This document shows, in pieces, positions 1-64,000 of a stretch of DNA of 64,000 bases (position 1 is its first letter; every line of letters begins with the position of its first letter). Source of the stretch: Clostridia bacterium (GTDB lineage: Bacteria; Bacillota; Clostridia; Christensenellales; CAG-138); contig JAFRNW010000035.1 in NCBI GenBank assembly GCA_017429985.1, positions 62,001 to 126,000 on the forward strand, written 5' to 3'. Below the pieces are notes generated by a model. The model worked only from the letters and a program-made list of their open reading frames with translations, had not been told where the DNA came from and did not search any database. Both the position numbers and the translations under genes were made by a program.

Positions 1-70
1 TGAGACCGGCCTGTTTTCTGAGGTTTTTCAGCTGATTGCCGATGTTGTGGTTGATCGTTTCCGTATCCAT
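1..70 (-). CDS. XRE-family transcriptional regulator, N-terminal fragment cut by window edge
   Basis: The complement reads from an ATG at 70 into the window edge and gives about 23 residues beginning MDTETINHNIGNQLKNLRKQ. This resembles the first helix of a Cro/C1-type (XRE) helix-turn-helix domain. An AAGGAT ribosome-binding site lies just upstream on the minus strand. The rest of the gene is outside the window, so I cannot tell whether a cupin or other sensor domain follows. It is divergent from the MOSC gene, which leaves a shared 327-bp regulatory region. Confidence 0.6.
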   Translation of the reverse strand, partial: MDTETINHNIGNQLKNLRKQAGL

Positions 71-397
71 GCTTATCCTTTTTTACTAAACATAAAGTTT
101 ATTATTAGAGATACAAAGCAATTATACAATCTCTAAACACTCAGTCAAGTATTAATATACAGAATAATACTTTTTCTTCTGAAAATGATTCGTCGGAGCA
201 CGCTACCTGCTCAGGCAACGCCTGTGCTGCGGGGGGGGATTTCGGCCATGATGCACACAGGATCGCAATTGACAAAAAGAAAGAATCATACTATATTACC
301 TATCAAACAGATAGGATAAGGAAACGGCTGTAGAAAACGGATTGGATAGGTTAAAAACGGTAAAGGAGAATCATTCCGAAAGTGTGAGGCAGAACAG
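71..397. other. Intergenic region between XRE gene and MOSC gene
   Basis: No gene is seen here. The left part is AT-rich and would hold the promoter of the minus-strand XRE gene. The right part holds the MOSC promoter at 269-297 and, around its expected start point, an inverted repeat (299-304 with 310-315). GGATAGG and AAACGG are repeated several times between 310 and 360. Confidence 0.6.
269..315 (+). promoter_or_regulatory. Promoter of MOSC gene with dyad at the start point
   Basis: TTGACA at 269-274 and TATATT at 292-297 are separated by 17 nt, a near-consensus sigma-A promoter. The inverted repeat CCTATC-AAACA-GATAGG (299-315) covers the expected transcription start and could be an operator or a 5' hairpin. 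The divergent XRE regulator is an obvious but unproven candidate to bind it. Confidence 0.65.
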
Positions 398-841
398 ATG
401 GGTGAAGTGAAGGCGGTCTGTATCAGCAAGAGAAAAGGTTTCCCGAAAGAACCCGTTGACTCAGTCAAGGTCATTAAGGACTTTGGCATCGAAGGAGACG
501 CGCATGCCGGGAAATGGCACCGTCAGGTCAGCCTTTTGAGCTATGAGGTGATCGAGGATTTTAAGAAGACGGGAATCGATATTCGTGACGGAGCGTTCGG
601 GGAAAACATCATTGTATCGGGATATGACCTGAAAACATTCAAACCGGGAACTGTAATCCGGATCGGAGACGTTATTCTTGAATTGACGCAGATAGGAAAG
701 GAGTGCCACAGTCATTGCGTGATTTACAATACCGTTGGGGATTGCATCATGCCCCGGGAAGGAGTCTTTGCGGTCGTTCTTAACGGTGGTATTGTAAAAC
801 CCGGTGACAAGGTGGAAATAGTGCCGACCGAGACAAAATAA
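398..841 (+). CDS. MOSC domain protein
   Basis: This 147-residue protein is a stand-alone MOSC domain (the C-terminal domain of molybdenum-cofactor sulfurase, related to YiiM and MOCS1-linked proteins). Visible family features are the GIEGDAHAG segment near residue 30, the GAFGENI segment near residue 67 and the conserved cysteine in GKECHSHC near residue 106. MOSC proteins bind or process molybdenum cofactor and often lie with moaC and mogA in Clostridia. Here the Moco genes are 22 kb away. A GAGG ribosome-binding site precedes the ATG by 8 nt. It is transcribed alone between its own promoter (269-297) and a terminator (896-930). The exact substrate cannot be told from sequence. Confidence 0.88.
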   Translation: MGEVKAVCISKRKGFPKEPVDSVKVIKDFGIEGDAHAGKWHRQVSLLSYEVIEDFKKTGIDIRDGAFGENIIVSGYDLKTFKPGTVIRIGDVILELTQIGKECHSHCVIYNTVGDCIMPREGVFAVVLNGGIVKPGDKVEIVPTETK

Positions 842-895
842 CGTCTGACAGACTGTTTCGGGGAGGGGACGGAGCCCCCGTGTTTTTTGGCGGTG

Positions 896-930
896 AAAGA
901 AAGCCCGGGTGCGGCTTTCTTTTTCGTTTT
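896..930 (+). terminator. Intrinsic terminator after MOSC gene
   Basis: AGAAAGCC (898-905) pairs with GGCTTTCT (913-920) and is followed by TTTTCGTTTT. A weaker GC-rich hairpin with a T6 run lies just before it, around 858-888. Confidence 0.8.
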
Positions 931-999
931 ATAATACTGGTTTACTGTTTCTTGGGGGGCATCCTTCCTTCGCGGCGCAGATACTGATCTGATGCGGTA

Positions 1000-1008
1000 T
1001 GGTATACT
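1000..1008 (+). promoter_or_regulatory. Extended -10 promoter abutting the ydcF-like start (leaderless)
   Basis: TGG followed by TATACT (1003-1008) forms an extended -10 element. Exactly 6 nt separate it from the ATG at 1015, so transcription is expected to start at or next to the A of the start codon. No purine-rich ribosome-binding site is present. Confidence 0.65.
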
Positions 1009-1014
1009 TAATTT

Positions 1015-1947
1015 ATGAAGCAGATGAAGCGTTTTATCGTCTGGATAATGATATTTGCCGCAGTCCTTGCTGTTCCGGGATGCAGACCCGGAACGGAGGA
1101 GACGGCATTGCCTGAAGAAACGCCGGTTCAGCTCACTTCCGAACCGGTTGAAATACAGTTGTATGCGACGCCGACCCCCGAAGTGTCGATCTCCGCGGAT
1201 GAGATCATCTACAGGATGGCGGCGCGGTATGCCCACGGCGAGGAAGATGAAAAAACGCAACGCACGGAAGATCTCCGTCTGCTTCGCGACAGGAATCCGC
1301 TTGCCGCATATCAATGGGAAGGCATTCTCGCTTTTTATGACGACGCGCGCGGGTCGGAGATTCATTACGGCGTGCTTCCGGACGGACTGGAAGAGACGGA
1401 AGCCCTCTGCATTGTCGTCATGGGCTATCAGCTGAACAAAAACGGTTCGATGAAGCCGGAACTGACGCAAAGGCTGGAGGCGGCGCTGAAGAGCGCGGAG
1501 AAGTATCCGCGCGCGATGCTGCTCTGCTGCGGGGGAGGAACCGCAGAAAACAGCAGCGCCACGGAAGCGGATAAAATGACGGAATGGCTCGTCGGAAAGG
1601 GCGTGGATCCCGGCAGGATCATCGTTGAGAACCAGTCGAAATCAACGGTAGAAAACGCAAAGTATATCTGCAGAGAACTGAAAAAGCATCCCCGGATAAA
1701 GGAACTCGCGATTGTTTCCAGCGATTATCATATCCTTCGCGCAAGCGTACTGGTGCAGGCAAGGGCACTCTTCGAGCTTCATTCATTAGACGAGGCGCCT
1801 CTCCGCATCGTATCCAACGCTGCCTGCAAAACAAATAAGCGGGATGTTTCGGACGCAAAAATCATGAAAAGCATTCTTCTGCTGACGGGCGATGGGGACC
1901 TGCAGGCTCTGATCCGGGATGAGGATTTTTCATCAAACGCGGGCTGA
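1015..1947 (+). CDS. YdcF/SanA-like DUF218 lipoprotein
   Basis: This 310-residue protein starts with a lipoprotein signal (lipobox ending in Cys23, VPGC) and an acidic Thr/Pro linker. A DUF218 (YdcF/ElyC/SanA) domain spans roughly residues 125-290. Family landmarks are VMGYQLNKNG, the CGGGTAENSSATEA segment and a later SSDYHILRA motif. Members are envelope-associated proteins of poorly defined biochemistry, several linked to peptidoglycan or surface-polysaccharide precursor metabolism. Attachment to the outer face of the membrane is inferred from the lipobox. The gene stands alone. The start is fixed by the signal peptide, and the upstream DNA has a -10 box rather than a ribosome-binding site. 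Confidence 0.85.
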   Translation: MKQMKRFIVWIMIFAAVLAVPGCRPGTEETALPEETPVQLTSEPVEIQLYATPTPEVSISADEIIYRMAARYAHGEEDEKTQRTEDLRLLRDRNPLAAYQWEGILAFYDDARGSEIHYGVLPDGLEETEALCIVVMGYQLNKNGSMKPELTQRLEAALKSAEKYPRAMLLCCGGGTAENSSATEADKMTEWLVGKGVDPGRIIVENQSKSTVENAKYICRELKKHPRIKELAIVSSDYHILRASVLVQARALFELHSLDEAPLRIVSNAACKTNKRDVSDAKIMKSILLLTGDGDLQALIRDEDFSSNAG

Positions 1948-2044
1948 GCAGGGCGGTTTTCATCGCTTCAAGTGCTGTACGGCGGATGTGCAATGCCCGG
2001 GATCGTATTGACTTCAAATACTCAAAATGCTAATGTAATAGTAT

Positions 2045-2160
2045 CCTATAGAGAGTGCGCGAGAGACAAGCTCTTTGACCGCACAGCAACCCCCGCAAGG
2101 GAAGGTGCTAAGGCTTGACTGATGGGATCATACATCACATGCGGGCTCATCGAATATAGG
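2045..2160 (+). promoter_or_regulatory. SAM riboswitch, S-box (SAM-I) superfamily
   Basis: The fold can be drawn by hand. P1 is CCTATA (2045-2050) with TATAGG (2155-2160). P2 is GTGCG (2055-2059) with CGCAC (2080-2084), with the inner pairing GAGAG/CTCTT and a kink-turn-like UGAC. Then come the conserved AGCAACC (2085-2091), P3 CCC-GCAA-GGG (2092-2101), the conserved GGTGCTA (2104-2110) and a P4 of TGATG/CATCA (2120-2137). The AGCAACC...GGUGCUA core belongs to the SAM-I/SAM-IV superfamily, and the gene 31 nt downstream is a SAM synthetase. A T-rich tract follows at 2166-2174. Subclass (SAM-I against a SAM-I/IV variant) is not settled. Confidence 0.85.
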
Positions 2161-2191
2161 TGAGTTCTTTTTTTGCTCCTGTAGGAAATTC

Positions 2192-2998
2192 ATGAAAGGT
2201 ATCAGGGAAACAAACATGTTTGAAAAAGTCAATCCGTCTCATCCGGATAAAGTGGCGGACAGAATCGCGGGAGCTATCGTCGATCTGGCATACCGGAAGC
2301 AGGACCGGCCGAAAATCGCGGTCGAGGTATTGATCGGACACGGGAAATGCCATATTATCTCCGAAACATCCGTTCGGTTCGGGAAAGAGGAGATCGAATC
2401 GATCGTCCTGCGGATCTGCGGAGAAACGGTCGTCGATTACAGCGAGAACGAGCAGGATGCCCATCTTGCCGAAAACCAGAAAGGGCACACACGCTGCGGG
2501 GACAACGGGATCTTCAAAGGCGCGCCGGTCACGGACGAGCAGAAGAAGCTGAGCGGGATCGCCAGGAAACTGTACGAAAAGTATCCGTATGACGGGAAAT
2601 ACATCCTGGACGGGAAAAAACTCGTGATCTGCCAGAGCAACGCAAAAACAGAGGAATTGAGAGAGGCGTATCCGGATGCCGTGATCAACCCGCTTGGAGA
2701 ATGGACCGGGGGGATGAATGTGGACTGCGGCGCAACGAACCGGAAACTCGGGAGCGATATGGCGGATGGAGTTACAGGTGGCGGTCTGCACGGGAAAGAT
2801 CTTTCCAAGGCGGATGTCAGCGTCAACATATACGCGCATCTGCAGGCGCAGAAACAGGGGATACCGGTATGCTATTCCTGCGCGATCGGTGATGAAACCG
2901 TAAACGGGATACCGTATGAGGAAATGATCGGTGTCGCAGAGGAGTACATCCGTTCGGTCGGAGGCTTTGAAAGGTTTGCGGAATGGGGGCTTGTATAA
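2192..2998 (+). CDS. metK: Short, divergent S-adenosylmethionine synthetase
   Basis: Methionine adenosyltransferase makes SAM from methionine and ATP. Recognisable family motifs are SHPDKVADRI (residues 15-24, the ATP/methionine-binding HPDK segment), GDNGIFKG near residue 107 (equivalent to GDQG) and a NRKLGSD...GGGLHGKD segment near residues 190-210 that matches the canonical GRK...HGGGAFSGKD loop. The protein has only 268 residues, whereas usual bacterial MetK has about 380-400, so roughly a third is missing although all three motif blocks are present in order. AGGAA precedes the ATG by about 5 nt. The S-box riboswitch upstream supports the assignment. A paralogous function or a housekeeping MetK elsewhere cannot be excluded. 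Confidence 0.8.
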   Translation: MKGIRETNMFEKVNPSHPDKVADRIAGAIVDLAYRKQDRPKIAVEVLIGHGKCHIISETSVRFGKEEIESIVLRICGETVVDYSENEQDAHLAENQKGHTRCGDNGIFKGAPVTDEQKKLSGIARKLYEKYPYDGKYILDGKKLVICQSNAKTEELREAYPDAVINPLGEWTGGMNVDCGATNRKLGSDMADGVTGGGLHGKDLSKADVSVNIYAHLQAQKQGIPVCYSCAIGDETVNGIPYEEMIGVAEEYIRSVGGFERFAEWGLV

Positions 2999-3041
2999 GA
3001 CCGTACCGCGTCTGACCTTTGTGGAAAAGGGCATATATACG

Positions 3042-3086
3042 AAAAAAAGCAGGGGCAAACGATGTCCCTGCTTCTCATTTTTTGAT
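3042..3086. terminator. Bidirectional terminator between metK and GH94 gene
   Basis: AGCAGGG (3048-3054) pairs with CCCTGCT (3066-3072). An A7 run lies on the left and a T6 run on the right, so the hairpin can end transcription of metK (+) and of the convergent GH94 gene (-). Confidence 0.85.
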
Positions 3087-3096
3087 GCGTTCTTTT

Positions 3097-5532
3097 TTAT
3101 CCCATCAATACGTGAACGTCTGCAACCGAACCTTCATCAAGGACCGGGAGAACGGTTCCCTTTACAGGTTCCCCGTTCAGCGTGATTTCCCGGACGCCGT
3201 GCTCCATGCCTTCCGGGTTGCTGACGGTGATGCGGTAGGTCGCTCCCCTGAACCGGCGGATGATCTGGAAACGGCGGAGGTCGCAGGGGATGCAGGGATT
3301 GATTTGCAGCCCGTTCAGCGTGGGCATGATCCCCAGAATAAACTGGCTGATGCTGACAAAAGTCCAGACGGCGGTACCGGTCAGCCAGCTGTTTTTTCCT
3401 TCTCCAAAACTCGGCGAATCGGCTCCGGCGATCATCTGGCTGTACACATACGGTTCGGTGCGGTGTATCTCGCTGATGTCTTCAATATAGGCGGGAGCGG
3501 TCTTGCGGTACAGATCAAACGCTCTGTTCCCGTGACCCAGCACGGTTTCCGCACAGACGATCCAGGGATTGTTGTGGCAGAAAATTCCGGCATTCTCCTT
3601 GTATCCGGGCGGATAGCTCGTGATTTCGCCAAGTTCCACACGGTAACGGGTGTATGCGGGCTGCAACAGCATGATGCCGTATTTGGTCTCAAGCCTGTTG
3701 CCGACGCTCTGGAGTGCGAGTTCCGCTTCGCCCGTTTTCTGACCGATGCCCGCCATTACGCACATACCCTGCGGCTCAATGAAGATCTGGCCTTCCTCGC
3801 AGTTCTGACCGCCCACAACATTTCCATAGGCGTCAAACGCGCGGCGGAACCATTTGCCGTCCCAGCCGGAGGAAAGGACTGCCTTTTCCATTTTCGCGAT
3901 TTCACTTTCAGCCTCGTTTGCTTCTTCCTGAAGGCCGAGATGGCGGCAGATGTCCGCCCATGCATGACCGTACTTGACGAACATTCCGGCGATGAAGACG
4001 CTTTCCGCTACCGGCCCTTCGCTCGGGCCTGTCGTCTGGAAACTTTCCCCGGGGCTTTCCGAGAAGCAGTTGAGATTCAGACAGTCGTTCCAGTCCGCAC
4101 GGCCGATCAGAGGCAGACCGTGTGGCCCCAGATGCGTCTTCGTGTAATTGAAACTGCGCCGCAGATGCTCAACAAGCGGCTGGGCGAGAGAGGGATCGTT
4201 GTCAAAATCTGTCGGTTCATCCAGGATGCTCCAGTCTCCCGTTTCGCGGAGGTAGGCGTCCGTCCCGGCAATGAGCCAGAGAGGATCGTCATTGAATCCG
4301 CTTCCGACTGCCAGATTTCCCTTTTTCGTCAGAGGCTGATACTGATGGTATGCGCTTCCGTCGGGGAACTGGGTCGCAGCGATGTCCAGGATCCGTTCGC
4401 GCGCGCGTTCGGGAATGATATGAACGAACCCGAGGAGATCCTGACAGGAATCCCGGAACCCCATTCCGCGCCCCGTTCCGCTTTCGTAATAGCTTGCAGA
4501 GCGGCTCATGTTGAACGTGACCATGCACTGATACTGGTTCCAGATGTTGACCATGCGGTTCAGCTTATCATCCCTGCTCTCCAGCCGGAAGGAGGACAGC
4601 AGGCCGTCCCAGTGGGTTTTCAGTGAGGACAGCGCTGTTTCAAACGAAGCGTCGTCAGAATAGCGCGAGATCATCTCATAAGCGCGCGACTTATTGATGA
4701 CGCCCGGGCCGGACCATTTTTCGGCCTGCGGGTTTTCAATATATCCGAGACCGAAAATCAGTGTCTCCGGCTCGCCGGGGCGAAGGGTCAGATCAAACTG
4801 CTGCGCTGCAACGGGCTGCCATCCGTGCGCGATGCTTCCGGTGCAGCCGCCGCCGAATACCGCCGAGGGCCTAGCAGGGCTGCCGTAAACACCCAGAAAA
4901 GCGTCGCGGGAGGTATCAAAGCCGTCCGGGGTACGGTTTGCCCAGAAGACCGCATAATGGTTTCTCCGCTCTCTGTACTCCGATTTGTGATAGATCGCGG
5001 CGCCTTCGACTTCCACTTCGCCGATGGAATAATTGCGCTGGAAATTGGTTCCGTCATCCATGGCGTCCCACAGGCAGAATTCAATATACGGGAACAGGGA
5101 AATCGTTTTTTCTGCTTCTCCGGAATTCTGTACGGATACGCGCATCAGCAGACAGTTGTCTCCTTTCGGAACAAGAAGTTCCTGCGAGACGGCAATACCG
5201 TCTTTCTGTCCGCAGATGACGGAGTATCCGAGACCGTGACGGCAGCTGTAGGCGTCCAGTTCGGCCTGCACCGGCTGCCAGCCCGGATTCCAGACGCTGT
5301 CCTGATCGCGGATATAGAGGCGGAATCCTTCCTGATCGAGGGGGGCGTTGTTGTAACGGTAACGCGTGAGGCGTCTCAGCCTCGCGTCCTTATAAAAAGC
5401 ATATCCGCCTGCGGTATTGGAGAAGAGCGCAAAGAACTCTTCGCTTCCAAGATAATTGATCCAGGGAAGCGGGGTCCGCGGATCGGTAATGACATATTCC
5501 CGGCTGATATCGTCGAAATGGCCGTATTTCAT
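3097..5532 (-). CDS. Cellobiose phosphorylase-like GH94 enzyme
   Basis: The 811-residue protein has the length and order of GH94 cellobiose phosphorylases, which split cellobiose with phosphate to glucose 1-phosphate and glucose in the cytoplasm. The N-terminus (MKYGHFDD...[34 protein letters not shown]) is characteristic of the cellobiose-specific group. The catalytic general acid is expected at Asp483 in [10 protein letters not shown], matching the known Asp490 of the Cellulomonas gilvus enzyme. No signal peptide is present. AAGGGGA precedes the ATG. It is transcribed away from the LacI-type gene, and a putative operator (5561-5574) lies in its leader. Cellodextrin or laminaribiose specificity is possible but less likely. 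Confidence 0.92.
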
Positions 5533-5560
5533 AACAAAATCCCCTTCATTCTCGGAAAGT

Positions 5561-5574
5561 AATCGTTTAAGTAA
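5561..5574 (+). promoter_or_regulatory. Candidate LacI-family operator, GH94 side
   Basis: AATCGTTTAAGTAA at 5561-5574 matches the site at 5791-5804 with the pattern AAWCGWTTAAGTRA, in the same orientation. A central CG with A/T-rich flanks is typical of LacI-family operators. It lies 29 bp upstream of the GH94 start. Confidence 0.5.
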
Positions 5575-5790
5575 CTCTTCTATTAAAGTAAAGAATCCGG
5601 AACGAAAAATAAAGTTTTTTTTCTGAAATTCTGTAGTTTTATTTCGGATCGATCCCGGAGCAGCACCGGATTTTGCATACTTTCAGATGCAAATGAGACA
5701 ATTTCGTACATTTTTTCTGCGGAAAATGTCAAAAACATTATTTTTTCACAAAAAATCACTTTTCTTCTTGCATTTGTTTTCCTGATGCGA

Positions 5791-5804
5791 AAACGATTAA
5801 GTGA
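5791..5804 (+). promoter_or_regulatory. Candidate LacI-family operator, regulator side
   Basis: AAACGATTAAGTGA at 5791-5804 is the second copy of the AAWCGWTTAAGTRA motif, 21 bp before the LacI-type start codon. The 230-bp spacing between copies would allow looping or separate control of the two divergent units. Confidence 0.5.
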
Positions 5805-5824
5805 TTTGAAAAGAGGCGCTCGGC

Positions 5825-7222
5825 ATGGTATCCATGAAAGACATTGCAAAAGAATGCGGTGTATCGGTCGCCTCCGTCAGCAAGGCCCTCAACAGCCACA
5901 GGGATATCGGGCAGGAAACGCGGGAGCGGATCCTCCGGACAGCGGAAGAAATGGGGTATATGGCAAATGCTTCCGCGAGGGCGCTGAAAACGAGCCGCAG
6001 CTTCAATATCGGAGTCCTGTTTGTGGATCCGAGACAAAGCGGCCTGGCGCACGAGTTTTTCTCGTCCGTTCTCGACAGTATCCGGGTGGAGAGCGAGCGT
6101 TCCGGCTATGACATCACGTTCATCAACCGATATGTGACGAGGAATCAGACCACTTACCTGAAGCACTGCCGCTACCGCGGCGTTGACGGCGTCGTCATCG
6201 CATCGGTCGATTTTACGGATCCAATGGTTCTGGAACTCATTCAGTCGGAAATCCCGACCGTAACGATCGATCACGTGTTCAATGGCAGGATGGCGGTTCT
6301 GAGCGACAACGTGTCGGGAATGGAAACACTGACGCGCCATGTGATCGAGAAGGGGCACCGCAACAACAAAGAAAACACCAGAGGCAGAATCCAGCTGATC
6401 GCCGCGAGAACGGTTGCGTATATCATCCTGATCTTTCTCAGTATCCTGTGCCTTTTCAGCTTTTATATGCTGATCATCAACTCGACAAGGTCGAATGCGC
6501 AGCTCCAGGCCGGATTTACGATGATCCCGAACGACAGGTTCTTTGTCAATCTCAGGAATGCCTGGACGGACGCTTCCATCAATATTCCGCGCGGCATGCT
6601 GAACAGCTTTTTCGTAGCGGGTGCAAACGCCATCCTGACGACCTATTTTTCAGCGCTGACCGCTTACGGCATTCATGCATACCGGTTTAAGCTCAGGAGG
6701 TTTGCTTTCTATTTCATCCTGGCTGTCATGATGATCCCGCCGCAGGTCTCGGCGGTCGGATTTATCCAGATGATGTACAAGCTGAATCTGACCAATAACT
6801 ATCTTCCGCTGATCCTGCCGAGCATTGCCGCACCCGTCGTGTTCTTCTATATGAAGCAGTATCTCGACAGCGTGCTGCCGATGGAGATCGTTGAAGCGTC
6901 GCGCATGGATGGGGCGAGCGAATTCTATACCTTCAACCATATCGTTCTCCCAATCATGAAGCCTGCAATCGCGGTGCAGATGATCTTCTCGTTCGTTTCC
7001 TCCTGGAACAACTACTTTATCCCGGCCCTGCTTCTGAACAAGGCGGAGATGAAGACCGTTCCGATCATGATCGCGCAGCTCCGTTCCGCGGATTATCCCA
7101 AGTTCGACATGGGCAAGGTGTACATGTTTATCCTACTTGCGATTCTGCCTGTTATGATCGTCTACATCATCCTCTCGAAGAGCATCATCAAAGGCGTTAC
7201 GTCGGGATCTGTCAAAGGCTGA
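5825..7222 (+). CDS. Chimeric ORF: truncated LacI regulator joined in frame to a sugar ABC permease (MalG type)
   Basis: Residues 1-180 are the N-terminal half of a LacI-family repressor: the DNA-binding helix-turn-helix MKDIAKECGVSVASVSKALN, the hinge, and part of the sugar-binding domain up to HVIEKGHRN. From about residue 181 the protein becomes a nearly complete inner-membrane permease of the CUT1 carbohydrate ABC family (MalG-like), with about six hydrophobic helices and the conserved EASRMDGASEFYTF loop that contacts the ATPase. The junction is near 6360-6366. A functional repressor-permease is implausible. The simplest reading is a deletion that removed the rest of lacI, the solute-binding protein and the partner permease, or an assembly join. 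AGAGG precedes the start. Confidence 0.85.
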   Translation: MVSMKDIAKECGVSVASVSKALNSHRDIGQETRERILRTAEEMGYMANASARALKTSRSFNIGVLFVDPRQSGLAHEFFSSVLDSIRVESERSGYDITFINRYVTRNQTTYLKHCRYRGVDGVVIASVDFTDPMVLELIQSEIPTVTIDHVFNGRMAVLSDNVSGMETLTRHVIEKGHRNNKENTRGRIQLIAARTVAYIILIFLSILCLFSFYMLIINSTRSNAQLQAGFTMIPNDRFFVNLRNAWTDASINIPRGMLNSFFVAGANAILTTYFSALTAYGIHAYRFKLRRFAFYFILAVMMIPPQVSAVGFIQMMYKLNLTNNYLPLILPSIAAPVVFFYMKQYLDSVLPMEIVEASRMDGASEFYTFNHIVLPIMKPAIAVQMIFSFVSSWNNYFIPALLLNKAEMKTVPIMIAQLRSADYPKFDMGKVYMFILLAILPVMIVYIILSKSIIKGVTSGSVKG

Positions 7223-7284
7223 TCCGGAACATGAAACTTGAAAGCGGCTCTGAAAAAGGAGTCGCTTTTTAAAAAGGAGACAAT

Positions 7285-8238
7285 ATGCTGAAAGAATTGG
7301 GATTTTATAAAGGGGTCAACCTGGGCGGCTGGATGAGCCAGTACGACTACAGCGAGGAAAGACTGCAGGGATTCATCACGGAGTCCGACTTCGGACAGAT
7401 CGCGGGATGGGGATTTGATCATGTCAGACTCCCCGTCGATTACAATGTGATCCAGAACACGGACGGAACGATGAAGGAAGAGGGACTCCTTCTGGTGGAC
7501 CGGGCGGTTGCCTGGGCGGAAAAGCATCATCTGAAAATTGTGCTGGATCTTCATAAGACGCAGGGCTTTTCCTTTGACGAAGGCGAGCACGAGGACGGTT
7601 TCTTCGACAGCGGGAAATATCAGGAGTATTTCTATACAGTCTGAGAATGCTTTGCTGAACGTTACGGCAAGCGCGGCGGACAGATGATGTTCGATCTTCT
7701 GAACGAGGTGACGGAAGAAGAGTACTGCGAGAAATGGAACCGGATTTCCCGGGAGTGCATCCGGCGGATCCGGAAATCTGCCCCGCAGACGCCGATCCTG
7801 GTCGGAAGCTATAACTGGAACAGCGCGAAAACGGTTCCGGATCTGGACAGACCCTACGACAGCCTGGTGTTCTTCAATTTCCATTTCTATGAGCCGATCG
7901 AGTATACGCATCAGGGCGCATACTGGAGAGCCGCCTATCAGGACATCAACCTGCGGATCCCGTTTGCGGAGAGCGGAATGTCGGAACAATTCGTTGAGGA
8001 GTTCATTGCGTCCGCGGTATCAAAAGCCGAACGGGAAGGGACGGAACTCTACTGCGGTGAGTTCGGTGTAATCGACGTTGTTCCCCCGGAAGATGCGATC
8101 AATTGGTTCCGAACGGTACACGGCGTATTCGAAAAGCACGGGATCGGCAGAAGCCTGTGGTCCTATAAACAGATGGATTTCGGCCTGACCGATTCCCGGA
8201 TGGATTGTGTCCGCAAAGAACTGCTGACTCTTTTATGA
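7285..8238 (+). pseudogene. GH5 endoglucanase-like gene with one internal stop codon
   Basis: One reading frame encodes 317 codons of a GH5 cellulase-type glycosidase, interrupted by a TGA at 7642-7644 (codon 120). Both sides stay in frame. Catalytic residues of the (beta/alpha)8 barrel are visible: acid/base Glu141 in LLNEV and nucleophile Glu259 in CGEFGVI. The N-terminus KGVNLGGWM and HVRLPVD are family landmarks. No signal peptide is seen, so it probably acted in the cytoplasm on imported oligosaccharides delivered by the neighbouring transporter. The family usually has Trp at the stop position, so a TGG to TGA change explains it. Whether this is natural decay or a base-call error is unknown. 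AAGGAG precedes the start. Confidence 0.85.
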
Positions 8239-8256
8239 CGTTGTATTCCGAATAGA

Positions 8257-8286
8257 GGGAAGCTGAACAGCTCCCCTGTTTTTTAT
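8257..8286 (+). terminator. Terminator after GH5 locus
   Basis: GGGAAGCT pairs with AGCTCCC across a GAAC loop with one bulge, followed by a run of T (8277-8286). Confidence 0.65.
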
Positions 8287-8342
8287 CTAACAATCAATCC
8301 AGGTGAATACCGGATCAGAGATATGCGGCTTTTTGATTTGTG

Positions 8343-8379
8343 AAAAACCGGTTCCTGTTCATAAAAAACGGGGAACCGG
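8343..8379 (-). terminator. Terminator of the channel/binding-protein operon
   Basis: CCGGTTCC (8348-8355) and GGAACCGG (8372-8379) form an 8-bp stem. On the minus strand it is followed by five U residues (8343-8347). Confidence 0.75.
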
Positions 8380-8387
8380 ATTTGCAA

Positions 8388-9452
8388 TCAGGAGTAGTTA
8401 TTCAAGGCATACTGTGCCTGCAGCTTTTCATAGAACTTCGGATTATTCTCCCCGTATTCTCTCTGGCAGGCATCCAGAGCGGTTTTGTACAGGTCTGTAT
8501 TGATATGCCTGTCGATCTTGACTTTTTTCGCATCCTCATTCAACAATCCGAGACGGTCCAGATAATTCCATGCACGTTCCACGGATTTCTTCATCGGATC
8601 GGTGTTCAGGTCAAATCTGGGGTTGTCCAAATAGGACCTGGCAAAGTCTTCGTTATGGAGAAGACTGACCACCATTTCTACGGCTTCCTCGTGATGCGAA
8701 TCATAATACTCCATCGCGCGGATCCATGCTTTCAGAAGAGCGATTACGGTGTTGGGATTTTTATGAACCCAGGAAGAAAGGGCAAATGCCCGGCAGCAAG
8801 AATATTCCGGCATGATGTCGGCTGCGTATGTAACGATTTTGATGTTCGGATTGCTGATAACGGCGTAGTTCAGGGGAGTTCCGACAAGACCATAATCCGC
8901 ATCCCCGTTTTCTACCGCTTTGATCCGATCTTCCTGATTTTCAGGATTATACCAAGTAATATCGTTTACAGGATCGTAACCCAGATCGAGCAGCGTGCCG
9001 GTGACAGGGAAGAAATTCGGTTCGAACGCGGCTGTTTTTCCGATCAGATCCTCGATTCCGTTCCATTTTGTATCCACCCTTGTAAAAAGGGGCAGGCAAC
9101 CTGTCAGATCGTATCCTCCGAAAATCATCAGATTCGTTCCGTTGGAAATATAGTATAAAGGCAGATTGGTTCCGGAACTGGCCGCGACATCGATCGTACC
9201 GTCAATGATTCCAGAGAAAACCTGAGCATCTGTTTCTGCGGAAACATAGACGACGGATATGCCTTCATCTTCCAGAAATCCCTGGTCTTCCGCGATGATG
9301 TTGAGAATATTGCCGCTCGTGTGGCTTGCCATCCTGATCACAGTGGTTTCCGGGACGGAAACAGCTTCACTGTCCGTATTCTGAACAGAGCCCGGAGCGC
9401 ATCCGACCATAAGAGAGACGAATACAATTGCCGCAAACCATTTCTTTTTCAT
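8388..9452 (-). CDS. Solute-binding lipoprotein of the NMT1/SsuA (NitT/TauT-like) family
   Basis: The 354-residue protein begins with a lipoprotein signal (lipobox LMVGC, Cys18) and then an NMT1/THI5-type periplasmic-binding fold. Residues 45-120 (ASHTSGNILNIIAEDQGF...DGTIDVAASSGTN) match the first lobe of nitrate/taurine/pyrimidine-precursor binding proteins. The ligand is not predictable. No ABC permease or ATPase gene is adjacent. Instead the start codon overlaps the stop of the upstream MscS-like channel by 4 bp (9449-9452), implying translational coupling. It may therefore present ligand to the channel's extracytoplasmic sensors rather than to a transporter, which is inference. Confidence 0.85.
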   Translation of the reverse strand: MKKKWFAAIVFVSLMVGCAPGSVQNTDSEAVSVPETTVIRMASHTSGNILNIIAEDQGFLEDEGISVVYVSAETDAQVFSGIIDGTIDVAASSGTNLPLYYISNGTNLMIFGGYDLTGCLPLFTRVDTKWNGIEDLIGKTAAFEPNFFPVTGTLLDLGYDPVNDITWYNPENQEDRIKAVENGDADYGLVGTPLNYAVISNPNIKIVTYAADIMPEYSCCRAFALSSWVHKNPNTVIALLKAWIRAMEYYDSHHEEAVEMVVSLLHNEDFARSYLDNPRFDLNTDPMKKSVERAWNYLDRLGLLNEDAKKVKIDRHINTDLYKTALDACQREYGENNPKFYEKLQAQYALNNYS

Positions 9453-12400
9453 TGCTTCGATCCCTCCGGTTCTTCTTCGGCTGCTGTTTCCGCAGCAAAG
9501 TCCTCTATGGTTTTTCTTCCTGTCATGTCCAGATTGGACACCGTGACATTCGGGAAAGGAACATTGATTCCGTTTCGGTAGAAGATTTGCAGTATTTCTT
9601 TGTTCAGGTAACGCGTTACGCCCCTGATATCCGTTTCATAACACTTGCAGAGTATCAGGATGTCAACACCGCTGCTGCCCAGGTTGCTGACGCCTGCATA
9701 ATTCGGGCCGTCCAGTATCTGCGGATTTTTCTTTTTCAGAAGGGGAAGATCGCGGTTCAGGACAGCTTCCACATAATCGATATCCTGCCCGTATTCAATA
9801 CTGATCGTACAGGTTGCGACCGACGCTTCTTTCGTCATGTTCAGGACACCGGAAATTTCGCTGTTGTTATAGATTTTAATATTCCCGCCGGGAGCCATGA
9901 TCTTGGTAGTACGCAGTCCGATATCCATGACTGTTCCGCGGAAATCGTTGATGGTGACGATGTCTCCGACCCGGAACTCGCCTTCGAACACAATGAAAAT
10001 GCCGGCAAGAATGTCCTTGATCAGACTCTGAGCACCGAGCCCGATGACGAGCGACAGGATGCCTGCGCTTGCAAGCAGGCTGGGTGAATCAACGCCGAGC
10101 AGATACAGGCAGTAAAACAGCCCGGCGATCGTACAGCCGTACTTGATGATGGAAAGCAGCAGACGGCCGACCGTTTCACCCCTTGTACCAAGGAACGACG
10201 TGATGATGCGTACCGGGATTCTGAACCCGACGATGATCAGAATCACTCCGGTCAGCACCAGCGCGCAGGCGCTGAGAGCGAAGATGTTCGGGCTTCTGTC
10301 CCATGCGCCGCTGAAGATATAGCGGATGACGGAATTGTCGTTGAACGAGGTCCTGTATCCCAGCGCGGAGAAAACGATGAAAAGGAGCAGGAGGCAGAAG
10401 AGAAAGAAGAATATCGTTGCGAGCTTCTGCTCGGGACCTTTATCAGACCAGCGAATATGCTTGTTATCCCATCTGGCGGCGGCTCTTTGCGTGGAAGTCC
10501 TTCTTCCCGACGGGAGCATGATGCTGAAAATCGGAGAATTGAGTATTTTCTCAGCCTGCTCGTCACTCATGTTCTCATAAAGCGTTTCTTCGTCCTTGCT
10601 TGTGATCGTGACGCTCAGGATGAGAATCAGGATCAGCAGGAAACACGCTCCTGCAGTAAACACGGAAACCAAGGTACGGGACGTAAACATCCCGGATTTC
10701 GGAATGGCTGTAGCAAAGAAGTAATCATTCAGATAACAGAAGTATTGGAAATAGGTGATTCCATTAATACGGCTGAAGCCATAATAGTCCAGTCCCTTGA
10801 ACGCCTGAGGAGAAATATCGAGTTCCTCTGCGGTTTTGCCAATGCTCGCCTTGATCGGAGAATAGAGGCATTCATGATCGGGCCCGCTGTCAAACATGAC
10901 GATGCCTCCGCCGTTGAGCATGGTTGTTGACAGCACACTTTCCACGCTGGTAGGCGTCAGCAGCTTCCCGGCCACGTCTTTATCCAGCTCGATCTGGAGA
11001 AGGGAACTGTGCCTTGTGACCGCGTTGCCGGTCTCCATAGGCTCCCCGGCGTTCTGCTTGATTGCCTGCTCATATTCGGATCTTGATACGTACACCGTGT
11101 TTCCGGCTTCGTCCTTGGTCGTATAATAATGGAAATCAACACCAAAGTACTGGGTATCCTCCCCGAGGTCGTTTGTCATATGTGTCTGGACCAAATGGTC
11201 CTTTTCACCGCTGAGCACTTGAAGGAAAGGATAAGACTGGTCTTCCTCGTTATGACTGAGTGTAAAGAACCAGTTCGATGTGCTGGTGGCAATCGTATGA
11301 CCGGATTCATCAAAAAGATAAATCGCATCGATGCCATTTGAATCGCAAAGCTTTTGCAGTGCGGCGGACTTCGAAATGGATTTTAACGGGTTACCCTCGT
11401 CGTCAGACAGGAATTGCCGCTTTCCGTTTTCATCATAAACCGAATGATAGTATTCGGATGCACCGTTCAGGATGTCCGGATCCTCTTCAATGATAAACGA
11501 AAGCAGTCTGGCAGTGGAAAGGAAGGAGCTGTTGTAATAGTCTTCGATGACCTGACGGCTTTCCCGGCCGGATTCATATCTGCCCGATACTTCCTGAAGC
11601 GCGATTTCAGATTCCGCAATTCCTCCCGTGATTTCAAGCAGAGTTTGTGTATAGAAAGAGATGCCAAATACAGCCAGGACACCCAGAAAGATCAAAGGCA
11701 GCACTTTTGCAAAAACAGATCTGTCAAAAAAGAGCGGATTCAGGGTGCCCTTAAAGATAACAAAACGGTTGGTTTTTACAGCGTTCCTCACGAAATCATT
11801 TCGGATAATGACCGCATATGCAAGGCATATGACCATTACGAGAACAAAACCGAACAGCGGCCAGAACAACACATAATTCCTGTTGTTGTTTAGAGAAGAA
11901 GTACGGGTCGCCGCACAAAGGACGGTACTGTCTCCGAATGTCTTGGAGAAGCAGTAGTACGGTTGTCCGAGAATTGTTTCCGTGCCGCTGTAACCGTCGG
12001 TGAGGGCATCTTTGGAAAGCCCGACGCTTTCAGCGCTTCGTCCCGTCAGGAGAGAGTCTCCGTGCTTATAGTAAAGCAACAGGTTACTCTTCGAATCAGC
12101 AGCAAAGAGAAAGCCGTCATTGATTACACTGATCCTGCTCAGAACGGCGGAAACGTCCTCAAGTGCATTGAACTGATTATTGATTACGGACGCATCCGTT
12201 CCGATTACCAGTGCATACGGCTTATACTGATAGACAACGGGCTTGGAATAGAAAAAGAATGTTCCGAATTGGTTTTTGACAAGAACCGGAGTAATCGTTT
12301 TGTCTCTTGAAATGGTCCAGCGGAGCAGCTGGTTTATGTTTTCCTGCGTCAGGTATCCCCGGACGGACGGATTGATGTCGTGCAGGGTTTGGTCTTGACT

Positions 12401-12832
12401 TAAAATGATTTTTCCGTCCAGAGACATCAGGTACAAGCTGTCGATTCCCGCTCTGGAAGCAAGATTCCGAAAGATATCGGTGCGAATGGAGTCGTCCAAA
12501 CCGGTCATCGATACGAACAGACCTTCTGAAAGCAGCAGATCGATGTCATCAAGCTTTTTCTGATTGCCTTCATGATAGATCGCTGTCAGCGCATCTGCGT
12601 TATTGAAATTTCTTTCCAGAATATCCGATGCGGCAGAAAGCGCCAACTGGCTGTTTTTCTCCTGCTTCGAGAGGGCCGTACGAGAATACAAATCGGATAA
12701 AAACACGCCGAGGAGGAGTGTTCCGACTACGATAAGAAGAAAGTTGAACCAGACCTTGGAGAAAAAGTAAAAATTCGCTTTTCTGCGCAGCTGTTTCGTT
12801 ACTTCATTTTGAACAGGATTGTTGTCTTCCAT
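9449..12832 (-). CDS. Giant MscS-family channel with two extracytoplasmic sensor regions
   Basis: This 1127-residue membrane protein has an N-terminal helix (about 26-46) and a large outside region (about 47-325) of Cache-like look. Two helices follow (about 326-348 and 372-395), then a second outside region (about 396-735), a helix near 740-762, a cytoplasmic stretch, and three or four more helices. The MscS pore and beta domain begin at residue 920 (LASAGILSLVIGLGAQSLIKD, then FEGEFRVGDIVTI and an APGGNIKIYNNSEI segment). Ordinary MscS has about 280 residues. Sensory gating of ion flux is inferred. GGAG precedes the ATG, and an AT-rich promoter region lies at 12840-12890. Confidence 0.88.
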   Translation of the reverse strand: MEDNNPVQNEVTKQLRRKANFYFFSKVWFNFLLIVVGTLLLGVFLSDLYSRTALSKQEKNSQLALSAASDILERNFNNADALTAIYHEGNQKKLDDIDLLLSEGLFVSMTGLDDSIRTDIFRNLASRAGIDSLYLMSLDGKIILSQDQTLHDINPSVRGYLTQENINQLLRWTISRDKTITPVLVKNQFGTFFFYSKPVVYQYKPYALVIGTDASVINNQFNALEDVSAVLSRISVINDGFLFAADSKSNLLLYYKHGDSLLTGRSAESVGLSKDALTDGYSGTETILGQPYYCFSKTFGDSTVLCAATRTSSLNNNRNYVLFWPLFGFVLVMVICLAYAVIIRNDFVRNAVKTNRFVIFKGTLNPLFFDRSVFAKVLPLIFLGVLAVFGISFYTQTLLEITGGIAESEIALQEVSGRYESGRESRQVIEDYYNSSFLSTARLLSFIIEEDPDILNGASEYYHSVYDENGKRQFLSDDEGNPLKSISKSAALQKLCDSNGIDAIYLFDESGHTIATSTSNWFFTLSHNEEDQSYPFLQVLSGEKDHLVQTHMTNDLGEDTQYFGVDFHYYTTKDEAGNTVYVSRSEYEQAIKQNAGEPMETGNAVTRHSSLLQIELDKDVAGKLLTPTSVESVLSTTMLNGGGIVMFDSGPDHECLYSPIKASIGKTAEELDISPQAFKGLDYYGFSRINGITYFQYFCYLNDYFFATAIPKSGMFTSRTLVSVFTAGACFLLILILILSVTITSKDEETLYENMSDEQAEKILNSPIFSIMLPSGRRTSTQRAAARWDNKHIRWSDKGPEQKLATIFFFLFCLLLLFIVFSALGYRTSFNDNSVIRYIFSGAWDRSPNIFALSACALVLTGVILIIVGFRIPVRIITSFLGTRGETVGRLLLSIIKYGCTIAGLFYCLYLLGVDSPSLLASAGILSLVIGLGAQSLIKDILAGIFIVFEGEFRVGDIVTINDFRGTVMDIGLRTTKIMAPGGNIKIYNNSEISGVLNMTKEASVATCTISIEYGQDIDYVEAVLNRDLPLLKKKNPQILDGPNYAGVSNLGSSGVDILILCKCYETDIRGVTRYLNKEILQIFYRNGINVPFPNVTVSNLDMTGRKTIEDFAAETAAEEEPEGSKQ

Positions 12833-13036
12833 ATCGCTCCGCCAAATTATAATATCTCAATTATTTATATCAAAATTATATTTTGCGAGTCAATACGAAG
12901 AAGTGCGGCCATGCCGCCCCTTCGCAAACCCTGTCCGCATTTGCGGAATTTCGATTGGTTGCCCCTGTGAGGTTGCGAAAAGAAAACGACCTCTTTACCG
13001 AACGCATCGGGTTCTGATAAAGCAGGCCGTTCATCG

Positions 13037-13125
13037 TGGCGGAGCGGGTGGGATTCGAACCCACGGAACCTCGCGGTTCAACTGATTTCGAGTCAGCCCC
13101 GTTATGACCACTTCGATACCGCTCC
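13037..13125 (-). tRNA. tRNA-Ser (anticodon CGA)
   Basis: The minus strand folds into a class II tRNA. The acceptor GGAGCGG pairs with CCGCTCC, the discriminator is G, and an encoded CCA lies at 13037-13039. The anticodon loop CTCGAAA reads CGA (serine, UCG codons). There is a long variable arm and the T-loop is TTCGAAT. It lies downstream of tadA on the same strand. Confidence 0.95.
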
Positions 13126-13165
13126 GTATGTCGCATGAAAAGTATAAGGGAAGAAAAGGAAAAAA

Positions 13166-13615
13166 TCAATGCTTCGTTTTAAAGAAAGAGGTCAGCAGCT
13201 CCGAGCACTCTTTTTCCAGAATCCCGCCGATCGAACGGAGGCTGAGGGGGAACCAGTGATCCGTGATGTCGGCAACGGATCCGCAGCAGCCGGATTCGGG
13301 ATCATACGCGCCGTACACGAGATCCGCGAGACGGTAATTGAGCGCGGCTCCCGCACACATGGCGCAGGGCTCGAGCGTAACGAACAGAACGCATCCGGTC
13401 AGCCTGCCGCCGAGTGACACGGCGGCTTCTTTCATGGCGAGGAATTCCGCGTGCGCGCTCATATCGCACAGTGCCCTGCACCGGTTATGCGCGCGGGAAA
13501 TAATTGCCCCGTCTTTCACGACAACGGCGCCAACTGGGACCTCGTCCTCGGACAGGGCGAATTTCGCCTCCTCGATGGCGAGTCTCATGAATTGTTCCAG
13601 CTCCTGTTCCTTCAC
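13166..13615 (-). CDS. tadA: tRNA-specific adenosine deaminase TadA
   Basis: TadA converts adenosine 34 of tRNA-Arg(ACG) to inosine. The 149-residue protein has the zinc-binding deaminase signature HAEFLAM (about residues 53-59, His ligand and catalytic Glu) and PCAMC (about 84-88, two Cys ligands), with the usual family length. Its ATG overlaps the truA stop by 4 bp (13612-13615), so it is the last gene of the ecf-truA-tadA operon. Confidence 0.95.
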   Translation of the reverse strand: MKEQELEQFMRLAIEEAKFALSEDEVPVGAVVVKDGAIISRAHNRCRALCDMSAHAEFLAMKEAAVSLGGRLTGCVLFVTLEPCAMCAGAALNYRLADLVYGAYDPESGCCGSVADITDHWFPLSLRSIGGILEKECSELLTSFFKTKH

Positions 13616-14382
13616 GGGCGTCCGAGTATCTCCTTCGTATCAAAATCAGGGTAGATCACGCGCAGAAGCGTCAGGCCGTGCGCAGGCGCCGTGGCGCCGG
13701 CGAGAGACCTTTCGGACGTGGAAAAAGCGTTCCGAATGGAATCTTTCGGCAATCTTCCGGCGTTGATCTCCAGCATGGTGCCGACCATGATGCGGACCAT
13801 ATTATAAAGAAAACCGTTGCCGCAGACGTCATAGTGGAGCAGATTCCCGTCCATCGTCCATTCCGAGAAATAGATCGACCGCACGGTGTTTTCCATGGTG
13901 CTTCCGGTTGACATGAACGCGCGGAAATCGTGCTCTCCCAGGTATTCGGACGCAGCGTTCTGAAGAACGTCGAAATCAAGGGGGGCATGCACGTGCAGGG
14001 CGGTCCTGCGCAGGAACACGTCGGCATGCGGACCCGTCTGGATCGAATAGCGGTAATGCTTCCTTTTGGCGCAGAATCTGGAATGAAAGGTATCCGGAAC
14101 CTCGTCCGAATAAAGGATCCGGATGTCACCCGGAAGGAATGTGTTCAACGCAAAGGCAAATTTGTCAGCGGGCATTCTGGCGGTCGTATCGAAATGCGCG
14201 ACCTGCGCAAGCGCATGGACGCCGCTGTCCGTTCTTCCGGAACCGTGAAGCGCGGATCTTGTCCCGGTGACGTTTTCGATCGCTTCCTCAATCTTCTGCT
14301 GGACGGCGATCCCGTTCGGCTGCGTCTGCCACCCGACATAGGCGGTGCCTTCATATTCCGCTATCAGCCTGATTCTTCTCAT
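13612..14382 (-). CDS. truA: tRNA pseudouridine synthase TruA
   Basis: TruA makes pseudouridine at positions 38-40 of tRNA anticodon arms. The start chosen at 14382 (MRRIRLIAEYEGTAYVGWQ) gives 256 residues, the usual family length, and an ATGA overlap with ecfT. A longer frame upstream has no family similarity. The catalytic Asp sits in GRTDSGVHA near residue 55. It lies in the common Firmicutes order ecfA1-ecfA2-ecfT-truA. Confidence 0.95.
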   Translation of the reverse strand: MRRIRLIAEYEGTAYVGWQTQPNGIAVQQKIEEAIENVTGTRSALHGSGRTDSGVHALAQVAHFDTTARMPADKFAFALNTFLPGDIRILYSDEVPDTFHSRFCAKRKHYRYSIQTGPHADVFLRRTALHVHAPLDFDVLQNAASEYLGEHDFRAFMSTGSTMENTVRSIYFSEWTMDGNLLHYDVCGNGFLYNMVRIMVGTMLEINAGRLPKDSIRNAFSTSERSLAGATAPAHGLTLLRVIYPDFDTKEILGRP

Positions 14383-15194
14383 ATGGCGCCTCCGAGTATC
14401 CTTGAAAAGATCACGGTGGCGGCCGCGATCAGCGCCATGGCCGCGAAAGCCAGATAGTCGTTCCGCTGCATTTTCAGCTGATGGAGCCGGGTCCTGCCTT
14501 CGCTTCCGTGATAACATCTGGATTCCATCGCGACCGCAAGCTCGTCCGCCCGCCGGAATGAGGAAACGAAAAGCGGGACCAGAATGGGGATCATGTTTTT
14601 GAGCCGGCTGATGAGTCCGCCGGATGAAAAATCGATTCCGCGGGACATCTGCGCTTTCTGGATGCGGTCCACTTCCTCCATCAGCGTGGGAATAAAGCGG
14701 AGCGCGATCGTCATCATCATGGCGATCTCATGGGCGGGGAACTTCAGGACCGAGAGCGGCGACATTAGGCGTTCCAGCCCGTCCGTGAGTTCGATCGGGG
14801 ATGTCGTCAGCGTCAGAAGAGAGGTGCCCGCGACCAGAAGGAGGAGTCTCAGGGTGATGAAGACCGCCTGACGGAGAGATTCCTTTGTGATCCGGACGAT
14901 CCAGAACTGCAGGAGCACCGTGTCCCCGTCCGTCAGGAAGAGATTCAGCACGAACATGATCAGAAGAAGCCAGCGGATCGGTTTGAGCGAGGACGCCATA
15001 TACCGGACCGGAATCTTCGCAAGGAGAAGCGTTCCGACAATGTACAGCGCGGGGATCAGAAAGACGGGAATGCGCTTTACGAGAAAGATCACGACGATGA
15101 AAGCGATCATCAGAATGATCTTCGTTCTCGGATCGAGCTTATGGATGACCGTGTTGCCGGGGAGATACTGCCCGAGGGTGATTTTCGTACCCAT
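14379..15194 (-). CDS. ecfT: Energy-coupling factor transporter transmembrane protein EcfT
   Basis: This is the membrane scaffold of group II ECF transporters. It couples two ATPases to interchangeable substrate-binding S components for vitamins and other micronutrients. The 271 residues hold about four to five helices and the coupling motifs that bind the ATPases (MSRGIDF near 170 and an RRADELAVAMESR segment near 220). It lies between ecfA2 (1-bp gap) and truA (4-bp overlap). The S component QueT encoded at 18331 could be one of its partners. Confidence 0.93.
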   Translation of the reverse strand: MGTKITLGQYLPGNTVIHKLDPRTKIILMIAFIVVIFLVKRIPVFLIPALYIVGTLLLAKIPVRYMASSLKPIRWLLLIMFVLNLFLTDGDTVLLQFWIVRITKESLRQAVFITLRLLLLVAGTSLLTLTTSPIELTDGLERLMSPLSVLKFPAHEIAMMMTIALRFIPTLMEEVDRIQKAQMSRGIDFSSGGLISRLKNMIPILVPLFVSSFRRADELAVAMESRCYHGSEGRTRLHQLKMQRNDYLAFAAMALIAAATVIFSRILGGAI

Positions 15195-15195
15195 T

Positions 15196-16041
15196 TCACT
15201 TCACCTCCCGCAGCAGCGCAGACGCGAGCTCGTCAGCCGTGATGAGATCGGAGGGGAGGGAAAGACCCTTCCGGATTAGCATATGGGAAAGCGTGACGGC
15301 CTGCGGAACGGAGAGGCTGAGATCCTTCAGCTCCTCTTCTCTGGAAAAAATCTCGCGGGGCGTGCCCTGCATGACGGCGGAACCCCGGTCGAGGACGATG
15401 ACGCGGTCGGCGCATCTTGCGATATCGTCCATGGAATGCGAGACCATGATCACGGTGCAGCCGAGATCCTTCCGGAAACGTTCCAGAAGCGCCATGATCT
15501 CCTTCCTGCCGCGCGGGTCAAGGCCGGCCATGGGCTCATCCAGCGCGAGATACTTCGGTTTCATGGCAAGCACGCCTGCCAAAGCCACACGCCGTTTTTC
15601 ACCGCCTGAGAGATCAAAGGGAGACAGTTCCGAAAAGTGTTCCGGATCCAGCCCGACCTGCTCCAGCGCCGTGACGGCGCGCGAACGGCATTCCTCCTCG
15701 GAAAGCCCCATGTTTTTCGGCCCGAACATCACGTCCCGGATGACGGATTCCTCGAACAGCTGGTACTCGGGGTACTGGAAAACGATGCCCACGCGGGAAC
15801 GAACCTGCCTGCACTGCGCTTTATTCCTTGTATCAAGCCCGTCGACGGTAACAGTCCCTTCCGTCGGAAGGAGCAGACCGTTCAGATGCTGAAGAAAAGT
15901 GCTTTTGCCTGAACCGGTATGTCCGATGATGCCGGTAAAGCTTCCCTCCTCGATCGTCAGAGAAACGGAGGAGAGCGCTTTGAACGCAAGGCTGCTTTCT
16001 GCCAGATAACAGTGGCTTACTTTTTCAAAAACGATCGACAT
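15196..16041 (-). CDS. ecfA2: ECF transporter ATPase EcfA2
   Basis: This is the second ATP-hydrolysing subunit of the ECF transporter, on the cytoplasmic face of the membrane. The 281 residues show Walker A GHTGSGKST (about 40-48), signature LSGGEKRR (about 145-152) and Walker B YLALDEPM (about 165-172). It overlaps the 3' end of ecfA1 by 25 bp. Confidence 0.93.
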   Translation of the reverse strand: MSIVFEKVSHCYLAESSLAFKALSSVSLTIEEGSFTGIIGHTGSGKSTFLQHLNGLLLPTEGTVTVDGLDTRNKAQCRQVRSRVGIVFQYPEYQLFEESVIRDVMFGPKNMGLSEEECRSRAVTALEQVGLDPEHFSELSPFDLSGGEKRRVALAGVLAMKPKYLALDEPMAGLDPRGRKEIMALLERFRKDLGCTVIMVSHSMDDIARCADRVIVLDRGSAVMQGTPREIFSREEELKDLSLSVPQAVTLSHMLIRKGLSLPSDLITADELASALLREVK

Positions 16042-16847
16042 ATCGCCTCCGCGGTTTCTTCAATGGTAAGAGGGTCCCCCTCCAGGTGCATGCCGCCCGA
16101 GGTAAGCGTGTTGCGCAGCCAGACGGTTTCCGGGACATCGAGGCCCAGATCCTGCAGTTCGCTTCCCCTGCGGAAGATCTCGCGGGGGGTGCCCTGCATC
16201 CGGATCTGTCCTCCGCCCATGACGACGATCCTGTCGCAGCCGATCGTTTCTTCCATGTGCTGCGTGATCATGACGATCGTGATCCCTTTTTCCCGGTGCA
16301 GACGTTCCACGATGTCGATGACCTCGCGGTGTCCCTGGGGATCCAGCATAGCGGTGGCTTCATCCAGGACAAGCACGTCCGGCTGCATGGCGAGCATGCC
16401 GGCGATCGCGATCCGCTGCTTCTGTCCGCCCGAGAGCGTGCTGCTGGAATGCAGGGCGTAGGAACTCATCCCGACCTCGGCAAGGGAACTGTCGACGCGT
16501 TTCCTGATCTCATCCGACGGGATGCCGAGATTCTCCGGCCCGAACGCGACATCCTCTTCCACGATGGTCGTAACAAGCTGATTGTCCGGATTCTGGAACA
16601 CGATTCCGACGTGCTGGCGGATGGACAGCAGACTGCTTTCGTCCGAAGTCAGCATTCCGTTTACGGAAACGGTTCCCTCCGTGGGCAGAAGAAGACCGTT
16701 CAGACACTTTGCGAGCGTGCTTTTGCCGGAGCCGTTATGTCCTACGACTGCGATCATCTCTCCGTCCCGGATCTCCAGACTGACGTGGGAGAGGGCCGGC
16801 GAGGGAGCGTCTTCGTAGGAGAACGTTACGTCTGAGATCTGTATCAT
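16017..16847 (-). CDS. ecfA1: ECF transporter ATPase EcfA1
   Basis: This is the first gene of the ecf-tRNA modification operon. The 276-residue ABC ATPase has Walker A GHNGSGKST (about 36-44), LSGGQKQR (about 139-146) and Walker B VLVLDEAT. AAAGG precedes the ATG. A minus-strand TATACT preceded by TGA (about 16888-16896) is a plausible promoter. Confidence 0.93.
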   Translation of the reverse strand: MIQISDVTFSYEDAPSPALSHVSLEIRDGEMIAVVGHNGSGKSTLAKCLNGLLLPTEGTVSVNGMLTSDESSLLSIRQHVGIVFQNPDNQLVTTIVEEDVAFGPENLGIPSDEIRKRVDSSLAEVGMSSYALHSSSTLSGGQKQRIAIAGMLAMQPDVLVLDEATAMLDPQGHREVIDIVERLHREKGITIVMITQHMEETIGCDRIVVMGGGQIRMQGTPREIFRRGSELQDLGLDVPETVWLRNTLTSGGMHLEGDPLTIEETAEAICRSFLKK

Positions 16848-16949
16848 GGAAACAGCCTTTCTTCGTGAAAATCACAATAATTCAGTATATCAGCTGGGGA
16901 AGCCGTTCGCAAGATTGAGAGGGAGTGACGGCGGATCACGGGGTGAATG

Positions 16950-16978
16950 TTGATTTGAATCCGAAATAATTTTATACT
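16950..16978 (+). promoter_or_regulatory. Promoter placing the start point on the deaminase ATG (leaderless)
   Basis: TTGATT (16950-16955) and TATACT (16973-16978) are separated by 17 nt. Only 6 nt (16979-16984) lie between the -10 box and the ATG at 16985, and no ribosome-binding site is present. Confidence 0.75.
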
Positions 16979-16984
16979 GACAGT

Positions 16985-18334
16985 ATGAAGATATTGATTC
17001 GAAACATTGATACGTTAGTATCCTGCGATGATTCCGACCGCATTCTCCGGCATGTCGATCTTCTGACCGACGGCGGAAGAATCGCGAAGATCGGAACTGT
17101 TTCCGAACAGGCGGACAAAGTGATCGACGGATCCGGCCTGTTCGTCTATCCGGGACTCGTCAACACGCACCATCATCTTTATCAGTACTTCACGCGAAAC
17201 CTTCCGGAGGTGCAGGGTTTTGAACTGTTTGACTGGCTGACAGCGTTGTACGAGATCTGGAAGAACCTGAATTCCGAAACGGTCCTGTATTCCTCTCTCG
17301 CCGGCATGGCGGAACTGATGAAATACGGCTGCACGACCTGCTTCGACCATCACTATGTGTTCCCGCAGAACGCGGACGGCATCATAGAAGCCCAGTTTGA
17401 GGCGGCGGAGCGGCTGGGGATCCGCATGCACGCCTCGCGGGGAAGCATGAGCCTTTCCAAAAAAGACGGCGGCCTTCCGCCGGATTCTGTCGTTCAGGAC
17501 GTGGATACGATCCTGCAGGACAGCGCGAGACTGATCGAGCAGTTCCATGATCCTTCGGAGTTTTCGATGCGTCAGATGGTGCTTGCCCCGTGCTCCCCGT
17601 TTTCCGTGACGGCGGATCTGATGCGCGAGAGCGCCGTTCTGGCGAGGCAGTACGGCGTCCGTCTTCACACGCATCTCTGCGAGACCAAGGACGAGGAGCG
17701 TTTTACGCTCGAAAAGACCGGAATGCGTCCGTACGCATACATGGAATCGCTCGGATGGACGGGACCGGACGTGTTTTACGCGCACGGCATCCATTTCAAT
17801 GATGAAGAGCTGAGAGAACTGGCCAGGACGCAGACCGGCGTTGCGCACTGCCCGTGCTCGAACATGAAGCTTTCAAGCGGAACGGCAAGGATCCCGGAGA
17901 TGCTGGAGCTGGGCGTTCCGGTGGGGCTCGCTGTGGACGGCAGCGCGTCCAACGACGCGAGCAATCTGCTGGATGAGATCCGCGTCGCGTATCTGCTTCA
18001 CAGACTGACCTGGGGCGAAAAGGCGCCGACCGGTTACGATATTCTGAAAATGGCCACAAGGGGCAGCGCGAGGCTTCTCGGAAGGACCGACATCGGTCAG
18101 CTGAGCGAGGGGAAAGCGGCGGATCTGTTCGCGATCCGGAAAGACCGCGCCGTCATGCTCTGCGCGGAAAAGGATCCCGCCAATCTGTTCGGAACGGTCG
18201 GATACCACCAGCCTGTTGACCTTGTTCTCGTGAACGGCAGGGAAACGGTCCGTGACGGAGAGCTTCTGACCGTGGACGAGGAAGAGATCCGCCGCGGCGG
18301 CTGTGCGGCAGTGGAAAGGCTGCTGAACGCATGA
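16985..18334 (+). CDS. 8-oxoguanine deaminase-like amidohydrolase
   Basis: The 449-residue zinc amidohydrolase belongs to the atrazine chlorohydrolase/8-oxoguanine deaminase branch. Metal ligands are visible in NTHHHLYQ (about 60-67), HTHLCE (about 226-231), the YAHGIHF histidine (about 264) and VDGSASND (about 317). The PCSPFSVT segment near 202 is typical of 8-oxoguanine deaminases, which give uric acid and ammonia. The stop overlaps queT by 4 bp, so the two are translated together. The real substrate could be another oxo- or deazapurine given that partner. The start is fixed by N-terminal family similarity and is apparently leaderless. Confidence 0.85.
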   Translation: MKILIRNIDTLVSCDDSDRILRHVDLLTDGGRIAKIGTVSEQADKVIDGSGLFVYPGLVNTHHHLYQYFTRNLPEVQGFELFDWLTALYEIWKNLNSETVLYSSLAGMAELMKYGCTTCFDHHYVFPQNADGIIEAQFEAAERLGIRMHASRGSMSLSKKDGGLPPDSVVQDVDTILQDSARLIEQFHDPSEFSMRQMVLAPCSPFSVTADLMRESAVLARQYGVRLHTHLCETKDEERFTLEKTGMRPYAYMESLGWTGPDVFYAHGIHFNDEELRELARTQTGVAHCPCSNMKLSSGTARIPEMLELGVPVGLAVDGSASNDASNLLDEIRVAYLLHRLTWGEKAPTGYDILKMATRGSARLLGRTDIGQLSEGKAADLFAIRKDRAVMLCAEKDPANLFGTVGYHQPVDLVLVNGRETVRDGELLTVDEEEIRRGGCAAVERLLNA

Positions 18335-18813
18335 GTACGAAGTATCTGGCAAAAGCGGGCATCATCGGCGCGCTGTATGCGGTTCTCACGATCGTGCTCG
18401 CGCCGATCTCCTACGGCATGTTTCAGTGCAGGATCTCGGAGGCGCTCTGCGTGCTTCCGTGTTTAACGAGCGCCGCCGTGCCGGGGCTGTTTCTGGGCTG
18501 CCTTGCGGCCAATCTCATCACCGGTGCGCCGGTCTACGATGTGGTATTCGGTTCGCTCGCGACGCTGCTCGGCGCCTGGGGCACGCTTATGCTGAGCCGC
18601 AGAAACGCTTCGAAATATCTACTTCCGCTGCCGACCGTCGTGTGCAACGCGGTCATCGTCGGACTGGTTCTGCGGTATGCTTACGGGGTCGATGCGCCCC
18701 TGCCGCTGATCATGCTCCTCGTAGGCGCGGGTGAGGCAGTGGCGTGCTATCTGCTCGGACTTCCGCTTCTGCGGGCGCTGAGAGACCAGCGGTTTGATTT
18801 CATGAAGGACTGA
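18331..18813 (+). CDS. queT: QueT-family ECF transporter S component
   Basis: QueT proteins are substrate-binding membrane subunits thought to import queuosine precursors (preQ0/preQ1) with an EcfA1A2T module. The 160 residues form about five hydrophobic helices. The family pattern RISEALCVLP near residue 33 and a DVVFGSLATLLGAWG segment near 70 are clear. It overlaps the upstream amidohydrolase by 4 bp. The shared ECF module lies about 1.5 kb away, divergently transcribed. No preQ1 riboswitch was seen upstream of the pair. Confidence 0.88.
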   Translation: MSTKYLAKAGIIGALYAVLTIVLAPISYGMFQCRISEALCVLPCLTSAAVPGLFLGCLAANLITGAPVYDVVFGSLATLLGAWGTLMLSRRNASKYLLPLPTVVCNAVIVGLVLRYAYGVDAPLPLIMLLVGAGEAVACYLLGLPLLRALRDQRFDFMKD

Positions 18814-18839
18814 CGCATAAACAGCGAGAGGAACGATAT

Positions 18840-19385
18840 ATGAAGGATCTGACAGAAAAGGGAATCTCTTCCAGACAGGTGTTTGACGGGCATCTGCTCA
18901 AGGTGTTTGTCGACAGAGTGATTCTTCCGAACGGAGAAGAGAGCGGAAGGGAGTATCTGAAGCATAACGGGGCGGTGGGGATCGTCGTTCTGACCGACGA
19001 CGGAAAGGCGGTCATGGTCCGCCAGTTCCGGTATCCGTTCCACCGCGACATGCTCGAGATTCCCGCAGGCAAGATCGATCTGGGGGAGAAACCCCTTGAC
19101 GCAGCTAAGCGGGAACTTCTGGAGGAAACCGGCGTAACATCCGCGGAACTGACCGAACTCGGGACCTATTATCCGTCCGTCGCGTATACCGATGAAGTGA
19201 TCTGGCTGTATCTCGCACGCGGTCTGACGTACGGCGAGCAGCATCTGGACGAAGACGAGTTTCTCAACGTGGAGACCTATCCGCTGGATGAGCTTGTGGA
19301 AATGGTCATGAACGGCGAGATTCCGGACGGCAAGTCCCAGACGGCGATCCTGAAGGCAAAAAAATATCTCAGCGGACAGCTGTGA
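18840..19385 (+). CDS. Nudix hydrolase, ADP-ribose pyrophosphatase-like
   Basis: The 181-residue protein carries the Nudix box from about residue 79 (GEKPLDAAKRELLEETG, with the REXXEE core). The preceding VRQFRYP and EIPAGKID are typical of ADP-ribose pyrophosphatases (NudF type), which cleave ADP-ribose to AMP and ribose 5-phosphate. GAGAGG lies upstream of the ATG. It follows queT by 26 bp and is probably cotranscribed. Confidence 0.9.
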   Translation: MKDLTEKGISSRQVFDGHLLKVFVDRVILPNGEESGREYLKHNGAVGIVVLTDDGKAVMVRQFRYPFHRDMLEIPAGKIDLGEKPLDAAKRELLEETGVTSAELTELGTYYPSVAYTDEVIWLYLARGLTYGEQHLDEDEFLNVETYPLDELVEMVMNGEIPDGKSQTAILKAKKYLSGQL

Positions 19386-19394
19386 ACCGCTGAG
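19368..19394 (-). terminator. Terminator of the DUF4097 gene inside the Nudix 3' end
   Basis: CTCAGCGG (19368-19375) pairs with CCGCTGAG (19387-19394). On the minus strand it is followed by a U7 run. The hairpin overlaps the last codons of the convergent Nudix gene. Confidence 0.7.
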
Positions 19395-19417
19395 ACAGGA
19401 AGAAGGTTTGTTTTCAG

Positions 19418-20320
19418 TCAGGAAATCTGAAGCGATCCGCTGACGGAACTGTATTCGATGCGGACGGAACCGTCCCCGTAACGGTAGGTTTTGCTGACGA
19501 GTTCCGCCCCCTGCGGGACGGAAATCTGCGCGGAGAGCGATTCCGGCTCGAGCGTGAAACCCGGAACGGAATCCGACAGTCCGATCTTGATATCGCCGCT
19601 GACGCTTTCAGCGGTGATTTTTTTGAGAACGGAAAGGTTCGTGAACCGGATCTCGCCGGATACGGTCTCGATATCCAGTTCGGATACCGAGATATCGGAC
19701 AGCCGGGCGGAGCCGGCTACGGTTTCGATATCGAACTCGTCCGCCGTGATATTCTGCGCGGACAGGACGCTGCTGACCTGGCTGACGCTGAGCTCTTTCA
19801 GAAGCATGGATGCCGGTATCTCAACGGTCAGATCCTTTTCCGGAAGCTTGCCCTGACCGAGGATATGAATGCTCTTGTTACTCGTGCAGGGGCTGATTTC
19901 CAGTTCCCGCTCCTCGATCTTCCAGCGGAGCTGCTCATCTTCCCTGAGCGGGGTGCCGGAAGCCTCCGAGAAGCGGACCGTATCGCCGTCCCATACCGAG
20001 ATCTGCACGGAACCCGAAACCCAGTCGATATCGATCTCGTCGATCAGAGCGGGATCGATATCCGCCCCGCCGTAACTGACCGCGTCGCCGGAAGGCGGGA
20101 GCGCGCTCTCGATCGCTTTGGCGATGTCCTGCCCGGCGGATTCCATGATTCCGGGGATACTGCCGACCGCTTCCATTACGGATTCCTTTGCGGAGGAGAT
20201 GTTTTCTTTTATTTCTTCCTTTTCGGCCTCGTCCGGCATCCGGACCGAAATGCTGACGCAGCCGGTCAGCGCCAGGGAGAAGATCAGGATCAAAATGATC
20301 GCGCGTGTAAAGTGTTTCAT
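19418..20320 (-). CDS. DUF4097-type lipoprotein (beta-helix repeat fold)
   Basis: The 300-residue lipoprotein has lipobox LTGC at Cys21 and a helical spacer to about residue 85. A C-terminal DUF4097 (adhesin-like) domain of short repeating strands follows, with repeats such as FDIETVAGSARLSDI, LDIETVSGEIRFTNL and ITAESVSGDIKIGLS spaced about 17 residues apart. Such proteins are exported, and their function is usually unknown. In Firmicutes related domains often sit with envelope-stress regulators, but none is adjacent here. GGAGA precedes the ATG. Confidence 0.85.
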   Translation of the reverse strand: MKHFTRAIILILIFSLALTGCVSISVRMPDEAEKEEIKENISSAKESVMEAVGSIPGIMESAGQDIAKAIESALPPSGDAVSYGGADIDPALIDEIDIDWVSGSVQISVWDGDTVRFSEASGTPLREDEQLRWKIEERELEISPCTSNKSIHILGQGKLPEKDLTVEIPASMLLKELSVSQVSSVLSAQNITADEFDIETVAGSARLSDISVSELDIETVSGEIRFTNLSVLKKITAESVSGDIKIGLSDSVPGFTLEPESLSAQISVPQGAELVSKTYRYGDGSVRIEYSSVSGSLQIS

Positions 20321-20434
20321 TCAAATGGTCTCCGTATCTGTTGTATCAGTGACATGATAGCATGATTCCTTGACATTTCAAACCGTTCCAATACAATCAA
20401 TATGTGACTATCATATTCATGAAACGGAAACGAC

Positions 20435-21469
20435 ATGAGACGTTTGAGTGATTCCGGACAAATCCTGATAAGGCGGGCTGCGGCCTTTGCGGCGCTGTTT
20501 TTTCTGATGGCAGTGTCTGCCTGCGTTCCTTCTTTCCACGATGAAGGCATGACTTCCCTTCCTGCGGCGGAGGCGGAAACCACGCCGGAACCTGCAAAGG
20601 CCCCTGCTTCTTCGCCGACGCCCAGTCCGGAGCCGACTCCGGAGCCCGTGATCACGGACGAATGGTATGCCGCGCGCATGGAGGAGATGGCTGGGCAGCT
20701 CCGGAAGTTCGGAGGATATGATTCGGATGAGGACATCAGCCGCGTGCTCGCGGACAGGGAGATCGATCCGGACAGGCCTATGGTCGCGCTGACGTTCGAC
20801 GACGGTCCGGTCGCATCGGTTACCGGCCCCATCCTGGATATTCTGGAAAAGCATAATGCGCGCGCGACCTTCTTTGTGCTGGGCTGGCGCCTGAAATACG
20901 AGGATAACGCGGAAATGCTCGGCAGAATGCTGGCGCTCGGGTGCGAGATCGGCAATCATACATGCGATCATATGAAGCTCAGCCGCGCGTCGGACCGCGC
21001 GATCATACATCAGATCACGAAGACGAACGGACGCATATTTGAGCGTACCGGATATACCCCGAAATCCTTTCGGCCTCCGGGAGGGCATTACGGAACCAGG
21101 GATATCCAGACGGTGGGCTCGCTTGACATGGCGGTCGTGAAATGGAGCCAGAGCGGTAATATCAACTACAAGACCCCTGAAAAGATCGTATCGAGCGTCT
21201 TATTGCAGAATGCGAACAAGCGTCCGCTCCAGGACGGCGACATCATTCTGCTCCACGATACGCATGGATATATGGCGGAAGCCATGGAGATCCTGATACC
21301 GAAACTGATCGAGGAAGGATATCAGCTGGTGACGGTGCAGGAGCTCCTCAACTGCCGGTGCGCGGAAGGGTTCCGGCCGTATATGGCCTATAACAGCGCG
21401 TTTGACTTCAGGACGGGTTCGCCCGCAGAAGGCGGGGACCCTGAGTCGGGAGAGGATATATCATCATGA
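20435..21469 (+). CDS. Polysaccharide deacetylase (CE4) lipoprotein
   Basis: The 344-residue exported protein has a signal segment with lipobox-like MAVSAC (Cys30), a Pro-rich linker near 50-75 (TPSPEPTPEP), and a NodB/CE4 domain from about 115 to 305. Motifs are TFDDGP (Asp-Asp metal/catalytic pair), NHTCDHMKLS (H-x3-H metal ligands), RPPGGHYG and LLHDTHG. It likely N-deacetylates peptidoglycan or another surface glycan. The stop overlaps the cyclophilin gene by 4 bp. Confidence 0.9.
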   Translation: MRRLSDSGQILIRRAAAFAALFFLMAVSACVPSFHDEGMTSLPAAEAETTPEPAKAPASSPTPSPEPTPEPVITDEWYAARMEEMAGQLRKFGGYDSDEDISRVLADREIDPDRPMVALTFDDGPVASVTGPILDILEKHNARATFFVLGWRLKYEDNAEMLGRMLALGCEIGNHTCDHMKLSRASDRAIIHQITKTNGRIFERTGYTPKSFRPPGGHYGTRDIQTVGSLDMAVVKWSQSGNINYKTPEKIVSSVLLQNANKRPLQDGDIILLHDTHGYMAEAMEILIPKLIEEGYQLVTVQELLNCRCAEGFRPYMAYNSAFDFRTGSPAEGGDPESGEDISS

Positions 21470-22119
21470 AGCTGAAAAGAATCATTATTGGCGTGCTTTC
21501 TCTTGCCTTGCTTTTTGCCATGGGATGCGCCGCCAAAGAAACGGAGAAAGAGAAAACAGATATGGAAAACAACAATCAGCATCCGATCGCAACGATCACC
21601 ATGGAAGACGGAGAGACCATCGTGCTGGAACTGTACCCGGAAGTCGCCCCGATCTCGGTCGCGAACTTCATCAGCCTCGCAAACAGCGGGTTTTATGACG
21701 GCGTGATCTTTCACCGCGTGATTCCCGGATTCATGATCCAGGGAGGAGATCCGGACGGCCGCGGGACCGGTGGTCCGGGATATACCATCAAAGGGGAGTT
21801 TACGAATAACCACGTCCAGAATGATATTTCGCATGAGCGTGGCGTGATCTCCATGGCGCGGCAGGGGAATCCGTATTTTCCCGAAATGGCGTACAATACG
21901 GCCGGCAGCCAGTTCTTCATCATGCACGAGGACGGTCCTTTCCTTGACGGCGATTACGCTGCCTTCGGAAAGGTGATTCAGGGCATGGACACGGTGGACA
22001 GGATCGCTTCATGCGGAACAGACGGGAACGACCGCCCGCTCGAAGACCAGAAAATGGCGACGGTCCGCGTTGAGACGTTCGGCGTAGATTACGGCGAGCC
22101 CGAAAAGATCGTCCGGTAA
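21466..22119 (+). CDS. Cyclophilin-type peptidyl-prolyl isomerase lipoprotein
   Basis: The 217-residue protein has a lipobox (FAMGC, Cys19) followed by a cyclophilin domain. Conserved catalytic and substrate-binding segments include FHRVIPGFMIQGGD (active-site Arg), SQFFIM and FAAFGKV-like DYAAFGKVIQGMD. It should assist folding of exported proteins outside the membrane. It is translationally coupled to the deacetylase upstream. Confidence 0.92.
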   Translation: MKLKRIIIGVLSLALLFAMGCAAKETEKEKTDMENNNQHPIATITMEDGETIVLELYPEVAPISVANFISLANSGFYDGVIFHRVIPGFMIQGGDPDGRGTGGPGYTIKGEFTNNHVQNDISHERGVISMARQGNPYFPEMAYNTAGSQFFIMHEDGPFLDGDYAAFGKVIQGMDTVDRIASCGTDGNDRPLEDQKMATVRVETFGVDYGEPEKIVR

Positions 22120-22133
22120 AGGGGAAAACGGAT

Positions 22134-22535
22134 ATGGCGTCTGAAACAAGGAACGCAACCCTGCTGAAAATCATCAGTCTGCTGTTTCTTATATGGGCAA
22201 TCGCGAACATCTTTGTGATCCTCGGGATCGACTCCTGTTCGGCCATCGCGGGGAATGCCCTGCTGAATTCGGCCGGGGCCGGCGTCGCGATCGCAAATGT
22301 GCTGCAGATCAGCAAAATCGTTTATGTGATTTTCATGCTGATCGCAGGCGCTGCGGGACTCAAGGCAAGAAACAGATCCCTGTGCAATATCTGCGGGACG
22401 ATCATCCTGATCTGCGCGATCGTCATGTTTCTGAATCATGTTGACGGGGACTGGTCCGTCCCGTCCATAGTCAGCTCTCTGGTCAGTGTTGCGCTTCCCG
22501 TGCTGTACTTTATCGGCGTCCGGAACGCATTCTGA
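22134..22535 (+). CDS. Small four-helix membrane protein of unknown function
   Basis: The 133 residues contain four hydrophobic stretches (about 12-31, 43-72, 83-99, 112-130) with a short charged loop KARNRS between helices two and three. I do not recognise the family. It begins 14 bp after the cyclophilin gene and shares its terminator, so it is probably the last gene of that unit. Confidence 0.7.
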   Translation: MASETRNATLLKIISLLFLIWAIANIFVILGIDSCSAIAGNALLNSAGAGVAIANVLQISKIVYVIFMLIAGAAGLKARNRSLCNICGTIILICAIVMFLNHVDGDWSVPSIVSSLVSVALPVLYFIGVRNAF

Positions 22536-22596
22536 TCCGCTCCTGTCCCTGCTGTGACCGCAGCGGGGCCTGGATAGGAGTATCATACGGTATTGG

Positions 22597-22625
22597 CGGA
22601 GACAGCGGAAGCTGCCTCCGTTTTT
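22597..22625 (+). terminator. Terminator after the deacetylase-cyclophilin unit
   Basis: CGGAGACAGC (22597-22606) pairs with GCTGCCTCCG (22611-22620) with one mismatch and a GGAA tetraloop, followed by T5. Confidence 0.9.
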
Positions 22626-22687
22626 CATGGGTCACTTTTTATGCCGGACGATGACGGACGGCAGAAGACGGGGACACGATTTGAGAC

Positions 22688-22716
22688 TTGTATCGCAGGC
22701 GTTTGCTTGCTATAAT
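22688..22716 (+). promoter_or_regulatory. Promoter of the molybdenum gene block
   Basis: TTGTAT (22688-22693), a 17-nt spacer and a consensus TATAAT (22711-22716) precede the MobA-like/ModE-like gene at 22764. Confidence 0.8.
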
Positions 22717-22719
22717 TCT

Positions 22720-22751
22720 ATATCGAAAGGTTTTTAAAAAACACACGATAT
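22720..22751. promoter_or_regulatory. 32-bp nested dyad, candidate operator of the ModE-like regulator
   Basis: ATATCG (22720-22725), 5 nt, TTTTTAAAAA (22731-22740), 5 nt, CGATAT (22746-22751). All parts share the same centre at 22735.5. It starts 3 bp after the -10 box, where a bound protein would block transcription. The first gene product carries a ModE-type winged helix, so autoregulation by molybdate status is a natural guess. Confidence 0.65.
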
Positions 22752-22763
22752 GCGGGTGAGCGT

Positions 22764-23648
22764 ATGAGTCATCATGTGTGCGGGATCATCGTTGCTTCTC
22801 TGCTTGCAAAAAACAGCAACACCTTCAGACCCCTGAAGCAGATCGGCGGCAAGCCGCTGGTGCGGCGGCTGGCGGAAACCATGCTGGATACGGGCGTGGA
22901 TCCCGTATGTGTGCTGACGGGATACCGCGGAGCGGAAGTCCGTTCGTCGCTGGAGGGGCTTTCCACAGTATTTCTGGAAGATCCCTTTTACGAAAAAAGG
23001 GATATGCTCCTTTCCGTTCAGCCGGCTTTGAAGCAGTATCTCGATTCCTGTGATGTTTTTCTGATCGCCCCGGTCGGCATACAGCCGTTTTCCAGAGCCG
23101 CTGTTTCGGAACTGCTCCGGAACGATGCCGCGGTTGCAGTGCCTGTTTCCGGCGGAGTGAACGGGCATCCATTGAAGATCGATCGGCGCGCTGCCGCGTA
23201 TCTTTCCGAATACCGCGGGCAGGACGGTTTGAAGGGCGGACTTTGCGCGATGGGTGCGGAGACCCGATATATTCCCGTATCGGAAGATGACAGGGGCGGA
23301 GGCATCCGCCCGGAGGCGAGGATCCTGCTTTCGGGTGAGGATGTTTTTTTCGGGCCGGAACAGAGGGGCCTGCTTCTCGCGGTGAAGTCCAAAGGATCCG
23401 TCCGGGCGGCCAGCGATGCGGTCGGCGTTTCCTATTCAAAGGCAAGGAATATGATCCGCAGGATGGAAAAGGAACTTGGGTTCATGCTGGTTGAGAGGAC
23501 CCAGGGAGGCGTTTCCGGAGGTTGTTCCAGACTTACGGAATCCGGAGAGAGATTTTTGGAGATCTTTGCCGGTTATGAACAGGCCGTTTCCGATTATGCG
23601 GGCGAAGTATTCGACAGTTATTTTCAGGAGATGAGAGAGAGTCTATGA
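22764..23648 (+). CDS. Fusion of MobA/MocA-like nucleotidyltransferase domain and ModE-like DNA-binding domain
   Basis: Residues 1 to about 195 resemble MobA/MocA NTP-transferases, which attach GMP or CMP to molybdopterin. The usual LAAGxSxRMGxxK loop is degenerate: the protein reads IIVASLLAKNSNTFRPLKQIGGKPL. Residues from about 200 to 275 match the winged helix of ModE/LysR regulators (LLLAVKSKGSVRAASDAVGVSYSKARNMI, then RMEKELG and the ERTQGG wing). It heads the Mo gene block and sits behind a large dyad. Activity as cytidylyltransferase, regulator, or both is open, and the degenerate loop favours a regulatory role. GGGTGAG precedes the ATG. The stop overlaps the next start by 4 bp. Confidence 0.82.
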   Translation: MSHHVCGIIVASLLAKNSNTFRPLKQIGGKPLVRRLAETMLDTGVDPVCVLTGYRGAEVRSSLEGLSTVFLEDPFYEKRDMLLSVQPALKQYLDSCDVFLIAPVGIQPFSRAAVSELLRNDAAVAVPVSGGVNGHPLKIDRRAAAYLSEYRGQDGLKGGLCAMGAETRYIPVSEDDRGGGIRPEARILLSGEDVFFGPEQRGLLLAVKSKGSVRAASDAVGVSYSKARNMIRRMEKELGFMLVERTQGGVSGGCSRLTESGERFLEIFAGYEQAVSDYAGEVFDSYFQEMRESL

Positions 23649-24670
23649 AACTGATGAAAACAGAAGATGCGGTGGGTCAGGTGCTGTGCCACGACATCAC
23701 GCAGATTATCAAGGGCGTCACGAAGGATGCGGTTTTCCGCAAGGGTCATGTGATTACGGAAGAGGATATTCCCGTGCTTCTGAGCGTCGGGAAGGATCAT
23801 GTCTATATCTGGGAAATGGACGAGACGATGCTGCACGAAAATGAAGCGGCCGAGATCCTGCGGTCCATCTGCCAGAACAAATGGATGCGCGCGACCGATC
23901 CGAAAGAGGGCAAGATCGAGCTGATCGCCGAAGAGGACGGTCTGTTTCTCGTCAACCTTGAAACGCTGAACAAACTGAACAGTCTCGGTGAAATGATGAT
24001 AGCGACCCGGCAGTCCGGCGTTCCCGTGAAAAAGGGGGACAAGCTGGGCGGAATGCGCGTCATCCCGCTCGTGATCGAAAAGGAAAAGATGGAGGAAGCC
24101 GTCCGGGTGGCGGGTTCCGGCCCGCTGTTCCGGCTGGAGCCGTTCAGGAAAAAGAAGTTCGGCCTCGTGACGACGGGAAACGAGGTTTTTCACCACAGGA
24201 TCGAAGACACGTTCTCACCGGTGATCATCTCCAAGATGGCGGAGAATGGCGCGGAGATGGCGTTTCATGAGATTTCCGACGATGATTCCGACAGGATCAC
24301 CGGCATGATCCGGAAGATGCTGGACGACGGCGTGGATATGGTCATCTGCACCGGCGGCATGAGCGTCGATCCGGATGACAAGACGCCGCTCGCAATCAAA
24401 AACGCCGGAGTGGATATCGTTTCCTACGGCGCGCCTGTTCTGCCGGGCGCCATGTTCCTGCTTTCCTATACAAAAGACAGGCGTCCGGTGATCGGCCTTC
24501 CCGGATGCGTGATGTATGCCCGTCGCACGATCTTCGATCTTGTGCTGCCGTTTCTGATGTCAGACCAGCCGATCTCATCCGACATGCTTGCAAGGCTTGG
24601 TTCGGGCGGGCTCTGCCTCAACTGCGAGGTCTGCCATTATCCCAACTGCGGATTTGCGGGCTGGAACTGA
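23645..24670 (+). CDS. MoeA-like molybdopterin-binding protein with C-terminal Cys motif
   Basis: The 341-residue protein has the MoeA/MogA-type molybdopterin-binding fold: LVTTGNEVF near 180, TGGMSVDPDD near 235 and GLPGCVMY near 285. MoeA inserts molybdate into adenylated molybdopterin. It is shorter than MoeA (about 400) and ends with CLNCEVCHYPNC, a four-cysteine cluster that could bind zinc or an Fe-S centre. Similar proteins accompany molybdenum-hydroxylase maturation genes in Clostridia. It overlaps the upstream gene by 4 bp. Confidence 0.85.
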   Translation: MKLMKTEDAVGQVLCHDITQIIKGVTKDAVFRKGHVITEEDIPVLLSVGKDHVYIWEMDETMLHENEAAEILRSICQNKWMRATDPKEGKIELIAEEDGLFLVNLETLNKLNSLGEMMIATRQSGVPVKKGDKLGGMRVIPLVIEKEKMEEAVRVAGSGPLFRLEPFRKKKFGLVTTGNEVFHHRIEDTFSPVIISKMAENGAEMAFHEISDDDSDRITGMIRKMLDDGVDMVICTGGMSVDPDDKTPLAIKNAGVDIVSYGAPVLPGAMFLLSYTKDRRPVIGLPGCVMYARRTIFDLVLPFLMSDQPISSDMLARLGSGGLCLNCEVCHYPNCGFAGWN

Positions 24671-24691
24671 TGAGGGTCGGAGGGAAGCGCC

Positions 24692-25177
24692 GTGAGTTTT
24701 ACGCATATTGACGCAAACGGGAACGCGGTCATGGTGGACGTGGGAGAGAAAGAAGTCACTTCCAGAACCGCCGTGGCATGCGGAAAGATCCGCATGAGCC
24801 GGGAGTGCTTTGACGCGGTCGTGGAGAAGCGCGCGAAAAAAGGGGACGTGCTCGGGGTAGCGCAGATCGCAGGCATCATGGGAGCGAAAAAGACCAGCGA
24901 GCTGATCCCGCTCTGCCATATCCTCAATCTCACCAACGTAAGGGTCGAACTGGAGCCGGACGAGGATCTCTGCGAGATCCGGTGTTCCTGTTCCGTGCGC
25001 TGCGACGGGAAAACCGGCGTTGAGATGGAAGCCCTGACCGGGGTATCCGTTGCGCTGCTGACCGTGTACGACATGTGCAAGGCGATCGACAAGCGGATGG
25101 AGATCACGGACGTGCATCTTAGCGAAAAGCACGGCGGAAAGAGCGGAGACTTCTTCTTCGGGGAAACACATGACTGA
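24692..25177 (+). CDS. moaC: Cyclic pyranopterin monophosphate synthase MoaC
   Basis: MoaC makes cyclic pyranopterin monophosphate in step 1 of molybdenum cofactor synthesis, together with MoaA. The 161-residue length and the motifs MVDVGEK near 13, IPLCHIL near 75 and [16 protein letters not shown] near 110 match the family. It starts with GTG, supported by GGAGGG upstream. The last 8 bp overlap moaA. Confidence 0.96.
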
Positions 25178-26144
25178 CAGGTTTGGAAGGAAAATCGAGT
25201 ATCTTCGCGTTTCCATCACGGACCGGTGCAATCTGAGATGCATCTACTGTATGCCCAGCATGCCGGACGGATTCTGCCCCGTATCCCATGACGACGTTCT
25301 CCGGTATGAAGAGATCGAAAGAGTCGTCCGCTGCATGGTCCCGCTCGGGATCCGCCACGTGCGCGTCACGGGTGGAGAACCGCTTGCCAGGAAGGGCGCA
25401 GCGGGGTTCGCGGGCAGGCTCAGGAAGATACCGGGCATCGAAACCGTTACGATGACGACGAACGGGGTGCTTCTTTCCGAATATGCGCGGGAACTTGCGG
25501 AAGCGGGGATCGACGGAGTCAATATCAGCCTCGACACCACGGACGAGGCGCTTTCGGAGAGGATCACAAACCGTCCGGGAACGGTGAAAGCCGTGAAGGA
25601 AGCGATCCGCAGGATGCGGGAATACGGGGTTCCAGTAAAAATCAACGCCGTGCTGCTGAAGGAAACGCTTCCCTCGATCTGCGGACTTCTGGAGTTTGCA
25701 AAGGACGGCATCCCGGTTCGGTTCATAGAGCTGATGCCGATCGGGTACGGAAAAGAGCTGGAAGGGGCTACGCCGGAGGAAGCGCGTGCCGTGATCCGGG
25801 AAAGCTATCCCGATTTCGCGGAGTCGGGCGTCCGTCTCGGCGCCGGTCCCGCACGCTATTATTCCAGCAGCCGGCTTGCCGCGCCGGTCGGGTTTATCGA
25901 AGCGGTCAGCCACAGCTTCTGTTCATCCTGCAACCGTGTCCGCCTGACGAGTACGGGCCTTTTGAAATCCTGCCTCTGCTTCGATCAGGGAACGGATCTT
26001 TCCGGGATGCTCCGGGGAAGCGCTTCCGACGATGATATCAAGGAAGCGGTAAGAAACTGCATTTATCTGAAACCTGCAAAGCACTGCTTTGATTCAAAAG
26101 AAGACATTACGGAAACAAAACTGATGTCTCAGATCGGAGGATAA
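25170..26144 (+). CDS. moaA: Radical-SAM GTP 3',8-cyclase MoaA
   Basis: MoaA turns GTP into the cyclic intermediate used by MoaC. The 324-residue protein has the N-terminal radical-SAM cluster CNLRCIYC (about 20-27), RVTGGEPL, and the C-terminal second cluster in [19 protein letters not shown] (about 252-270). The canonical C-terminal GG needed for activity is present (QIGG). It overlaps moaC by 8 bp. Confidence 0.96.
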
Positions 26145-26150
26145 CCGGAA

Positions 26151-26657
26151 ATGGAGGAAGTAAAACGGTATACCGCTGCAGTCATCACGCTCTCCGACAA
26201 GGGTTTTAAAGGGGAGAGGGAAGATCTGTCCGGCCCTGCTATCAGGGAAAAACTTCAGGAAAACGGATATGAGGTCATCGAGTCCATCCTGCTTCCGGAC
26301 GGGATCGAGACGCTGAGGCGGGAACTCATGCGCATCTCCGACGAAAAAAAGCCCGACCTGATCCTGACGACGGGCGGCACAGGCTTCGCTCCGCGGGATG
26401 TGACGCCGGAAGCCACGCTGCAGGTGGCGGACAGGCTTGCGCCGGGAATCGCGGAAGCGATCCGCGCTGCGTCCATGCAGATCACGCCGAGGGCAATGTT
26501 GTCCAGAGGGGTTTCCGTCATCCGCGGGAAAACCCTGATTGTCAATCTCCCGGGGAGCCCGAAAGCGGTGCGCGAAAGCATGGAAGTGTTTATGGACGTG
26601 ATCCCGCACGCAATCGATCTGCTCAGAAACACCGCGGGGGATTGTGCCAGATCATAA
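26151..26657 (+). CDS. mogA: MogA/MoaB-type molybdopterin adenylyltransferase
   Basis: The 168-residue single-domain protein contains the molybdopterin-binding signature TTGGTGFAPRDVTPEAT (about 73-89) and the VNLPGSPKAVRE segment near 128. It adenylates molybdopterin before molybdate insertion. It begins 6 bp after moaA. No moaD, moaE or MoaD-activating gene was found in the window. Confidence 0.94.
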   Translation: MEEVKRYTAAVITLSDKGFKGEREDLSGPAIREKLQENGYEVIESILLPDGIETLRRELMRISDEKKPDLILTTGGTGFAPRDVTPEATLQVADRLAPGIAEAIRAASMQITPRAMLSRGVSVIRGKTLIVNLPGSPKAVRESMEVFMDVIPHAIDLLRNTAGDCARS

Positions 26658-26755
26658 ATAAAAAAAGATTATATTTAAAAGTGTTTTATCGGCAAAACCG
26701 TGTAAATCCACGTTTTTGTAAATATATTTGCGAACAGCAAAGGAGAGAAATGTAA

Positions 26756-27682
26756 ATGAAACACTTTACAAAACTGACCGCACTGCTGCTTGTCCTTGCG
26801 ATGGCATGGTGCATGACCGCATGCAGCGCCCCGAAACAGGAAGCTGCGGTCGCAGAGGAGAAACCGGCCGAGACCGAGACTGTTAAAGAACCTGCCGCGG
26901 AAGCACCTGCTGCAGAGCAGCCCGCTCCCGAGCCGGCCGAGGAACCGGTGGAGCTGATCGTATTTGCAGCGGCTTCCATGACGGAAACGCTTCAGCAGCT
27001 GGAAGCAAAATACAAAGAGATCGCGCCGAATGTCAAACTCGTGTTCAATTTTGACTCTTCTGGCACGCTCAAGAAACAGATCCAGGAAGGCGCCGACTGC
27101 GATGTGTTCATTTCCGCAGGGCAGAAACAGGTGAACCAGATCGACGGCTCCAAAGACGCTGACGGCGGCAATACGGAGGGACTGGACTTGGTTCTGCAGG
27201 GGTCCAGGATCAATCTGCTGGAAAACAAGGTCGTACTGTGCGTACCGGAATCCAATCCGAAGGGAATCGACAGTTTCGATAAATGGGCGGAGCTCATGAA
27301 GAACGGGGATATCCTGTTCGCAATGGGAAACAGCGACGTTCCGGTCGGACAGTATACGCAGCAGATCATTGAATACTATGGCATGAACGAGGAAGAACTG
27401 GCCAACGCAGGGAAGATCACATACGGCAGTAACGTGAAAGAAGTCACCACACAGGTGAAAGAGGGCAGCGTGGACGCCGGTGTTGTCTACTGCACGGATG
27501 CGTTCAGCGCCGGGCTGACCGTGGTGGATCAGGCAACGAAAGACATGTGCAAGCGGATCGTATATCCCGCGTGCATTATCAACACGAGCAAGAATCCCGA
27601 TGCGGCGCAGAAATATCTGGAGTTCCTCCAGAGCGACGCCGCGATGGAAGTCTTTTCCGCTGTCGGATTTGTAGCTCCGTAA
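26756..27682 (+). CDS. modA: Molybdate-binding lipoprotein ModA
   Basis: ModA is the extracellular molybdate receptor of the ModABC importer. The 308 residues start with a lipobox (CMTAC, Cys22) and a Glu/Pro/Ala-rich spacer to about residue 62. A type II binding fold follows, with family motifs VFAAASMTETL, NFDSSGTLKKQIQEGADCDVF (first 20 residues shown in part) and DAGVVYCTDA. AAGGAG precedes the ATG. An AT-rich 98-bp gap separates it from mogA and may hold its own promoter. A strong hairpin follows the gene. Confidence 0.94.
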   Translation: MKHFTKLTALLLVLAMAWCMTACSAPKQEAAVAEEKPAETETVKEPAAEAPAAEQPAPEPAEEPVELIVFAAASMTETLQQLEAKYKEIAPNVKLVFNFDSSGTLKKQIQEGADCDVFISAGQKQVNQIDGSKDADGGNTEGLDLVLQGSRINLLENKVVLCVPESNPKGIDSFDKWAELMKNGDILFAMGNSDVPVGQYTQQIIEYYGMNEEELANAGKITYGSNVKEVTTQVKEGSVDAGVVYCTDAFSAGLTVVDQATKDMCKRIVYPACIINTSKNPDAAQKYLEFLQSDAAMEVFSAVGFVAP

Positions 27683-27699
27683 TCTGATCGGAACCTTTT

Positions 27700-27724
27700 G
27701 CAGGCGGAGAATATCTCCGCCTGC
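27700..27724 (+). other. Perfect 11-bp hairpin between modA and modB
   Basis: GCAGGCGGAGA (27700-27710), loop ATA, TCTCCGCCTGC (27714-27724). No T run follows, so it is more likely an mRNA-stabilising or partial-attenuation structure that lets the receptor be made in excess over the membrane parts than a full terminator. Confidence 0.75.
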
Positions 27725-27749
27725 TTCCTGATAGTTGAGGGGTGATTAA

Positions 27750-28421
27750 GTGGACTGGTATCCTCTTTGGAATTCCCTGAGAATCGCTGCGCTGAGCAGC
27801 ATCCTCGTCTTTTTTTCCGGTATTTTCTGCGCATATTATGTCGCAAGGCTGCCGCGGGTCATCAAGGGCGTCCTGGATGTGATCCTGACGCTGCCGATGG
27901 TGCTTCCGCCGACCGTGTGCGGTTATTTCCTGATCCTGGTTTTCGGTGTGAAGCGTCCGATCGGCATGCTGCTGGACTCCATCGGCTTCCGTTTTGTCAT
28001 GACCTGGTACGGCGGGATCCTTGCCGCTGCCGTTGTGGCGTTTCCGCTGATGTACCGCACGGCAAGAGGCGCGTTTGAAAGTTTCGATGAAACGCTTGCC
28101 TATTCGGGACAGACCCTGGGCCTGTCCAACACCTATATTTTCTGGCGGGTCCGCATGCCGTACTGCCGGCAGGGGATCCTGGCGGGGCTTGTTCTCGCGT
28201 TTGCGCGCGCGCTGGGCGAGTACGGCGCGACAAGCATGCTGATCGGATACACGCCCGGAAGGACCGCCACCATTTCCACGTCCGTGTACCAGTACTGGCG
28301 GACAAACGACGAGAAGAACGCCATGATCTGGGTTCTGATCAACCTGGCGATATCCGCGATAGTTCTATTAACGGTCAACCTGCTTGAAAAGCGAAACGGG
28401 AAGGCAGGTGCCGTGAAATGA
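27750..28421 (+). CDS. modB: Molybdate ABC transporter permease ModB
   Basis: The 223-residue membrane subunit has about five helices and the EAA-type loop ESFDETLAYSGQTLGLSNTYIF (residues about 109-130, here shown as landmark only in part) followed by ARALGEYGATSMLIG, typical of ModB/CysU. The start is GTG with GAGGGG upstream. The last 4 bp overlap modC. Confidence 0.94.
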   Translation: MDWYPLWNSLRIAALSSILVFFSGIFCAYYVARLPRVIKGVLDVILTLPMVLPPTVCGYFLILVFGVKRPIGMLLDSIGFRFVMTWYGGILAAAVVAFPLMYRTARGAFESFDETLAYSGQTLGLSNTYIFWRVRMPYCRQGILAGLVLAFARALGEYGATSMLIGYTPGRTATISTSVYQYWRTNDEKNAMIWVLINLAISAIVLLTVNLLEKRNGKAGAVK

Positions 28422-29458
28422 GTCTTATCGTAAAAATCAAAAAACGCCTGGGCAGTTTTTTCCTTGATATCGATCTGGAGACGGACGAAATAACCGGTAT
28501 TCTCGGCGCATCCGGATGCGGGAAATCCATGCTGCTGAAATGCATCGCCGGCGTTGTGACGCCGGACGAGGGATCGATCATCCTGAACGGAAGAACGTTG
28601 TTTGACAGCGACAGAAAAATCAACCTGAAGCCTCAGGAGCGGAGAGTCGGATATCTGTTCCAGAACTATGCGCTGTTCCCCAATATGACCGTCAGGCAGA
28701 ATATTCTCTGCGGGCTTCACAGGGAAAAAGACCGTGCAAGGCGGGAAAAGGTCTATCAGGAGACCCTGAACATGCTGCAGCTGAACGGGCTTGAGGAGCA
28801 TTATCCCCAGCAGCTCTCCGGCGGTCAGCAGCAGAGGACCGCGCTTGCCAGGATCCTTGTGAGCCAGCCGGACATCATGCTTTTGGACGAGCCGTTTTCC
28901 GCGCTGGACGCGAATCTCAGAGACAAGCTTCTGATCGAAATGAAGGAGATTCTGTCCCGCTTCAAGGGGATCTCCATCGCGGTCACGCACAACCGGGATG
29001 AAGCGTACAAACTTTGCAGCAGGATCGCGATGATCGAGAACGGGAAGATCATTACGGCCGCGCCGACAAAGGAGCTGTTCAGCAATCCGGGATCCGTCGC
29101 CTGTGCCTCGATGACGGGCTGCAAGAACATTGAAGCGGCCGTGAAAGCGGATGAGCACCATATTGACGTACCCGCATGGGGAATCCGGCTCGAAACAGCC
29201 GAACCGGTTCGTGACGGGCTGAAAGCGGTCGGGATCCGTGCGCATTATTTCAATCAGAACAGCAGGCTGAACAGCAACGAGATCGTGATCGAAGGACTTT
29301 TTGAAGAGCCGTTCGAAACGACCGTCCTGTTCCGGTTCCGGAATCAGGACGCGCAGTCTCCAAGTGTTTGGTGGCGCCTGCCGAAGGACAGGGTTCCCCG
29401 GGAGCACGAACTTTCCATAGGAATCGCCCCGGTAAACATTCTGCTTCTTTACCGGTGA
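28418..29458 (+). CDS. modC: Molybdate ABC transporter ATPase ModC
   Basis: The 346-residue cytoplasmic ATPase has Walker A GASGCGKSM (about 31-39), signature LSGGQQQR (about 133-140) and Walker B IMLLDEPF (about 152-159). A C-terminal TOBE-like region (about 225-345) may sense molybdate. It closes the modABC operon and is followed by a terminator. Confidence 0.93.
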   Translation: MSLIVKIKKRLGSFFLDIDLETDEITGILGASGCGKSMLLKCIAGVVTPDEGSIILNGRTLFDSDRKINLKPQERRVGYLFQNYALFPNMTVRQNILCGLHREKDRARREKVYQETLNMLQLNGLEEHYPQQLSGGQQQRTALARILVSQPDIMLLDEPFSALDANLRDKLLIEMKEILSRFKGISIAVTHNRDEAYKLCSRIAMIENGKIITAAPTKELFSNPGSVACASMTGCKNIEAAVKADEHHIDVPAWGIRLETAEPVRDGLKAVGIRAHYFNQNSRLNSNEIVIEGLFEEPFETTVLFRFRNQDAQSPSVWWRLPKDRVPREHELSIGIAPVNILLLYR

Positions 29459-29486
29459 ATACGGTATCTTTTTCGAAGCAATCAAG

Positions 29487-29513
29487 CGGGACAGCGCAGG
29501 CCTGTCCCGTTTT
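29487..29513 (+). terminator. Terminator of the molybdenum block
   Basis: CGGGACAG (29487-29494) pairs with CTGTCCCG (29502-29509), followed by TTTT. Confidence 0.8.
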
Positions 29514-29697
29514 GATGTCCGCTGAAACCGGAAACATGGCGCACTCTTGTCCGAAACCAAGAAGAGAAACGAAGCGGTCGCGGAAGACTCTGACAAAATC
29601 CGGTTTATGATTGACACACTTTTGTTTCGTTTTAGGCACATCAAAAGGCGAAGTATGTGTTATGATAATGACATAAGAATAATTGGAGGGATGTTGC

Positions 29698-30726
29698 ATG
29701 AAGAGACGTTCTCTTAAACTGATTTCAGCCGTCCTGGCAGCCGTGCTTTGCCTGAGCCTGTCGGGTCTTGCCCTGGCGGACAATGAAACGATCGGCGAAG
29801 ATAATCCGTTCATCGGGAAATGGGTGTTTTCCGGCGTTGTGGAAGAAGACGGAACCATGAATTCCGATCAGCTTGTCGGATATGAATCTCTGTTCAGCGG
29901 TGTCTATTATGATTTCCGCGTCGACGGGACGTGTGTCCTGGGCATGTTCGGCCTGGAGATCCCCATGACCTGGAAACCCGGTGAAGAAGCCGGCACCGCG
30001 ACAGTCGCCAGACGCCTGAGCGGAACGGATGTGCTTCTGACGATCGAAGACGATCATTTTGTAATCCGCGGAGAAGACCGCCTTTCGAATGCGGCTCTGA
30101 TCTTCACACATGAGAAAGCGGAGCCGGAGGAAGTGGCGGAAGTATCCCCGGTAGTCGGGAAATGGACTGCCGTAAGGATCGAGGATCTCGAGGGCAATGT
30201 CCTCATTACCGCTGAAGGCGGAAACGAGGGCGTAAAAGCGCTGCTTGATACGCTTTACTGCGATTTCGCGGAGGACGGTTCCTGCACGATCTTCATGTTC
30301 GGTCTGAAAGCGACCGCCGGCTGGGCTGCGGGAGAGGAAGAGAATGTGATCCTGATCGGTGCCGATAACGAAGGCGGCGGTCTGGTCGCGACCATCGTGG
30401 ATGGACAGATCAAGCTTACCGATCCCAGCGGAGAATTCCCCTTCGCGATCGTCTACGGACCAGCAGAAGCGCCAGCTGAGGAAGCTGCGGAAGAACCCGC
30501 GGAAGAGGCTGCCGAGGAAGCAGCGGAAGAGCCCGCGGAAGAAACCGCAGAACAACCAGCGGAAGAACCTGCGCAGGAAGCGGCAGAGCCGGAAACCGCG
30601 GAGCCGCAGGAAGAGCCTGCCGCAGAGGAAGGCATTGCGGATGAAACCGCGGAACCGGATACCAGCGCCAATCCGGAACAGGATTCCGTGACTTCGGAAA
30701 CGCCGAGTCATCCTTGGTGGTGGTAA
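29698..30726 (+). CDS. Exported protein with two lipocalin-like repeats and an acidic Ala/Glu tail
   Basis: The 342-residue protein has a cleavable signal (cut near LALA-DN, about residue 28). Two related domains of about 100 residues follow (about 34-136 and 147-255). They align at GKW, at YYDFRVDGTC/LYCDFAEDGSC, at MFGL, and at W-x-x-GEE. A low-complexity Glu/Ala/Pro tail (about 260-335) ends in SHPWWW. I do not know its function. The repeats suggest an internal duplication of a small beta-barrel domain. GGAGGG precedes the chosen ATG at 29698. It has its own promoter region and terminator. Confidence 0.75.
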   Translation: MKRRSLKLISAVLAAVLCLSLSGLALADNETIGEDNPFIGKWVFSGVVEEDGTMNSDQLVGYESLFSGVYYDFRVDGTCVLGMFGLEIPMTWKPGEEAGTATVARRLSGTDVLLTIEDDHFVIRGEDRLSNAALIFTHEKAEPEEVAEVSPVVGKWTAVRIEDLEGNVLITAEGGNEGVKALLDTLYCDFAEDGSCTIFMFGLKATAGWAAGEEENVILIGADNEGGGLVATIVDGQIKLTDPSGEFPFAIVYGPAEAPAEEAAEEPAEEAAEEAAEEPAEETAEQPAEEPAQEAAEPETAEPQEEPAAEEGIADETAEPDTSANPEQDSVTSETPSHPWWW

Positions 30727-30754
30727 TCCCTGGCTTTTGAAAAGAGAAAGCATC

Positions 30755-30786
30755 GGGACAGGCTGAACGCCTGTCCCTCTTTTATA
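30755..30786. terminator. Terminator between the repeat protein and the GNAT gene
   Basis: GGGACAGGC (30755-30763) pairs with GCCTGTCCC (30769-30777) around TGAAC, then TCTTTTTAT. It directly abuts the end of the convergent GNAT gene. Confidence 0.85.
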
Positions 30787-31291
30787 GGTTCAGGGTCATC
30801 CCGATCGGCTGAAGAGCGGAGGAAGGGACATCCGTTACCGTAAACCCGGACCGGAGATACAGCTGCATGGCGCGGTCATTCTCCTGCTTTACGGTCAGAT
30901 GCAGACACGGATATCCGGCTGCTTTTGCTTTTCTGATCAGAATACGCAGAAAATGCGAACCGATCCCGTTGCCCCATTCCGCTTTCTTGACAGCAATGCC
31001 GATCTCTCCGGCGGCGTTTTTTTCATTTCCGGCGTTCATAAGGCATGCGCTTCCGACGAAGCTGCCGTCCTTCTCCGCGACCAGAATCAGAAGGTTGGCG
31101 CTTTCGGCTGCCAGTTCCAGTAGCGCAGTTTCTGAACAGAGCTCCGGATCAGACATTGGTTCCAGATATCCTGTCTCTGCAAGCAGCTGACAGGACAGAG
31201 ACAGAAGAGAGGAAGCATCCCGGATTCCGACAGGGCTCCGGAAGATGCATTCCTCTCCGTTATTCAGCTTTTTCTTTGCGTAATAGAGCAT
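30782..31291 (-). CDS. GNAT-family N-acetyltransferase
   Basis: The 169-residue protein has the GNAT fold. The acetyl-CoA pyrophosphate loop is KKAEWGNGIGSHFL (about 105-118, the Q/RxxGxG/A pattern), and the C-terminal NDRAMQLYLRSGF segment (about 139-151) is typical of the RimI/general GNAT group. The acceptor substrate is unknown. No clear ribosome-binding site precedes the ATG at 31291, so the start is uncertain. Confidence 0.82.
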   Translation of the reverse strand: MLYYAKKKLNNGEECIFRSPVGIRDASSLLSLSCQLLAETGYLEPMSDPELCSETALLELAAESANLLILVAEKDGSFVGSACLMNAGNEKNAAGEIGIAVKKAEWGNGIGSHFLRILIRKAKAAGYPCLHLTVKQENDRAMQLYLRSGFTVTDVPSSALQPIGMTLNL

Positions 31292-31308
31292 TTTCAGAGG
31301 ATTGGAAT

Positions 31309-31328
31309 CAGCGGCAGGGACGCCGCTG
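31309..31328. other. GC-rich hairpin between GNAT and 5'-nucleotidase genes
   Basis: CAGCGGC (31309-31315) pairs with GCCGCTG (31322-31328). A T-rich tract follows on the plus strand only, although both flanking genes are on the minus strand. It may act as an mRNA 3'-end structure. Confidence 0.5.
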
Positions 31329-31352
31329 TTTTATATTTGCGCGGAAGCCGGC

Positions 31353-33020
31353 TCACGGCTTCGCGTCAAAGATCACGATCCGGTCCTGGCCGGTCTGGAC
31401 CTCGTACTCCTCGCCAACCACGCCACCGAGCGTCTGCGTGATGTAGTCGATCAATACCTGATTGTCCAGTTTTCCGAGATCCTGCAGGATTTTCGCATCG
31501 TCAAACATCGTGTATCCGTCTCCATGGTTCAGGATCGTATAGTTGATGCTCGCAACGGTATATGTCGCTTCGGGATCGATGGGATTGCCGCCGATCAGAA
31601 CGTTTTTGACGCGCCGTTCTCCGCTCACTCCGGTAAAGTACCGGTTTTCATCCTCCGTGCAGGGATTTTCAAGATATGTATGGATCTCATAGCTCATTCC
31701 GGATACCTGAAGGAATCCGCCGTTCTCCGCGGGAACAACGTGCGCGCCCCATTCCAGCGCGTCCAGGATCTGCTGCCCGGTCGCTTCGACGATGCACATG
31801 GAATTGCCGAACGGGCTGACCCGCAGGATGTCATTGAATGTGATATCGCCCGCGGGGATTCCTACCCGGATGCCGCCGCCGGAAATGATCGCCACATCCG
31901 CCCCGGATTGATCGCGGAAAGCATCCGCATACAGATCTCCGAGGTTTGTTTCGGCACGGCGGACCATCCGGATGGGATTGCCGCTGCTGTCCGTCGCTTC
32001 GGGATCATTGATTGTCAGGTATACAGTCGACTTTGCAACGACCACATCGAGTTCCTTGCTAAGCTTGTCCAGCTCTTTGTTGACCGCACGTCCCATCTCG
32101 TTGTCTATTCCGAGCAGGGCGGGGGCGGCTGTTTGATTCGTCCAGGTGTACAGCCCTGCTGTTACCTTGCCGTCCTGCGCGATCCTGCACCAGCCGATAT
32201 TTGCGAGTTTCGTACCGTCGGCGGAACGTACGACGTCCTTCCCGTCCTTGTCCTTCATCGTGACCTGGTCTGTATCGTGGCTGTGACCGTCCAGGAAAGC
32301 ATCGATTCCGCTGATGTGGGAAATGACGTCCGCGTAGTTATAGGGGGAAGACTCCGCACTGTTCCCCAGATGTCCCAGGATCACAACATACTCGGCTCCT
32401 TCCGCCCGGATGGCGTCCACTGCGCTCTGAACGGCGCCGTACAGCGTTTCGCCTGTCTCGTCCTGCAGGAAACCGTATATGAAATTGCCTTCCTCGTCCT
32501 GAAAGTATTTCGGGGTGGAGGAGGTCAGCGTTTCAGGGGTGCAAACGCCGACGAAGCCGATCTTCGTGCCGCCTGCTTCCTTAATGATGTAGGGGTCGAA
32601 GACCAGATCGCCTTCTTTGTTGAAATTGCAGCTGATATACGGGAAGTTCGCTTTCCCGGCCAGAGCGAGGAACTGATCCATGCCGTAATCGAAATCGTGG
32701 TTTCCGGGAATCGCGATGTCGTACTTCATGGCGTTCATCAGCGCCATCGGACTTTCGCCCTTTGTCAATGTTCCGACAGGTTCGCCCTGAATGTTGTCGC
32801 CGGTATCTACCAGAATGACATCATTCCCCTGGGAAACGAGATAATCCCTTACAGCCTGAAGCCCGGCATATCCGAACCCCTGGTTGATTCCGCAGTGAAT
32901 ATCGCCGGTATAGAGGATCACAACATCGCCCGTGCGCTCACTTTCTTCCGCCCCGGCCGAAGCGATGAACGTTGCCATCATGATCAGGGCCAACAGAACT
33001 GCCAGAATTCGTTTTTTCAT
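31353..33020 (-). CDS. Exported 5'-nucleotidase/2',3'-cyclic phosphodiesterase
   Basis: The 555-residue secreted enzyme has a signal peptide (MKKRILAVLLALIMMATFIASAGA). The N-terminal metallophosphoesterase domain carries the metal-binding motifs YTGDIHCG (about 35-42), DTGDNIQG, GNHDFDYG and a later LDGHSHD. The C-terminal 5'-nucleotidase domain runs from about 320 to 540. It releases phosphate and nucleosides outside the cell. The start at 33020 is preferred because GGAGGATT precedes it. A frame from 33044 lacks this. The direct repeats at 33058-33086 lie in its promoter region. Confidence 0.92.
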   Translation of the reverse strand: MKKRILAVLLALIMMATFIASAGAEESERTGDVVILYTGDIHCGINQGFGYAGLQAVRDYLVSQGNDVILVDTGDNIQGEPVGTLTKGESPMALMNAMKYDIAIPGNHDFDYGMDQFLALAGKANFPYISCNFNKEGDLVFDPYIIKEAGGTKIGFVGVCTPETLTSSTPKYFQDEEGNFIYGFLQDETGETLYGAVQSAVDAIRAEGAEYVVILGHLGNSAESSPYNYADVISHISGIDAFLDGHSHDTDQVTMKDKDGKDVVRSADGTKLANIGWCRIAQDGKVTAGLYTWTNQTAAPALLGIDNEMGRAVNKELDKLSKELDVVVAKSTVYLTINDPEATDSSGNPIRMVRRAETNLGDLYADAFRDQSGADVAIISGGGIRVGIPAGDITFNDILRVSPFGNSMCIVEATGQQILDALEWGAHVVPAENGGFLQVSGMSYEIHTYLENPCTEDENRYFTGVSGERRVKNVLIGGNPIDPEATYTVASINYTILNHGDGYTMFDDAKILQDLGKLDNQVLIDYITQTLGGVVGEEYEVQTGQDRIVIFDAKP

Positions 33021-33431
33021 TTTTAATCCTCCCAGGTGTTCCATACAGTTATTGGTTAATAAGACATAAAATAATAAGACTTAAAATTACAACTATCGTA
33101 CGAAGACGTTTCCTTCCAGAAGAGGAACGGAACGATCCCTGTAATCAAATCGGATTCTGTCCTGCCGGTGTGGATTCCGTCTTCTCACTATATGAAAATT
33201 GTACAGTGGAATCGGCATTGTCCGCAAGTAAGAACCGGGAATCCTCACCTTTTTTGTTCATTGCCTTATTATAATCAAATAATCAGTGAAGAGAAGGGAA
33301 AAGCATATTTGCTTAAAAGTACGGAAACGGAAAAATGAGGTTGAACAATAAATCGGACTGCAGGAGTTTATCCCTGTCCGGAACATTTGCTATACTCTAT
33401 ACCATATACAGCACATGCGGGAGGAATCAGA
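33021..33431. other. Divergent promoter region between 5'-nucleotidase and YunG-like genes
   Basis: No gene is seen. The left part is AT-rich and has the direct repeat described at 33058-33086. The right part has TTTGCTATACT near 33386-33396 as a plausible promoter for the YunG-like gene. An imperfect inverted repeat CGGAC...GTCCG lies around 33354-33381. Confidence 0.6.
33058..33086. repeat. Tandem 14-bp direct repeat upstream of the 5'-nucleotidase
   Basis: AATAAGACATAAAA (33058-33071) and AATAAGACTTAAAA (33073-33086) differ at one base and are offset by 15 bp, about one and a half helical turns. Direct-repeat sites are common for OmpR/PhoB-type regulators. A phosphate-response site is possible but not shown. 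Confidence 0.55.
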
Positions 33432-33839
33432 ATGTTTTACGGTTGCGAAACTGCAACGATCCGGGATGCAAAAGGACTGACGCCGCGGGATTATTATGAG
33501 CGATTGCAAAAAATCTGGTCTGCGGAGACATGCGCGCCGCGCATGCGGCAGGACTGGAGCCCGGAGAATCCAACGCTCGGACAATGCTCGATCACGGCGT
33601 TTCTGATGCAGGATTATTTCGGCGGGAAGGTGCTTGGCGTGCCGCTTCCGGACGGTAATTATCATTGTTTCAACGTCGTCGGAGACTGTGTGTTCGATCT
33701 CACGAGCGAGCAGTTCCAAGGAATCACGCTCAACTATTCCGACTGTCCCGAACAACAAAGGAAAACCCACTTTGCGAAGGAAGAAAAGCGCCTTCGCTAC
33801 GAGCTGTTGAAACAAAAGATGCGTGCCTTTGATGAATAG
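33432..33839 (+). CDS. YunG-like hypothetical protein
   Basis: The 135-residue cytoplasmic protein matches the YunG-type family pattern: W at residue 28, PENPTLGQCSITAFLMQDYFGG (about 47-68, key GQC), then YHCFNVV, DLTSEQF, which suggests a small papain-like or transglutaminase-like fold with Cys, His and Asp. Function is unknown. GGAGGAA precedes the ATG at 33432, which is preferred over an upstream ATG in the same frame at 33387 because that one overlaps the promoter. Confidence 0.75.
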   Translation: MFYGCETATIRDAKGLTPRDYYERLQKIWSAETCAPRMRQDWSPENPTLGQCSITAFLMQDYFGGKVLGVPLPDGNYHCFNVVGDCVFDLTSEQFQGITLNYSDCPEQQRKTHFAKEEKRLRYELLKQKMRAFDE

Positions 33840-33944
33840 ACTGACTTCCTCGCGGTGCGATTGCCCGGATGATTCCACGTATGAGTTACAGGAGCAGGAA
33901 TCTCGCCTGAACGTTATTTGATAATTAACTGATCCATAAAGCAA

Positions 33945-33973
33945 ACGGCATGCTTGACAGCATGCCGTTTTTT
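33945..33973 (+). terminator. Terminator after the YunG-like gene
   Basis: ACGGCATGC (33945-33953) pairs with GCATGCCGT (33960-33968) and is followed by T6. Confidence 0.9.
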
Positions 33974-33996
33974 CGCTTGCAGATGAATACGTGCGG

Positions 33997-34551
33997 TCAG
34001 CAGGACAGAAATGTCCGGATCCGCTCATCTCCGGAAAGATCGGCAGGCATATCGGGAAGTGTCGTATCGATCATGATCACCTGACCGAACAGGTTTTTCG
34101 GTGTGTTTGCGGATGAAACCGCGGCGAAATCCTCGTACCGGTCCAGATTCTGAGCCAGATGCCCGGCGTGCCGGGTCCCGGATGACGCCCGCTCAAGATA
34201 TCTGCGGTGCAGTTCGTGGAGGTCACCCGTTAAGAAGACCGTCAGCGTGTCGTAACCGCTTTTTTCAGCGGCGGCTTTCATCCGGTCGAGCTCGTTCTGA
34301 CGGAAATTGCTCTCTAAAATCAGAGAGCGGCCGGCTTTTGCAAAAGATTCAAACAGTTCAAGGAGGATATCGAACGAAAGGTTGCTGAGTTTCAGGTTCT
34401 CCTCGCGGTTTGCATATCCGAGGCGGTCGCACAGAAGCTCCTTGATCCGGTCTTTGGAAAAGGCGGGGAGACTGTATCGGGTGGAGATCTGTCCCGCAAG
34501 CGTCGTTTTGCCCGCTGCGAGCTCGCCCATGATTAGGATCAACTTTTTCAT
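33997..34551 (-). CDS. P-loop kinase-like ATPase (AAA_33 type)
   Basis: The 184-residue protein opens with a Walker A loop GELAAGKTT (about residues 8-16). SKDRIKE and ESNFRQNE segments typical of small nucleotide- or sugar-kinase-like P-loop proteins follow (zeta-toxin/gluconate kinase neighbourhood). The substrate is unknown. GGAGG precedes the ATG. It stands 122 bp downstream of uxaC on the same strand, but no functional link is evident. Confidence 0.78.
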   Translation of the reverse strand: MKKLILIMGELAAGKTTLAGQISTRYSLPAFSKDRIKELLCDRLGYANREENLKLSNLSFDILLELFESFAKAGRSLILESNFRQNELDRMKAAAEKSGYDTLTVFLTGDLHELHRRYLERASSGTRHAGHLAQNLDRYEDFAAVSSANTPKNLFGQVIMIDTTLPDMPADLSGDERIRTFLSC

Positions 34552-34673
34552 AAAGCCTCCGGTTTCTCACTCGGAGATACTGACAGGGGAAAGCCGTTCA
34601 TACAGAATCCGTTGTTTTGGCCCGGTTTATGGCTTGAGAAGCGTATTCGGTTGGCGTGATATTCCCGGCGTCA

Positions 34674-36068
34674 TCACAGGCCAAAATAGGTTTTTGCGTT
34701 CTGATAGCAGACCCCCCGGACGATACGCGAAAGGGCCGTTTCGTCGTCCGGGTATTCGCCGCCTTCGACCCACGAGCCGATCAGATCGCAGAAGATGCGG
34801 CGGAAATATTCGTGCCGCGCATAGCTGATCAAGCTCCTGGAGTCCGTCAGCATTCCGACAAAGGTCGCAAGGTGTCCTTCTGCCGCAAGATCCGTTAACT
34901 GCGCCTGCATTCCTTTCTTGTGATCGTTGAACCACCATGCGCTGCCGAGCTGCAGCTTGCCAGGCACATCGCGCTGGAAACAGCCCATCACCGTCGCAAG
35001 CGCCGTATTGTCGTTCGGGTTCAGCGAATACAGGATCGTTTTCGGCAGTTCGCCGGTCTCGTCGAGCGCATTCAGAAACGCAGCGAGATCGGAAACCGGA
35101 ACGGCATTGCCGATCGAGTCGATCCCTGCGTCGGGGCCAAGCGCACGGAACACGCGCTTTGCGTTGTCGCGGATCACGCCGAAATGCAGCTGCATGACCC
35201 AGCCACGCTTTGCATACATCCGCCCGAGCGCAAGCAGGAGCGCGGTTTTGAACCGGGCGATTTCATCCGCGTCAAGCGCTTCGTCCCGCAGGCGTTTTTC
35301 AAATACCGCCTGGATCGCTTTCTCCGCCGCCGGCGCGTACGGCACGGTGGAAAGCCCGTGATCGGATACGCGGCAGCCGAGGGAATCGAAGAATGACGCG
35401 CGCATTTCAAGGGCGTCGCAAAGGTCGGAAAAGCATCCGATCTTAATACCCGCCGCTCTTCCGAGCACATCCAGATATGAAACCCAGTCCTGCTTTTCGA
35501 TGCAAAGCGCCCTGTCCGGACGGAAGCTTGGCAGCACCCTGACCGCAAAGCCGCATTCGGAAATGCGCTTATGCCACTCGAGCGAATCCGCCGGATCGTC
35601 GGTCGTGCAGAGCGCTTCCACGTTAGAACGCAGGATCAGGTTCCTTGCGGAGAACGCGGGATCCCGGAGCTTTTCGCTGCAGAGATCGAATACCGTATCT
35701 GCTGTATCCGCGTTCAGAACGCCTTCGTAGCCAAAGTAGTCTCTGAGTTCCAGATGGCTCCAGTGATAGAGCGGGTTTCCGATCGCAAGGGACAGGGCCT
35801 TAGCCCACGCGCGGAACTTCTCGCGGTCGGTTGCGTCTCCGGTGATGCATCGTTCCTCAATGCCGAAGGAACGCATCAGCCGCCACTTGTAGTGATCGCC
35901 GCCTAGCCAAAGCTCCGTGATGCTCGAAAAGCGGCGGTCCTCGGCAATCTCTTTCGGAGAAAGGTGGCAGTGGTAGTCGATGATCGGCAGATCCTCGGCA
36001 ATCTCATGGTACAGCCGCTTTGCCGTTTCCGTGCGCAGAAGGAAATCGGAATCCATAAAACTTTTCAT
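34674..36068 (-). CDS. uxaC: Uronate isomerase
   Basis: UxaC converts glucuronate to fructuronate and galacturonate to tagaturonate. The 464-residue length and the motifs IIDYHCHLSPKEIAED (about 29-44, metal-binding His), GDHYKWRLMR, and the late RHEYFRRI segment fit the family. GGAGAG precedes the ATG. The preceding SDR gene (185 bp upstream) likely reduces the product, giving a hexuronate degradation pair. Mannonate dehydratase is not in the window. Confidence 0.94.
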   Translation of the reverse strand: MKSFMDSDFLLRTETAKRLYHEIAEDLPIIDYHCHLSPKEIAEDRRFSSITELWLGGDHYKWRLMRSFGIEERCITGDATDREKFRAWAKALSLAIGNPLYHWSHLELRDYFGYEGVLNADTADTVFDLCSEKLRDPAFSARNLILRSNVEALCTTDDPADSLEWHKRISECGFAVRVLPSFRPDRALCIEKQDWVSYLDVLGRAAGIKIGCFSDLCDALEMRASFFDSLGCRVSDHGLSTVPYAPAAEKAIQAVFEKRLRDEALDADEIARFKTALLLALGRMYAKRGWVMQLHFGVIRDNAKRVFRALGPDAGIDSIGNAVPVSDLAAFLNALDETGELPKTILYSLNPNDNTALATVMGCFQRDVPGKLQLGSAWWFNDHKKGMQAQLTDLAAEGHLATFVGMLTDSRSLISYARHEYFRRIFCDLIGSWVEGGEYPDDETALSRIVRGVCYQNAKTYFGL

Positions 36069-36252
36069 GTTTCAAGTCTCTCCAGGTTGATTTGCAGCAA
36101 CAGAGCGATGCAGCAGGATTTGCCTCTTACCGTATTCCTGCCTCCCGGATTACGGCTGCAGTCCACCGGACAGAAGACGATATATTCGGCCTCCTGTCGC
36201 GGAATTCTGTGCGGTTTCGAAAGGGGGCGCAGCCGATACGGCAAGTTGTCCT

Positions 36253-37104
36253 TTATACGCCGCCAAACGCCTGGAAACCGCCGTCCACGGGAATCACGAC
36301 GCCGCTGATGAAGCCGGAGCAGCGCTCGTCACAGAGGAACAGCATCGTGCCGATCAGCTCGTCCACGTTGCCGAAGCGGCCCATCGGGGTGGCTGCGAGG
36401 ATCTTTTTGGTACGCTCGGTCGGAGAGCCGTCGGGCCGGAACAGCAGCGAATAGTTCTGCTTGCCCACAAAGAAGCCGGGCGCTATGGCGTTGCAGCGGA
36501 TGCCGGACTTTGCGAAATGTACCGCAAGCCATTCGGTGAAGTTGGAAACGCCGGACTTTGCCACGCTGTACGCGGGGATCTTCGTGAGCGGGGTAAACGC
36601 GTTCATCGAGCTGATGTTCAGGATACAGCCGCTGCCGCGCTCCACCATATCCCGCACAAACGCCTGCGTCGGCAGCACGACTCCGAGGATGTTCAGCGAG
36701 AATACCCTGGAGAATGCTTCGCTCTTCAGGTCGAAAAAGCTCTTTTTATCCGGATCGAGCATCGTTTCCATCGAAAAGTATTCGTCGTCCGACGTTGCGG
36801 AGGGATCGTTTCCGCCCGCGCCGTTGATGAGAATATCGCAGGGTCCGTAGACGGACAGCACTGCTTCATGTGCGGTCTCGACACTCCCGGCGTCGGTGAC
36901 GTCCGCCTGAACGGCAAGCGCTTCAAAGCCGGCGGCTTTGATCTCGTCCGCCAGAGCTTCCGCCCTGGACAGCGTGCGGTTGAGGATTGCAACCTTCGCG
37001 CCGCAGGCCGCAAGCGCTTTACAGAATTCCGAGCAGAGAACGCCGGCGCCTCCGGTGACGATCGCCACCCTGCCGGAGAAATCGGGATGCATGGGCAGAT
37101 TCAT
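36253..37104 (-). CDS. SDR oxidoreductase, probably fructuronate reductase
   Basis: The 283-residue short-chain dehydrogenase has a Rossmann motif TGGAGVLCSEF (about 17-27), NGAGG (about 93-97), catalytic Ser in NISSMNAF (about 164) and YSVAK (about 177-181). The C-terminus VIPVDGGFQAFGGV is close to the UxuB/YjmF type of D-mannonate oxidoreductase found next to uxaC in Bacillus. NAD(P)-dependent interconversion of fructuronate and mannonate is therefore likely. AGGAGA precedes the ATG. Confidence 0.82.
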   Translation of the reverse strand: MNLPMHPDFSGRVAIVTGGAGVLCSEFCKALAACGAKVAILNRTLSRAEALADEIKAAGFEALAVQADVTDAGSVETAHEAVLSVYGPCDILINGAGGNDPSATSDDEYFSMETMLDPDKKSFFDLKSEAFSRVFSLNILGVVLPTQAFVRDMVERGSGCILNISSMNAFTPLTKIPAYSVAKSGVSNFTEWLAVHFAKSGIRCNAIAPGFFVGKQNYSLLFRPDGSPTERTKKILAATPMGRFGNVDELIGTMLFLCDERCSGFISGVVIPVDGGFQAFGGV

Positions 37105-37562
37105 AATGGGTCTCCTTTATGTGCTGAAAGAGGATGCGCCTGCTGAGAATGGATCAACGTTTTTTTTGACTGGCAGCAGGCGATAGTTCTTTAGTTCAAA
37201 TTCATTTTGATTATAGCGCAATTTGAAACGAAATAGAATTGTATAAATGGCGGTATATAAAACGCATCTTCACGCATGATCCGCAATACCCGCGGGAGAG
37301 GGACAGGGAAACGTTTCTTCCAAGTTCGGCCGATCCGCCATAAAACAGTATCATTCATGAACGCATTTGCTGTACAATATCGTTATACTCAAGCTAAAAC
37401 TACGGAAGCGCTTTTTGGAAGAACGGAAAACAGCGTGCCGGTATATCACAGAATACAGTATTATACCAAGGACAACCGGCTCCGGTCCCGGAGAGGCCGG
37501 TATTGCTGAAAGCACAGACGAGTCCGCAGGACGGCACGGAATTCAGAAAAGGACGATAAACG
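37105..37562. other. Divergent region between the hexuronate unit and the selenium cassette
   Basis: No gene is seen. CGCCTGCTG (37137-37145) and CAGCAGGCG (37174-37182) form a 9-bp inverted repeat in the leader of the SDR-uxaC transcript. AT-rich promoter DNA lies at 37190-37260, with a minus-strand TATAAT near 37212. Near the right end CTCCGG-TC-CCGGAG inside CCGG/CCGG (about 37473-37500) forms a hairpin in the leader of the cysteine desulfurase gene. Confidence 0.55.
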
Positions 37563-38708
37563 ATGATCTATCTGGACAACGCAGCGACGACGATGAAGAA
37601 GCCCCAATGCGTGATCGACGCCGTGGTTTCCGCCATGACCACGTTCGGGAACGCATCCCGCGGAGCCCATGAAAGCGCTCTGACCACGTCCAGGGTCATT
37701 TATCAGGCGAGAAAAAAAGTTGCCACATTTTTCAACTGTCCGAAGTCTGAGCAGGTGGCGTTCACCTGTAATTCCACGGAAGCGCTCAACATTGCCATTT
37801 TCGGAGCGCTCCGTGAAGGGGATCATGTGATCACAACGGAACTGGAGCACAACTCGGTGCTGAGACCGCTTTTCCGGATGGCGTCGGAAAAGGGGATCAG
37901 AATCGATTTTGTGAAGGCGGATCGGAACGGATCCGTCCGCTGTGAAGATTTTTACGCGCTTTTCAGGCCGGATACACGGGCAGTCGTCTGTACGCATGCG
38001 TCGAATCTCACCGGAAACAGGCTGGATATTGCCCGGATCGGCGCGCTCTGCGATAAGCGCGGCGCGCTTTTGATCGTGGATGCCTCTCAGACTGCGGGAG
38101 CAACGCCCATCGACATGGAGGCAATGAAGATTTCCATTCTCTGCTTTACCGGACATAAGTCGATGATGGCGCCGCAGGGGACCGGAGGGATCTGCATCCG
38201 CGGAGATATCGACGTGCGTCCGTTCAAGACGGGCGGAACCGGCGTACAGTCATTCCTGAGAACGCAGCCGGAAGAATATCCGACGCGTCTTGAAGCGGGA
38301 ACGCTCAACGGACACGGAATCGCGGGATTAAGCGCAGCCGTTGACTATCTCAACGAAGTCGGTGTGTCCGCGGTAGAGGAAAAGGAAACCGGGCTGATGC
38401 GGCGGTTCTATGAAGCAGTCGTTTCTGTCCCGAAAGTGAAGATCTACGGGGATTATTCCGGCAATCCCAGGAGTCCCATCGTCGCGCTTAACATCGGAAC
38501 GCTGGACTCGGCGATCGTCGCCGACGAGCTGGCAACGTCATACGGAATTGCAACGCGTGCGGGAGCGCATTGCGCGCCGCTCATGCATAAGGCCCTCGGA
38601 ACGGAAGAACAGGGGGCAGTGCGGTTCAGCTTCGGCTGGTTCAATACGGAATCCGAGGTGGACGAAGCCGCCCGGGCAGTCCGTGAGATTGCACAAAGCA
38701 TCGAATAA
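37563..38708 (+). CDS. Cysteine desulfurase/selenocysteine lyase family protein
   Basis: The 381-residue PLP enzyme takes sulfur or selenium from cysteine or selenocysteine. Landmarks are LDNAATT at the N-terminus, the PLP-lysine loop FTGHKSMMAPQGTGG (Lys about 200) and the catalytic cysteine in RAGAHCAPLMHK (about 339). The small-domain pattern is that of the family found beside yedF and DUF3343 genes. AGGACGATAAACG lies before the ATG. A selenium-mobilising role is inferred from the neighbours. Confidence 0.9.
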   Translation: MIYLDNAATTMKKPQCVIDAVVSAMTTFGNASRGAHESALTTSRVIYQARKKVATFFNCPKSEQVAFTCNSTEALNIAIFGALREGDHVITTELEHNSVLRPLFRMASEKGIRIDFVKADRNGSVRCEDFYALFRPDTRAVVCTHASNLTGNRLDIARIGALCDKRGALLIVDASQTAGATPIDMEAMKISILCFTGHKSMMAPQGTGGICIRGDIDVRPFKTGGTGVQSFLRTQPEEYPTRLEAGTLNGHGIAGLSAAVDYLNEVGVSAVEEKETGLMRRFYEAVVSVPKVKIYGDYSGNPRSPIVALNIGTLDSAIVADELATSYGIATRAGAHCAPLMHKALGTEEQGAVRFSFGWFNTESEVDEAARAVREIAQSIE

Positions 38709-38784
38709 CAGACATCATAACCCGGAAAACCGGGAGAAAGGAACGCTCATATCCGGAATACCCGGAATGGAGGAGGGAAACAAC

Positions 38785-39396
38785 ATGGAAAAGATCATAA
38801 ACTGTAAGGGAATGGCATGCCCGCTTCCGGTCATTACGGCGAAGAAGGCCCTTGCCGAGTTTGCGGAGGACGGGATTCTCACCGTATTGGTTGATAATGA
38901 CAGCGCCGTGGGGAATCTGACCAGGCTCGGTGAACACAGCGGCTTTGCGGTCACTTCCGAAAAAAAGGGAAACGCCGAGTATGCGGTGATCATGCAGGTC
39001 AAGGCGGGAAAACCGGTGGAAGACGCCGGAGAGGAGTACGTGTGTTCGGTTCCGCAGCACGGCGAGACCGTCGTTGTGATTTCCTCCAACCAGATGGGAA
39101 CGGGCGAGGAGGCTCTCGGAAAGAAGCTGATCGGAGCGTTCATCTTTGCGCTGACGAATCAGGACAAGGCTCCGGACAAGATGATTTTCTATAATTCCGG
39201 CGCATTTCTTACTACGGAAGGATCTCCGGCAATCAAGGATCTGAAAGCACTTGAGGAAAGCGGAACGATCATCATGACGTGCGGAACATGTCTGGATTAT
39301 TACGGGATCAAGGACAGACTGCAGGTCGGTATCATTTCCAATATGTATGATATCGTTGAGACGCAGATCAAGGCAGGTCTGATTATTCGGCCGTGA
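38785..39396 (+). CDS. yedF: YedF family sulfur/selenium carrier
   Basis: The 203-residue protein has an N-terminal TusA-like domain with the CKGMACPLPVI motif (Cys12 is the expected carrier cysteine) and a C-terminal DsrE-like domain (about 90-200) with a MTCGTCLDYYG segment. It belongs to the group annotated as selenium metabolism protein YedF. GGAGGAGGG precedes the ATG at 38785. A longer frame has no family support. It lies between the desulfurase and the DUF3343 gene. Confidence 0.92.
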   Translation: MEKIINCKGMACPLPVITAKKALAEFAEDGILTVLVDNDSAVGNLTRLGEHSGFAVTSEKKGNAEYAVIMQVKAGKPVEDAGEEYVCSVPQHGETVVVISSNQMGTGEEALGKKLIGAFIFALTNQDKAPDKMIFYNSGAFLTTEGSPAIKDLKALEESGTIIMTCGTCLDYYGIKDRLQVGIISNMYDIVETQIKAGLIIRP

Positions 39397-39436
39397 CATG
39401 GCAGTGAAAAGCCCGAGAAAGAATTTCTGCCGAAAA

Positions 39437-39673
39437 ATGAGAAAAAAAGAGTATTTTCTGATTATTGCATTCCATTCCACGCATGATGCTATGGCATTTG
39501 AGGAAACCTGTCATGACAGAGGCGCAGAAGGGAGGCTGATCCCTCTTCCCAAGGAGATTTCCGCAGGATGCGGACTGGCGTGGTGCGCGCAACCCGACGC
39601 GGAAGAAAGTCTTACGGGGATTCTGGCTCAGGCAGGGATTATTCCGCAGGAGAAGAGGGTGTGCCTGGTGTGA
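39437..39673 (+). CDS. DUF3343 putative Se/S carrier
   Basis: The 78-residue protein matches DUF3343: FHSTHDAMAFEETCHDRG, then GRLIPLPKEISAGCGLAW with the conserved cysteine. Such proteins occur with YedF and SelD in labile-selenium gene sets. I start it at the internal ATG (39437) because family proteins begin there. An in-frame ATG at 39398, 1 bp after the yedF stop, would add 13 residues and coupling. Neither has a strong ribosome-binding site. Confidence 0.85.
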   Translation: MRKKEYFLIIAFHSTHDAMAFEETCHDRGAEGRLIPLPKEISAGCGLAWCAQPDAEESLTGILAQAGIIPQEKRVCLV

Positions 39674-39884
39674 GGGATGACTCTGTCTCTTTCAAACCGA
39701 TAAAAAAGAGAAGAATGAGCTGACCTGACAGCATATGAATTGCGGGTGCATCTCTATTTCCAGCCATTCGGCAAAGCCGGGGAGGAGAGGGTCATGCAGG
39801 GTAAACTCAATCATCAGAAAATCCGATAGAAGAACCCTTTCGGTGATGATATAATAATTCATCATTTGAAAAGGAGATATCGAA

Positions 39885-40529
39885 ATGATTCGTTCAGACA
39901 TCGTTTCCTTGACCCAAATTGACGCAGTCGCATTTAGACAGAAACTTCCCGCCTGCGGTTCGGGGATTACCATTCTCCGTTATGATGCAGACTAGCCAGG
40001 CATTGCGTCCATCAGCAAAACAACGGGCGATCCCATTCCCACTGCCAACACCCCTGCGGATCTGTACCCAAAAGAGGCATTCAGGGAAGCGATTCAACTT
40101 ACCGCAGGACTGCCATACAAAAAGCGGAGCAATGTGCGTCTGGAGAAGAAGACAGTTGAGGAAGTTGCGCCGGAAACAAATGAGGAAACGACGGAAGCCG
40201 AGGCGGTAATCGATAGCAGCGAGTATCAGACGCTTGTGGACAAGTATACGGATAAGAACGGGAAACTGTCGTATGAGCTTCTGAATAAAGATCTGATTCG
40301 GTTTGTCCATTCCAGCAAAACAGTCCGTTCGATGATGGAAGACGGCGTTTCCCTCAATGAAATCCGTTCCTACATCGTTTGCAGCAAATTCCGTACGGTG
40401 ATTGGAAGAAAGCTTACGGAAGCGCAGGTGCTGAAGATGGCGGATCTGCTGGACGAGGTAAGTCCCAAATCTGTATTCAAGGAAGTAGACGCTGAACTTC
40501 GCAGATTAAGCGTAGCAAAAAACAAATAA
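39885..40529 (+). pseudogene. Unknown protein gene with one internal stop codon
   Basis: A TATAAT near 39850 and AAGGAGATAT precede an ATG at 39885. The frame encodes 36 residues, hits TAG at 39993-39995, then stays open for another 177 codons to TAA. The second part is lysine- and glutamate-rich, mostly helical looking (for example VDKYTDKNGKLSYELLNKD, residues about 110-128), and has no signal or membrane segment. I do not recognise the family. A CAG to TAG change would explain the stop. The downstream part could also start from a GTG at 40134. Confidence 0.6.
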
Positions 40530-40671
40530 TGCAAGTCCGAAAGTTCTCGTTCCTGATTTGTTTTTCAATTTGAACATGATTTGATACGCAAGCTATGAGC
40601 CATAGTTTACGTATTGTTTTAGTAAGGACGCGGTCATCGGCAGGATGATCGGTACGAATCTGTTTGGAAGA

Positions 40672-40731
40672 TTACTCATCTTTCAGCATGCGATAACCGA
40701 TCCCGATGTGGGTTTGGATATACTGGTTATC
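40672..40731 (-). pseudogene. C-terminal remnant of an OmpR-family response regulator (KdpE-like)
   Basis: The minus strand encodes DNQYIQTHIGIGYRMLKDE and a stop, which is the last strand and wing of an OmpR/PhoB winged helix. The YIQTHIGIGYRM wording is most like KdpE. A stop codon sits immediately upstream in frame and no earlier part of the gene is recognisable. The rest of 40530-40887 shows no gene, and a plus-strand frame at 40706-40969 runs into the tRNA. Confidence 0.5.
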
Positions 40732-40887
40732 TTATTCTCAAACAAGCGGAAGTAAAAACGGAGCGTATTTCAAGATGAGTGCGCTTATGAACAACAATCA
40801 GAACAGAGAGCAGAATATCCCTGATGTGGGCAAATTGTGCCCAAACAATGAAATGGACATAGTCTGCGCATCATGGGGAAAAGAAAA

Positions 40888-40907
40888 AAGCCCTGAACTT
40901 AGGGCTT
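40888..40907 (-). terminator. Terminator of tRNA-Met
   Basis: AAGCCCT (40888-40894) pairs with AGGGCTT (40901-40907). On the minus strand it follows the tRNA and ends in TTTTTTCTTTT. Confidence 0.85.
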
Positions 40908-40911
40908 TTCT

Positions 40912-40988
40912 TGGTAGCGGCGATCTGACTCGAACAGATGACACTCCGGGTATGAACCGAATGCTCTAGCCAACTGAGCTACGCCGCC
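40912..40988 (-). tRNA. tRNA-Met (anticodon CAT)
   Basis: The minus strand folds as a class I tRNA. The acceptor GGCGGCG pairs with CGCCGCT, the D-arm is GCTCAGTTGGCTAGAGC, the anticodon loop TTCATAC reads CAT, the T-loop is TTCGAGT, the discriminator is A, and CCA is encoded at 40912-40914. The G1-U72 start and a lack of three GC pairs in the anticodon stem favour an elongator. A CAT tRNA could also be a lysidine-modified isoleucine tRNA. Confidence 0.9.
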
Positions 40989-41047
40989 ACGCACTTCAAA
41001 AATCACGTGCTTAATTAGTATAATTGCGGACTAATCACTTGTCAAGG

Positions 41048-41066
41048 CGAAAAAGTATCTTTTTCG
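41048..41066 (-). terminator. Terminator-like hairpin after the PIG-L gene
   Basis: CGAAAAAG (41048-41055), TAT, CTTTTTCG (41059-41066). The stem is AT-rich and lies 20 bp after the PIG-L stop. Confidence 0.5.
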
Positions 41067-41085
41067 ATCGAATCGCGGGAGCGGA

Positions 41086-42867
41086 TCACCCGGCGAGCCG
41101 GGACGCTTCCTTCTCCTGCAGCAATCTGGCCAGAAGACGTTTTGCGGGTGATGGATTGCTGATCCGTACGGTGTCGTACAGTTTCGGATCCCTGACGGAG
41201 ACCGCGGTCAGGAGATAGGTTTCTCCCTTCCCGCAGGATATTGATATTTCATCGCCCCTGACCGAGACATTGTCCGGATTTAGGCTGGATGAGAACCGGT
41301 AATTGTCTTCTACAATCTCCACCTGATTCGGATATGAGTACAGACGGACGGATTCCGAACCGCTTTCGTCTATCCAGTAATCATACATGTAATCCTCATC
41401 ACCGTTCATCAGTTTGATGAACGAAATACCTGCGGAGGGAGCCGTACTGTAGGCTTCTATCTCGGAAAGCCCCGGCTGGTCTCCCTCGAAGCTTGTAATG
41501 GTCATGGTAAAGGACGTAATGCCTTTTTTCTCCGCGAACCGGATCACGGTCGGTTCTCCGTTCTTGTTCAGTTCGCCCGTGTTCAGTTTGCTTCCGTCAC
41601 TGAAAACGATACGCATGTTCAGAATATTGCTGCCGGGATCGTTGTTGTCATACAGGATCAATTCGGAAATCGAACTTGGCTTCTGAAGCGTTACGGAAAT
41701 CCTGCGGATGTTGTCGTCGGGGAGAGGGGACCAGACATGACCGGAGAAAAAGCAGAACCGCTCGGTGATGTCTTCTTTCAGATCCACGATTTTGAAGTCG
41801 TGCAGCACGTCGGTATTACCGGAGGACGCCGTGATTCCGGCCTGATACAGAAGCGAAGTCGTCGGGCGGAACCAGAAGACACGGTCGCCGCTGATTACGG
41901 CGGCGGCTTTGGCGTCTGCAGACTGGGACTCATAACACCGGAGCGCCCGGAACGTCGGGGCGGACTGCAGAAGGCGGGCCGCATCGGAAAGGGCGATGGG
42001 GAAGCGTATCCGCTGATGCCAGAGGTAGTACGGTATTTCCGCGGAATAGGACAGAGACAGCGGCCTTTTTGTAGACAGGATGTTTTCGGAATAAAAGTCA
42101 GCGGGAGCCGCCCATGCGGTATTGTATCCAAACCCCTTGAAAACTGCCGGCTGATAGGCGGAGGATTCCCGGAGCAGATCGCCCATGACTTCTTCAAAGA
42201 ACAGAGAAGCGGCCTTATGGTCCTTGTGACCGTCCAGATCGATGCAGAAGATCTGGTCAGGAAGATAAGTGAGGATGACGGAAGCAAGGTCCTGCTTCAG
42301 ATCGTTCCTTGTATACGGTGCATGACTGCGGAATGCAGGGTGCGCTTCCGTTCCGTAAGTTTCCGTTAGATGACAATGGGAGAGGAGGACTTCATCGCCT
42401 GCTGCGTTATAGATGTGGTGCCCATTCGCCCACTGGTCGCCGTATCCCAGAAAGATCAGGTTTGACTCGGGGATGCCGAGGACCGCCGCCGCGCGGACCG
42501 CTTCATTGATTCTGACGGTTCCCATTTCGGGACCTTCAAAATCGCCGTTTGTCAGAAACACGACCCGGACGGTGCTTCCGTGTTTCTGGAACTGTTCGAA
42601 AACGCCGCCCATCAGGCAGATTTCATCGTCCTCATGCGGGACGATCACGAGAACACTGTGGTTTTCATAAAAGGATAATCCGGAATCGATTCCGCTGTTA
42701 TCTGAAAGCCCGGGAAACGCGGAAGCGTCGGACGGTATTCCGGCGCCGTTCTGCAGCTGGATGCCCGTCTGCGGGGGAATGAAAAAAAAGGAGCAGAGGA
42801 ATACCAGATTCACGCGGGAAAGAAAGCGTGCGGCTTTATGGATGATCGTTTTCAAACAAAGAATCAT
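41086..42867 (-). CDS. Exported PIG-L family deacetylase with C-terminal beta-sandwich domain
   Basis: The 593-residue protein has an N-terminal membrane/signal segment (about 15-35). A PIG-L/LmbE deacetylase domain (about 70-260) follows, with the zinc motif VPHEDDE (Pro-His-Glu-Asp-Asp-Glu variant of HPDDE) and a second DGHKDH motif. A C-terminal region (about 365-480) looks like an F5/8 discoidin-type sandwich. These enzymes de-N-acetylate GlcNAc-containing substrates, and the partner here is unknown. The start has no clear ribosome-binding site. It lies 56 bp downstream of the D,D-carboxypeptidase gene and may be cotranscribed, so both may act in the wall. Confidence 0.85.
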   Translation of the reverse strand: MILCLKTIIHKAARFLSRVNLVFLCSFFFIPPQTGIQLQNGAGIPSDASAFPGLSDNSGIDSGLSFYENHSVLVIVPHEDDEICLMGGVFEQFQKHGSTVRVVFLTNGDFEGPEMGTVRINEAVRAAAVLGIPESNLIFLGYGDQWANGHHIYNAAGDEVLLSHCHLTETYGTEAHPAFRSHAPYTRNDLKQDLASVILTYLPDQIFCIDLDGHKDHKAASLFFEEVMGDLLRESSAYQPAVFKGFGYNTAWAAPADFYSENILSTKRPLSLSYSAEIPYYLWHQRIRFPIALSDAARLLQSAPTFRALRCYESQSADAKAAAVISGDRVFWFRPTTSLLYQAGITASSGNTDVLHDFKIVDLKEDITERFCFFSGHVWSPLPDDNIRRISVTLQKPSSISELILYDNNDPGSNILNMRIVFSDGSKLNTGELNKNGEPTVIRFAEKKGITSFTMTITSFEGDQPGLSEIEAYSTAPSAGISFIKLMNGDEDYMYDYWIDESGSESVRLYSYPNQVEIVEDNYRFSSSLNPDNVSVRGDEISISCGKGETYLLTAVSVRDPKLYDTVRISNPSPAKRLLARLLQEKEASRLAG

Positions 42868-42923
42868 AAATCAATCAAAACCAATGGGAATCTGGTACCA
42901 GTCAAACGATCTGAGGCGAAGGA

Positions 42924-44303
42924 TCACCTGCTCCGGTTTTTCCGGATGTGCACACAAAGAAGGATGATCGCGACAATCAGGAAAACGATCAGCAGAATCA
43001 GGATCAGCAGGATCATATGGGAATCCGGCTCTCCGGCGGGTTCCTCCGCCACAACGGCAGGGGAAGGCGTGGGAGAGGGGAGAGGCGTAGGATGATCTTC
43101 AGGCCGGGATTCTTCCACATCCCGGGAAGCGGTCAGATCGGAGGAGAAGAGGCGCTTTTCTCCAAGGGAGACGGTAACGCTTCCGAGGACGTCCCCTTTG
43201 GCGACCGGGGCGGAGATTGTTTCGCTCACATAGGAAACAGAAACGCTCGGGACCGCTGTTCCGGCGAGGATCGCCTCATACGTTTCGTCCAGTACATGCA
43301 CGCTTTGACCGGTGAAATCCGTATCCAGAGCCAGCACGCCGTTTTGCGGATCATCATCACGATAATGCTCCGTTTCAACCGTCAGCTCGCCGCAGACAGC
43401 GTCCAGATCGATCTCACCGGAGTCCAGCGTACGGAAACGGCCGAATACTTTTTTGCACACCGTCTGGGCGTCCTTGAAGCATTTATGGATGCGCTGCCCC
43501 TTTGTGCCGCCTTCCTTCAGGCCGAGAAGAACAACGATCAGGGTCACGCCGTCCTTTTCCGCCGCGGCGACAAGACATTTGCCACCCTGCACGGTCGAGC
43601 CCGTCTTGCATCCGATCGCGTCCGGATAGTATTCGCTTTTTTTCGGCTGGATCAGATTGTTGGTGTTTTCCAGATACAGTTCTTTTTCTCTGACTTCGTT
43701 CGCGGGAACGGTATAGTTCGGTGTGGATACGATCTGACGGAACGTTTCGTTCTGCATGGCGTACGCCGTCAGCAGAGCCATGTCGCGTGCGGTTGAGTAG
43801 TGATTTGATTTGTATACGCCGCTTGCCGTGACAAAATTGGTGTTCAGCATGCCGAGTTCCTGGGCCTTTTCGTTCATCATGGCCGCGAACTGCTCCACGT
43901 TCCCCGCGATATGGCATGCCAGGGCGATCGCTGCGTCGTTCCCAGAGGGAAGCATAAGACCGTACAGAAGGTCACGGATGGGAAGGCTCTCGCCTTTTTT
44001 CAGACCCATCAGCGTGTTGGAGGCGCCGAGGCGTGTCGCGGCGGGATCCACCTGCACGATTTCGTCGAGATCCGGGCAGGTTTCAAGAGCCAGGATACAG
44101 GTCATGATCTTGGTCGTGCTTGCGGGAGCTAGCTTTCTGTCCGGGTTTTTTGCATAGATCAGATTTGTCGGATCGCTTGCGTCGATGCAGACAAAGCCGG
44201 GCGCGGAGACGGTTTTATTCATATCGTCCGTATCGGCAAGCGTCATCCCTGCGAAAGGAAGAAAGAACAGTAAAACGAGCATCAGACTGATGATTCTTTT
44301 CAA
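42924..44303 (-). CDS. D-alanyl-D-alanine carboxypeptidase (peptidase S11)
   Basis: This is a low-molecular-weight penicillin-binding protein that trims the terminal D-Ala of peptidoglycan peptides. It has 459 residues from a TTG start at 44303, chosen because GAGAGG precedes it and it yields a clean signal peptide (MKRIISLMLVLLFFLPFAG). An ATG at 44327 in the same frame is the alternative. Active-site motifs are STTK (SxxK), SGN in LPSGNDAA, and KTG in CKTGSTVQGG. A C-terminal hydrophobic helix (last 30 residues) followed by Arg/Lys anchors it. Confidence 0.92.
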   Translation of the reverse strand: MKRIISLMLVLLFFLPFAGMTLADTDDMNKTVSAPGFVCIDASDPTNLIYAKNPDRKLAPASTTKIMTCILALETCPDLDEIVQVDPAATRLGASNTLMGLKKGESLPIRDLLYGLMLPSGNDAAIALACHIAGNVEQFAAMMNEKAQELGMLNTNFVTASGVYKSNHYSTARDMALLTAYAMQNETFRQIVSTPNYTVPANEVREKELYLENTNNLIQPKKSEYYPDAIGCKTGSTVQGGKCLVAAAEKDGVTLIVVLLGLKEGGTKGQRIHKCFKDAQTVCKKVFGRFRTLDSGEIDLDAVCGELTVETEHYRDDDPQNGVLALDTDFTGQSVHVLDETYEAILAGTAVPSVSVSYVSETISAPVAKGDVLGSVTVSLGEKRLFSSDLTASRDVEESRPEDHPTPLPSPTPSPAVVAEEPAGEPDSHMILLILILLIVFLIVAIILLCVHIRKNRSR

Positions 44304-44514
44304 ATATATAAACCTCTCGGAAAGCATTCTGTAACGGTAAAATCATATCACAAGATATAGCGTTCGTAAATCTGGTATTTGTCCATATTTTGGTGTTTCC
44401 GGCGGTTTCCCGGGGCAGGAAAGAGGAGGATTTGTGAACTTTCTTTTACGGTTTTGAAAGGTCGGGGACATTATTCCGCGGGCTGCGGTAAACTATTCTG
44501 AAAAGGGTCGTAAC

Positions 44515-45378
44515 ATGAATTACATTACTTGTGCAGTCTTGGCTGCGGTTCTGACAGGATGTGTGCCCGGTTTTCTGAAATCGGCCAACAGGAAGAACGC
44601 ACCGGTTTTCAGTGCGTTTATTGTCTGCTGCATTTCAGTTCTTTTCACCGTGATCATCATGGCGATCAATGACTCCTTTCAGTATCTGCCCCGCATTTCG
44701 AACCTGAAACTTTTATACCTGCTGCTCTCCGGAACGCTGGAGGGACTGTTCCTGCTGTGCCTGTCCACTGCCGTAACGCACGGCGCCATCGGGCTTGCCG
44801 TTCCGGTCATCAATCTGAGAGGGATACTGATTACGTTTCTGTCCTTCTTCCTGCTTCATGAAAGGGTGTCGGTCGGGAAGTTGTGCTTCATGATTGCCCT
44901 GCTTCTCGGAACGGTGTTCCTTGAAAGCAGACCGGAACGGAAATCATCGCTGAATTGGGTCCTGTTTTCTTTTCTGGCGCTGTTCCTGTCCGCCGGCATC
45001 TATTACGTGGACCATTTTCTTCTTCCGGAGGGGGCGGAAAACACAGACTGCGCGATGTTTATCCGGTTCCTGATCGCGTCCGGGATCCTTGCCTGCGTCA
45101 GCGTGCTCGGAGGCGGTTTTAAAAAAGTCGGAAAGCTGAAGGCGGTCAACTGGATCTCGATGGCTGCGGCAGGCCTGAGCATGGGCCTTGTCTGGCTTCT
45201 GAACGGTGTTTCGGAAAAGACCGGAAATCAGCTGGTCGTATACATCGCATCCTGCCTGTATTTTCCCGTGGCGATGCTGACAGCAAGGATCTTGCACAGG
45301 GAAAAATTCCCTGTTGGCGCGATTATCGGGACGGTTCTCGTGCTTGCCGGCATGATCGGGATGCAGCTGTTTTCATGA
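44515..45378 (+). CDS. EamA/DMT-family membrane transporter
   Basis: The 287-residue protein has about ten hydrophobic helices in two related halves (about 1-140 and 145-287), the pattern of drug/metabolite transporters. The first half ends VGKLCFMIALLLGTVFLE and the second ends VGAIIGTVLVLAGMIGMQL, showing the internal repeat. The substrate is unknown. AAGGG lies before the ATG. It lies directly upstream of the branched-chain amino-acid attenuator and transporter, but a separate promoter follows it. Confidence 0.85.
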   Translation: MNYITCAVLAAVLTGCVPGFLKSANRKNAPVFSAFIVCCISVLFTVIIMAINDSFQYLPRISNLKLLYLLLSGTLEGLFLLCLSTAVTHGAIGLAVPVINLRGILITFLSFFLLHERVSVGKLCFMIALLLGTVFLESRPERKSSLNWVLFSFLALFLSAGIYYVDHFLLPEGAENTDCAMFIRFLIASGILACVSVLGGGFKKVGKLKAVNWISMAAAGLSMGLVWLLNGVSEKTGNQLVVYIASCLYFPVAMLTARILHREKFPVGAIIGTVLVLAGMIGMQLFS

Positions 45379-45429
45379 ATGTTTAATAGTTTTTGCTGCA
45401 TAATCATAGAAGTTTTTTGGTTAAAACAC

Positions 45430-45458
45430 TTGACACAAAATATATAATCGTTCATGAT
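45430..45458 (+). promoter_or_regulatory. Promoter of the liv leader and operon
   Basis: TTGACA (45430-45435), a 17-nt spacer, and CATGAT (45453-45458). The transcript would start near 45465, about 27 nt before the leader peptide. Confidence 0.65.
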
Positions 45459-45491
45459 AGTACATATTTTTTATTGAAGGGAGACGGAGAA

Positions 45492-45650
45492 ATGGTGGGA
45501 CAGTGTGCGGCTGCAGCTTCAACACAGTTCTGTAACGCTTCGTCTGCTTATGTTGACCTTCGTATTCGTATGCTCAGCGTCCTGCTGAGCATTTTGATTC
45601 TTGTACTTGTACTGGTACATGACAGGGCGTCAATTACGGAACGGTCATAA
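45492..45650 (+). CDS. Branched-chain amino-acid leader peptide (52 residues)
   Basis: The small gene begins at an ATG preceded by AAGGGAG and GGAG. Residues 1-26 (MVGQCAAAASTQFCNASSAY plus VDLRIR) are polar. Residues 28-42 contain 13 Leu, Val or Ile in 15 positions (LSVLLSILILVLVLV), then HDRASITERS. Its position between a promoter and a terminator, 97 nt before a branched-chain amino-acid binding-protein gene, matches transcription-attenuation leader peptides such as ivbL or ilvL: starved ribosomes would stall in the hydrophobic run. The stretch could also be a membrane helix, so a real small membrane protein is the alternative. Confidence 0.75.
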   Translation: MVGQCAAAASTQFCNASSAYVDLRIRMLSVLLSILILVLVLVHDRASITERS

Positions 45651-45699
45651 GCTAAGAGAACGGATTATGACGGCGGTTCCGGAAAGGAACCGCTGTTTT
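45637..45699 (+). promoter_or_regulatory. Attenuator: alternative hairpins and terminator before livJ
   Basis: The terminator is GCGGTTCC (45673-45680), loop GGAAA, GGAACCGC (45686-45693), TGTTTT. GTCATAA, which includes the leader stop codon (45644-45650), pairs with TTATGAC (45665-45671). CGGAAC (45637-45642) can instead pair with GTTCCG (45676-45681), which would break the terminator stem. This set of mutually exclusive pairings is what a ribosome-controlled attenuator needs. Confidence 0.75.
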
Positions 45700-45746
45700 A
45701 TCAACAATTGGGAATTCCAATGAATAACAATAAGGAGAGAAATCAA

Positions 45747-46889
45747 ATGAAAAAACTGGTATGCATTATTCTTGCTGTGATCATGATCGCATCGTTCGCA
45801 GCCTGCAGCAGCAAACCGGCGGCGGGTTCTTCCGCGCTCAAGATCGGCGGAACCGGACCTCTGACCGGCGGAGCCGCGATCTACGGCAATGCCGCGAAGC
45901 AGGGCGCTGAGATCGCCGTTGAAGAGATCAACGCGCTCGGCGGCATGCAGATCGAACTGAAATACGAGGACGACACCCATGACGCCGAAAAAGCGGTCAA
46001 CGCCTACAACGCGCTGAAGGACTGGGGCATGGTCGTTTCCCTCGGTTCGGTCACTTCCACACCGTGCGTCGCGACATCCACTCTTACAAACGAAGACCGG
46101 ATCTTCGCGCTGACGCCTTCTGCTTCTTCGCCTGCCGTTATTGAGGGAAAAGACAATCAGTATCAGGTCTGCTTCTCCGATGACAACCAGGGAACCGCTT
46201 CCGCAAAGTACATCTCTTCCAAGGGCTTCGCCAAGAAGATCGCGGTCATCTGGAAGAACGACGATGTATATTCCAAGGGCGTCTATACCACTTTCGCAGC
46301 CGCGTGCCCGGAGAACGGTCTTGAGATCGTTTCCGACACAACGTTCACCTCTGACAGCCAGACAGACTTCTCCGTCCAGCTGACACAGGCGCAGGCTGCC
46401 GGAGCGGAGCTCGTATTCCTCCCGATCTATTACGATGCGGCTTCCCTGATCCTTGCGCAGGCAAAGGATATGGGATTCGCTCCCCTCTGGTTCGGCGTTG
46501 ACGGCATGGACGGCATCCTGGACCTCGAGAACTTTGACAAGAGTCTTGCGGAAGGCGTCATGCTTCTGACTCCGTTCGTAGCGGATGCCGACGATGCAAA
46601 GACGAAATCCTTTGTGGCCAAGTATTCCGAGAAATACGGCTCGACGCCGAACCAGTTCGCCGCGGACGCCTATGACTGCGTCTATGCGCTCTATCAGGCA
46701 TGCCAGAATGCCGGCGTTGACGGCAGCTGGAAGGCTTCCGACGCTTGCGCGAAGATGATTGAGCAGTTTACGACGATGAAGTTCGACGGTCTGACCGGCG
46801 CAGGAATGACATGGGACAAGACCGGTGCCGTTTCCAAGGATCCGAAAGCGGTCGTCATTCAGAACGGCGTCTACGTCGGCCTCGACTGA
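45747..46889 (+). CDS. livJ: Branched-chain amino-acid-binding lipoprotein
   Basis: The 380-residue type I binding protein has a lipobox (SFAACSS, Cys20) followed by the LivJ/LivK fold: KIGGTGPLTGGAAIYG near 35, then GAEIAVEEIN and TPSASSPAV. It captures Leu, Ile or Val outside the cell. AAGGAGAG precedes the ATG at 45747. An upstream ATG at 45708 in the same frame lies only 9 bp after the terminator and is less likely. It is the first structural gene after the attenuator. A GC-rich inverted repeat (46936-46957) follows it. Confidence 0.94.
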   Translation: MKKLVCIILAVIMIASFAACSSKPAAGSSALKIGGTGPLTGGAAIYGNAAKQGAEIAVEEINALGGMQIELKYEDDTHDAEKAVNAYNALKDWGMVVSLGSVTSTPCVATSTLTNEDRIFALTPSASSPAVIEGKDNQYQVCFSDDNQGTASAKYISSKGFAKKIAVIWKNDDVYSKGVYTTFAAACPENGLEIVSDTTFTSDSQTDFSVQLTQAQAAGAELVFLPIYYDAASLILAQAKDMGFAPLWFGVDGMDGILDLENFDKSLAEGVMLLTPFVADADDAKTKSFVAKYSEKYGSTPNQFAADAYDCVYALYQACQNAGVDGSWKASDACAKMIEQFTTMKFDGLTGAGMTWDKTGAVSKDPKAVVIQNGVYVGLD

Positions 46890-46935
46890 TAGGCGTGTCA
46901 CCGTTCAAACATCGACAGATTCAGAAATACGGTTT

Positions 46936-46995
46936 GCCCGGGATGAAAATTCCGGGCAAAATCGTATATCCTTCCCCGGCTGTATGGGGTATAAT
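46936..46995 (+). promoter_or_regulatory. Hairpin and possible internal promoter between livJ and livH
   Basis: GCCCGG (46936-46941) pairs with CCGGGC (46952-46957) without a T run. Then TATAAT (46990-46995) lies 45 bp before livH with a weak -35. Together they could raise receptor mRNA over membrane-component mRNA, or allow basal livHMGF expression. Confidence 0.5.
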
Positions 46996-47040
46996 AAAAG
47001 GTAACGATTTTAAAACCAAACTGATCCTGAGGTAATCAAG

Positions 47041-47922
47041 ATGTCCTTCTTATCCTATCTTATCAACGGCATCAGCCTGGGCAGCATCTACGCCATCATC
47101 GCGCTTGGCTATACGATGGTCTACGGTATTGCGAAAATGCTGAACTTTGCGCACGGCGACGTGATCATGGTCGGAGCATATGTATGCTTCTTTGCCGTAA
47201 CAAGGTTCTCGCTGCCGCCAGTTGTCGGAGTTCTGCTTGCCATGGTTGTCTGTACGCTCCTCGGCATGCTGATCGAGCGCCTTGCATACAAACCGCTGAG
47301 GAGCGCTCCGTCGCTGGCCGTGCTCATTACGGCAATCGGCATGAGCTATTTCCTCCAGAATTCCGCACAGCTTCTGTGGACATCGAACCCGAAAGTCTTT
47401 TCTTCCGTAGTCGGAAACGGGGCTTTGAAACTGTTCGACGGTCAGCTCTCCATTTCCTATGTTACGATCGTGACGATCATCATCTGCTTTGCGATCATCG
47501 CGCTGCTCCTGTTCATTGTTCAGAATACGAAGATGGGGAAGGCCATGCGTGCCTGTTCGGAAGACAAAGGCGCGGCGATGCTGATGGGGATCAATGTCAA
47601 TACCACCATTTCCTTCACGTTTGCGATTGGTTCCGCCCTTGCGGCGATCGCGGGCGTGCTTCTCTGCTCCGCGTATCCGACCCTCATGCCGACGACCGGT
47701 TCCCTGCCGGGCATCAAGGCGTTTACGGCCGCTGTGTTCGGCGGTATCGGATCCATTCCCGGGGCGTTTCTCGGTGGCATCCTCCTTGGCGTGATCGAGA
47801 TCTTCGCGAAGGCATACATTTCGACGCAGCTGTCCGACGCGATCGTGTTCGCGGTGCTGATTCTGGTGCTCGTGATCAAGCCGACGGGACTTCTCGGACA
47901 CGAGATCCATGAGAAAGTGTGA
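47041..47922 (+). CDS. livH: Branched-chain amino-acid ABC permease LivH
   Basis: The 293-residue integral membrane subunit has about eight helices. Family landmarks are the N-terminal SLGSIYAIIALGYTMVYG, NFAHGD near 38, RACSEDKGAAMLMGI near 170 (ATPase-contacting loop) and FGGIGSIPGAFLGG near 235. TGAGG precedes the ATG. It is followed by livM after 11 bp. Confidence 0.95.
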   Translation: MSFLSYLINGISLGSIYAIIALGYTMVYGIAKMLNFAHGDVIMVGAYVCFFAVTRFSLPPVVGVLLAMVVCTLLGMLIERLAYKPLRSAPSLAVLITAIGMSYFLQNSAQLLWTSNPKVFSSVVGNGALKLFDGQLSISYVTIVTIIICFAIIALLLFIVQNTKMGKAMRACSEDKGAAMLMGINVNTTISFTFAIGSALAAIAGVLLCSAYPTLMPTTGSLPGIKAFTAAVFGGIGSIPGAFLGGILLGVIEIFAKAYISTQLSDAIVFAVLILVLVIKPTGLLGHEIHEKV

Positions 47923-47933
47923 GGTGACAGACG

Positions 47934-49007
47934 ATGACGAAGTATAAGAATCTATCATCTCCGACAAAGAACATGGTGTCCACTTTCGCCCTGGTCATCG
48001 GACTGTTCCTGATCCTTCAGATCCTTCTTCTGACCGGCAGCGTTTCCAGCCTTGTGAAGGGGCAGCTCGTTCCGATCTGCGCGTATATCGTGATGGCGGT
48101 ATCCCTGAATCTGACGGTAGGCATCCTCGGAGAGCTCAGCCTGGGTCATGCGGGTTTCATGAGCGTCGGGGCGTTTTCCGGCGTTGTGATGTCGTCCGTT
48201 CTGAAACAGGCAGGCGCGTCGGACGGGCTCAGACTGTTCGTTTCGATCCTGACGGGCTGTGTGTTCGGCGCGATCGTCGGTTTCCTGATCGGAATTCCCG
48301 TCCTTCGGCTGAAGGGCGATTATCTTGCGATCGTTACGCTGGCGTTCGGCGAGATTATCAAAAGCATTATGAACAATCTCTACATCGGACTTGATGCATC
48401 AGGACTGCACGTGAACATGCTGAAGGATAATCTGAACATGACGGACGGCCGGGTGATCATTTCGGGACCGATGGGCGTTTCGGGAAACGATAAGCTGTCA
48501 ACGTTCTTCGCAGGTTTTCTCCTGATTCTTTTCTGCCTGTTCGTCATATTCAACTTTGTCGACAGCAGGGCGGGAAGAGCGGTTGCAGCCCAGAGAGACA
48601 ACTACATCGCCACGGAATCGGTTGGCATCAACGTCACCAAATATAAGCTGACGGCGTTCACCATCTCCGCCGGCATGGCCGGCATGGCAGGAACGCTGTT
48701 CGCTCTGAACTATTCCACGGTCGTTGCTTCCAAGTTTGATTTCAATACATCGATCCTGGTTCTGGTGTTCGTTGTTCTCGGCGGCCTTGGCAATATGAAG
48801 GGATCCATTCTTGCAGCCATCGTTCTGACGCTGCTGCCCGAACTGCTGCGGGCTTTCTCGACATACCGCATGCTTCTGTACGCCATCGTGCTGATCCTGA
48901 TCATGCTGATCACCAACAATCCGGAAATGAAGCACGTTGTAGATACGGTGCTGTCCCGGATCAAAGGCCTGTTCAGAAGAAGGAAGGGGGGTGCTGTGAA
49001 TGACTAA
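47934..49007 (+). CDS. livM: Branched-chain amino-acid ABC permease LivM
   Basis: The 357-residue second permease has about ten helices. LSLGHAGFMSVGAFSG near 65, the RLKGDYLAIVTLAFGEI segment near 120, and GLGNMKGSILAAIVL near 285 are typical. It ends 8 bp inside livG, so the two are translationally coupled. Confidence 0.95.
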   Translation: MTKYKNLSSPTKNMVSTFALVIGLFLILQILLLTGSVSSLVKGQLVPICAYIVMAVSLNLTVGILGELSLGHAGFMSVGAFSGVVMSSVLKQAGASDGLRLFVSILTGCVFGAIVGFLIGIPVLRLKGDYLAIVTLAFGEIIKSIMNNLYIGLDASGLHVNMLKDNLNMTDGRVIISGPMGVSGNDKLSTFFAGFLLILFCLFVIFNFVDSRAGRAVAAQRDNYIATESVGINVTKYKLTAFTISAGMAGMAGTLFALNYSTVVASKFDFNTSILVLVFVVLGGLGNMKGSILAAIVLTLLPELLRAFSTYRMLLYAIVLILIMLITNNPEMKHVVDTVLSRIKGLFRRRKGGAVND

Positions 49008-49854
49008 GACCAACATGGTACCGGTGCCTAGCCTCGGCATCATTCCCGAACGCGACGTCAACCGCATGCCCATCCTGGACATCCATCATCTGGGCATCGA
49101 TTTCGGCGGCCTTCATGCGGTTGAGGATTTCAACCTGGTGATCGGTAGAACGGAGATTGCCGGCCTGATCGGGCCGAACGGCGCTGGAAAGACGACCGTA
49201 TTCAATCTTCTGACGAACGTATATACCCCATCCCGCGGCGTCATCCTTCTGGACGGCGTGGATATCCGGGGGAAAAAGACCTGGCAGCTCAATGAGATGG
49301 GAATCGCCCGTACGTTCCAGAACATCCGCCTGTTCAACAAACTGACGGTGGAGGACAACGTCAAGGTCGGCCTTCACAATATCTGCCGCTATTCGACGCT
49401 CGAGGGCGTGCTAAGGCTTCCGAGATACTGGAAGATGGAGAAGGAAGCGCATGAGAAAGCGATGGAACTCCTTTCCATCTTCGACATGCAGCATATGGCG
49501 AATTATGTAGCCGGTTCGCTTCCGTACGGCGCGCAGAGAAGGCTTGAGATCGTCCGTGCCCTTGCGACCAATCCGAAGCTTCTGCTTCTGGATGAGCCCG
49601 CTGCCGGCATGAACCCGTCCGAGACGGCGGAGCTGATGCAGAACATCCGGAAGATCAGGGATGACTTCCAGATCGCCATCATGCTGATCGAACATGATAT
49701 GAACCTCGTTATGGGAATCTGCGAAGGTATCGCCGTCCTGAATTACGGAAAAATCATTGCGAAGGGGACTCCGGACCAGATCAAAGCCGATCCGGTCGTC
49801 ATCGAGGCATATCTTGGCCGCCAGGGAGAGGAGAGTCTGCATGCTGAAGGTTGA
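49000..49854 (+). CDS. livG: Branched-chain amino-acid ABC ATPase LivG
   Basis: The 284-residue ATPase has Walker A GPNGAGKTT (about 59-67), the LivG-type ARTFQNIRLF (about 103-112), the less usual signature YGAQRRLE instead of LSGGQ-like wording (normal for LivG), Walker B LLLLDEPAAGMNP and a LIEHDM switch. The first 22 residues are an extension before the ATPase core (PILDIHHLGIDFGG). The end overlaps livF by 14 bp. Confidence 0.95.
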   Translation: MTKTNMVPVPSLGIIPERDVNRMPILDIHHLGIDFGGLHAVEDFNLVIGRTEIAGLIGPNGAGKTTVFNLLTNVYTPSRGVILLDGVDIRGKKTWQLNEMGIARTFQNIRLFNKLTVEDNVKVGLHNICRYSTLEGVLRLPRYWKMEKEAHEKAMELLSIFDMQHMANYVAGSLPYGAQRRLEIVRALATNPKLLLLDEPAAGMNPSETAELMQNIRKIRDDFQIAIMLIEHDMNLVMGICEGIAVLNYGKIIAKGTPDQIKADPVVIEAYLGRQGEESLHAEG

Positions 49855-50542
49855 TAACATCAATGTCTATTACGGCGCCATCCATGCCATCAAGGACGTC
49901 AGCTTTGAGGTGCAGGAAGGGGAGATCGTAACGCTGATCGGCGCAAACGGCGCAGGCAAGTCGACCATTCTGAAGACGATTTCCGGGCTGCTCCACACCA
50001 GGACCGGCAGCATCCATTATGAAGGGAAGGATCTGAAGGGGATCGCCCCGCACAATATCGTGAAGATGGGCGTTGCACACGTGCCGGAAGGCAGGAGGAT
50101 GTTTTCCAGGATGACGGTGGAGGAGAATCTCCAGATGGGCGCATTCACGCAGCCAGCCGCCTCCGTCGCGGATTCCCTTGAGAATGTCTATTCCCGCTTT
50201 CCGAGACTGAAGGAAAGAAGAAAACAGGTGGCTGGCACGCTGTCCGGCGGAGAGCAGCAGATGCTCGCGATGGGCAGAGCCCTGATGTCAAAGCCGAAGC
50301 TGATGATGATGGACGAGCCGTCCATGGGGCTTGCGCCGATCCTGGTCGAACAGATCTTTGATATCATCAAGGAGCTCAACCAGGCGGGATCCACGATTCT
50401 TCTGGTGGAGCAGAACGCGCTGATGGCCCTTTCCGTCGCGAACCGGGGATATGTGCTTGAAACGGGGCGGATCGTGCTGAGCGCTTCCGCGAAGGACCTG
50501 CTGAACAACGATTCCGTCAAGAAGGCCTATCTCGGCGGATGA
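49841..50542 (+). CDS. livF: Branched-chain amino-acid ABC ATPase LivF
   Basis: The 233-residue second ATPase starts at 49841 (MLKVDNINVYYGAIHAIKD), preceded by GGAGAGGAGAG. Longer frames upstream only repeat livG DNA. Walker A GANGAGKST (about 36-44), LSGGEQQM (about 134-141) and LMMMDEPSMGLAP are present. It ends the operon before a strong terminator. Confidence 0.95.
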   Translation: MLKVDNINVYYGAIHAIKDVSFEVQEGEIVTLIGANGAGKSTILKTISGLLHTRTGSIHYEGKDLKGIAPHNIVKMGVAHVPEGRRMFSRMTVEENLQMGAFTQPAASVADSLENVYSRFPRLKERRKQVAGTLSGGEQQMLAMGRALMSKPKLMMMDEPSMGLAPILVEQIFDIIKELNQAGSTILLVEQNALMALSVANRGYVLETGRIVLSASAKDLLNNDSVKKAYLGG

Positions 50543-50570
50543 CGGTCATTTCAGAATTGTAATATAAAAT

Positions 50571-50604
50571 CAGAATCCGGCAAAAGCCGGATTCTGTTTC
50601 GTTT
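50571..50604 (+). terminator. Terminator of livJHMGF
   Basis: CAGAATCCGGC (50571-50581), loop AAAA, GCCGGATTCTG (50586-50596), then TTTCGTTTC. A perfect 11-bp stem. Confidence 0.92.
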
Positions 50605-50624
50605 CAGCTCCGCCGGATGTTCCT

Positions 50625-51731
50625 TCAGTGCGGCCAGGGGATCGGCAGCTCGCCTTCCTCCTGGGCGGGGTTAAAGGCATACTTTTGACCCTGATGCGCC
50701 TTTTCGTCGAAATACACATAGTCGTCGAGATACGGGGAATAGGAAGTATAGCGGATCACGCCCTCGTTCTCGTCGACGGTCCATAACCGGATGTATCCGT
50801 CACCGCCCGTGTTCTGACCGCCTTTTTTACCGATCGCCTGATAGTTGCAGATCATCTGCAGTACGGTCCGATCTTCGGTGCCGTCTCCGTCATCGTCGAT
50901 CTTGACCGGGACACAGTTGCTTGTGTAACGGTGTCCGCATAGGACTGCGTAAACGTTGCTGCATTTTGCGATAACACCGTCGTAGATTTTCTGTCCGTAA
51001 TCGGAAAGCGTTCCGGGAATCATCAGATAGTCATGGGTGCAGAGGATTCCCACGCGTTCCGGATACTGGTCAAAGACGCTGCGCGCCCATTCCCGGTCCT
51101 CATGCATGGCATGATATCCGAGATAAACGAAAAGATACTCGGTATTTCCCGCGTTGATGAGATCGTAATGGTCCTTGTTGTCCAAATAACTTCCGCCGTA
51201 CCAGTATTTGTTGCGGTATCTCGATTCTCCGAAATACCTGCAGAAAAGGGTATAATCCATATCCTTCAGCTTCGTGCCCACGTCGTGATTCCCCGCGCAG
51301 ACGCCGTTCGGGATGTGATCGATCCGCCGCATGGATTTCGATGCGGTGATCCACTGGGCTTCGTCTTTCGTGTTGTGCACGAGGTCTCCGGTGTTGATGA
51401 TGTACGCGAGGTTCAGTTCCGAGGCATGCTCGGCCAGATAGGAGCACATGCATTCAAATACGCCGTTATGGAATTTGCTGTAATACTGCGGGTCGGACAT
51501 CCAGGCGATGGTATAGACGGATCCCGTGGCCGCCATGAGCTTCGGTGTGGGGGAAGGCGTGAGGACGATCGGCACCGGGGTAGGAGAGGGAACGGCGGTC
51601 TGCATGACGACTTCGGTGGGGACCGGTGACGCGGTTGCGCGCGTATCGAACTGATCCGGGCTTTTACAGGAAGTAAAAAGCAGGATAGAAACGAAAAGAA
51701 CTATGAACGAAAAGGAGCGCCTTTTTCTCAT
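50625..51731 (-). CDS. Metallophosphoesterase lipoprotein
   Basis: The 368-residue protein has a lipobox (LFTSC, Cys22) and a Pro/Thr linker (about 35-65). A calcineurin-type phosphoesterase domain follows, with metal motifs SDPQYY (about 79), NTGDLVHN (about 113), GNHDVG (about 147), LCTHDY (about 232) and LCGHRY (about 264). It acts outside the membrane on an unknown phosphoester. The start is fixed by the signal peptide. A TATAAT box ends 6 nt before it and no ribosome-binding site is seen. Confidence 0.88.
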   Translation of the reverse strand: MRKRRSFSFIVLFVSILLFTSCKSPDQFDTRATASPVPTEVVMQTAVPSPTPVPIVLTPSPTPKLMAATGSVYTIAWMSDPQYYSKFHNGVFECMCSYLAEHASELNLAYIINTGDLVHNTKDEAQWITASKSMRRIDHIPNGVCAGNHDVGTKLKDMDYTLFCRYFGESRYRNKYWYGGSYLDNKDHYDLINAGNTEYLFVYLGYHAMHEDREWARSVFDQYPERVGILCTHDYLMIPGTLSDYGQKIYDGVIAKCSNVYAVLCGHRYTSNCVPVKIDDDGDGTEDRTVLQMICNYQAIGKKGGQNTGGDGYIRLWTVDENEGVIRYTSYSPYLDDYVYFDEKAHQGQKYAFNPAQEEGELPIPWPH

Positions 51732-51737
51732 AGTCCG

Positions 51738-51746
51738 ATTATAGCA
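51738..51746 (-). promoter_or_regulatory. Extended -10 promoter abutting the metallophosphoesterase start (leaderless)
   Basis: On the minus strand TGC-TATAAT (51746 to 51738) is followed by 6 nt (51737-51732) and the ATG (51731-51729). Confidence 0.7.
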
Positions 51747-51804
51747 CGCGATGCGCCGTGAGGGTGAGGGAGAAAGTGTGACGGATGTGACGATTTTGTT
51801 TCGC

Positions 51805-51833
51805 TTGCGCGCATAATGCCGCTAGAGTATAAT
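51805..51833 (+). promoter_or_regulatory. Promoter of the DUF1015-aspartokinase operon
   Basis: TTGCGC (51805-51810), 17 nt, TATAAT (51828-51833). A 50-nt leader and GGAGGG precede the ATG at 51892. Confidence 0.75.
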
Positions 51834-51891
51834 GATAAATGTAAAAAAGCGTGTTTGAGCCGCTTAAATTGTTTTATCGGAGGGTTTCAGT

Positions 51892-53208
51892 ATGGATCGC
51901 TATCAGAATGACGTCGGCGTTTTGGTTCCCAGGGTGATGCTGCCCGACAAGAATGAGGATTTCTATAAATGGGCGGTAGTGGCATGCGATCAGTTCACTT
52001 CCCAGCCGGAGTATTGGGAAAAAGCCAGAAAGATCATCGGCACGGCGCCGTCCACGCTGGATCTGTTCCTTCCGGAAGCATTCCTGGGAAAGCCGGACGA
52101 GTCGGAACGCATCGAAAAGATCCGCATGAATATGCGTGAATACGTCAGCAAGGGGATCATCAGGGAACTCGAGCAGGGATTCGTTCTCGTGACGCGTTCC
52201 GTTGCCGGAAACACAAGACATGGCCTTGTGCTCGCGCTCGATCTGGAAGCCTATGATTATCATAAGGGAAGTGAAACGCTGATCCGCGCGACAGAGGGCA
52301 CGATCGAATCGAGGATCCCGCCGCGCCTGAGGATCCGCGAGGGCGCCCCGCTTGAACTGCCGCACATTCTGGTCCTGATCGACGATCCGAAGCGTACCGT
52401 GATCGAGCCGCTGGTGGACGAGGAGGAAAACTTCCCGGTCCTTTATGATACAGACCTCATGCTGGACGGCGGGCATATCACCGGAAGAATGGTCAGCAGC
52501 CCGGAATATGTGCAGCAGGTGCTGGACGCGCTGTCCGCCCTGAAGGATCCCGCTGCATTCCGCGGAAAATACGGGGATCACGCGCCGCTCCTGTTTGCGA
52601 TGGGTGACGGCAACCACAGCTTCGCAACGGCGAAGGCTAACTGGGAGAAGATCAAAGCCTCGCTTCCGGAGGAGGAGAAGGCGGATCATCCCGCGCGCTA
52701 TGCGCTGGTCGAGATCGAGAATGTCCATGACGACGGGATCGTGTTCGAACCGATCCACCGTGTCGTGTTCGGGATCAAGGGACCTGACGCGATTGCCGCG
52801 ATTGAAAGGCATCTGCGGGAGCAGAACGGCTCTGTGGAAGTGTTTGACGATACGTTTGAACCGGTCGGAGGACGCAGGCACGTTATTCCGTTTTTCACAA
52901 AGGAACGCAAAGGCAGTTTCGTGGTCGGGGGATGCACGCAGCAGCTCGCTGTCGGAACGCTTCAGAACGCGATCGACGCCACTTTGAAAGAATTCCCCGG
53001 AAGCGAAGTGGACTATATCCACGGCGCCGCAGTCGTGCAGGAGCTGTCGCTCCGTGAAGATACGATCGGTTTCCTGCTTCCCGCAATGGAGAAGTCGGAA
53101 CTGTTCCCGACGGTCGTGTTCGACGGGGCGCTGCCCCGCAAAACGTTCTCGATGGGCGAGGCGAACGAAAAACGCTATTACCTCGAGTGCAGAAATATTG
53201 AGAAATAA
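51892..53208 (+). CDS. DUF1015 family protein
   Basis: The 438-residue cytoplasmic protein matches DUF1015: WAVVACDQFTSQPEYW near 23-38, LFAMGDGNHSFATAK near 236-250 and the late DYIHG segment near 377. Members often lie beside serine/threonine or aspartate-family biosynthesis genes in Firmicutes, and their biochemical role is not firmly known. Here it precedes an aspartokinase by 11 bp in one operon. The conserved GDGNHS loop looks like an active site. Confidence 0.88.
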   Translation: MDRYQNDVGVLVPRVMLPDKNEDFYKWAVVACDQFTSQPEYWEKARKIIGTAPSTLDLFLPEAFLGKPDESERIEKIRMNMREYVSKGIIRELEQGFVLVTRSVAGNTRHGLVLALDLEAYDYHKGSETLIRATEGTIESRIPPRLRIREGAPLELPHILVLIDDPKRTVIEPLVDEEENFPVLYDTDLMLDGGHITGRMVSSPEYVQQVLDALSALKDPAAFRGKYGDHAPLLFAMGDGNHSFATAKANWEKIKASLPEEEKADHPARYALVEIENVHDDGIVFEPIHRVVFGIKGPDAIAAIERHLREQNGSVEVFDDTFEPVGGRRHVIPFFTKERKGSFVVGGCTQQLAVGTLQNAIDATLKEFPGSEVDYIHGAAVVQELSLREDTIGFLLPAMEKSELFPTVVFDGALPRKTFSMGEANEKRYYLECRNIEK

Positions 53209-53219
53209 AAGGTACGTTC

Positions 53220-54551
53220 ATGTCAATTAAAATGACGAAATTCGGCGGCAGTTCCGTTGCGGACGCCGTCCAGTTCCAGAAGGTAAAACGAATCATCGAA
53301 GCAGACCCGTCCAGGCTGTTTGTCGTTCCTTCCGCGCCGGGAAAAAGGTTTGCGGGGGACGACAAAGTCACGGACCTGCTGTATCTGCTGTACGCGCAGT
53401 ACAACTCCGACGCGAACTACTCGGACACGTTCCGGAAGATCTGTGACAGATATACGGGCATTGAAAGGGATCTTGGACTCCACACGGATATCCAGAGCGA
53501 ACTGGACGCGATCCTCAAGAATCTTGAGAACGGAGCGTCTGAGGATTTCATTGCGAGCAGGGGGGAATATCTGAACGCGCTTCTCCTGGCGGATTATCTC
53601 GGGTTTGACTTTGTCGATGCGTCCGAACTGATCTGCTTCCACTCGGACGGGACCTATGACGACGAGACCACGCTGAGATGGACGCAGAAGCTGGAGAACA
53701 TGACCCGTCTCGTGATCCCCGGGTTCTACGGAAGGAAACGGGACGGAAGCATCAAAACCTTTTCCAGAGGCGGTTCCGACATCACCGGCGCGATCATTGC
53801 CCGCGCGGTCCACGCGGACGTATACGAGAACTGGACGGATGTTCCCGGCTTCATGATGGCCGATCCCAGGATCGTGGACCATCCGAAAGTCATCAGCACC
53901 GTCAGCTATTCGGAACTCCGGGAGCTTTCCTATATGGGCGCCACCGTTCTGCATGAGGATTCCATTTTCCCGGTCAGAAAGGCGCATATTCCGATCCACG
54001 TCCGGAACACGAATGAGCCGGAACGGGAAGGAACGATGGTCGTTCCGGACAGTTATCTCCGTTTCTATAAAAGAACGGGCACGATGACCGGCGTCGCGGG
54101 GCGGACCGGATTCACCGTCATAACGGTCTATAAGGACAACATGCACAATGAAGTCGGTTTCGGCTACAGAATGCTCCGCGTCCTTGAGAGATACAACGTT
54201 TCGTTCGAGCATGTTCCGTCCGGAATTGACACCATGTCACTTGTCATCGCGGACGTCAACCTGAAGGATCATCTGCAGCAGATACTGCGTGAGATCAAGC
54301 GGGACTGCAATCCCAAGACCGTGGAACTCCAGTCCAACATGGCGCTGATCGCCACGGTGGGCAAGGGGATGGTCAGAAGCATCGGTACTGCGGCCAAACT
54401 GTTCAATGCCCTGTATGAGGCCGGGATCAATATCCGGATGATCGATCAGGGTTCGTCTGAGATGAACATTATTGTCGGAGTGGAGAACGAGGACTTCCCG
54501 GAAGCGGTGCGCGCGATCTACAAGGCTTTCTCGCAGGACGGACAGGAATAA
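53220..54551 (+). CDS. Aspartate kinase with C-terminal ACT domains
   Basis: Aspartokinase phosphorylates aspartate, the first step to Lys, Thr and Met. The 443-residue monofunctional enzyme has KFGGSSVAD (about 7-15, ATP/aspartate binding), FSRGGSDITGA (about 181-191), GATVLHEDSI (about 241) and tandem ACT regions (about 290-440) for feedback control. It resembles the long class with an inserted segment near 55-100. It is cotranscribed with the DUF1015 gene. Confidence 0.93.
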   Translation: MSIKMTKFGGSSVADAVQFQKVKRIIEADPSRLFVVPSAPGKRFAGDDKVTDLLYLLYAQYNSDANYSDTFRKICDRYTGIERDLGLHTDIQSELDAILKNLENGASEDFIASRGEYLNALLLADYLGFDFVDASELICFHSDGTYDDETTLRWTQKLENMTRLVIPGFYGRKRDGSIKTFSRGGSDITGAIIARAVHADVYENWTDVPGFMMADPRIVDHPKVISTVSYSELRELSYMGATVLHEDSIFPVRKAHIPIHVRNTNEPEREGTMVVPDSYLRFYKRTGTMTGVAGRTGFTVITVYKDNMHNEVGFGYRMLRVLERYNVSFEHVPSGIDTMSLVIADVNLKDHLQQILREIKRDCNPKTVELQSNMALIATVGKGMVRSIGTAAKLFNALYEAGINIRMIDQGSSEMNIIVGVENEDFPEAVRAIYKAFSQDGQE

Positions 54552-54595
54552 AGCCACTGAACAGAATACAGGTTTATGAACTCTGGGCAATCGGG

Positions 54596-55123
54596 TCAGA
54601 ACATCTTCATCCCGAAGTCCAGAGTTTCTTTGTCGATGGAGTCCTGGGCTTTGGCGGCAATGAAACCGTCCGAATCGATGAAGACGGTTACGGGTCTGTC
54701 AACGATGCCGTATGCGGAAAAAGCGCTTCCGTCCGGATCGGTGAAGAACGGAAGGGAGATATGGGTATCCTCTGGAAAGACAAGGGAAGCGGGGTCGCGG
54801 GTGGTCAGGATGACGAACTGGACGTCTTCCCTGTGCAGATCGTATGCGTTCTGAAGCAGGATCAGATCCTCGACCGCATGAACGTGATCCGGGTGGAAGA
54901 ACTTCAGAACGATCGGCTTGCCGAACAGATCGGAGAGGCGCAGACTGTTCCCGTCCGTGTCGAGAATCGTAATGTCCGGAGCGGCGGATTCCGTATAGGC
55001 TGCCGTCGCGACGGGGGGCACCGTGATATCCGCGCGCTTATGAAGCCCTTTTCTCTGACATCCGGCGGACAGCAGCGCGGTCAGGAAAAGGATAAGGAAG
55101 CAGATTCTACCGGAATGTTTCAT
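54596..55123 (-). CDS. Thioredoxin-fold (TlpA/redoxin-like) lipoprotein without the CxxC motif
   Basis: The 175-residue lipoprotein has a lipobox (LSAGC, Cys22). A thioredoxin/peroxiredoxin-type domain follows (APDITILDTDGNSLRLSDL, then IVLKFFHPDHVHAVEDL). Where TlpA-like proteins have WCxxC after the first strand, this one has HPDHVHA. The cis-Pro region (VDRPVTVFIDSDGFI) is kept. A redox role is therefore doubtful, and a binding or structural role is more likely. GGAGGT precedes the ATG. It follows apbE by 11 bp on the same strand. Confidence 0.8.
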   Translation of the reverse strand: MKHSGRICFLILFLTALLSAGCQRKGLHKRADITVPPVATAAYTESAAPDITILDTDGNSLRLSDLFGKPIVLKFFHPDHVHAVEDLILLQNAYDLHREDVQFVILTTRDPASLVFPEDTHISLPFFTDPDGSAFSAYGIVDRPVTVFIDSDGFIAAKAQDSIDKETLDFGMKMF

Positions 55124-55134
55124 GTCGCACCTCC

Positions 55135-56163
55135 TCAGGGAAGCTTTGCGGAACGGACGCCCGCGGACGGGGTGAAATCCAGATTGCCGACCGTCTGAAC
55201 GGAATGGTCCTCCGGAACGAAAATGACGCCGTCCGGTTTAATATTATCGGGCAGTCTGTCGAATAAGGCAATGGAATCCTTGATTCCCAAGACAAAAAAG
55301 CAGGTCGAGAGCGCGTCCGCGTACATGCCGGATTCCGAAACGACCGTTACCGAAAGCAGGCCGCTGTCTGCCGGGAAACCTGTTTTGGGATCCAGTATGT
55401 GATGATAGTCCGTGCCGCCCTCGGTGAAATATCGCTGATAGCTACCGGAGGTTACAACGGATCTGTCCCGGACGGATACGATTCCGATATAACCGCTCGG
55501 GTCGGCGGGATCCTGCACCGCGATCCTCCAGGGGGAACCGTCCGGCTTGGAACCGATCGCACAGATATTTCCTCCAAGGGAAACGAGGGCGGACGTAATG
55601 CCGTTTTCCCTGAGGATCCTGCTGAGTTCGTCAGAACAGTAACCCTTTGCGATCGCGCCGAGATTCAGGGATACGGGTTTTTGAACGGATACGGAACTGT
55701 CTCCGATCAGAAGGCAGTCCGAACCCGGAAGCGGGAGTTGATCCTGAAGGACATCCCGGCCGGGGACGGAGGGGGAATCGGTCTCAAACCCCCAGAGTTC
55801 GGTCAGGCTGCCGGTCGCGATATTGAACGCGCCGCCGGAGAGGTCGCATATCTCCGACGCGGCCCGCAGTACGGAAACTGTTTCCGGAGCGACGGAAACC
55901 GTGCTTCCTCCGGACTGATTCAGCCGCGACAGATCCCCGGAAGGATTGTGCACGGAAAACAGTCCGTCCAGTTCGGAAACCCTGTTCCTGCACCGCTCCA
56001 GCAGCGCGTCCGGGTCCTGATCGGAATAGACGGAGACGTCCATTACGGTATCCATGGCAAAGAAACGGACGCTGTGCTTTTCCGGGGCAGAGGTTTTCAC
56101 CGAACAGCCGCACAGAGAGAGCGCCAGCAGCAGGATGAGACTTTTCTGAAACACTTTTCCCAT
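55135..56163 (-). CDS. apbE: FAD:protein FMN transferase ApbE (lipoprotein)
   Basis: ApbE covalently attaches FMN to threonine in exported flavoproteins such as RNF or NQR subunits. The 342-residue protein has a lipobox (SLCGC, Cys20), FFAMDTVMDVSVYS (about 34-47), GGAFNIATGSLTELWGF (about 114-130), SLGGNICAIGS (about 197) and a DYHHILDPKTGFPA segment (about 253) that binds Mg and FAD. No RNF genes are in the window. The start is fixed by the signal peptide. TATACT ends 6 nt before it. Confidence 0.93.
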   Translation of the reverse strand: MGKVFQKSLILLLALSLCGCSVKTSAPEKHSVRFFAMDTVMDVSVYSDQDPDALLERCRNRVSELDGLFSVHNPSGDLSRLNQSGGSTVSVAPETVSVLRAASEICDLSGGAFNIATGSLTELWGFETDSPSVPGRDVLQDQLPLPGSDCLLIGDSSVSVQKPVSLNLGAIAKGYCSDELSRILRENGITSALVSLGGNICAIGSKPDGSPWRIAVQDPADPSGYIGIVSVRDRSVVTSGSYQRYFTEGGTDYHHILDPKTGFPADSGLLSVTVVSESGMYADALSTCFFVLGIKDSIALFDRLPDNIKPDGVIFVPEDHSVQTVGNLDFTPSAGVRSAKLP

Positions 56164-56169
56164 GCTGCA

Positions 56170-56178
56170 AGTATACCA
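56170..56178 (-). promoter_or_regulatory. Extended -10 promoter abutting the apbE start (leaderless)
   Basis: On the minus strand TGG-TATACT (56178 to 56170), 6 nt, then ATG (56163-56161). The layout is nearly identical to the one at 1000-1017. Confidence 0.65.
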
Positions 56179-56278
56179 TCAAAGCGCGTCCGTTCCTCCC
56201 TGATCGGGAAGAATTCACGAAAAAATCATTTTGGTCTGAAAAAACAAAAACAGATACTTATCATACGGCGGAAATGAT

Positions 56279-56343
56279 GATAAGATAAAAGGCGGCGCCT
56301 GGGATGCTGTATCCCATGGCAGCTGTTATCCGATAATCTTATC
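56279..56343 (+). promoter_or_regulatory. Structured RNA leader of the PPi-PFK gene
   Basis: GATAAGAT (56279-56286) pairs perfectly with ATCTTATC (56336-56343) and encloses a hairpin GCC-TGGGAT-gctgt-ATCCCA-TGGC (about 56297-56320) and smaller elements. The Shine-Dalgarno GGAAAGGGGA follows 3 nt later. I cannot match it to a known riboswitch class. Confidence 0.5.
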
Positions 56344-56361
56344 CTGGAAAGGGGACAAAAT

Positions 56362-57633
56362 ATGGAATCAAAAGAACTAGTCGGTGCATGCATCGTCGGT
56401 CAGTCGGGAGGCCCGACTGCGGTCATCAACGCCAGCGCATACGGAGTCATCCGCACGGCGCTCGAATCAAAAAACATTACAAGAGTATACGGTGCTGCGC
56501 ACGGCATTAAAGGAATCCTGGACGAAGTGATCTATGATATGGCGGAAGAAGCGCCGTATGAGCTTTCTCTTCTGATGCATACGCCTTCCGCCGCACTCGG
56601 ATCCTGCAGATACAAGCTGAAGAATGCAGACGATGACGAGACGGATTATCAGCGCATTCTTGAGATCTTTAAGAAATACGATATCCGCTATTTCTTCTAT
56701 ATCGGCGGGAACGACTCCATGGATACCTGCAGCAAAGTCAGCAGCTATCTTCAGAAGGTAGGGTATCCCTGCCGCGTCATCGGCATTCCGAAAACGATCG
56801 ACAACGATCTGGCGCTTACCGATCATTGCCCCGGATTCGCGTCCGCCGCAAAATACGTTGCGACGAGCTGCATGGAGCTTTATCACGACGCGTCCGTCTA
56901 TGACAGAAACATGATCTGCATCGTGGAGATCATGGGAAGACATGCGGGCTGGCTCGCAGGCGCAGCCGCCGCAGCCGCCTATATGGGACAGGGTCCGGAC
57001 CTTGTTTACCTCCCCGAGACGGATTTTGACATGGATCAGTTCATCGAGGATGTGAAGAGACTGTACGAGATGAACGGGGAATGCTTCATCGCCGTTTCGG
57101 AAGGCATTCACGATAAGGACGGCACCCTGATCTCCGAGTACGGCGCAGACAGCGTCTCCGTGGACGCGTTCGGTCACAAACAGCTGGGCGGTCTTGCCGC
57201 AACGCTGGTCAACATTCTGAAAGGTCATCTCGGAAACATCAAGATGCGCGGAATCGAGCTTTCGCTTCTCCAGCGGTGCGCCGCGCACTGCGCATCTGAG
57301 ACGGACGTTCAGGAAGCGTTCAAAGCCGGTAAGGCTGCGGTCGAATTCGCCATCAACGGCGTAACGGACAAAATGGTTGGATTCACCCGTGAATATGATG
57401 AAGACAATGAATACACATGCGACATCTCGCTCTTTGACCTGATGGAGGTTGCCAACGCGGAGAAGAAGGTGCCGCGTGAATGGATCAATGAAAAGGGCAA
57501 CGGTCTGACACAGGAATACATCGACTATGTGCTTCCGCTGATCAAGGGAGCGCCGAAGCTCGTATACGAGAACAGCCTGCCGAGGTTCGCGCATCTCCGC
57601 AAGATCCCCGCAAAACTGAAGAAAAAGGATTGA
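56362..57633 (+). CDS. pfp: Pyrophosphate-dependent phosphofructokinase
   Basis: The enzyme phosphorylates fructose 6-phosphate reversibly, using pyrophosphate. In the 423-residue protein GQSGGPTAVINAS (about 13-25), GGNDSMDT (about 115-122; Asp at the second selective position, as in PPi enzymes) and PKTIDND (about 144-150; Lys typical of PPi use) are diagnostic, with MGRHAGW (about 196-202). AAAGGGGA precedes the ATG. The structured leader upstream may regulate it. It stands alone with its own terminator. Confidence 0.93.
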   Translation: MESKELVGACIVGQSGGPTAVINASAYGVIRTALESKNITRVYGAAHGIKGILDEVIYDMAEEAPYELSLLMHTPSAALGSCRYKLKNADDDETDYQRILEIFKKYDIRYFFYIGGNDSMDTCSKVSSYLQKVGYPCRVIGIPKTIDNDLALTDHCPGFASAAKYVATSCMELYHDASVYDRNMICIVEIMGRHAGWLAGAAAAAAYMGQGPDLVYLPETDFDMDQFIEDVKRLYEMNGECFIAVSEGIHDKDGTLISEYGADSVSVDAFGHKQLGGLAATLVNILKGHLGNIKMRGIELSLLQRCAAHCASETDVQEAFKAGKAAVEFAINGVTDKMVGFTREYDEDNEYTCDISLFDLMEVANAEKKVPREWINEKGNGLTQEYIDYVLPLIKGAPKLVYENSLPRFAHLRKIPAKLKKKD

Positions 57634-57646
57634 CCTTAAACGATCA

Positions 57647-57676
57647 GATGCCCGGGCAATGCCCGGGCATCTTTCT
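57647..57676 (+). terminator. Terminator of pfp
   Basis: GATGCCCGGGC (57647-57657), AAT, GCCCGGGCATC (57661-57671), then TTTCTT. Confidence 0.9.
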
Positions 57677-57724
57677 TATGGGTTAGGGAAGGGAACAATT
57701 CAAAACAGGGATGGAAGAAAGGGT

Positions 57725-58132
57725 TCAGAGCAGCGTTTTCATTCGCTCGACCGCTGTCCTGACCATGTCATTCAGGGACATGTCCTGTACGCCGATCACC
57801 TGGTTGTTGCAGTGACCGACAGGGATCAGGAGCTTGACAGCAGGACTCTGTCCTACCGCAACGGCAATATTCGGCGTAACTTCCCCGAGAAGGGAATCCG
57901 CGGAGATGATTCCGATCGGACCGATCACGATATCTGCGTCTCTGACGGAGACAAGGACGGGGTTTTCTCCGGTCGCACCGTGCAGCGCACCGGCTTTCAG
58001 CATGGCTGCCGTTGCGATGCTGTTCGTGCCGATCGCATAGAGATCGCAGGAAAGATTGTCTTTCAGGATGGATTCGATCAGGAGCCTTCCGAGCCTTCCG
58101 CCCTGACCGTCGATGACAACCACTTTTTTCAT
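57725..58132 (-). CDS. DUF3842 family protein
   Basis: The 135-residue protein has a Rossmann-like N-terminus (KKVVVIDGQGGRLGRLLIESI), then YAIGTNSIATAAMLKAGA and an IGPIGIISADSLLGEVTP segment. This fits DUF3842, whose function is unknown. AGAGA precedes the ATG. It follows the cation efflux gene on the same strand after 73 bp. Confidence 0.82.
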   Translation of the reverse strand: MKKVVVIDGQGGRLGRLLIESILKDNLSCDLYAIGTNSIATAAMLKAGALHGATGENPVLVSVRDADIVIGPIGIISADSLLGEVTPNIAVAVGQSPAVKLLIPVGHCNNQVIGVQDMSLNDMVRTAVERMKTLL

Positions 58133-58205
58133 AGTTTGTTTCTCTGTTATCTGAAGATTGGGTATTTAGGGATAAAACAGATCACATTATCCAGGACCGC
58201 GGTTC

Positions 58206-59363
58206 TCACGGGTCGCTGAAATCGATATCCATCGCGATCTGGAGCGTGTATTCGGGGAAAAGCGCCTGCACTTTATCTATCACTGCCTTATGAACCGCAT
58301 GCCGGTCCGGCGCATCAAATCCGATCACCACGTCGAAGCGGATGGTCTTTTTCTCCTCGTTCACATAAAAGCCGTGCATCTGGAGCACATGCTCTTCTTC
58401 CATGACCGCCTTCCGGATCGTTTCACGCATCGCCTTGATGTGCTCGTCTTTCGTATTGACGGAATAGACGCCGATTGCAGTCAAAGCGACATGGTGTTCC
58501 GAATAGACTTTCATCGTGATGCTGCGGATCAGTTCATCCAGATCGGAAGCGGAACAGGTATCCGGCACCTCGATGTGAATGGAACCGTTGAACGTGTCCG
58601 GACCGTAATTATGAAGGATCAGATCGTATGCGCCGGATACGTCGTGGAAGGACAGGACGGTCTTTTTGATCTCGCGCGCCAGTTTCCCGTCGGCGCGCTC
58701 CCCGAGTATCTCGGAAAGGGTTTCCCGCAGCATTTCCACACCGGACTTGATAATGATCAGGGAGATCACGGCACCGAGCCATGCCTCCAGAGAGAGGCCG
58801 GTCGCAAGGAATATGATGGCGGCGACAAGGGTCGACGCAGAGATGATGGAATCAAGCGTGGCGTCTTTGCCGGAGTTGACGAGGGAATCGGAATTGACTT
58901 TTTCCCCGACGCCTTTGACATACCTGCCGAGAAAGATTTTGACCAGAACGCCCACCGCGACGATGACCAGCGCAGCAACGCTGTAGTCGGGCGTTTCCGG
59001 ATGAATGATCTTCTTGACCGATTCAATGAAGGAGGTAATGCCGGCGTATAGCACGATCACGGAAATGATCATGGCACTCAGGTATTCGATTCTTCCGTAA
59101 CCGAAAGGATGCTTTTTGTCCGGCTCCCTGGCTGCTAGCTTGGTCCCGATGATGGTAATAAAGGAGGAAGCGGCGTCGGAAAGGTTGTTGACCGCGTCCA
59201 GGACGATCGCGATGGAATGCGTCAGGACGCCGACGGCGGCTTTAAACCCGGCAAGGAGCACATTGGCGAGGATGCCGATGACGCTGGTCCGGACGATGGT
59301 TTTTTCTCTTGCGGCTTCCTGACGGGAAACCTCATCCAGGTTGACCATAGAGGGTATTTTCAT
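58206..59363 (-). CDS. Cation diffusion facilitator (CDF) transporter
   Basis: CDF proteins export divalent metals (Zn, Mn, Fe, Co, Ni) in exchange for protons. The 385-residue protein has six helices in about 25-220 with the metal-site pattern HSIAIVLDAVNNLSDAASS (helix II) and NSGKDATLDSI (helix V, Asp pair). A long cytoplasmic metal-binding domain (about 225-385) follows. Usual CDFs have about 300 residues, so the C-terminal part is extended. GGAG precedes the ATG. The leader contains a GC-rich stem (59390-59426). Confidence 0.92.
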   Translation of the reverse strand: MKIPSMVNLDEVSRQEAAREKTIVRTSVIGILANVLLAGFKAAVGVLTHSIAIVLDAVNNLSDAASSFITIIGTKLAAREPDKKHPFGYGRIEYLSAMIISVIVLYAGITSFIESVKKIIHPETPDYSVAALVIVAVGVLVKIFLGRYVKGVGEKVNSDSLVNSGKDATLDSIISASTLVAAIIFLATGLSLEAWLGAVISLIIIKSGVEMLRETLSEILGERADGKLAREIKKTVLSFHDVSGAYDLILHNYGPDTFNGSIHIEVPDTCSASDLDELIRSITMKVYSEHHVALTAIGVYSVNTKDEHIKAMRETIRKAVMEEEHVLQMHGFYVNEEKKTIRFDVVIGFDAPDRHAVHKAVIDKVQALFPEYTLQIAMDIDFSDP

Positions 59364-59389
59364 GATTCTGCTCCGAAATCAGTATGATT

Positions 59390-59426
59390 GGCCGGGGCTG
59401 CATCCTTTGAAAGGAGGGATCCGGCC
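59390..59426 (-). other. Stem-loop in the leader of the CDF gene
   Basis: GGCCGG (59390-59395) pairs with CCGGCC (59421-59426) and encloses CCTTT-G-AAAGG (59404-59414). On the minus strand the inner sequence includes GCAGCC. A metal-sensing riboswitch such as NiCo (czcD) would suit the gene, but I cannot draw its full four-helix fold here. The rest of 59364-59617 shows no gene. Confidence 0.35.
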
Positions 59427-59617
59427 GGACATATTCTCTCCGTTTCCTTTTATGATAATTTGAATCGGGATGAATGTAAAGGGAACATCTTGTCTGAACA
59501 GGATGAAAACGCCTGATCCGGTCAAACGCATCCGATGCGAGGGTCCCGGCTTTGAATCAAAAGAAGAGACCGGCGCGTTTCGGCGCACGGCCTCGTATGT
59601 GACCTGGCTGACGGGAA

Positions 59618-60037
59618 TCAGTCGATCCCGACCATCACGGAAGTCGCTTTCACGACTGCCAGAGCGTCTTCTCCGGCCGCAAGACCAAGTTCCTCCACGG
59701 CTGCGTTCGAGATCGTAGCCGTGATGGTGTTTCCGCCGAGCACCGAAAGTTTCACAATGGAGTTGACCGCGCCATTTTCCACGCTGACAACTTTTCCGGG
59801 GAACTGATTGCGTGCGCTCAATGCAAGATGCTCACCCTTGCCGACCATGACTTCCGTCGCCTTGATAACGGCATACGCTGCTTTTCCGGGCTCAAGACCG
59901 AGTTCCCTGATGGCGGCCATGGATATGGTTGCGCTGACCGGGGTTCCGTTCACGTCGATCGTAACGATGCCGTTGACGGCTCCCTCGTTCACCTTGGCTA
60001 CGACGCCTGCAAACTGATTTCTTGCGCTGAGTTTCAT
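59618..60037 (-). CDS. Two-domain molybdenum-binding protein (di-Mop/TOBE, molbindin)
   Basis: The 139-residue cytoplasmic protein consists of two Mop domains in tandem (about 1-69 and 70-139). Each begins LSARNQF and contains GAVN, and they end VMVGKGE and VMVGID. The repeats show an internal duplication. Molbindins bind molybdate or tungstate and serve as storage or buffering proteins. It is physically far from modABC, but it belongs to the same metal economy. Confidence 0.92.
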   Translation of the reverse strand: MKLSARNQFAGVVAKVNEGAVNGIVTIDVNGTPVSATISMAAIRELGLEPGKAAYAVIKATEVMVGKGEHLALSARNQFPGKVVSVENGAVNSIVKLSVLGGNTITATISNAAVEELGLAAGEDALAVVKATSVMVGID

Positions 60038-60169
60038 CTTATACTATCCTACAAATGTTATGTAAGTATTTTCACCATGCAGATGATATTGAAAATGAAT
60101 CGTTCTGTCAAGAGATGGGACCGCCGGAAAGGCGCAGAGGAGATACGTCGCACTGCGGAAATGACGCGC

Positions 60170-60194
60170 AAAAAAGACCGTTTCCGGTCTTTTG
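60170..60194 (-). terminator. Terminator of the alcohol dehydrogenase gene
   Basis: AAAAAGACCG (60171-60180), TTTC, CGGTCTTTT (60185-60193). On the minus strand the stem is followed by U6. Confidence 0.85.
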
Positions 60195-60208
60195 TACAAG
60201 GTTTCAAC

Positions 60209-61375
60209 TTACATGCTTTCCCGTACGATCTGTTTTATCTCGTCCTTTGTCAGGACTTTATATCCTCCGTCGAGAATGATCGTGGCTTCCGTGATGCCGT
60301 CGATCATGTCTTCCGTCGCGCCGATCTCGGAAAGACGCATCGCGACGCCGATCTTCTTCATCCAGTCTTTCATGGCTTCCAGACCCTCGCCGGCGATCTG
60401 TTCGTCGCTTTTGCCATCCGGGGAAACGTTCCAGACTTCCTCCGCAAATCTGACAAACTTCTTCAATCCGTAAGGCATAATGTGCCGGTAATAGGGCAGG
60501 GATACCGCGGAGAGCGTCATTCCGTGGGTCGCGTCCGTATATGCGCCCGCTGCCTGTCCGATCATATGGACCATCCAGTCTCCGCTCTTTCCTTTCGCGA
60601 TCAGCGTGTTGAGCGCCCATGTTGCCGCCCACATGATGTTGGATCTTGCCTCGTAATCCTCCGGATCTTCCACCGCGGTCAGAGAACTCTTGATGACGGA
60701 CTTCATCAGCGCTTCAGCGAGATAATCGCTGGTGTTATCGTCCTCGCCCGAGAAATACTGTTCGCAGATATGATTGAAGATGTCATAGATGCCCGCGACC
60801 ATCTGCTTTTTTGGAAGCGTCATGGTGTATCTGGGATTGAGGATGGAGAACTTCGGCATGACATCCTCTCCGAAAACATGTCCGATCTTCAGCTTCTGCT
60901 CATGATTGGTGATGACGGCTCCGGCGTTCATTTCGGAGCCCGTGCCTGCCATGGTGAGGATGCATCCGACCGGAACGATCTCGCAAGTGGGTTCTTCAAA
61001 CCTCAGGTAATATTTATCCCATGGATCTTCATCGCAGTGGACGGATACGGACACCGCTTTCGCGTAATCGCAGCAGGAACCTCCGCCGACGGCAAGAAGA
61101 AGGTCGGAATGATGGTCTCTGGCGATCCTGACCCCTTCGTAAAGCTTGTCAGTCGTCGGATTCGGCATGACGCCGCCGTCTTCGACGATGTTCTTCCCGC
61201 AGTCTTTCAGGATCTTAACGATCTCATCGTAAAGGCCGCTTCTCTTGATGGAGCCGCCTCCGTAAATCAGCTGTACGTTGGGACCGTACTTTGGCAGCTC
61301 CTCATATAAGTATTTCAGGGAATCATCCCCGAAATACAGCTTCGTGGCGTTCTTGTAACTGAAATTGCCTAACAT
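60209..61375 (-). CDS. Iron-containing alcohol dehydrogenase (butanol dehydrogenase type)
   Basis: The 388-residue group III alcohol dehydrogenase reduces aldehydes with NAD(P)H. MLGNFSYKNATKLYFGDD is the N-terminus of the YqhD/BdhA branch. GGGSCCDYAKAV (about 95-106) binds the cofactor, and the iron ligands lie in GIYDIFNHICEQYF (about 196-209) and DATHGMTLSAV (about 273-283, here D in place of the usual variable residue before AT-HG). The start at 61375 is supported by GGAGGATT. A frame extending to 61411 is not. A MerR-type promoter lies at 61453-61483. Confidence 0.92.
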   Translation of the reverse strand: MLGNFSYKNATKLYFGDDSLKYLYEELPKYGPNVQLIYGGGSIKRSGLYDEIVKILKDCGKNIVEDGGVMPNPTTDKLYEGVRIARDHHSDLLLAVGGGSCCDYAKAVSVSVHCDEDPWDKYYLRFEEPTCEIVPVGCILTMAGTGSEMNAGAVITNHEQKLKIGHVFGEDVMPKFSILNPRYTMTLPKKQMVAGIYDIFNHICEQYFSGEDDNTSDYLAEALMKSVIKSSLTAVEDPEDYEARSNIMWAATWALNTLIAKGKSGDWMVHMIGQAAGAYTDATHGMTLSAVSLPYYRHIMPYGLKKFVRFAEEVWNVSPDGKSDEQIAGEGLEAMKDWMKKIGVAMRLSEIGATEDMIDGITEATIILDGGYKVLTKDEIKQIVRESM

Positions 61376-61452
61376 GGTATGAATCCTCCGTGAATAATCT
61401 GTCCCGGACAAGGACGATCGTCTGAGCTTCGATAATGATTGACTCTGCCTTT

Positions 61453-61483
61453 ATGCTACAACATGGAGTCAACTCCAAGTCAA
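61453..61483 (-). promoter_or_regulatory. MerR-type promoter/operator of the alcohol dehydrogenase gene
   Basis: On the minus strand a -35 TTGACT (61483-61478) and a -10 TAGCAT (61458-61453) are separated by 19 bp, longer than the usual 17. The spacer contains the dyad TGGAGT-TG-ACTCCA (61477-61464). An over-long spacer holding a dyad is the signature of MerR-family control, as in aldehyde-responsive adh genes. No merR gene is in the window. Confidence 0.75.
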
Positions 61484-61661
61484 GGCATTTTTAATAAGTC
61501 ATTGCCGTTTGCCACCGGAACGAATTACAATAGCGTAGAGGTGTCCCGGAAGTATCTTCCCTGCATGGAAACGGTATCGGGAAGATGTTTGAGGGATCTG
61601 TCCCGGCCGGACCGCGAAGCAAGCGATTCCGGTTCAATCCTTGTCTTCAGGAAGGAGAAAC

Positions 61662-62975
61662 ATGAAGAAACTCTCCGACGGTGACGAACGGGTCATCAGG
61701 ATCGTTCAGAAGAAAACACTGGAGCACGATGCGGACTATCGTCTGTCCGGATTCGTGTTTGTTCACGAAACAGAGCGGCTGATCCTGCTTGAGAACACGT
61801 TCACACGGCAGGTCTATGCTCTCTCACGCGAGGAATGGGATCATGTTCAAAGGGCGGATCTGTCGTATCCTTATGTGGCGGAACTTGCCGGAATGACTTT
61901 TCTGGTTGAAGACGGTTACGATGAGGTCGAACGTTATCTGCTGGTCCTCGAGGTGATGAAGACCCTGGAGAAGCAGAAGGACGGAATCTGGAAATATACC
62001 ATTCTGCCGACCACTGCGTGCAATGCGCGCTGCTTTTACTGCTATGAGAATGACTGGATCCCCGTCACCATGACGGAGAGGACAGCGGATGCAGTGGTGG
62101 ACTTTATCCTGAGGACGAAACAGGAAGGAAGGATCCAGCTGGACTGGTTCGGCGGCGAGCCCCTTTGCGCGCCGGGCATCATTTCCCGCATCTGCCGGTC
62201 TCTGCTCGACAGAGGAGTGGAGTATTCCAGCGCGATGATCACAAACGGCACGCTGATGACGCGAGAACTGACGAAGGAAGCGGTGGATCTCTGGCATTTG
62301 AAATCGGTCAATGTGTCCATGGACGGAGCGAGAGAGGATTACGAAAAGCGCAAGCGCTACGTCCGTCCCGATCTGCACAACTATGATAAGGCAATGGAGG
62401 CCGTATCGTTTCTGGCCGATGCGGGCGTACGCGTGAGCGTCCGGTGCAACTATGACGAGGAGAACCTTCCCAGGTTAAACGACTTTTTTAATGACTGCAA
62501 TGCCCGGTTCGGCGCAAGGGACAATATCGATGTGTATGAGGAGCAACTGTTCCAGTCTGTTAACGGGGGAAACGGGGACGCGCTTTACCGTGCGGCGGAG
62601 GACAGTGTCCGGTACGCGATCGGCCTGGGTCTTGGGTATTTCCGGAACATATCTCCCAGACTGAGAACGCATTACTGCATGGTGGACGGCGGAAGGACCG
62701 TGGTTATCGATCCGGAGGGCAGGATCTATCTGTGCGAACATCTTCTTCCCGATGATATGCACGGAACGATCTTTGACAAGGGTGATTTCCGCTGTCCCAA
62801 GGCCCAGATTCGTCTTGCCGATGAATGCAGATCCTGTCCCTTCCTGCCGGAGTGTACGCCTTTCCGGAAGAACGGCTGCCCCATTCAGAAATCAAAATGC
62901 CGTACGCAGAAGGAACTGGAAACCGAACGAGCGCTGGACGAAATGCTTCGCTGCGCCGCAGGGATTGAAGCATAA
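61662..62975 (+). CDS. SPASM-domain radical-SAM protein
   Basis: The 437-residue protein has an N-terminal region (about 1-110) with a PqqD/RRE-like look. The radical-SAM cluster CNARCFYC (Cys120, 124, 127), WFGGEPL (about 162) and VSMDGA (about 219) follow. The C-terminal SPASM part is Cys-rich (about 345-415: DPEGRIYLCEH, CRSCPFLPEC, GCPIQKSKC). Such enzymes modify ribosomal peptides or mature other enzymes. No obvious precursor-peptide gene or protease is adjacent. GGAAGGAG precedes the ATG at 61662. Confidence 0.9.
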   Translation: MKKLSDGDERVIRIVQKKTLEHDADYRLSGFVFVHETERLILLENTFTRQVYALSREEWDHVQRADLSYPYVAELAGMTFLVEDGYDEVERYLLVLEVMKTLEKQKDGIWKYTILPTTACNARCFYCYENDWIPVTMTERTADAVVDFILRTKQEGRIQLDWFGGEPLCAPGIISRICRSLLDRGVEYSSAMITNGTLMTRELTKEAVDLWHLKSVNVSMDGAREDYEKRKRYVRPDLHNYDKAMEAVSFLADAGVRVSVRCNYDEENLPRLNDFFNDCNARFGARDNIDVYEEQLFQSVNGGNGDALYRAAEDSVRYAIGLGLGYFRNISPRLRTHYCMVDGGRTVVIDPEGRIYLCEHLLPDDMHGTIFDKGDFRCPKAQIRLADECRSCPFLPECTPFRKNGCPIQKSKCRTQKELETERALDEMLRCAAGIEA

Positions 62976-63152
62976 GTGCGAAATGGATCTAAGATTTCCG
63001 CGCTGTTTGCACGACAGATTTGCTGATACAAGAGAATCCTGAATAGAATCGTATGTAACCAATAGTGTAGCCAATTCAGACCGAATTTCATCTGATTTTT
63101 TCGCAATTGCGGGATTAAGGACAAGCTGATTCAATAGTTTCGAAGCATTAAA

Positions 63153-63174
63153 AAATCCCCAAGTTTGGGGATTT
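63153..63174 (-). terminator. tRNA terminator retained beside the tRNA fragment
   Basis: AAATCCCCAA (63153-63162) pairs with TTGGGGATTT (63165-63174). On the minus strand it follows the tRNA CCA end directly and leads into U6. Confidence 0.8.
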
Positions 63175-63175
63175 A

Positions 63176-63203
63176 TGGCGGAGAAGCAGGGATTCGAACC
63201 CTG
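63176..63203 (-). other. Prophage attachment site: 3' end of a tRNA gene (Ser-like) without its 5' half
   Basis: The minus strand reads CAGGG-TTCGAAT-CCCTG (T-arm, 63203-63187), CTTCTCC (acceptor 3' strand, 63186-63180), G (discriminator) and CCA (63178-63176). No matching GGAGAAG acceptor, D-arm or anticodon arm lies upstream. A partial tRNA end next to phage genes is the normal scar of tRNA-site integration. The rebuilt complete tRNA should lie at the other end of the element, beyond 64000. Confidence 0.8.
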
Positions 63204-63305
63204 AGAATAATGCCAATTTTTCCCTAAACTTAGGCATTCTTTGAAGCACAGTACACAAAAAAGTACAAATAATGTGCCGGCGGCCATTCGATAGGCCGCC
63301 CTTTT

Positions 63306-63575
63306 TCATTTCTTCAGGTCGTGTATATCTTCCTTCATCGCTTCCAGCGCCGTCTTGATTGCGACGATCGCCATCTCGACTGATCCGATCCGCTCTGCAT
63401 AATGATTATGCTCGTCCAGCTTCCGGGCGATCTCTTTGAGCTGCATGTCCAGGCGGGTCTCACGCGCGGTCTGCTCGATTGCTTCTTTTTTCTTCTCTGA
63501 TTGATGCAAGATGATATTTCCTATAACTGATGCTATGGCCGCGATCAGGGCGGCGATGATGACTTCCGACTTCAT
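63306..63575 (-). CDS. Small phage membrane protein with coiled coil (holin-associated)
   Basis: The 89-residue protein has one N-terminal helix (about 4-25, IIAALIAAIASVIGNIIL) followed by a charged coiled-coil region (EKKKEAIEQTARETRLDMQL to the end). Single-helix coiled-coil proteins of this kind are common in Firmicutes phage lysis cassettes. Its ATG overlaps the stop of the next upstream gene by 4 bp (63572-63575). It is the last gene before the attachment site. No enzyme motif is present. Confidence 0.7.
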   Translation of the reverse strand: MKSEVIIAALIAAIASVIGNIILHQSEKKKEAIEQTARETRLDMQLKEIARKLDEHNHYAERIGSVEMAIVAIKTALEAMKEDIHDLKK

Positions 63576-63946
63576 TTGGCAGCGTCCTTCCCGGCCAGCT
63601 GCTCGGCTGCCTTGTCGATCGAGTAATCTGCAAATTCTTTCATGCTGTCGAACACGGTCTGCACGATCCGCTGGATGACATCACCGGTAAAGATGCCGGC
63701 AACAGCTTCCGGGATGAGCGGCAGCAGCGCGTCAATACACATCTGCATTTTCTGTTTGCCTGCCTTCTCAACCATCTTGTAAGCCTCTTCCGCCTCTGCG
63801 ATCAGCTCCGGAGCGTGCTTCCAGATCTGCTGCTCTGTGTCTGTCTCGATCAGTTCGCTCTTCGCTTTAAGGTAAACGAGGATGAACCTGATCAAAAAAC
63901 CCAGTGCTAAAACCAGCGCCAATATCAAATACATTTTTCCGTCCAT
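63572..63946 (-). CDS. Phage holin, LLH-like
   Basis: The 124-residue protein has one N-terminal membrane helix (about 5-24, YLILALVLALGFLIRFILVY) and a charged C-terminal half with AEEAYKMVEKAG and KMQMCIDALLPLIPE, a pattern shared with LLH-type phage holins that permeabilise the membrane for lysis. The start at 63946 is chosen because GGAGGAA precedes it. A GTG at 63967 in the same frame is less likely. It is coupled to the next gene by a 4-bp overlap. Confidence 0.75.
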   Translation of the reverse strand: MDGKMYLILALVLALGFLIRFILVYLKAKSELIETDTEQQIWKHAPELIAEAEEAYKMVEKAGKQKMQMCIDALLPLIPEAVAGIFTGDVIQRIVQTVFDSMKEFADYSIDKAAEQLAGKDAAK

Positions 63947-63950
63947 AGTG

Positions 63951-64000
63951 TTATTCCTCCATGTCACTTTTATTTGGTTTATCCTGTGCGGACAGCTTGT
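63951..64000 (-). CDS. C-terminal fragment of a phage gene cut by window edge
   Basis: The minus strand has an open frame from the window edge ending LSAQDKPNKSDMEE and TAA at 63953-63951, just before the holin start and overlapping its ribosome-binding site. The tight spacing fits a phage operon. Too short to identify. Confidence 0.4.
   Translation of the reverse strand, partial: KLSAQDKPNKSDMEE

Follow-up and report, generated by a model that had tools for sequence, protein, structure and literature searches.

Why should a short open reading frame (ORF) crowded with codons for leucine, valine and isoleucine, with a terminator soon past its stop codon, stand directly before the genes for a branched-chain amino acid (BCAA) importer? 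The locus lies in the 64-kb stretch of DNA analyzed here (the window), and the answer proposed is that positions 45430-45747 are, very probably, an attenuator through which the ribosome controls transcription of the livJHMGF operon. Here, the leader and its competing hairpins would have the importer of this uncultured clostridium switched on only when BCAAs run short.

The leader ORF and its relatives

All parts of the locus lie on the forward strand. A putative sigma-A promoter, assigned by consensus match only, occupies 45430-45458, with TTGACA at 45430-45435 and a -10-like CATGAT 17 nt further 3'. An alternative pair overlaps it (TTAAAA at 45421, TATAAT at 45443-45448), and either pair scores 10/12 against the consensus. 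The predicted ribosome-binding site, AAGGGAG (45477-45483), lies 8 nt 5' of the ATG at 45492. From there the leader ORF, whose translation is predicted, runs for 52 codons plus a TAA at 45648-45650 (MVGQCAAAASTQFCNASSAYVDLRIRMLSVLLSILILVLVLVHDRASITERS; 45492-45650). Codons 2-20 (45495-45551) specify a polar N-terminus rich in Ala, Ser and Cys. Codons 28-42 (45573-45617), the presumed control codons, are LSVLLSILILVLVLV; 13 of these 15 encode Leu, Val or Ile, with GTA used three times. A base-by-base check confirmed what had originally been read here: the TTGACA hexamer, a 52-codon ORF with its own ribosome-binding site, and the 13 Leu/Val/Ile codons.

Downstream, livJ (45747-46889) encodes the periplasmic-binding protein of a BCAA ABC transporter (Peripla_BP_6, PF13458, E 2.9e-49). 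The Pfam families BPD_transp_2 and ABC_tran identify the rest of the operon (47041-50542) as livH (47041-47922), livM (47934-49007), livG (49000-49854) and livF (49841-50542). The excess of amino acid codons that marks a ribosome-mediated attenuator is thus found before genes that import the same amino acids.

Richness in Leu, Val and Ile is, of course, also a property of membrane segments. One further 15-mer with at least 12 such residues occurs in the window, the membrane anchor at the C-terminus of a D-Ala-D-Ala carboxypeptidase (42924-43118, reverse strand), which, reaching 13/15, is the kind of segment that scans for leader peptides would pick up falsely. For this reason, the richness by itself is not decisive. 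The leader RNA is also more stably folded than its shuffled versions (z -4.1 and -5.1).

Relatives were sought through livJ. The DNA 5' of livJ was examined at 80 loci from a search of genome contigs and at 30 from the window's own family, one of these being the window's own; the LivJ relatives come from Clostridia metagenome-assembled genomes (MAGs), Oscillospiraceae and Synergistaceae. At 43 loci, the window included, a short ORF rich in Leu, Ile and Val (LIV) with a strong terminator soon past its stop codon stands directly before livJ. An AAGGAG-type ribosome-binding site is found at the same distance in most of them, and livH follows in 42, the contig ending in the remaining one. Fourteen of the loci belong to the window's family (the window, L100, L105-107, L110-112, L114-116, L118, L121 and L128). 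This recurrence of ORF, ribosome-binding site, terminator and liv operon supports the original proposal that a leader-peptide attenuator controls the transporter.

The peptides themselves do not persist. Their lengths vary between 26 and 95 codons, and most cannot be aligned from one group to another; what persists across the 43 loci is codon composition and RNA architecture. Similarity searches with the peptide against 61 and 103 relatives returned only chance-level matches and no detectable family homologue, an outcome expected for a leader and equally for a spurious ORF. A search for the peptide upstream of liv genes, suggested at the outset, succeeded by synteny through livJ, which recovered the leader loci, and failed by peptide similarity.

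The distribution is patchy. Among the 80 nearest livJ loci, roughly 30-35 carry the leader, which counts against the attenuator. In L019 and L020, the closest relatives by livJ, a weak terminator-like hairpin lies some 30-70 nt 5' of the gene and no LIV-rich ORF is present, possibly decayed or different control. Two MAGs labelled Chloroflexi (L081 and L084) carry leaders of 79-80 codons with a hairpin inside the ORF and a terminator, which suggests transfer or mislabelled bins. Among cultured bacteria, Oscillibacter valericigenes An890 (L023) has a leader.

Predicted competing hairpins around the stop codon

An intrinsic terminator is predicted between the leader stop codon and livJ, at 45671-45699 (CGGCGGTTCC-GGAAA-GGAACCGCTG followed by TTTT; -18 kcal/mol). 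Its stem has 10 bp including one G.U pair (45671-45680 with 45686-45695) and begins 20 nt past the stop; in relatives the arrangement is similar, with a gap mostly of 6-40 nt. The terminator was originally described as an 8-bp, GC-rich stem with a T run within 22 nt of the stop. Its presence and distance hold, while the stem is longer than stated and the U run is only 4 long, which is rather short and a point against the attenuator.

The 5' arm of this terminator has another potential partner. Region 2 (45635-45650), which overlaps the stop codon, contains CGGAAC (45637-45642) and GTCATAA (45644-45650); region 3 (45665-45681), which overlaps the terminator 5' arm, contains TTATGAC (45665-45671) and GTTCCG (45676-45681). 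Both pairings proposed at the start, CGGAAC with GTTCCG and GTCATAA with TTATGAC, are present and mutually exclusive with the terminator (region 3:4). Together, they make a bulged antiterminator of 13 bp, which lies across the stop codon and recruits the terminator 5' arm. In the minimum free energy fold, region 1 (TGACCTTCGTA; 45554-45564) can tie up region 2 in the absence of a ribosome. A region-1-like partner at codons 17-30 is also found in family members L100, L105-107 and L128.

How would a ribosome choose between these structures? This was modelled by folding the RNA, up to position 45688, that is left free by the footprint of a ribosome with its A site at a given codon. With the A site at codons 21-44, the antiterminator dominates in the model (at most -14.7 kcal/mol), and the terminator arm pairs upstream with a mean probability of about 0.8. 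The same probability is 0.11 with the A site at codon 47 and 0.15 at the stop codon; with the A site at codons 50-52, part of the terminator arm is taken up by a weak alternative pairing (-4 kcal/mol). In the model the change of structure falls between A-site codons 44 and 47, shortly past the last BCAA codon (42), and the BCAA codons 28-42 fall inside the range predicted to permit the antiterminator. In the modelled ribosome-free fold, regions 1 and 2 are paired with each other and the terminator is present. As modelled, the window leader follows the textbook logic of a four-region attenuator.

In the proposed cycle, RNA polymerase would start at the TTGACA promoter and transcribe the leader ORF. 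At 45570-45602, within the ORF and where the BCAA codons begin, a hairpin and T-rich site would probably hold it until the first ribosome came. Were charged tRNA-Leu, -Val or -Ile scarce, the ribosome would dwell on codons 28-42 and keep region 1 covered; region 2 would then be free to pair with region 3, and the liv genes would be transcribed. Were these tRNAs charged, the ribosome would reach the stop codon and cover region 2, the terminator would form, and transcription would stop. It would also stop with no ribosome at all, the 1:2 and 3:4 structures forming together. Translation, pausing, termination and the response to amino acids are, in this cycle, what we infer; the analysis itself showed the sequence parts, their recurrence across loci, the covarying in-ORF hairpin, the codon bias and the modelled switch.

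Comparison across loci bears on the antiterminator. Over 18 leader groups, pairing of the stop-codon segment with the terminator arm exceeds that in cross-locus controls (combined p 7e-4) and in shuffles (p 1e-5). An exclusive antiterminator that a ribosome at the stop could mask is thus indicated both by the model and by these groups, with modest support at each locus. For the window alone, the pairing is modestly above shuffles (z -2.2; about 6% do as well), which counts against the attenuator. In four relatives (group g13; L110, L111, L116 and L118), the partner of the terminator arm is GGGGCTGCC, immediately past the Leu codons. The Oscillospiraceae leaders have a hairpin CGCTTGACTGT..ACAGTAAAGCG over the stop codon, with 85% of cells paired versus 20-49% when the positions are slid; the terminator itself is 98% paired. 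Covariation of the alternative stems was offered originally as a check; for the antiterminator in the Oscillospiraceae leaders it is not significant, a further point against the attenuator.

The leaders of Synergistaceae (L037, L039, L045, L053 and L059) are short (30-37 codons) and Ile-rich. In these, the control codons pair with sequence past the stop, as in ATTATTCCTGTC / GGCAGGAGTGAG, and GGAGT can pair with ACTCC of the terminator; the 1-2-3-4 layout is different, the operon the same.

The hairpin within the ORF and the role of the peptide

One element did not figure in the original prediction and was added by the follow-up analysis. A hairpin ATGCTCAGC-GTCCT-GCTGAGCAT (45570-45592) lies just ahead of the BCAA run and is followed by the T-rich TTTGATTCTT, the whole covering 45570-45602. 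In a systematic scan at -12 kcal/mol or below, 27 of the 43 leaders, the window's among them, had an in-ORF hairpin of 9-11 bp whose tail was mostly T-rich; it begins at codon 27 both here and in L100. Hairpins of -10 kcal/mol or below occur in only 8.7% of livJ segments of equal length. Since each hairpin is the best of its ORF, its pairing is partly a matter of selection, and the controls are this background and the compensatory changes at aligned positions. In 17 aligned leaders all 170 hairpin cells are paired, and both sides have changed in 5 of 10 pairs. Doubly changed cells number 24, versus 5.8 in shuffles, and none of 500 shuffles reaches 24.

The tails also carry a signature. The Bacillus NusG pause motif TTNTTT is matched exactly in 16 of the 27 leaders (background 0.6%), and at least four of its five T positions are matched in all 27 (background 6.7%), the window having four. 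These are the sequence features of a Bacillus-type NusG-dependent hairpin pause, in which a hairpin lies about 11-12 nt 5' of the pause and TTNTTT is on the non-template strand. In Bacillus subtilis tlrB, such a pause synchronizes the polymerase with the ribosome on the leader peptide (PMC6851288, PMC12288461). By this precedent, the in-ORF hairpin and T-rich tract are probably a pause with the same synchronizing role.

A second role is possible, if rather unlikely: the hairpin and tract might be a genuine first terminator that fires when the ribosome lags, making two tandem terminators under the control of translation. The stems have 8-12 bp at -12 to -19 kcal/mol, some leaders have terminator-grade T tracts (L024, TTTTTGTTTTTC; L112, TGTTTTTATTTT), and a consensus scan labels the window site terminator-like. 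Many tails, however, are interrupted (TTATTATTTG) and fit the NusG pause motif better, and a pause has a Firmicute precedent. Either way the attenuator stands; only the role of one of its parts differs.

The polar N-terminus invites a further elaboration. It had been taken, with the length of the peptide, as unusual for a leader; neither is peculiar to this locus, for both recur in the leaders of relatives. N-termini across the leaders (the window and L023-L128) are enriched in Ala (1.8x), Ser (2.8x), Cys (3.2x) and Met (2.4x), and Cys occurs among residues 1-45 in 33 of the 43. Predicted region 1 in the window's family separates the polar N-terminus from the BCAA run. As a hypothesis from the model, stalling within the N-terminal codons would tip the leader towards 1:2 pairing and hence termination, a second input opposite to the first. 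Slow Ala, Ser, Cys or Met codons among the first 20-35 would then leave region 1 and the in-ORF hairpin uncovered and so stop or pause transcription, as slow Leu, Val or Ile codons permit it. Such a pair of opposed inputs is unlikely. If real, it would be an AND-NOT gate read by one ribosome, with liv on only when BCAAs run low amid a plentiful supply of other small amino acids. The N-terminus might also serve as a spacer, or reflect common descent of the Oscillospiraceae leaders.

Might the product of the ORF be the point, rather than its translation? A stable small membrane protein, such as a component of the Liv transporter or a protein regulating it, would leave the terminator merely to set the level of livJ. 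The hydrophobic segment could span a membrane, and Oscillospiraceae leaders have two hydrophobic stretches. Pairwise dN/dS among leaders is below 1 (0.31-0.80). It is, however, higher than that of livJ (0.13-0.54) in every pair, so that the leaders change faster at the protein level, and exchanges in the control region are mostly among Leu, Ile and Val; this pattern is more in keeping with selection for codons and RNA structure than for a protein. The hydrophobic residues are almost only these three, unlike those of membrane helices from the same loci. The best 15-codon stretch holds 11-13 of them in 27 of the 43 leaders, a level reached by only 0.2% of 421 membrane-like 15-mers. Some relatives have only 26 codons. 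These observations make a membrane protein very unlikely.

An apparent protein motif in the Oscillospiraceae leaders, LDAI.ASIII, belongs here as a rejected candidate. Read codon by codon, it hardly varies, wobble positions included, and forms a hairpin of 9-11 bp followed by ATTATTATT or TTTTTGTT; with the covariation in agreement, it is an RNA hairpin, not the mark of a membrane protein or of an arrest peptide.

Nascent-chain arrest, in which the peptide in the exit tunnel and a ligand such as the free amino acid stall the ribosome, rather than scarcity of charged tRNA, is hardly to be expected either. The long N-terminus with its recurrent Ala/Ser/Cys/Met composition is suggestive, and other Firmicute leaders arrest in this way (the RYR motif of tlrB, PMC6851288). 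Against this, the leaders lack a shared residue motif next to any one stall point; their control residues are interchangeable among Leu, Ile and Val and spread over about 15 codons. Synonymous choice, in turn, points to the speed of decoding. Val is GTA in 52% of cases in leader control regions versus 12% in livJ (p 8e-34), and Ile is ATT in 66% versus 19% (p 8e-29); the ATT excess comes partly from the T-rich tract and remains when recounted 3' of it.

That the ORF arose by chance, ahead of a constitutive terminator or an unrelated small RNA, is scarcely credible: the peptide indeed lacks a similarity match in the family, but the same architecture stands at 43 liv loci including Synergistaceae, covariation, ribosome-binding sites and codon bias hold across leaders, and 60 dinucleotide shuffles of the window contained, on both strands, no ORF of up to 100 amino acids with at least 12 Leu/Ile/Val per 15 codons.

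Known attenuators and the host

The attenuator proposed here has, of course, classical counterparts. The trp, his, ilv and leu leaders of E. coli use the region 1-4 logic, show super-attenuation without translation, and synchronize polymerase and ribosome by a pause. Attenuation also acts on E. coli livJ. In the E. coli leaders the pause hairpin is the 1:2 hairpin, whereas the liv leaders have a separate in-ORF hairpin ahead of the control codons; they also reach 95 codons, unlike the E. coli leaders. Leader attenuators of the E. coli type have been modelled (PMC1183508).

Closer relatives in lineage exist. The ilv-leu leader of Staphylococcus aureus (PMC5794164) encodes a Leu-rich attenuator peptide of 26 amino acids before ilvD and responds to Leu. 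It shares with the liv leader a Firmicute host, an ORF of BCAA codons with a ribosome-binding site, a terminator past the stop and an alternative antiterminator. It differs in controlling biosynthesis rather than an ABC importer and in its short peptide. Its terminator lies 52 nt past the stop, its antiterminator sequesters the poly-U and leaves the stem intact, and an in-ORF pause hairpin is not among the features described. Rli60 of Listeria monocytogenes (PMC5864092), a BCAA leader of 13 amino acids before ilvD, combines BCAA codons with the classic switch between 2:3 and 3:4, which was tested there by hairpin, start-codon and ribosome-binding-site mutations. Unlike the liv leader, it serves a biosynthetic operon from a CodY-controlled promoter and is short. 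His leaders occur in bacilli (PMC2965389). The tlrB leader shares a pause hairpin with a T-rich motif and terminator-based attenuation; its arrest, however, is induced by antibiotic at the RYR motif rather than by amino acid starvation, and its pause lies past the leader peptide, the liv candidate being inside the ORF before the control codons.

T-boxes are the other comparison. As the liv leader would, they sense uncharged tRNA, and in other Firmicutes they control LIVCS symporters (PMC2494555); unlike it, they bind tRNA directly, without translation. In the window none (RF00230) was found at the gathering threshold, nor on the leader at E<=10, and no Rfam cis-regulatory family matched the leader above its curated threshold. 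A T-box or riboswitch at the liv leader was accordingly rejected. Elsewhere in the window genome there are ten T-box matches, five above the cut-off, and T-boxes stand before ValRS and IleRS, as judged from the translated downstream genes. The genome would therefore use both tRNA-sensing systems. This tempers the original view that Firmicutes usually rely on T-boxes and that such a design before a transporter in an apparent clostridium is unusual: T-boxes are indeed present, but leader-peptide attenuators of BCAA biosynthesis are established in Firmicutes (PMC5794164, PMC5864092).

What is new here is the class of target (a liv ABC importer), the lineages, the long leaders and the separate, probable in-ORF pause hairpin; ribosome-mediated attenuation itself is known. 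The open-access literature yielded only biosynthetic cases and no leader peptide before liv ABC genes. Ribosome-mediated attenuation would then cover not only BCAA biosynthesis but also a high-affinity importer, in uncultured Clostridia, Oscillospiraceae and Synergistaceae, and bacteria with this design are abundant in gut and rumen. The generality of transcription-translation coupling in Firmicutes is debated, and the covarying, probable in-ORF pause hairpin would offer a natural system for polymerase-ribosome synchronization there.

The metabolism of the host gives import particular weight. The source genome (a 2.13-Mb assembly in 46 contigs, 98% complete) lacks ilvC, as do most sampled relatives. 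Import is therefore probably the only supply of BCAAs, and their control point.

Other regulatory RNAs match elsewhere. A SAM riboswitch (RF00162, 58 bits) lies at 2043-2128 on the forward strand of the window. In the window's own genome (G000), three T-box matches (C4:217046, C4:221352 and C4:223944) are clustered within about 7 kb; judged by eye, two precede AMP-binding-like genes whose start resembles a helix-turn-helix, and one precedes a gene resembling homocitrate or isopropylmalate synthase.
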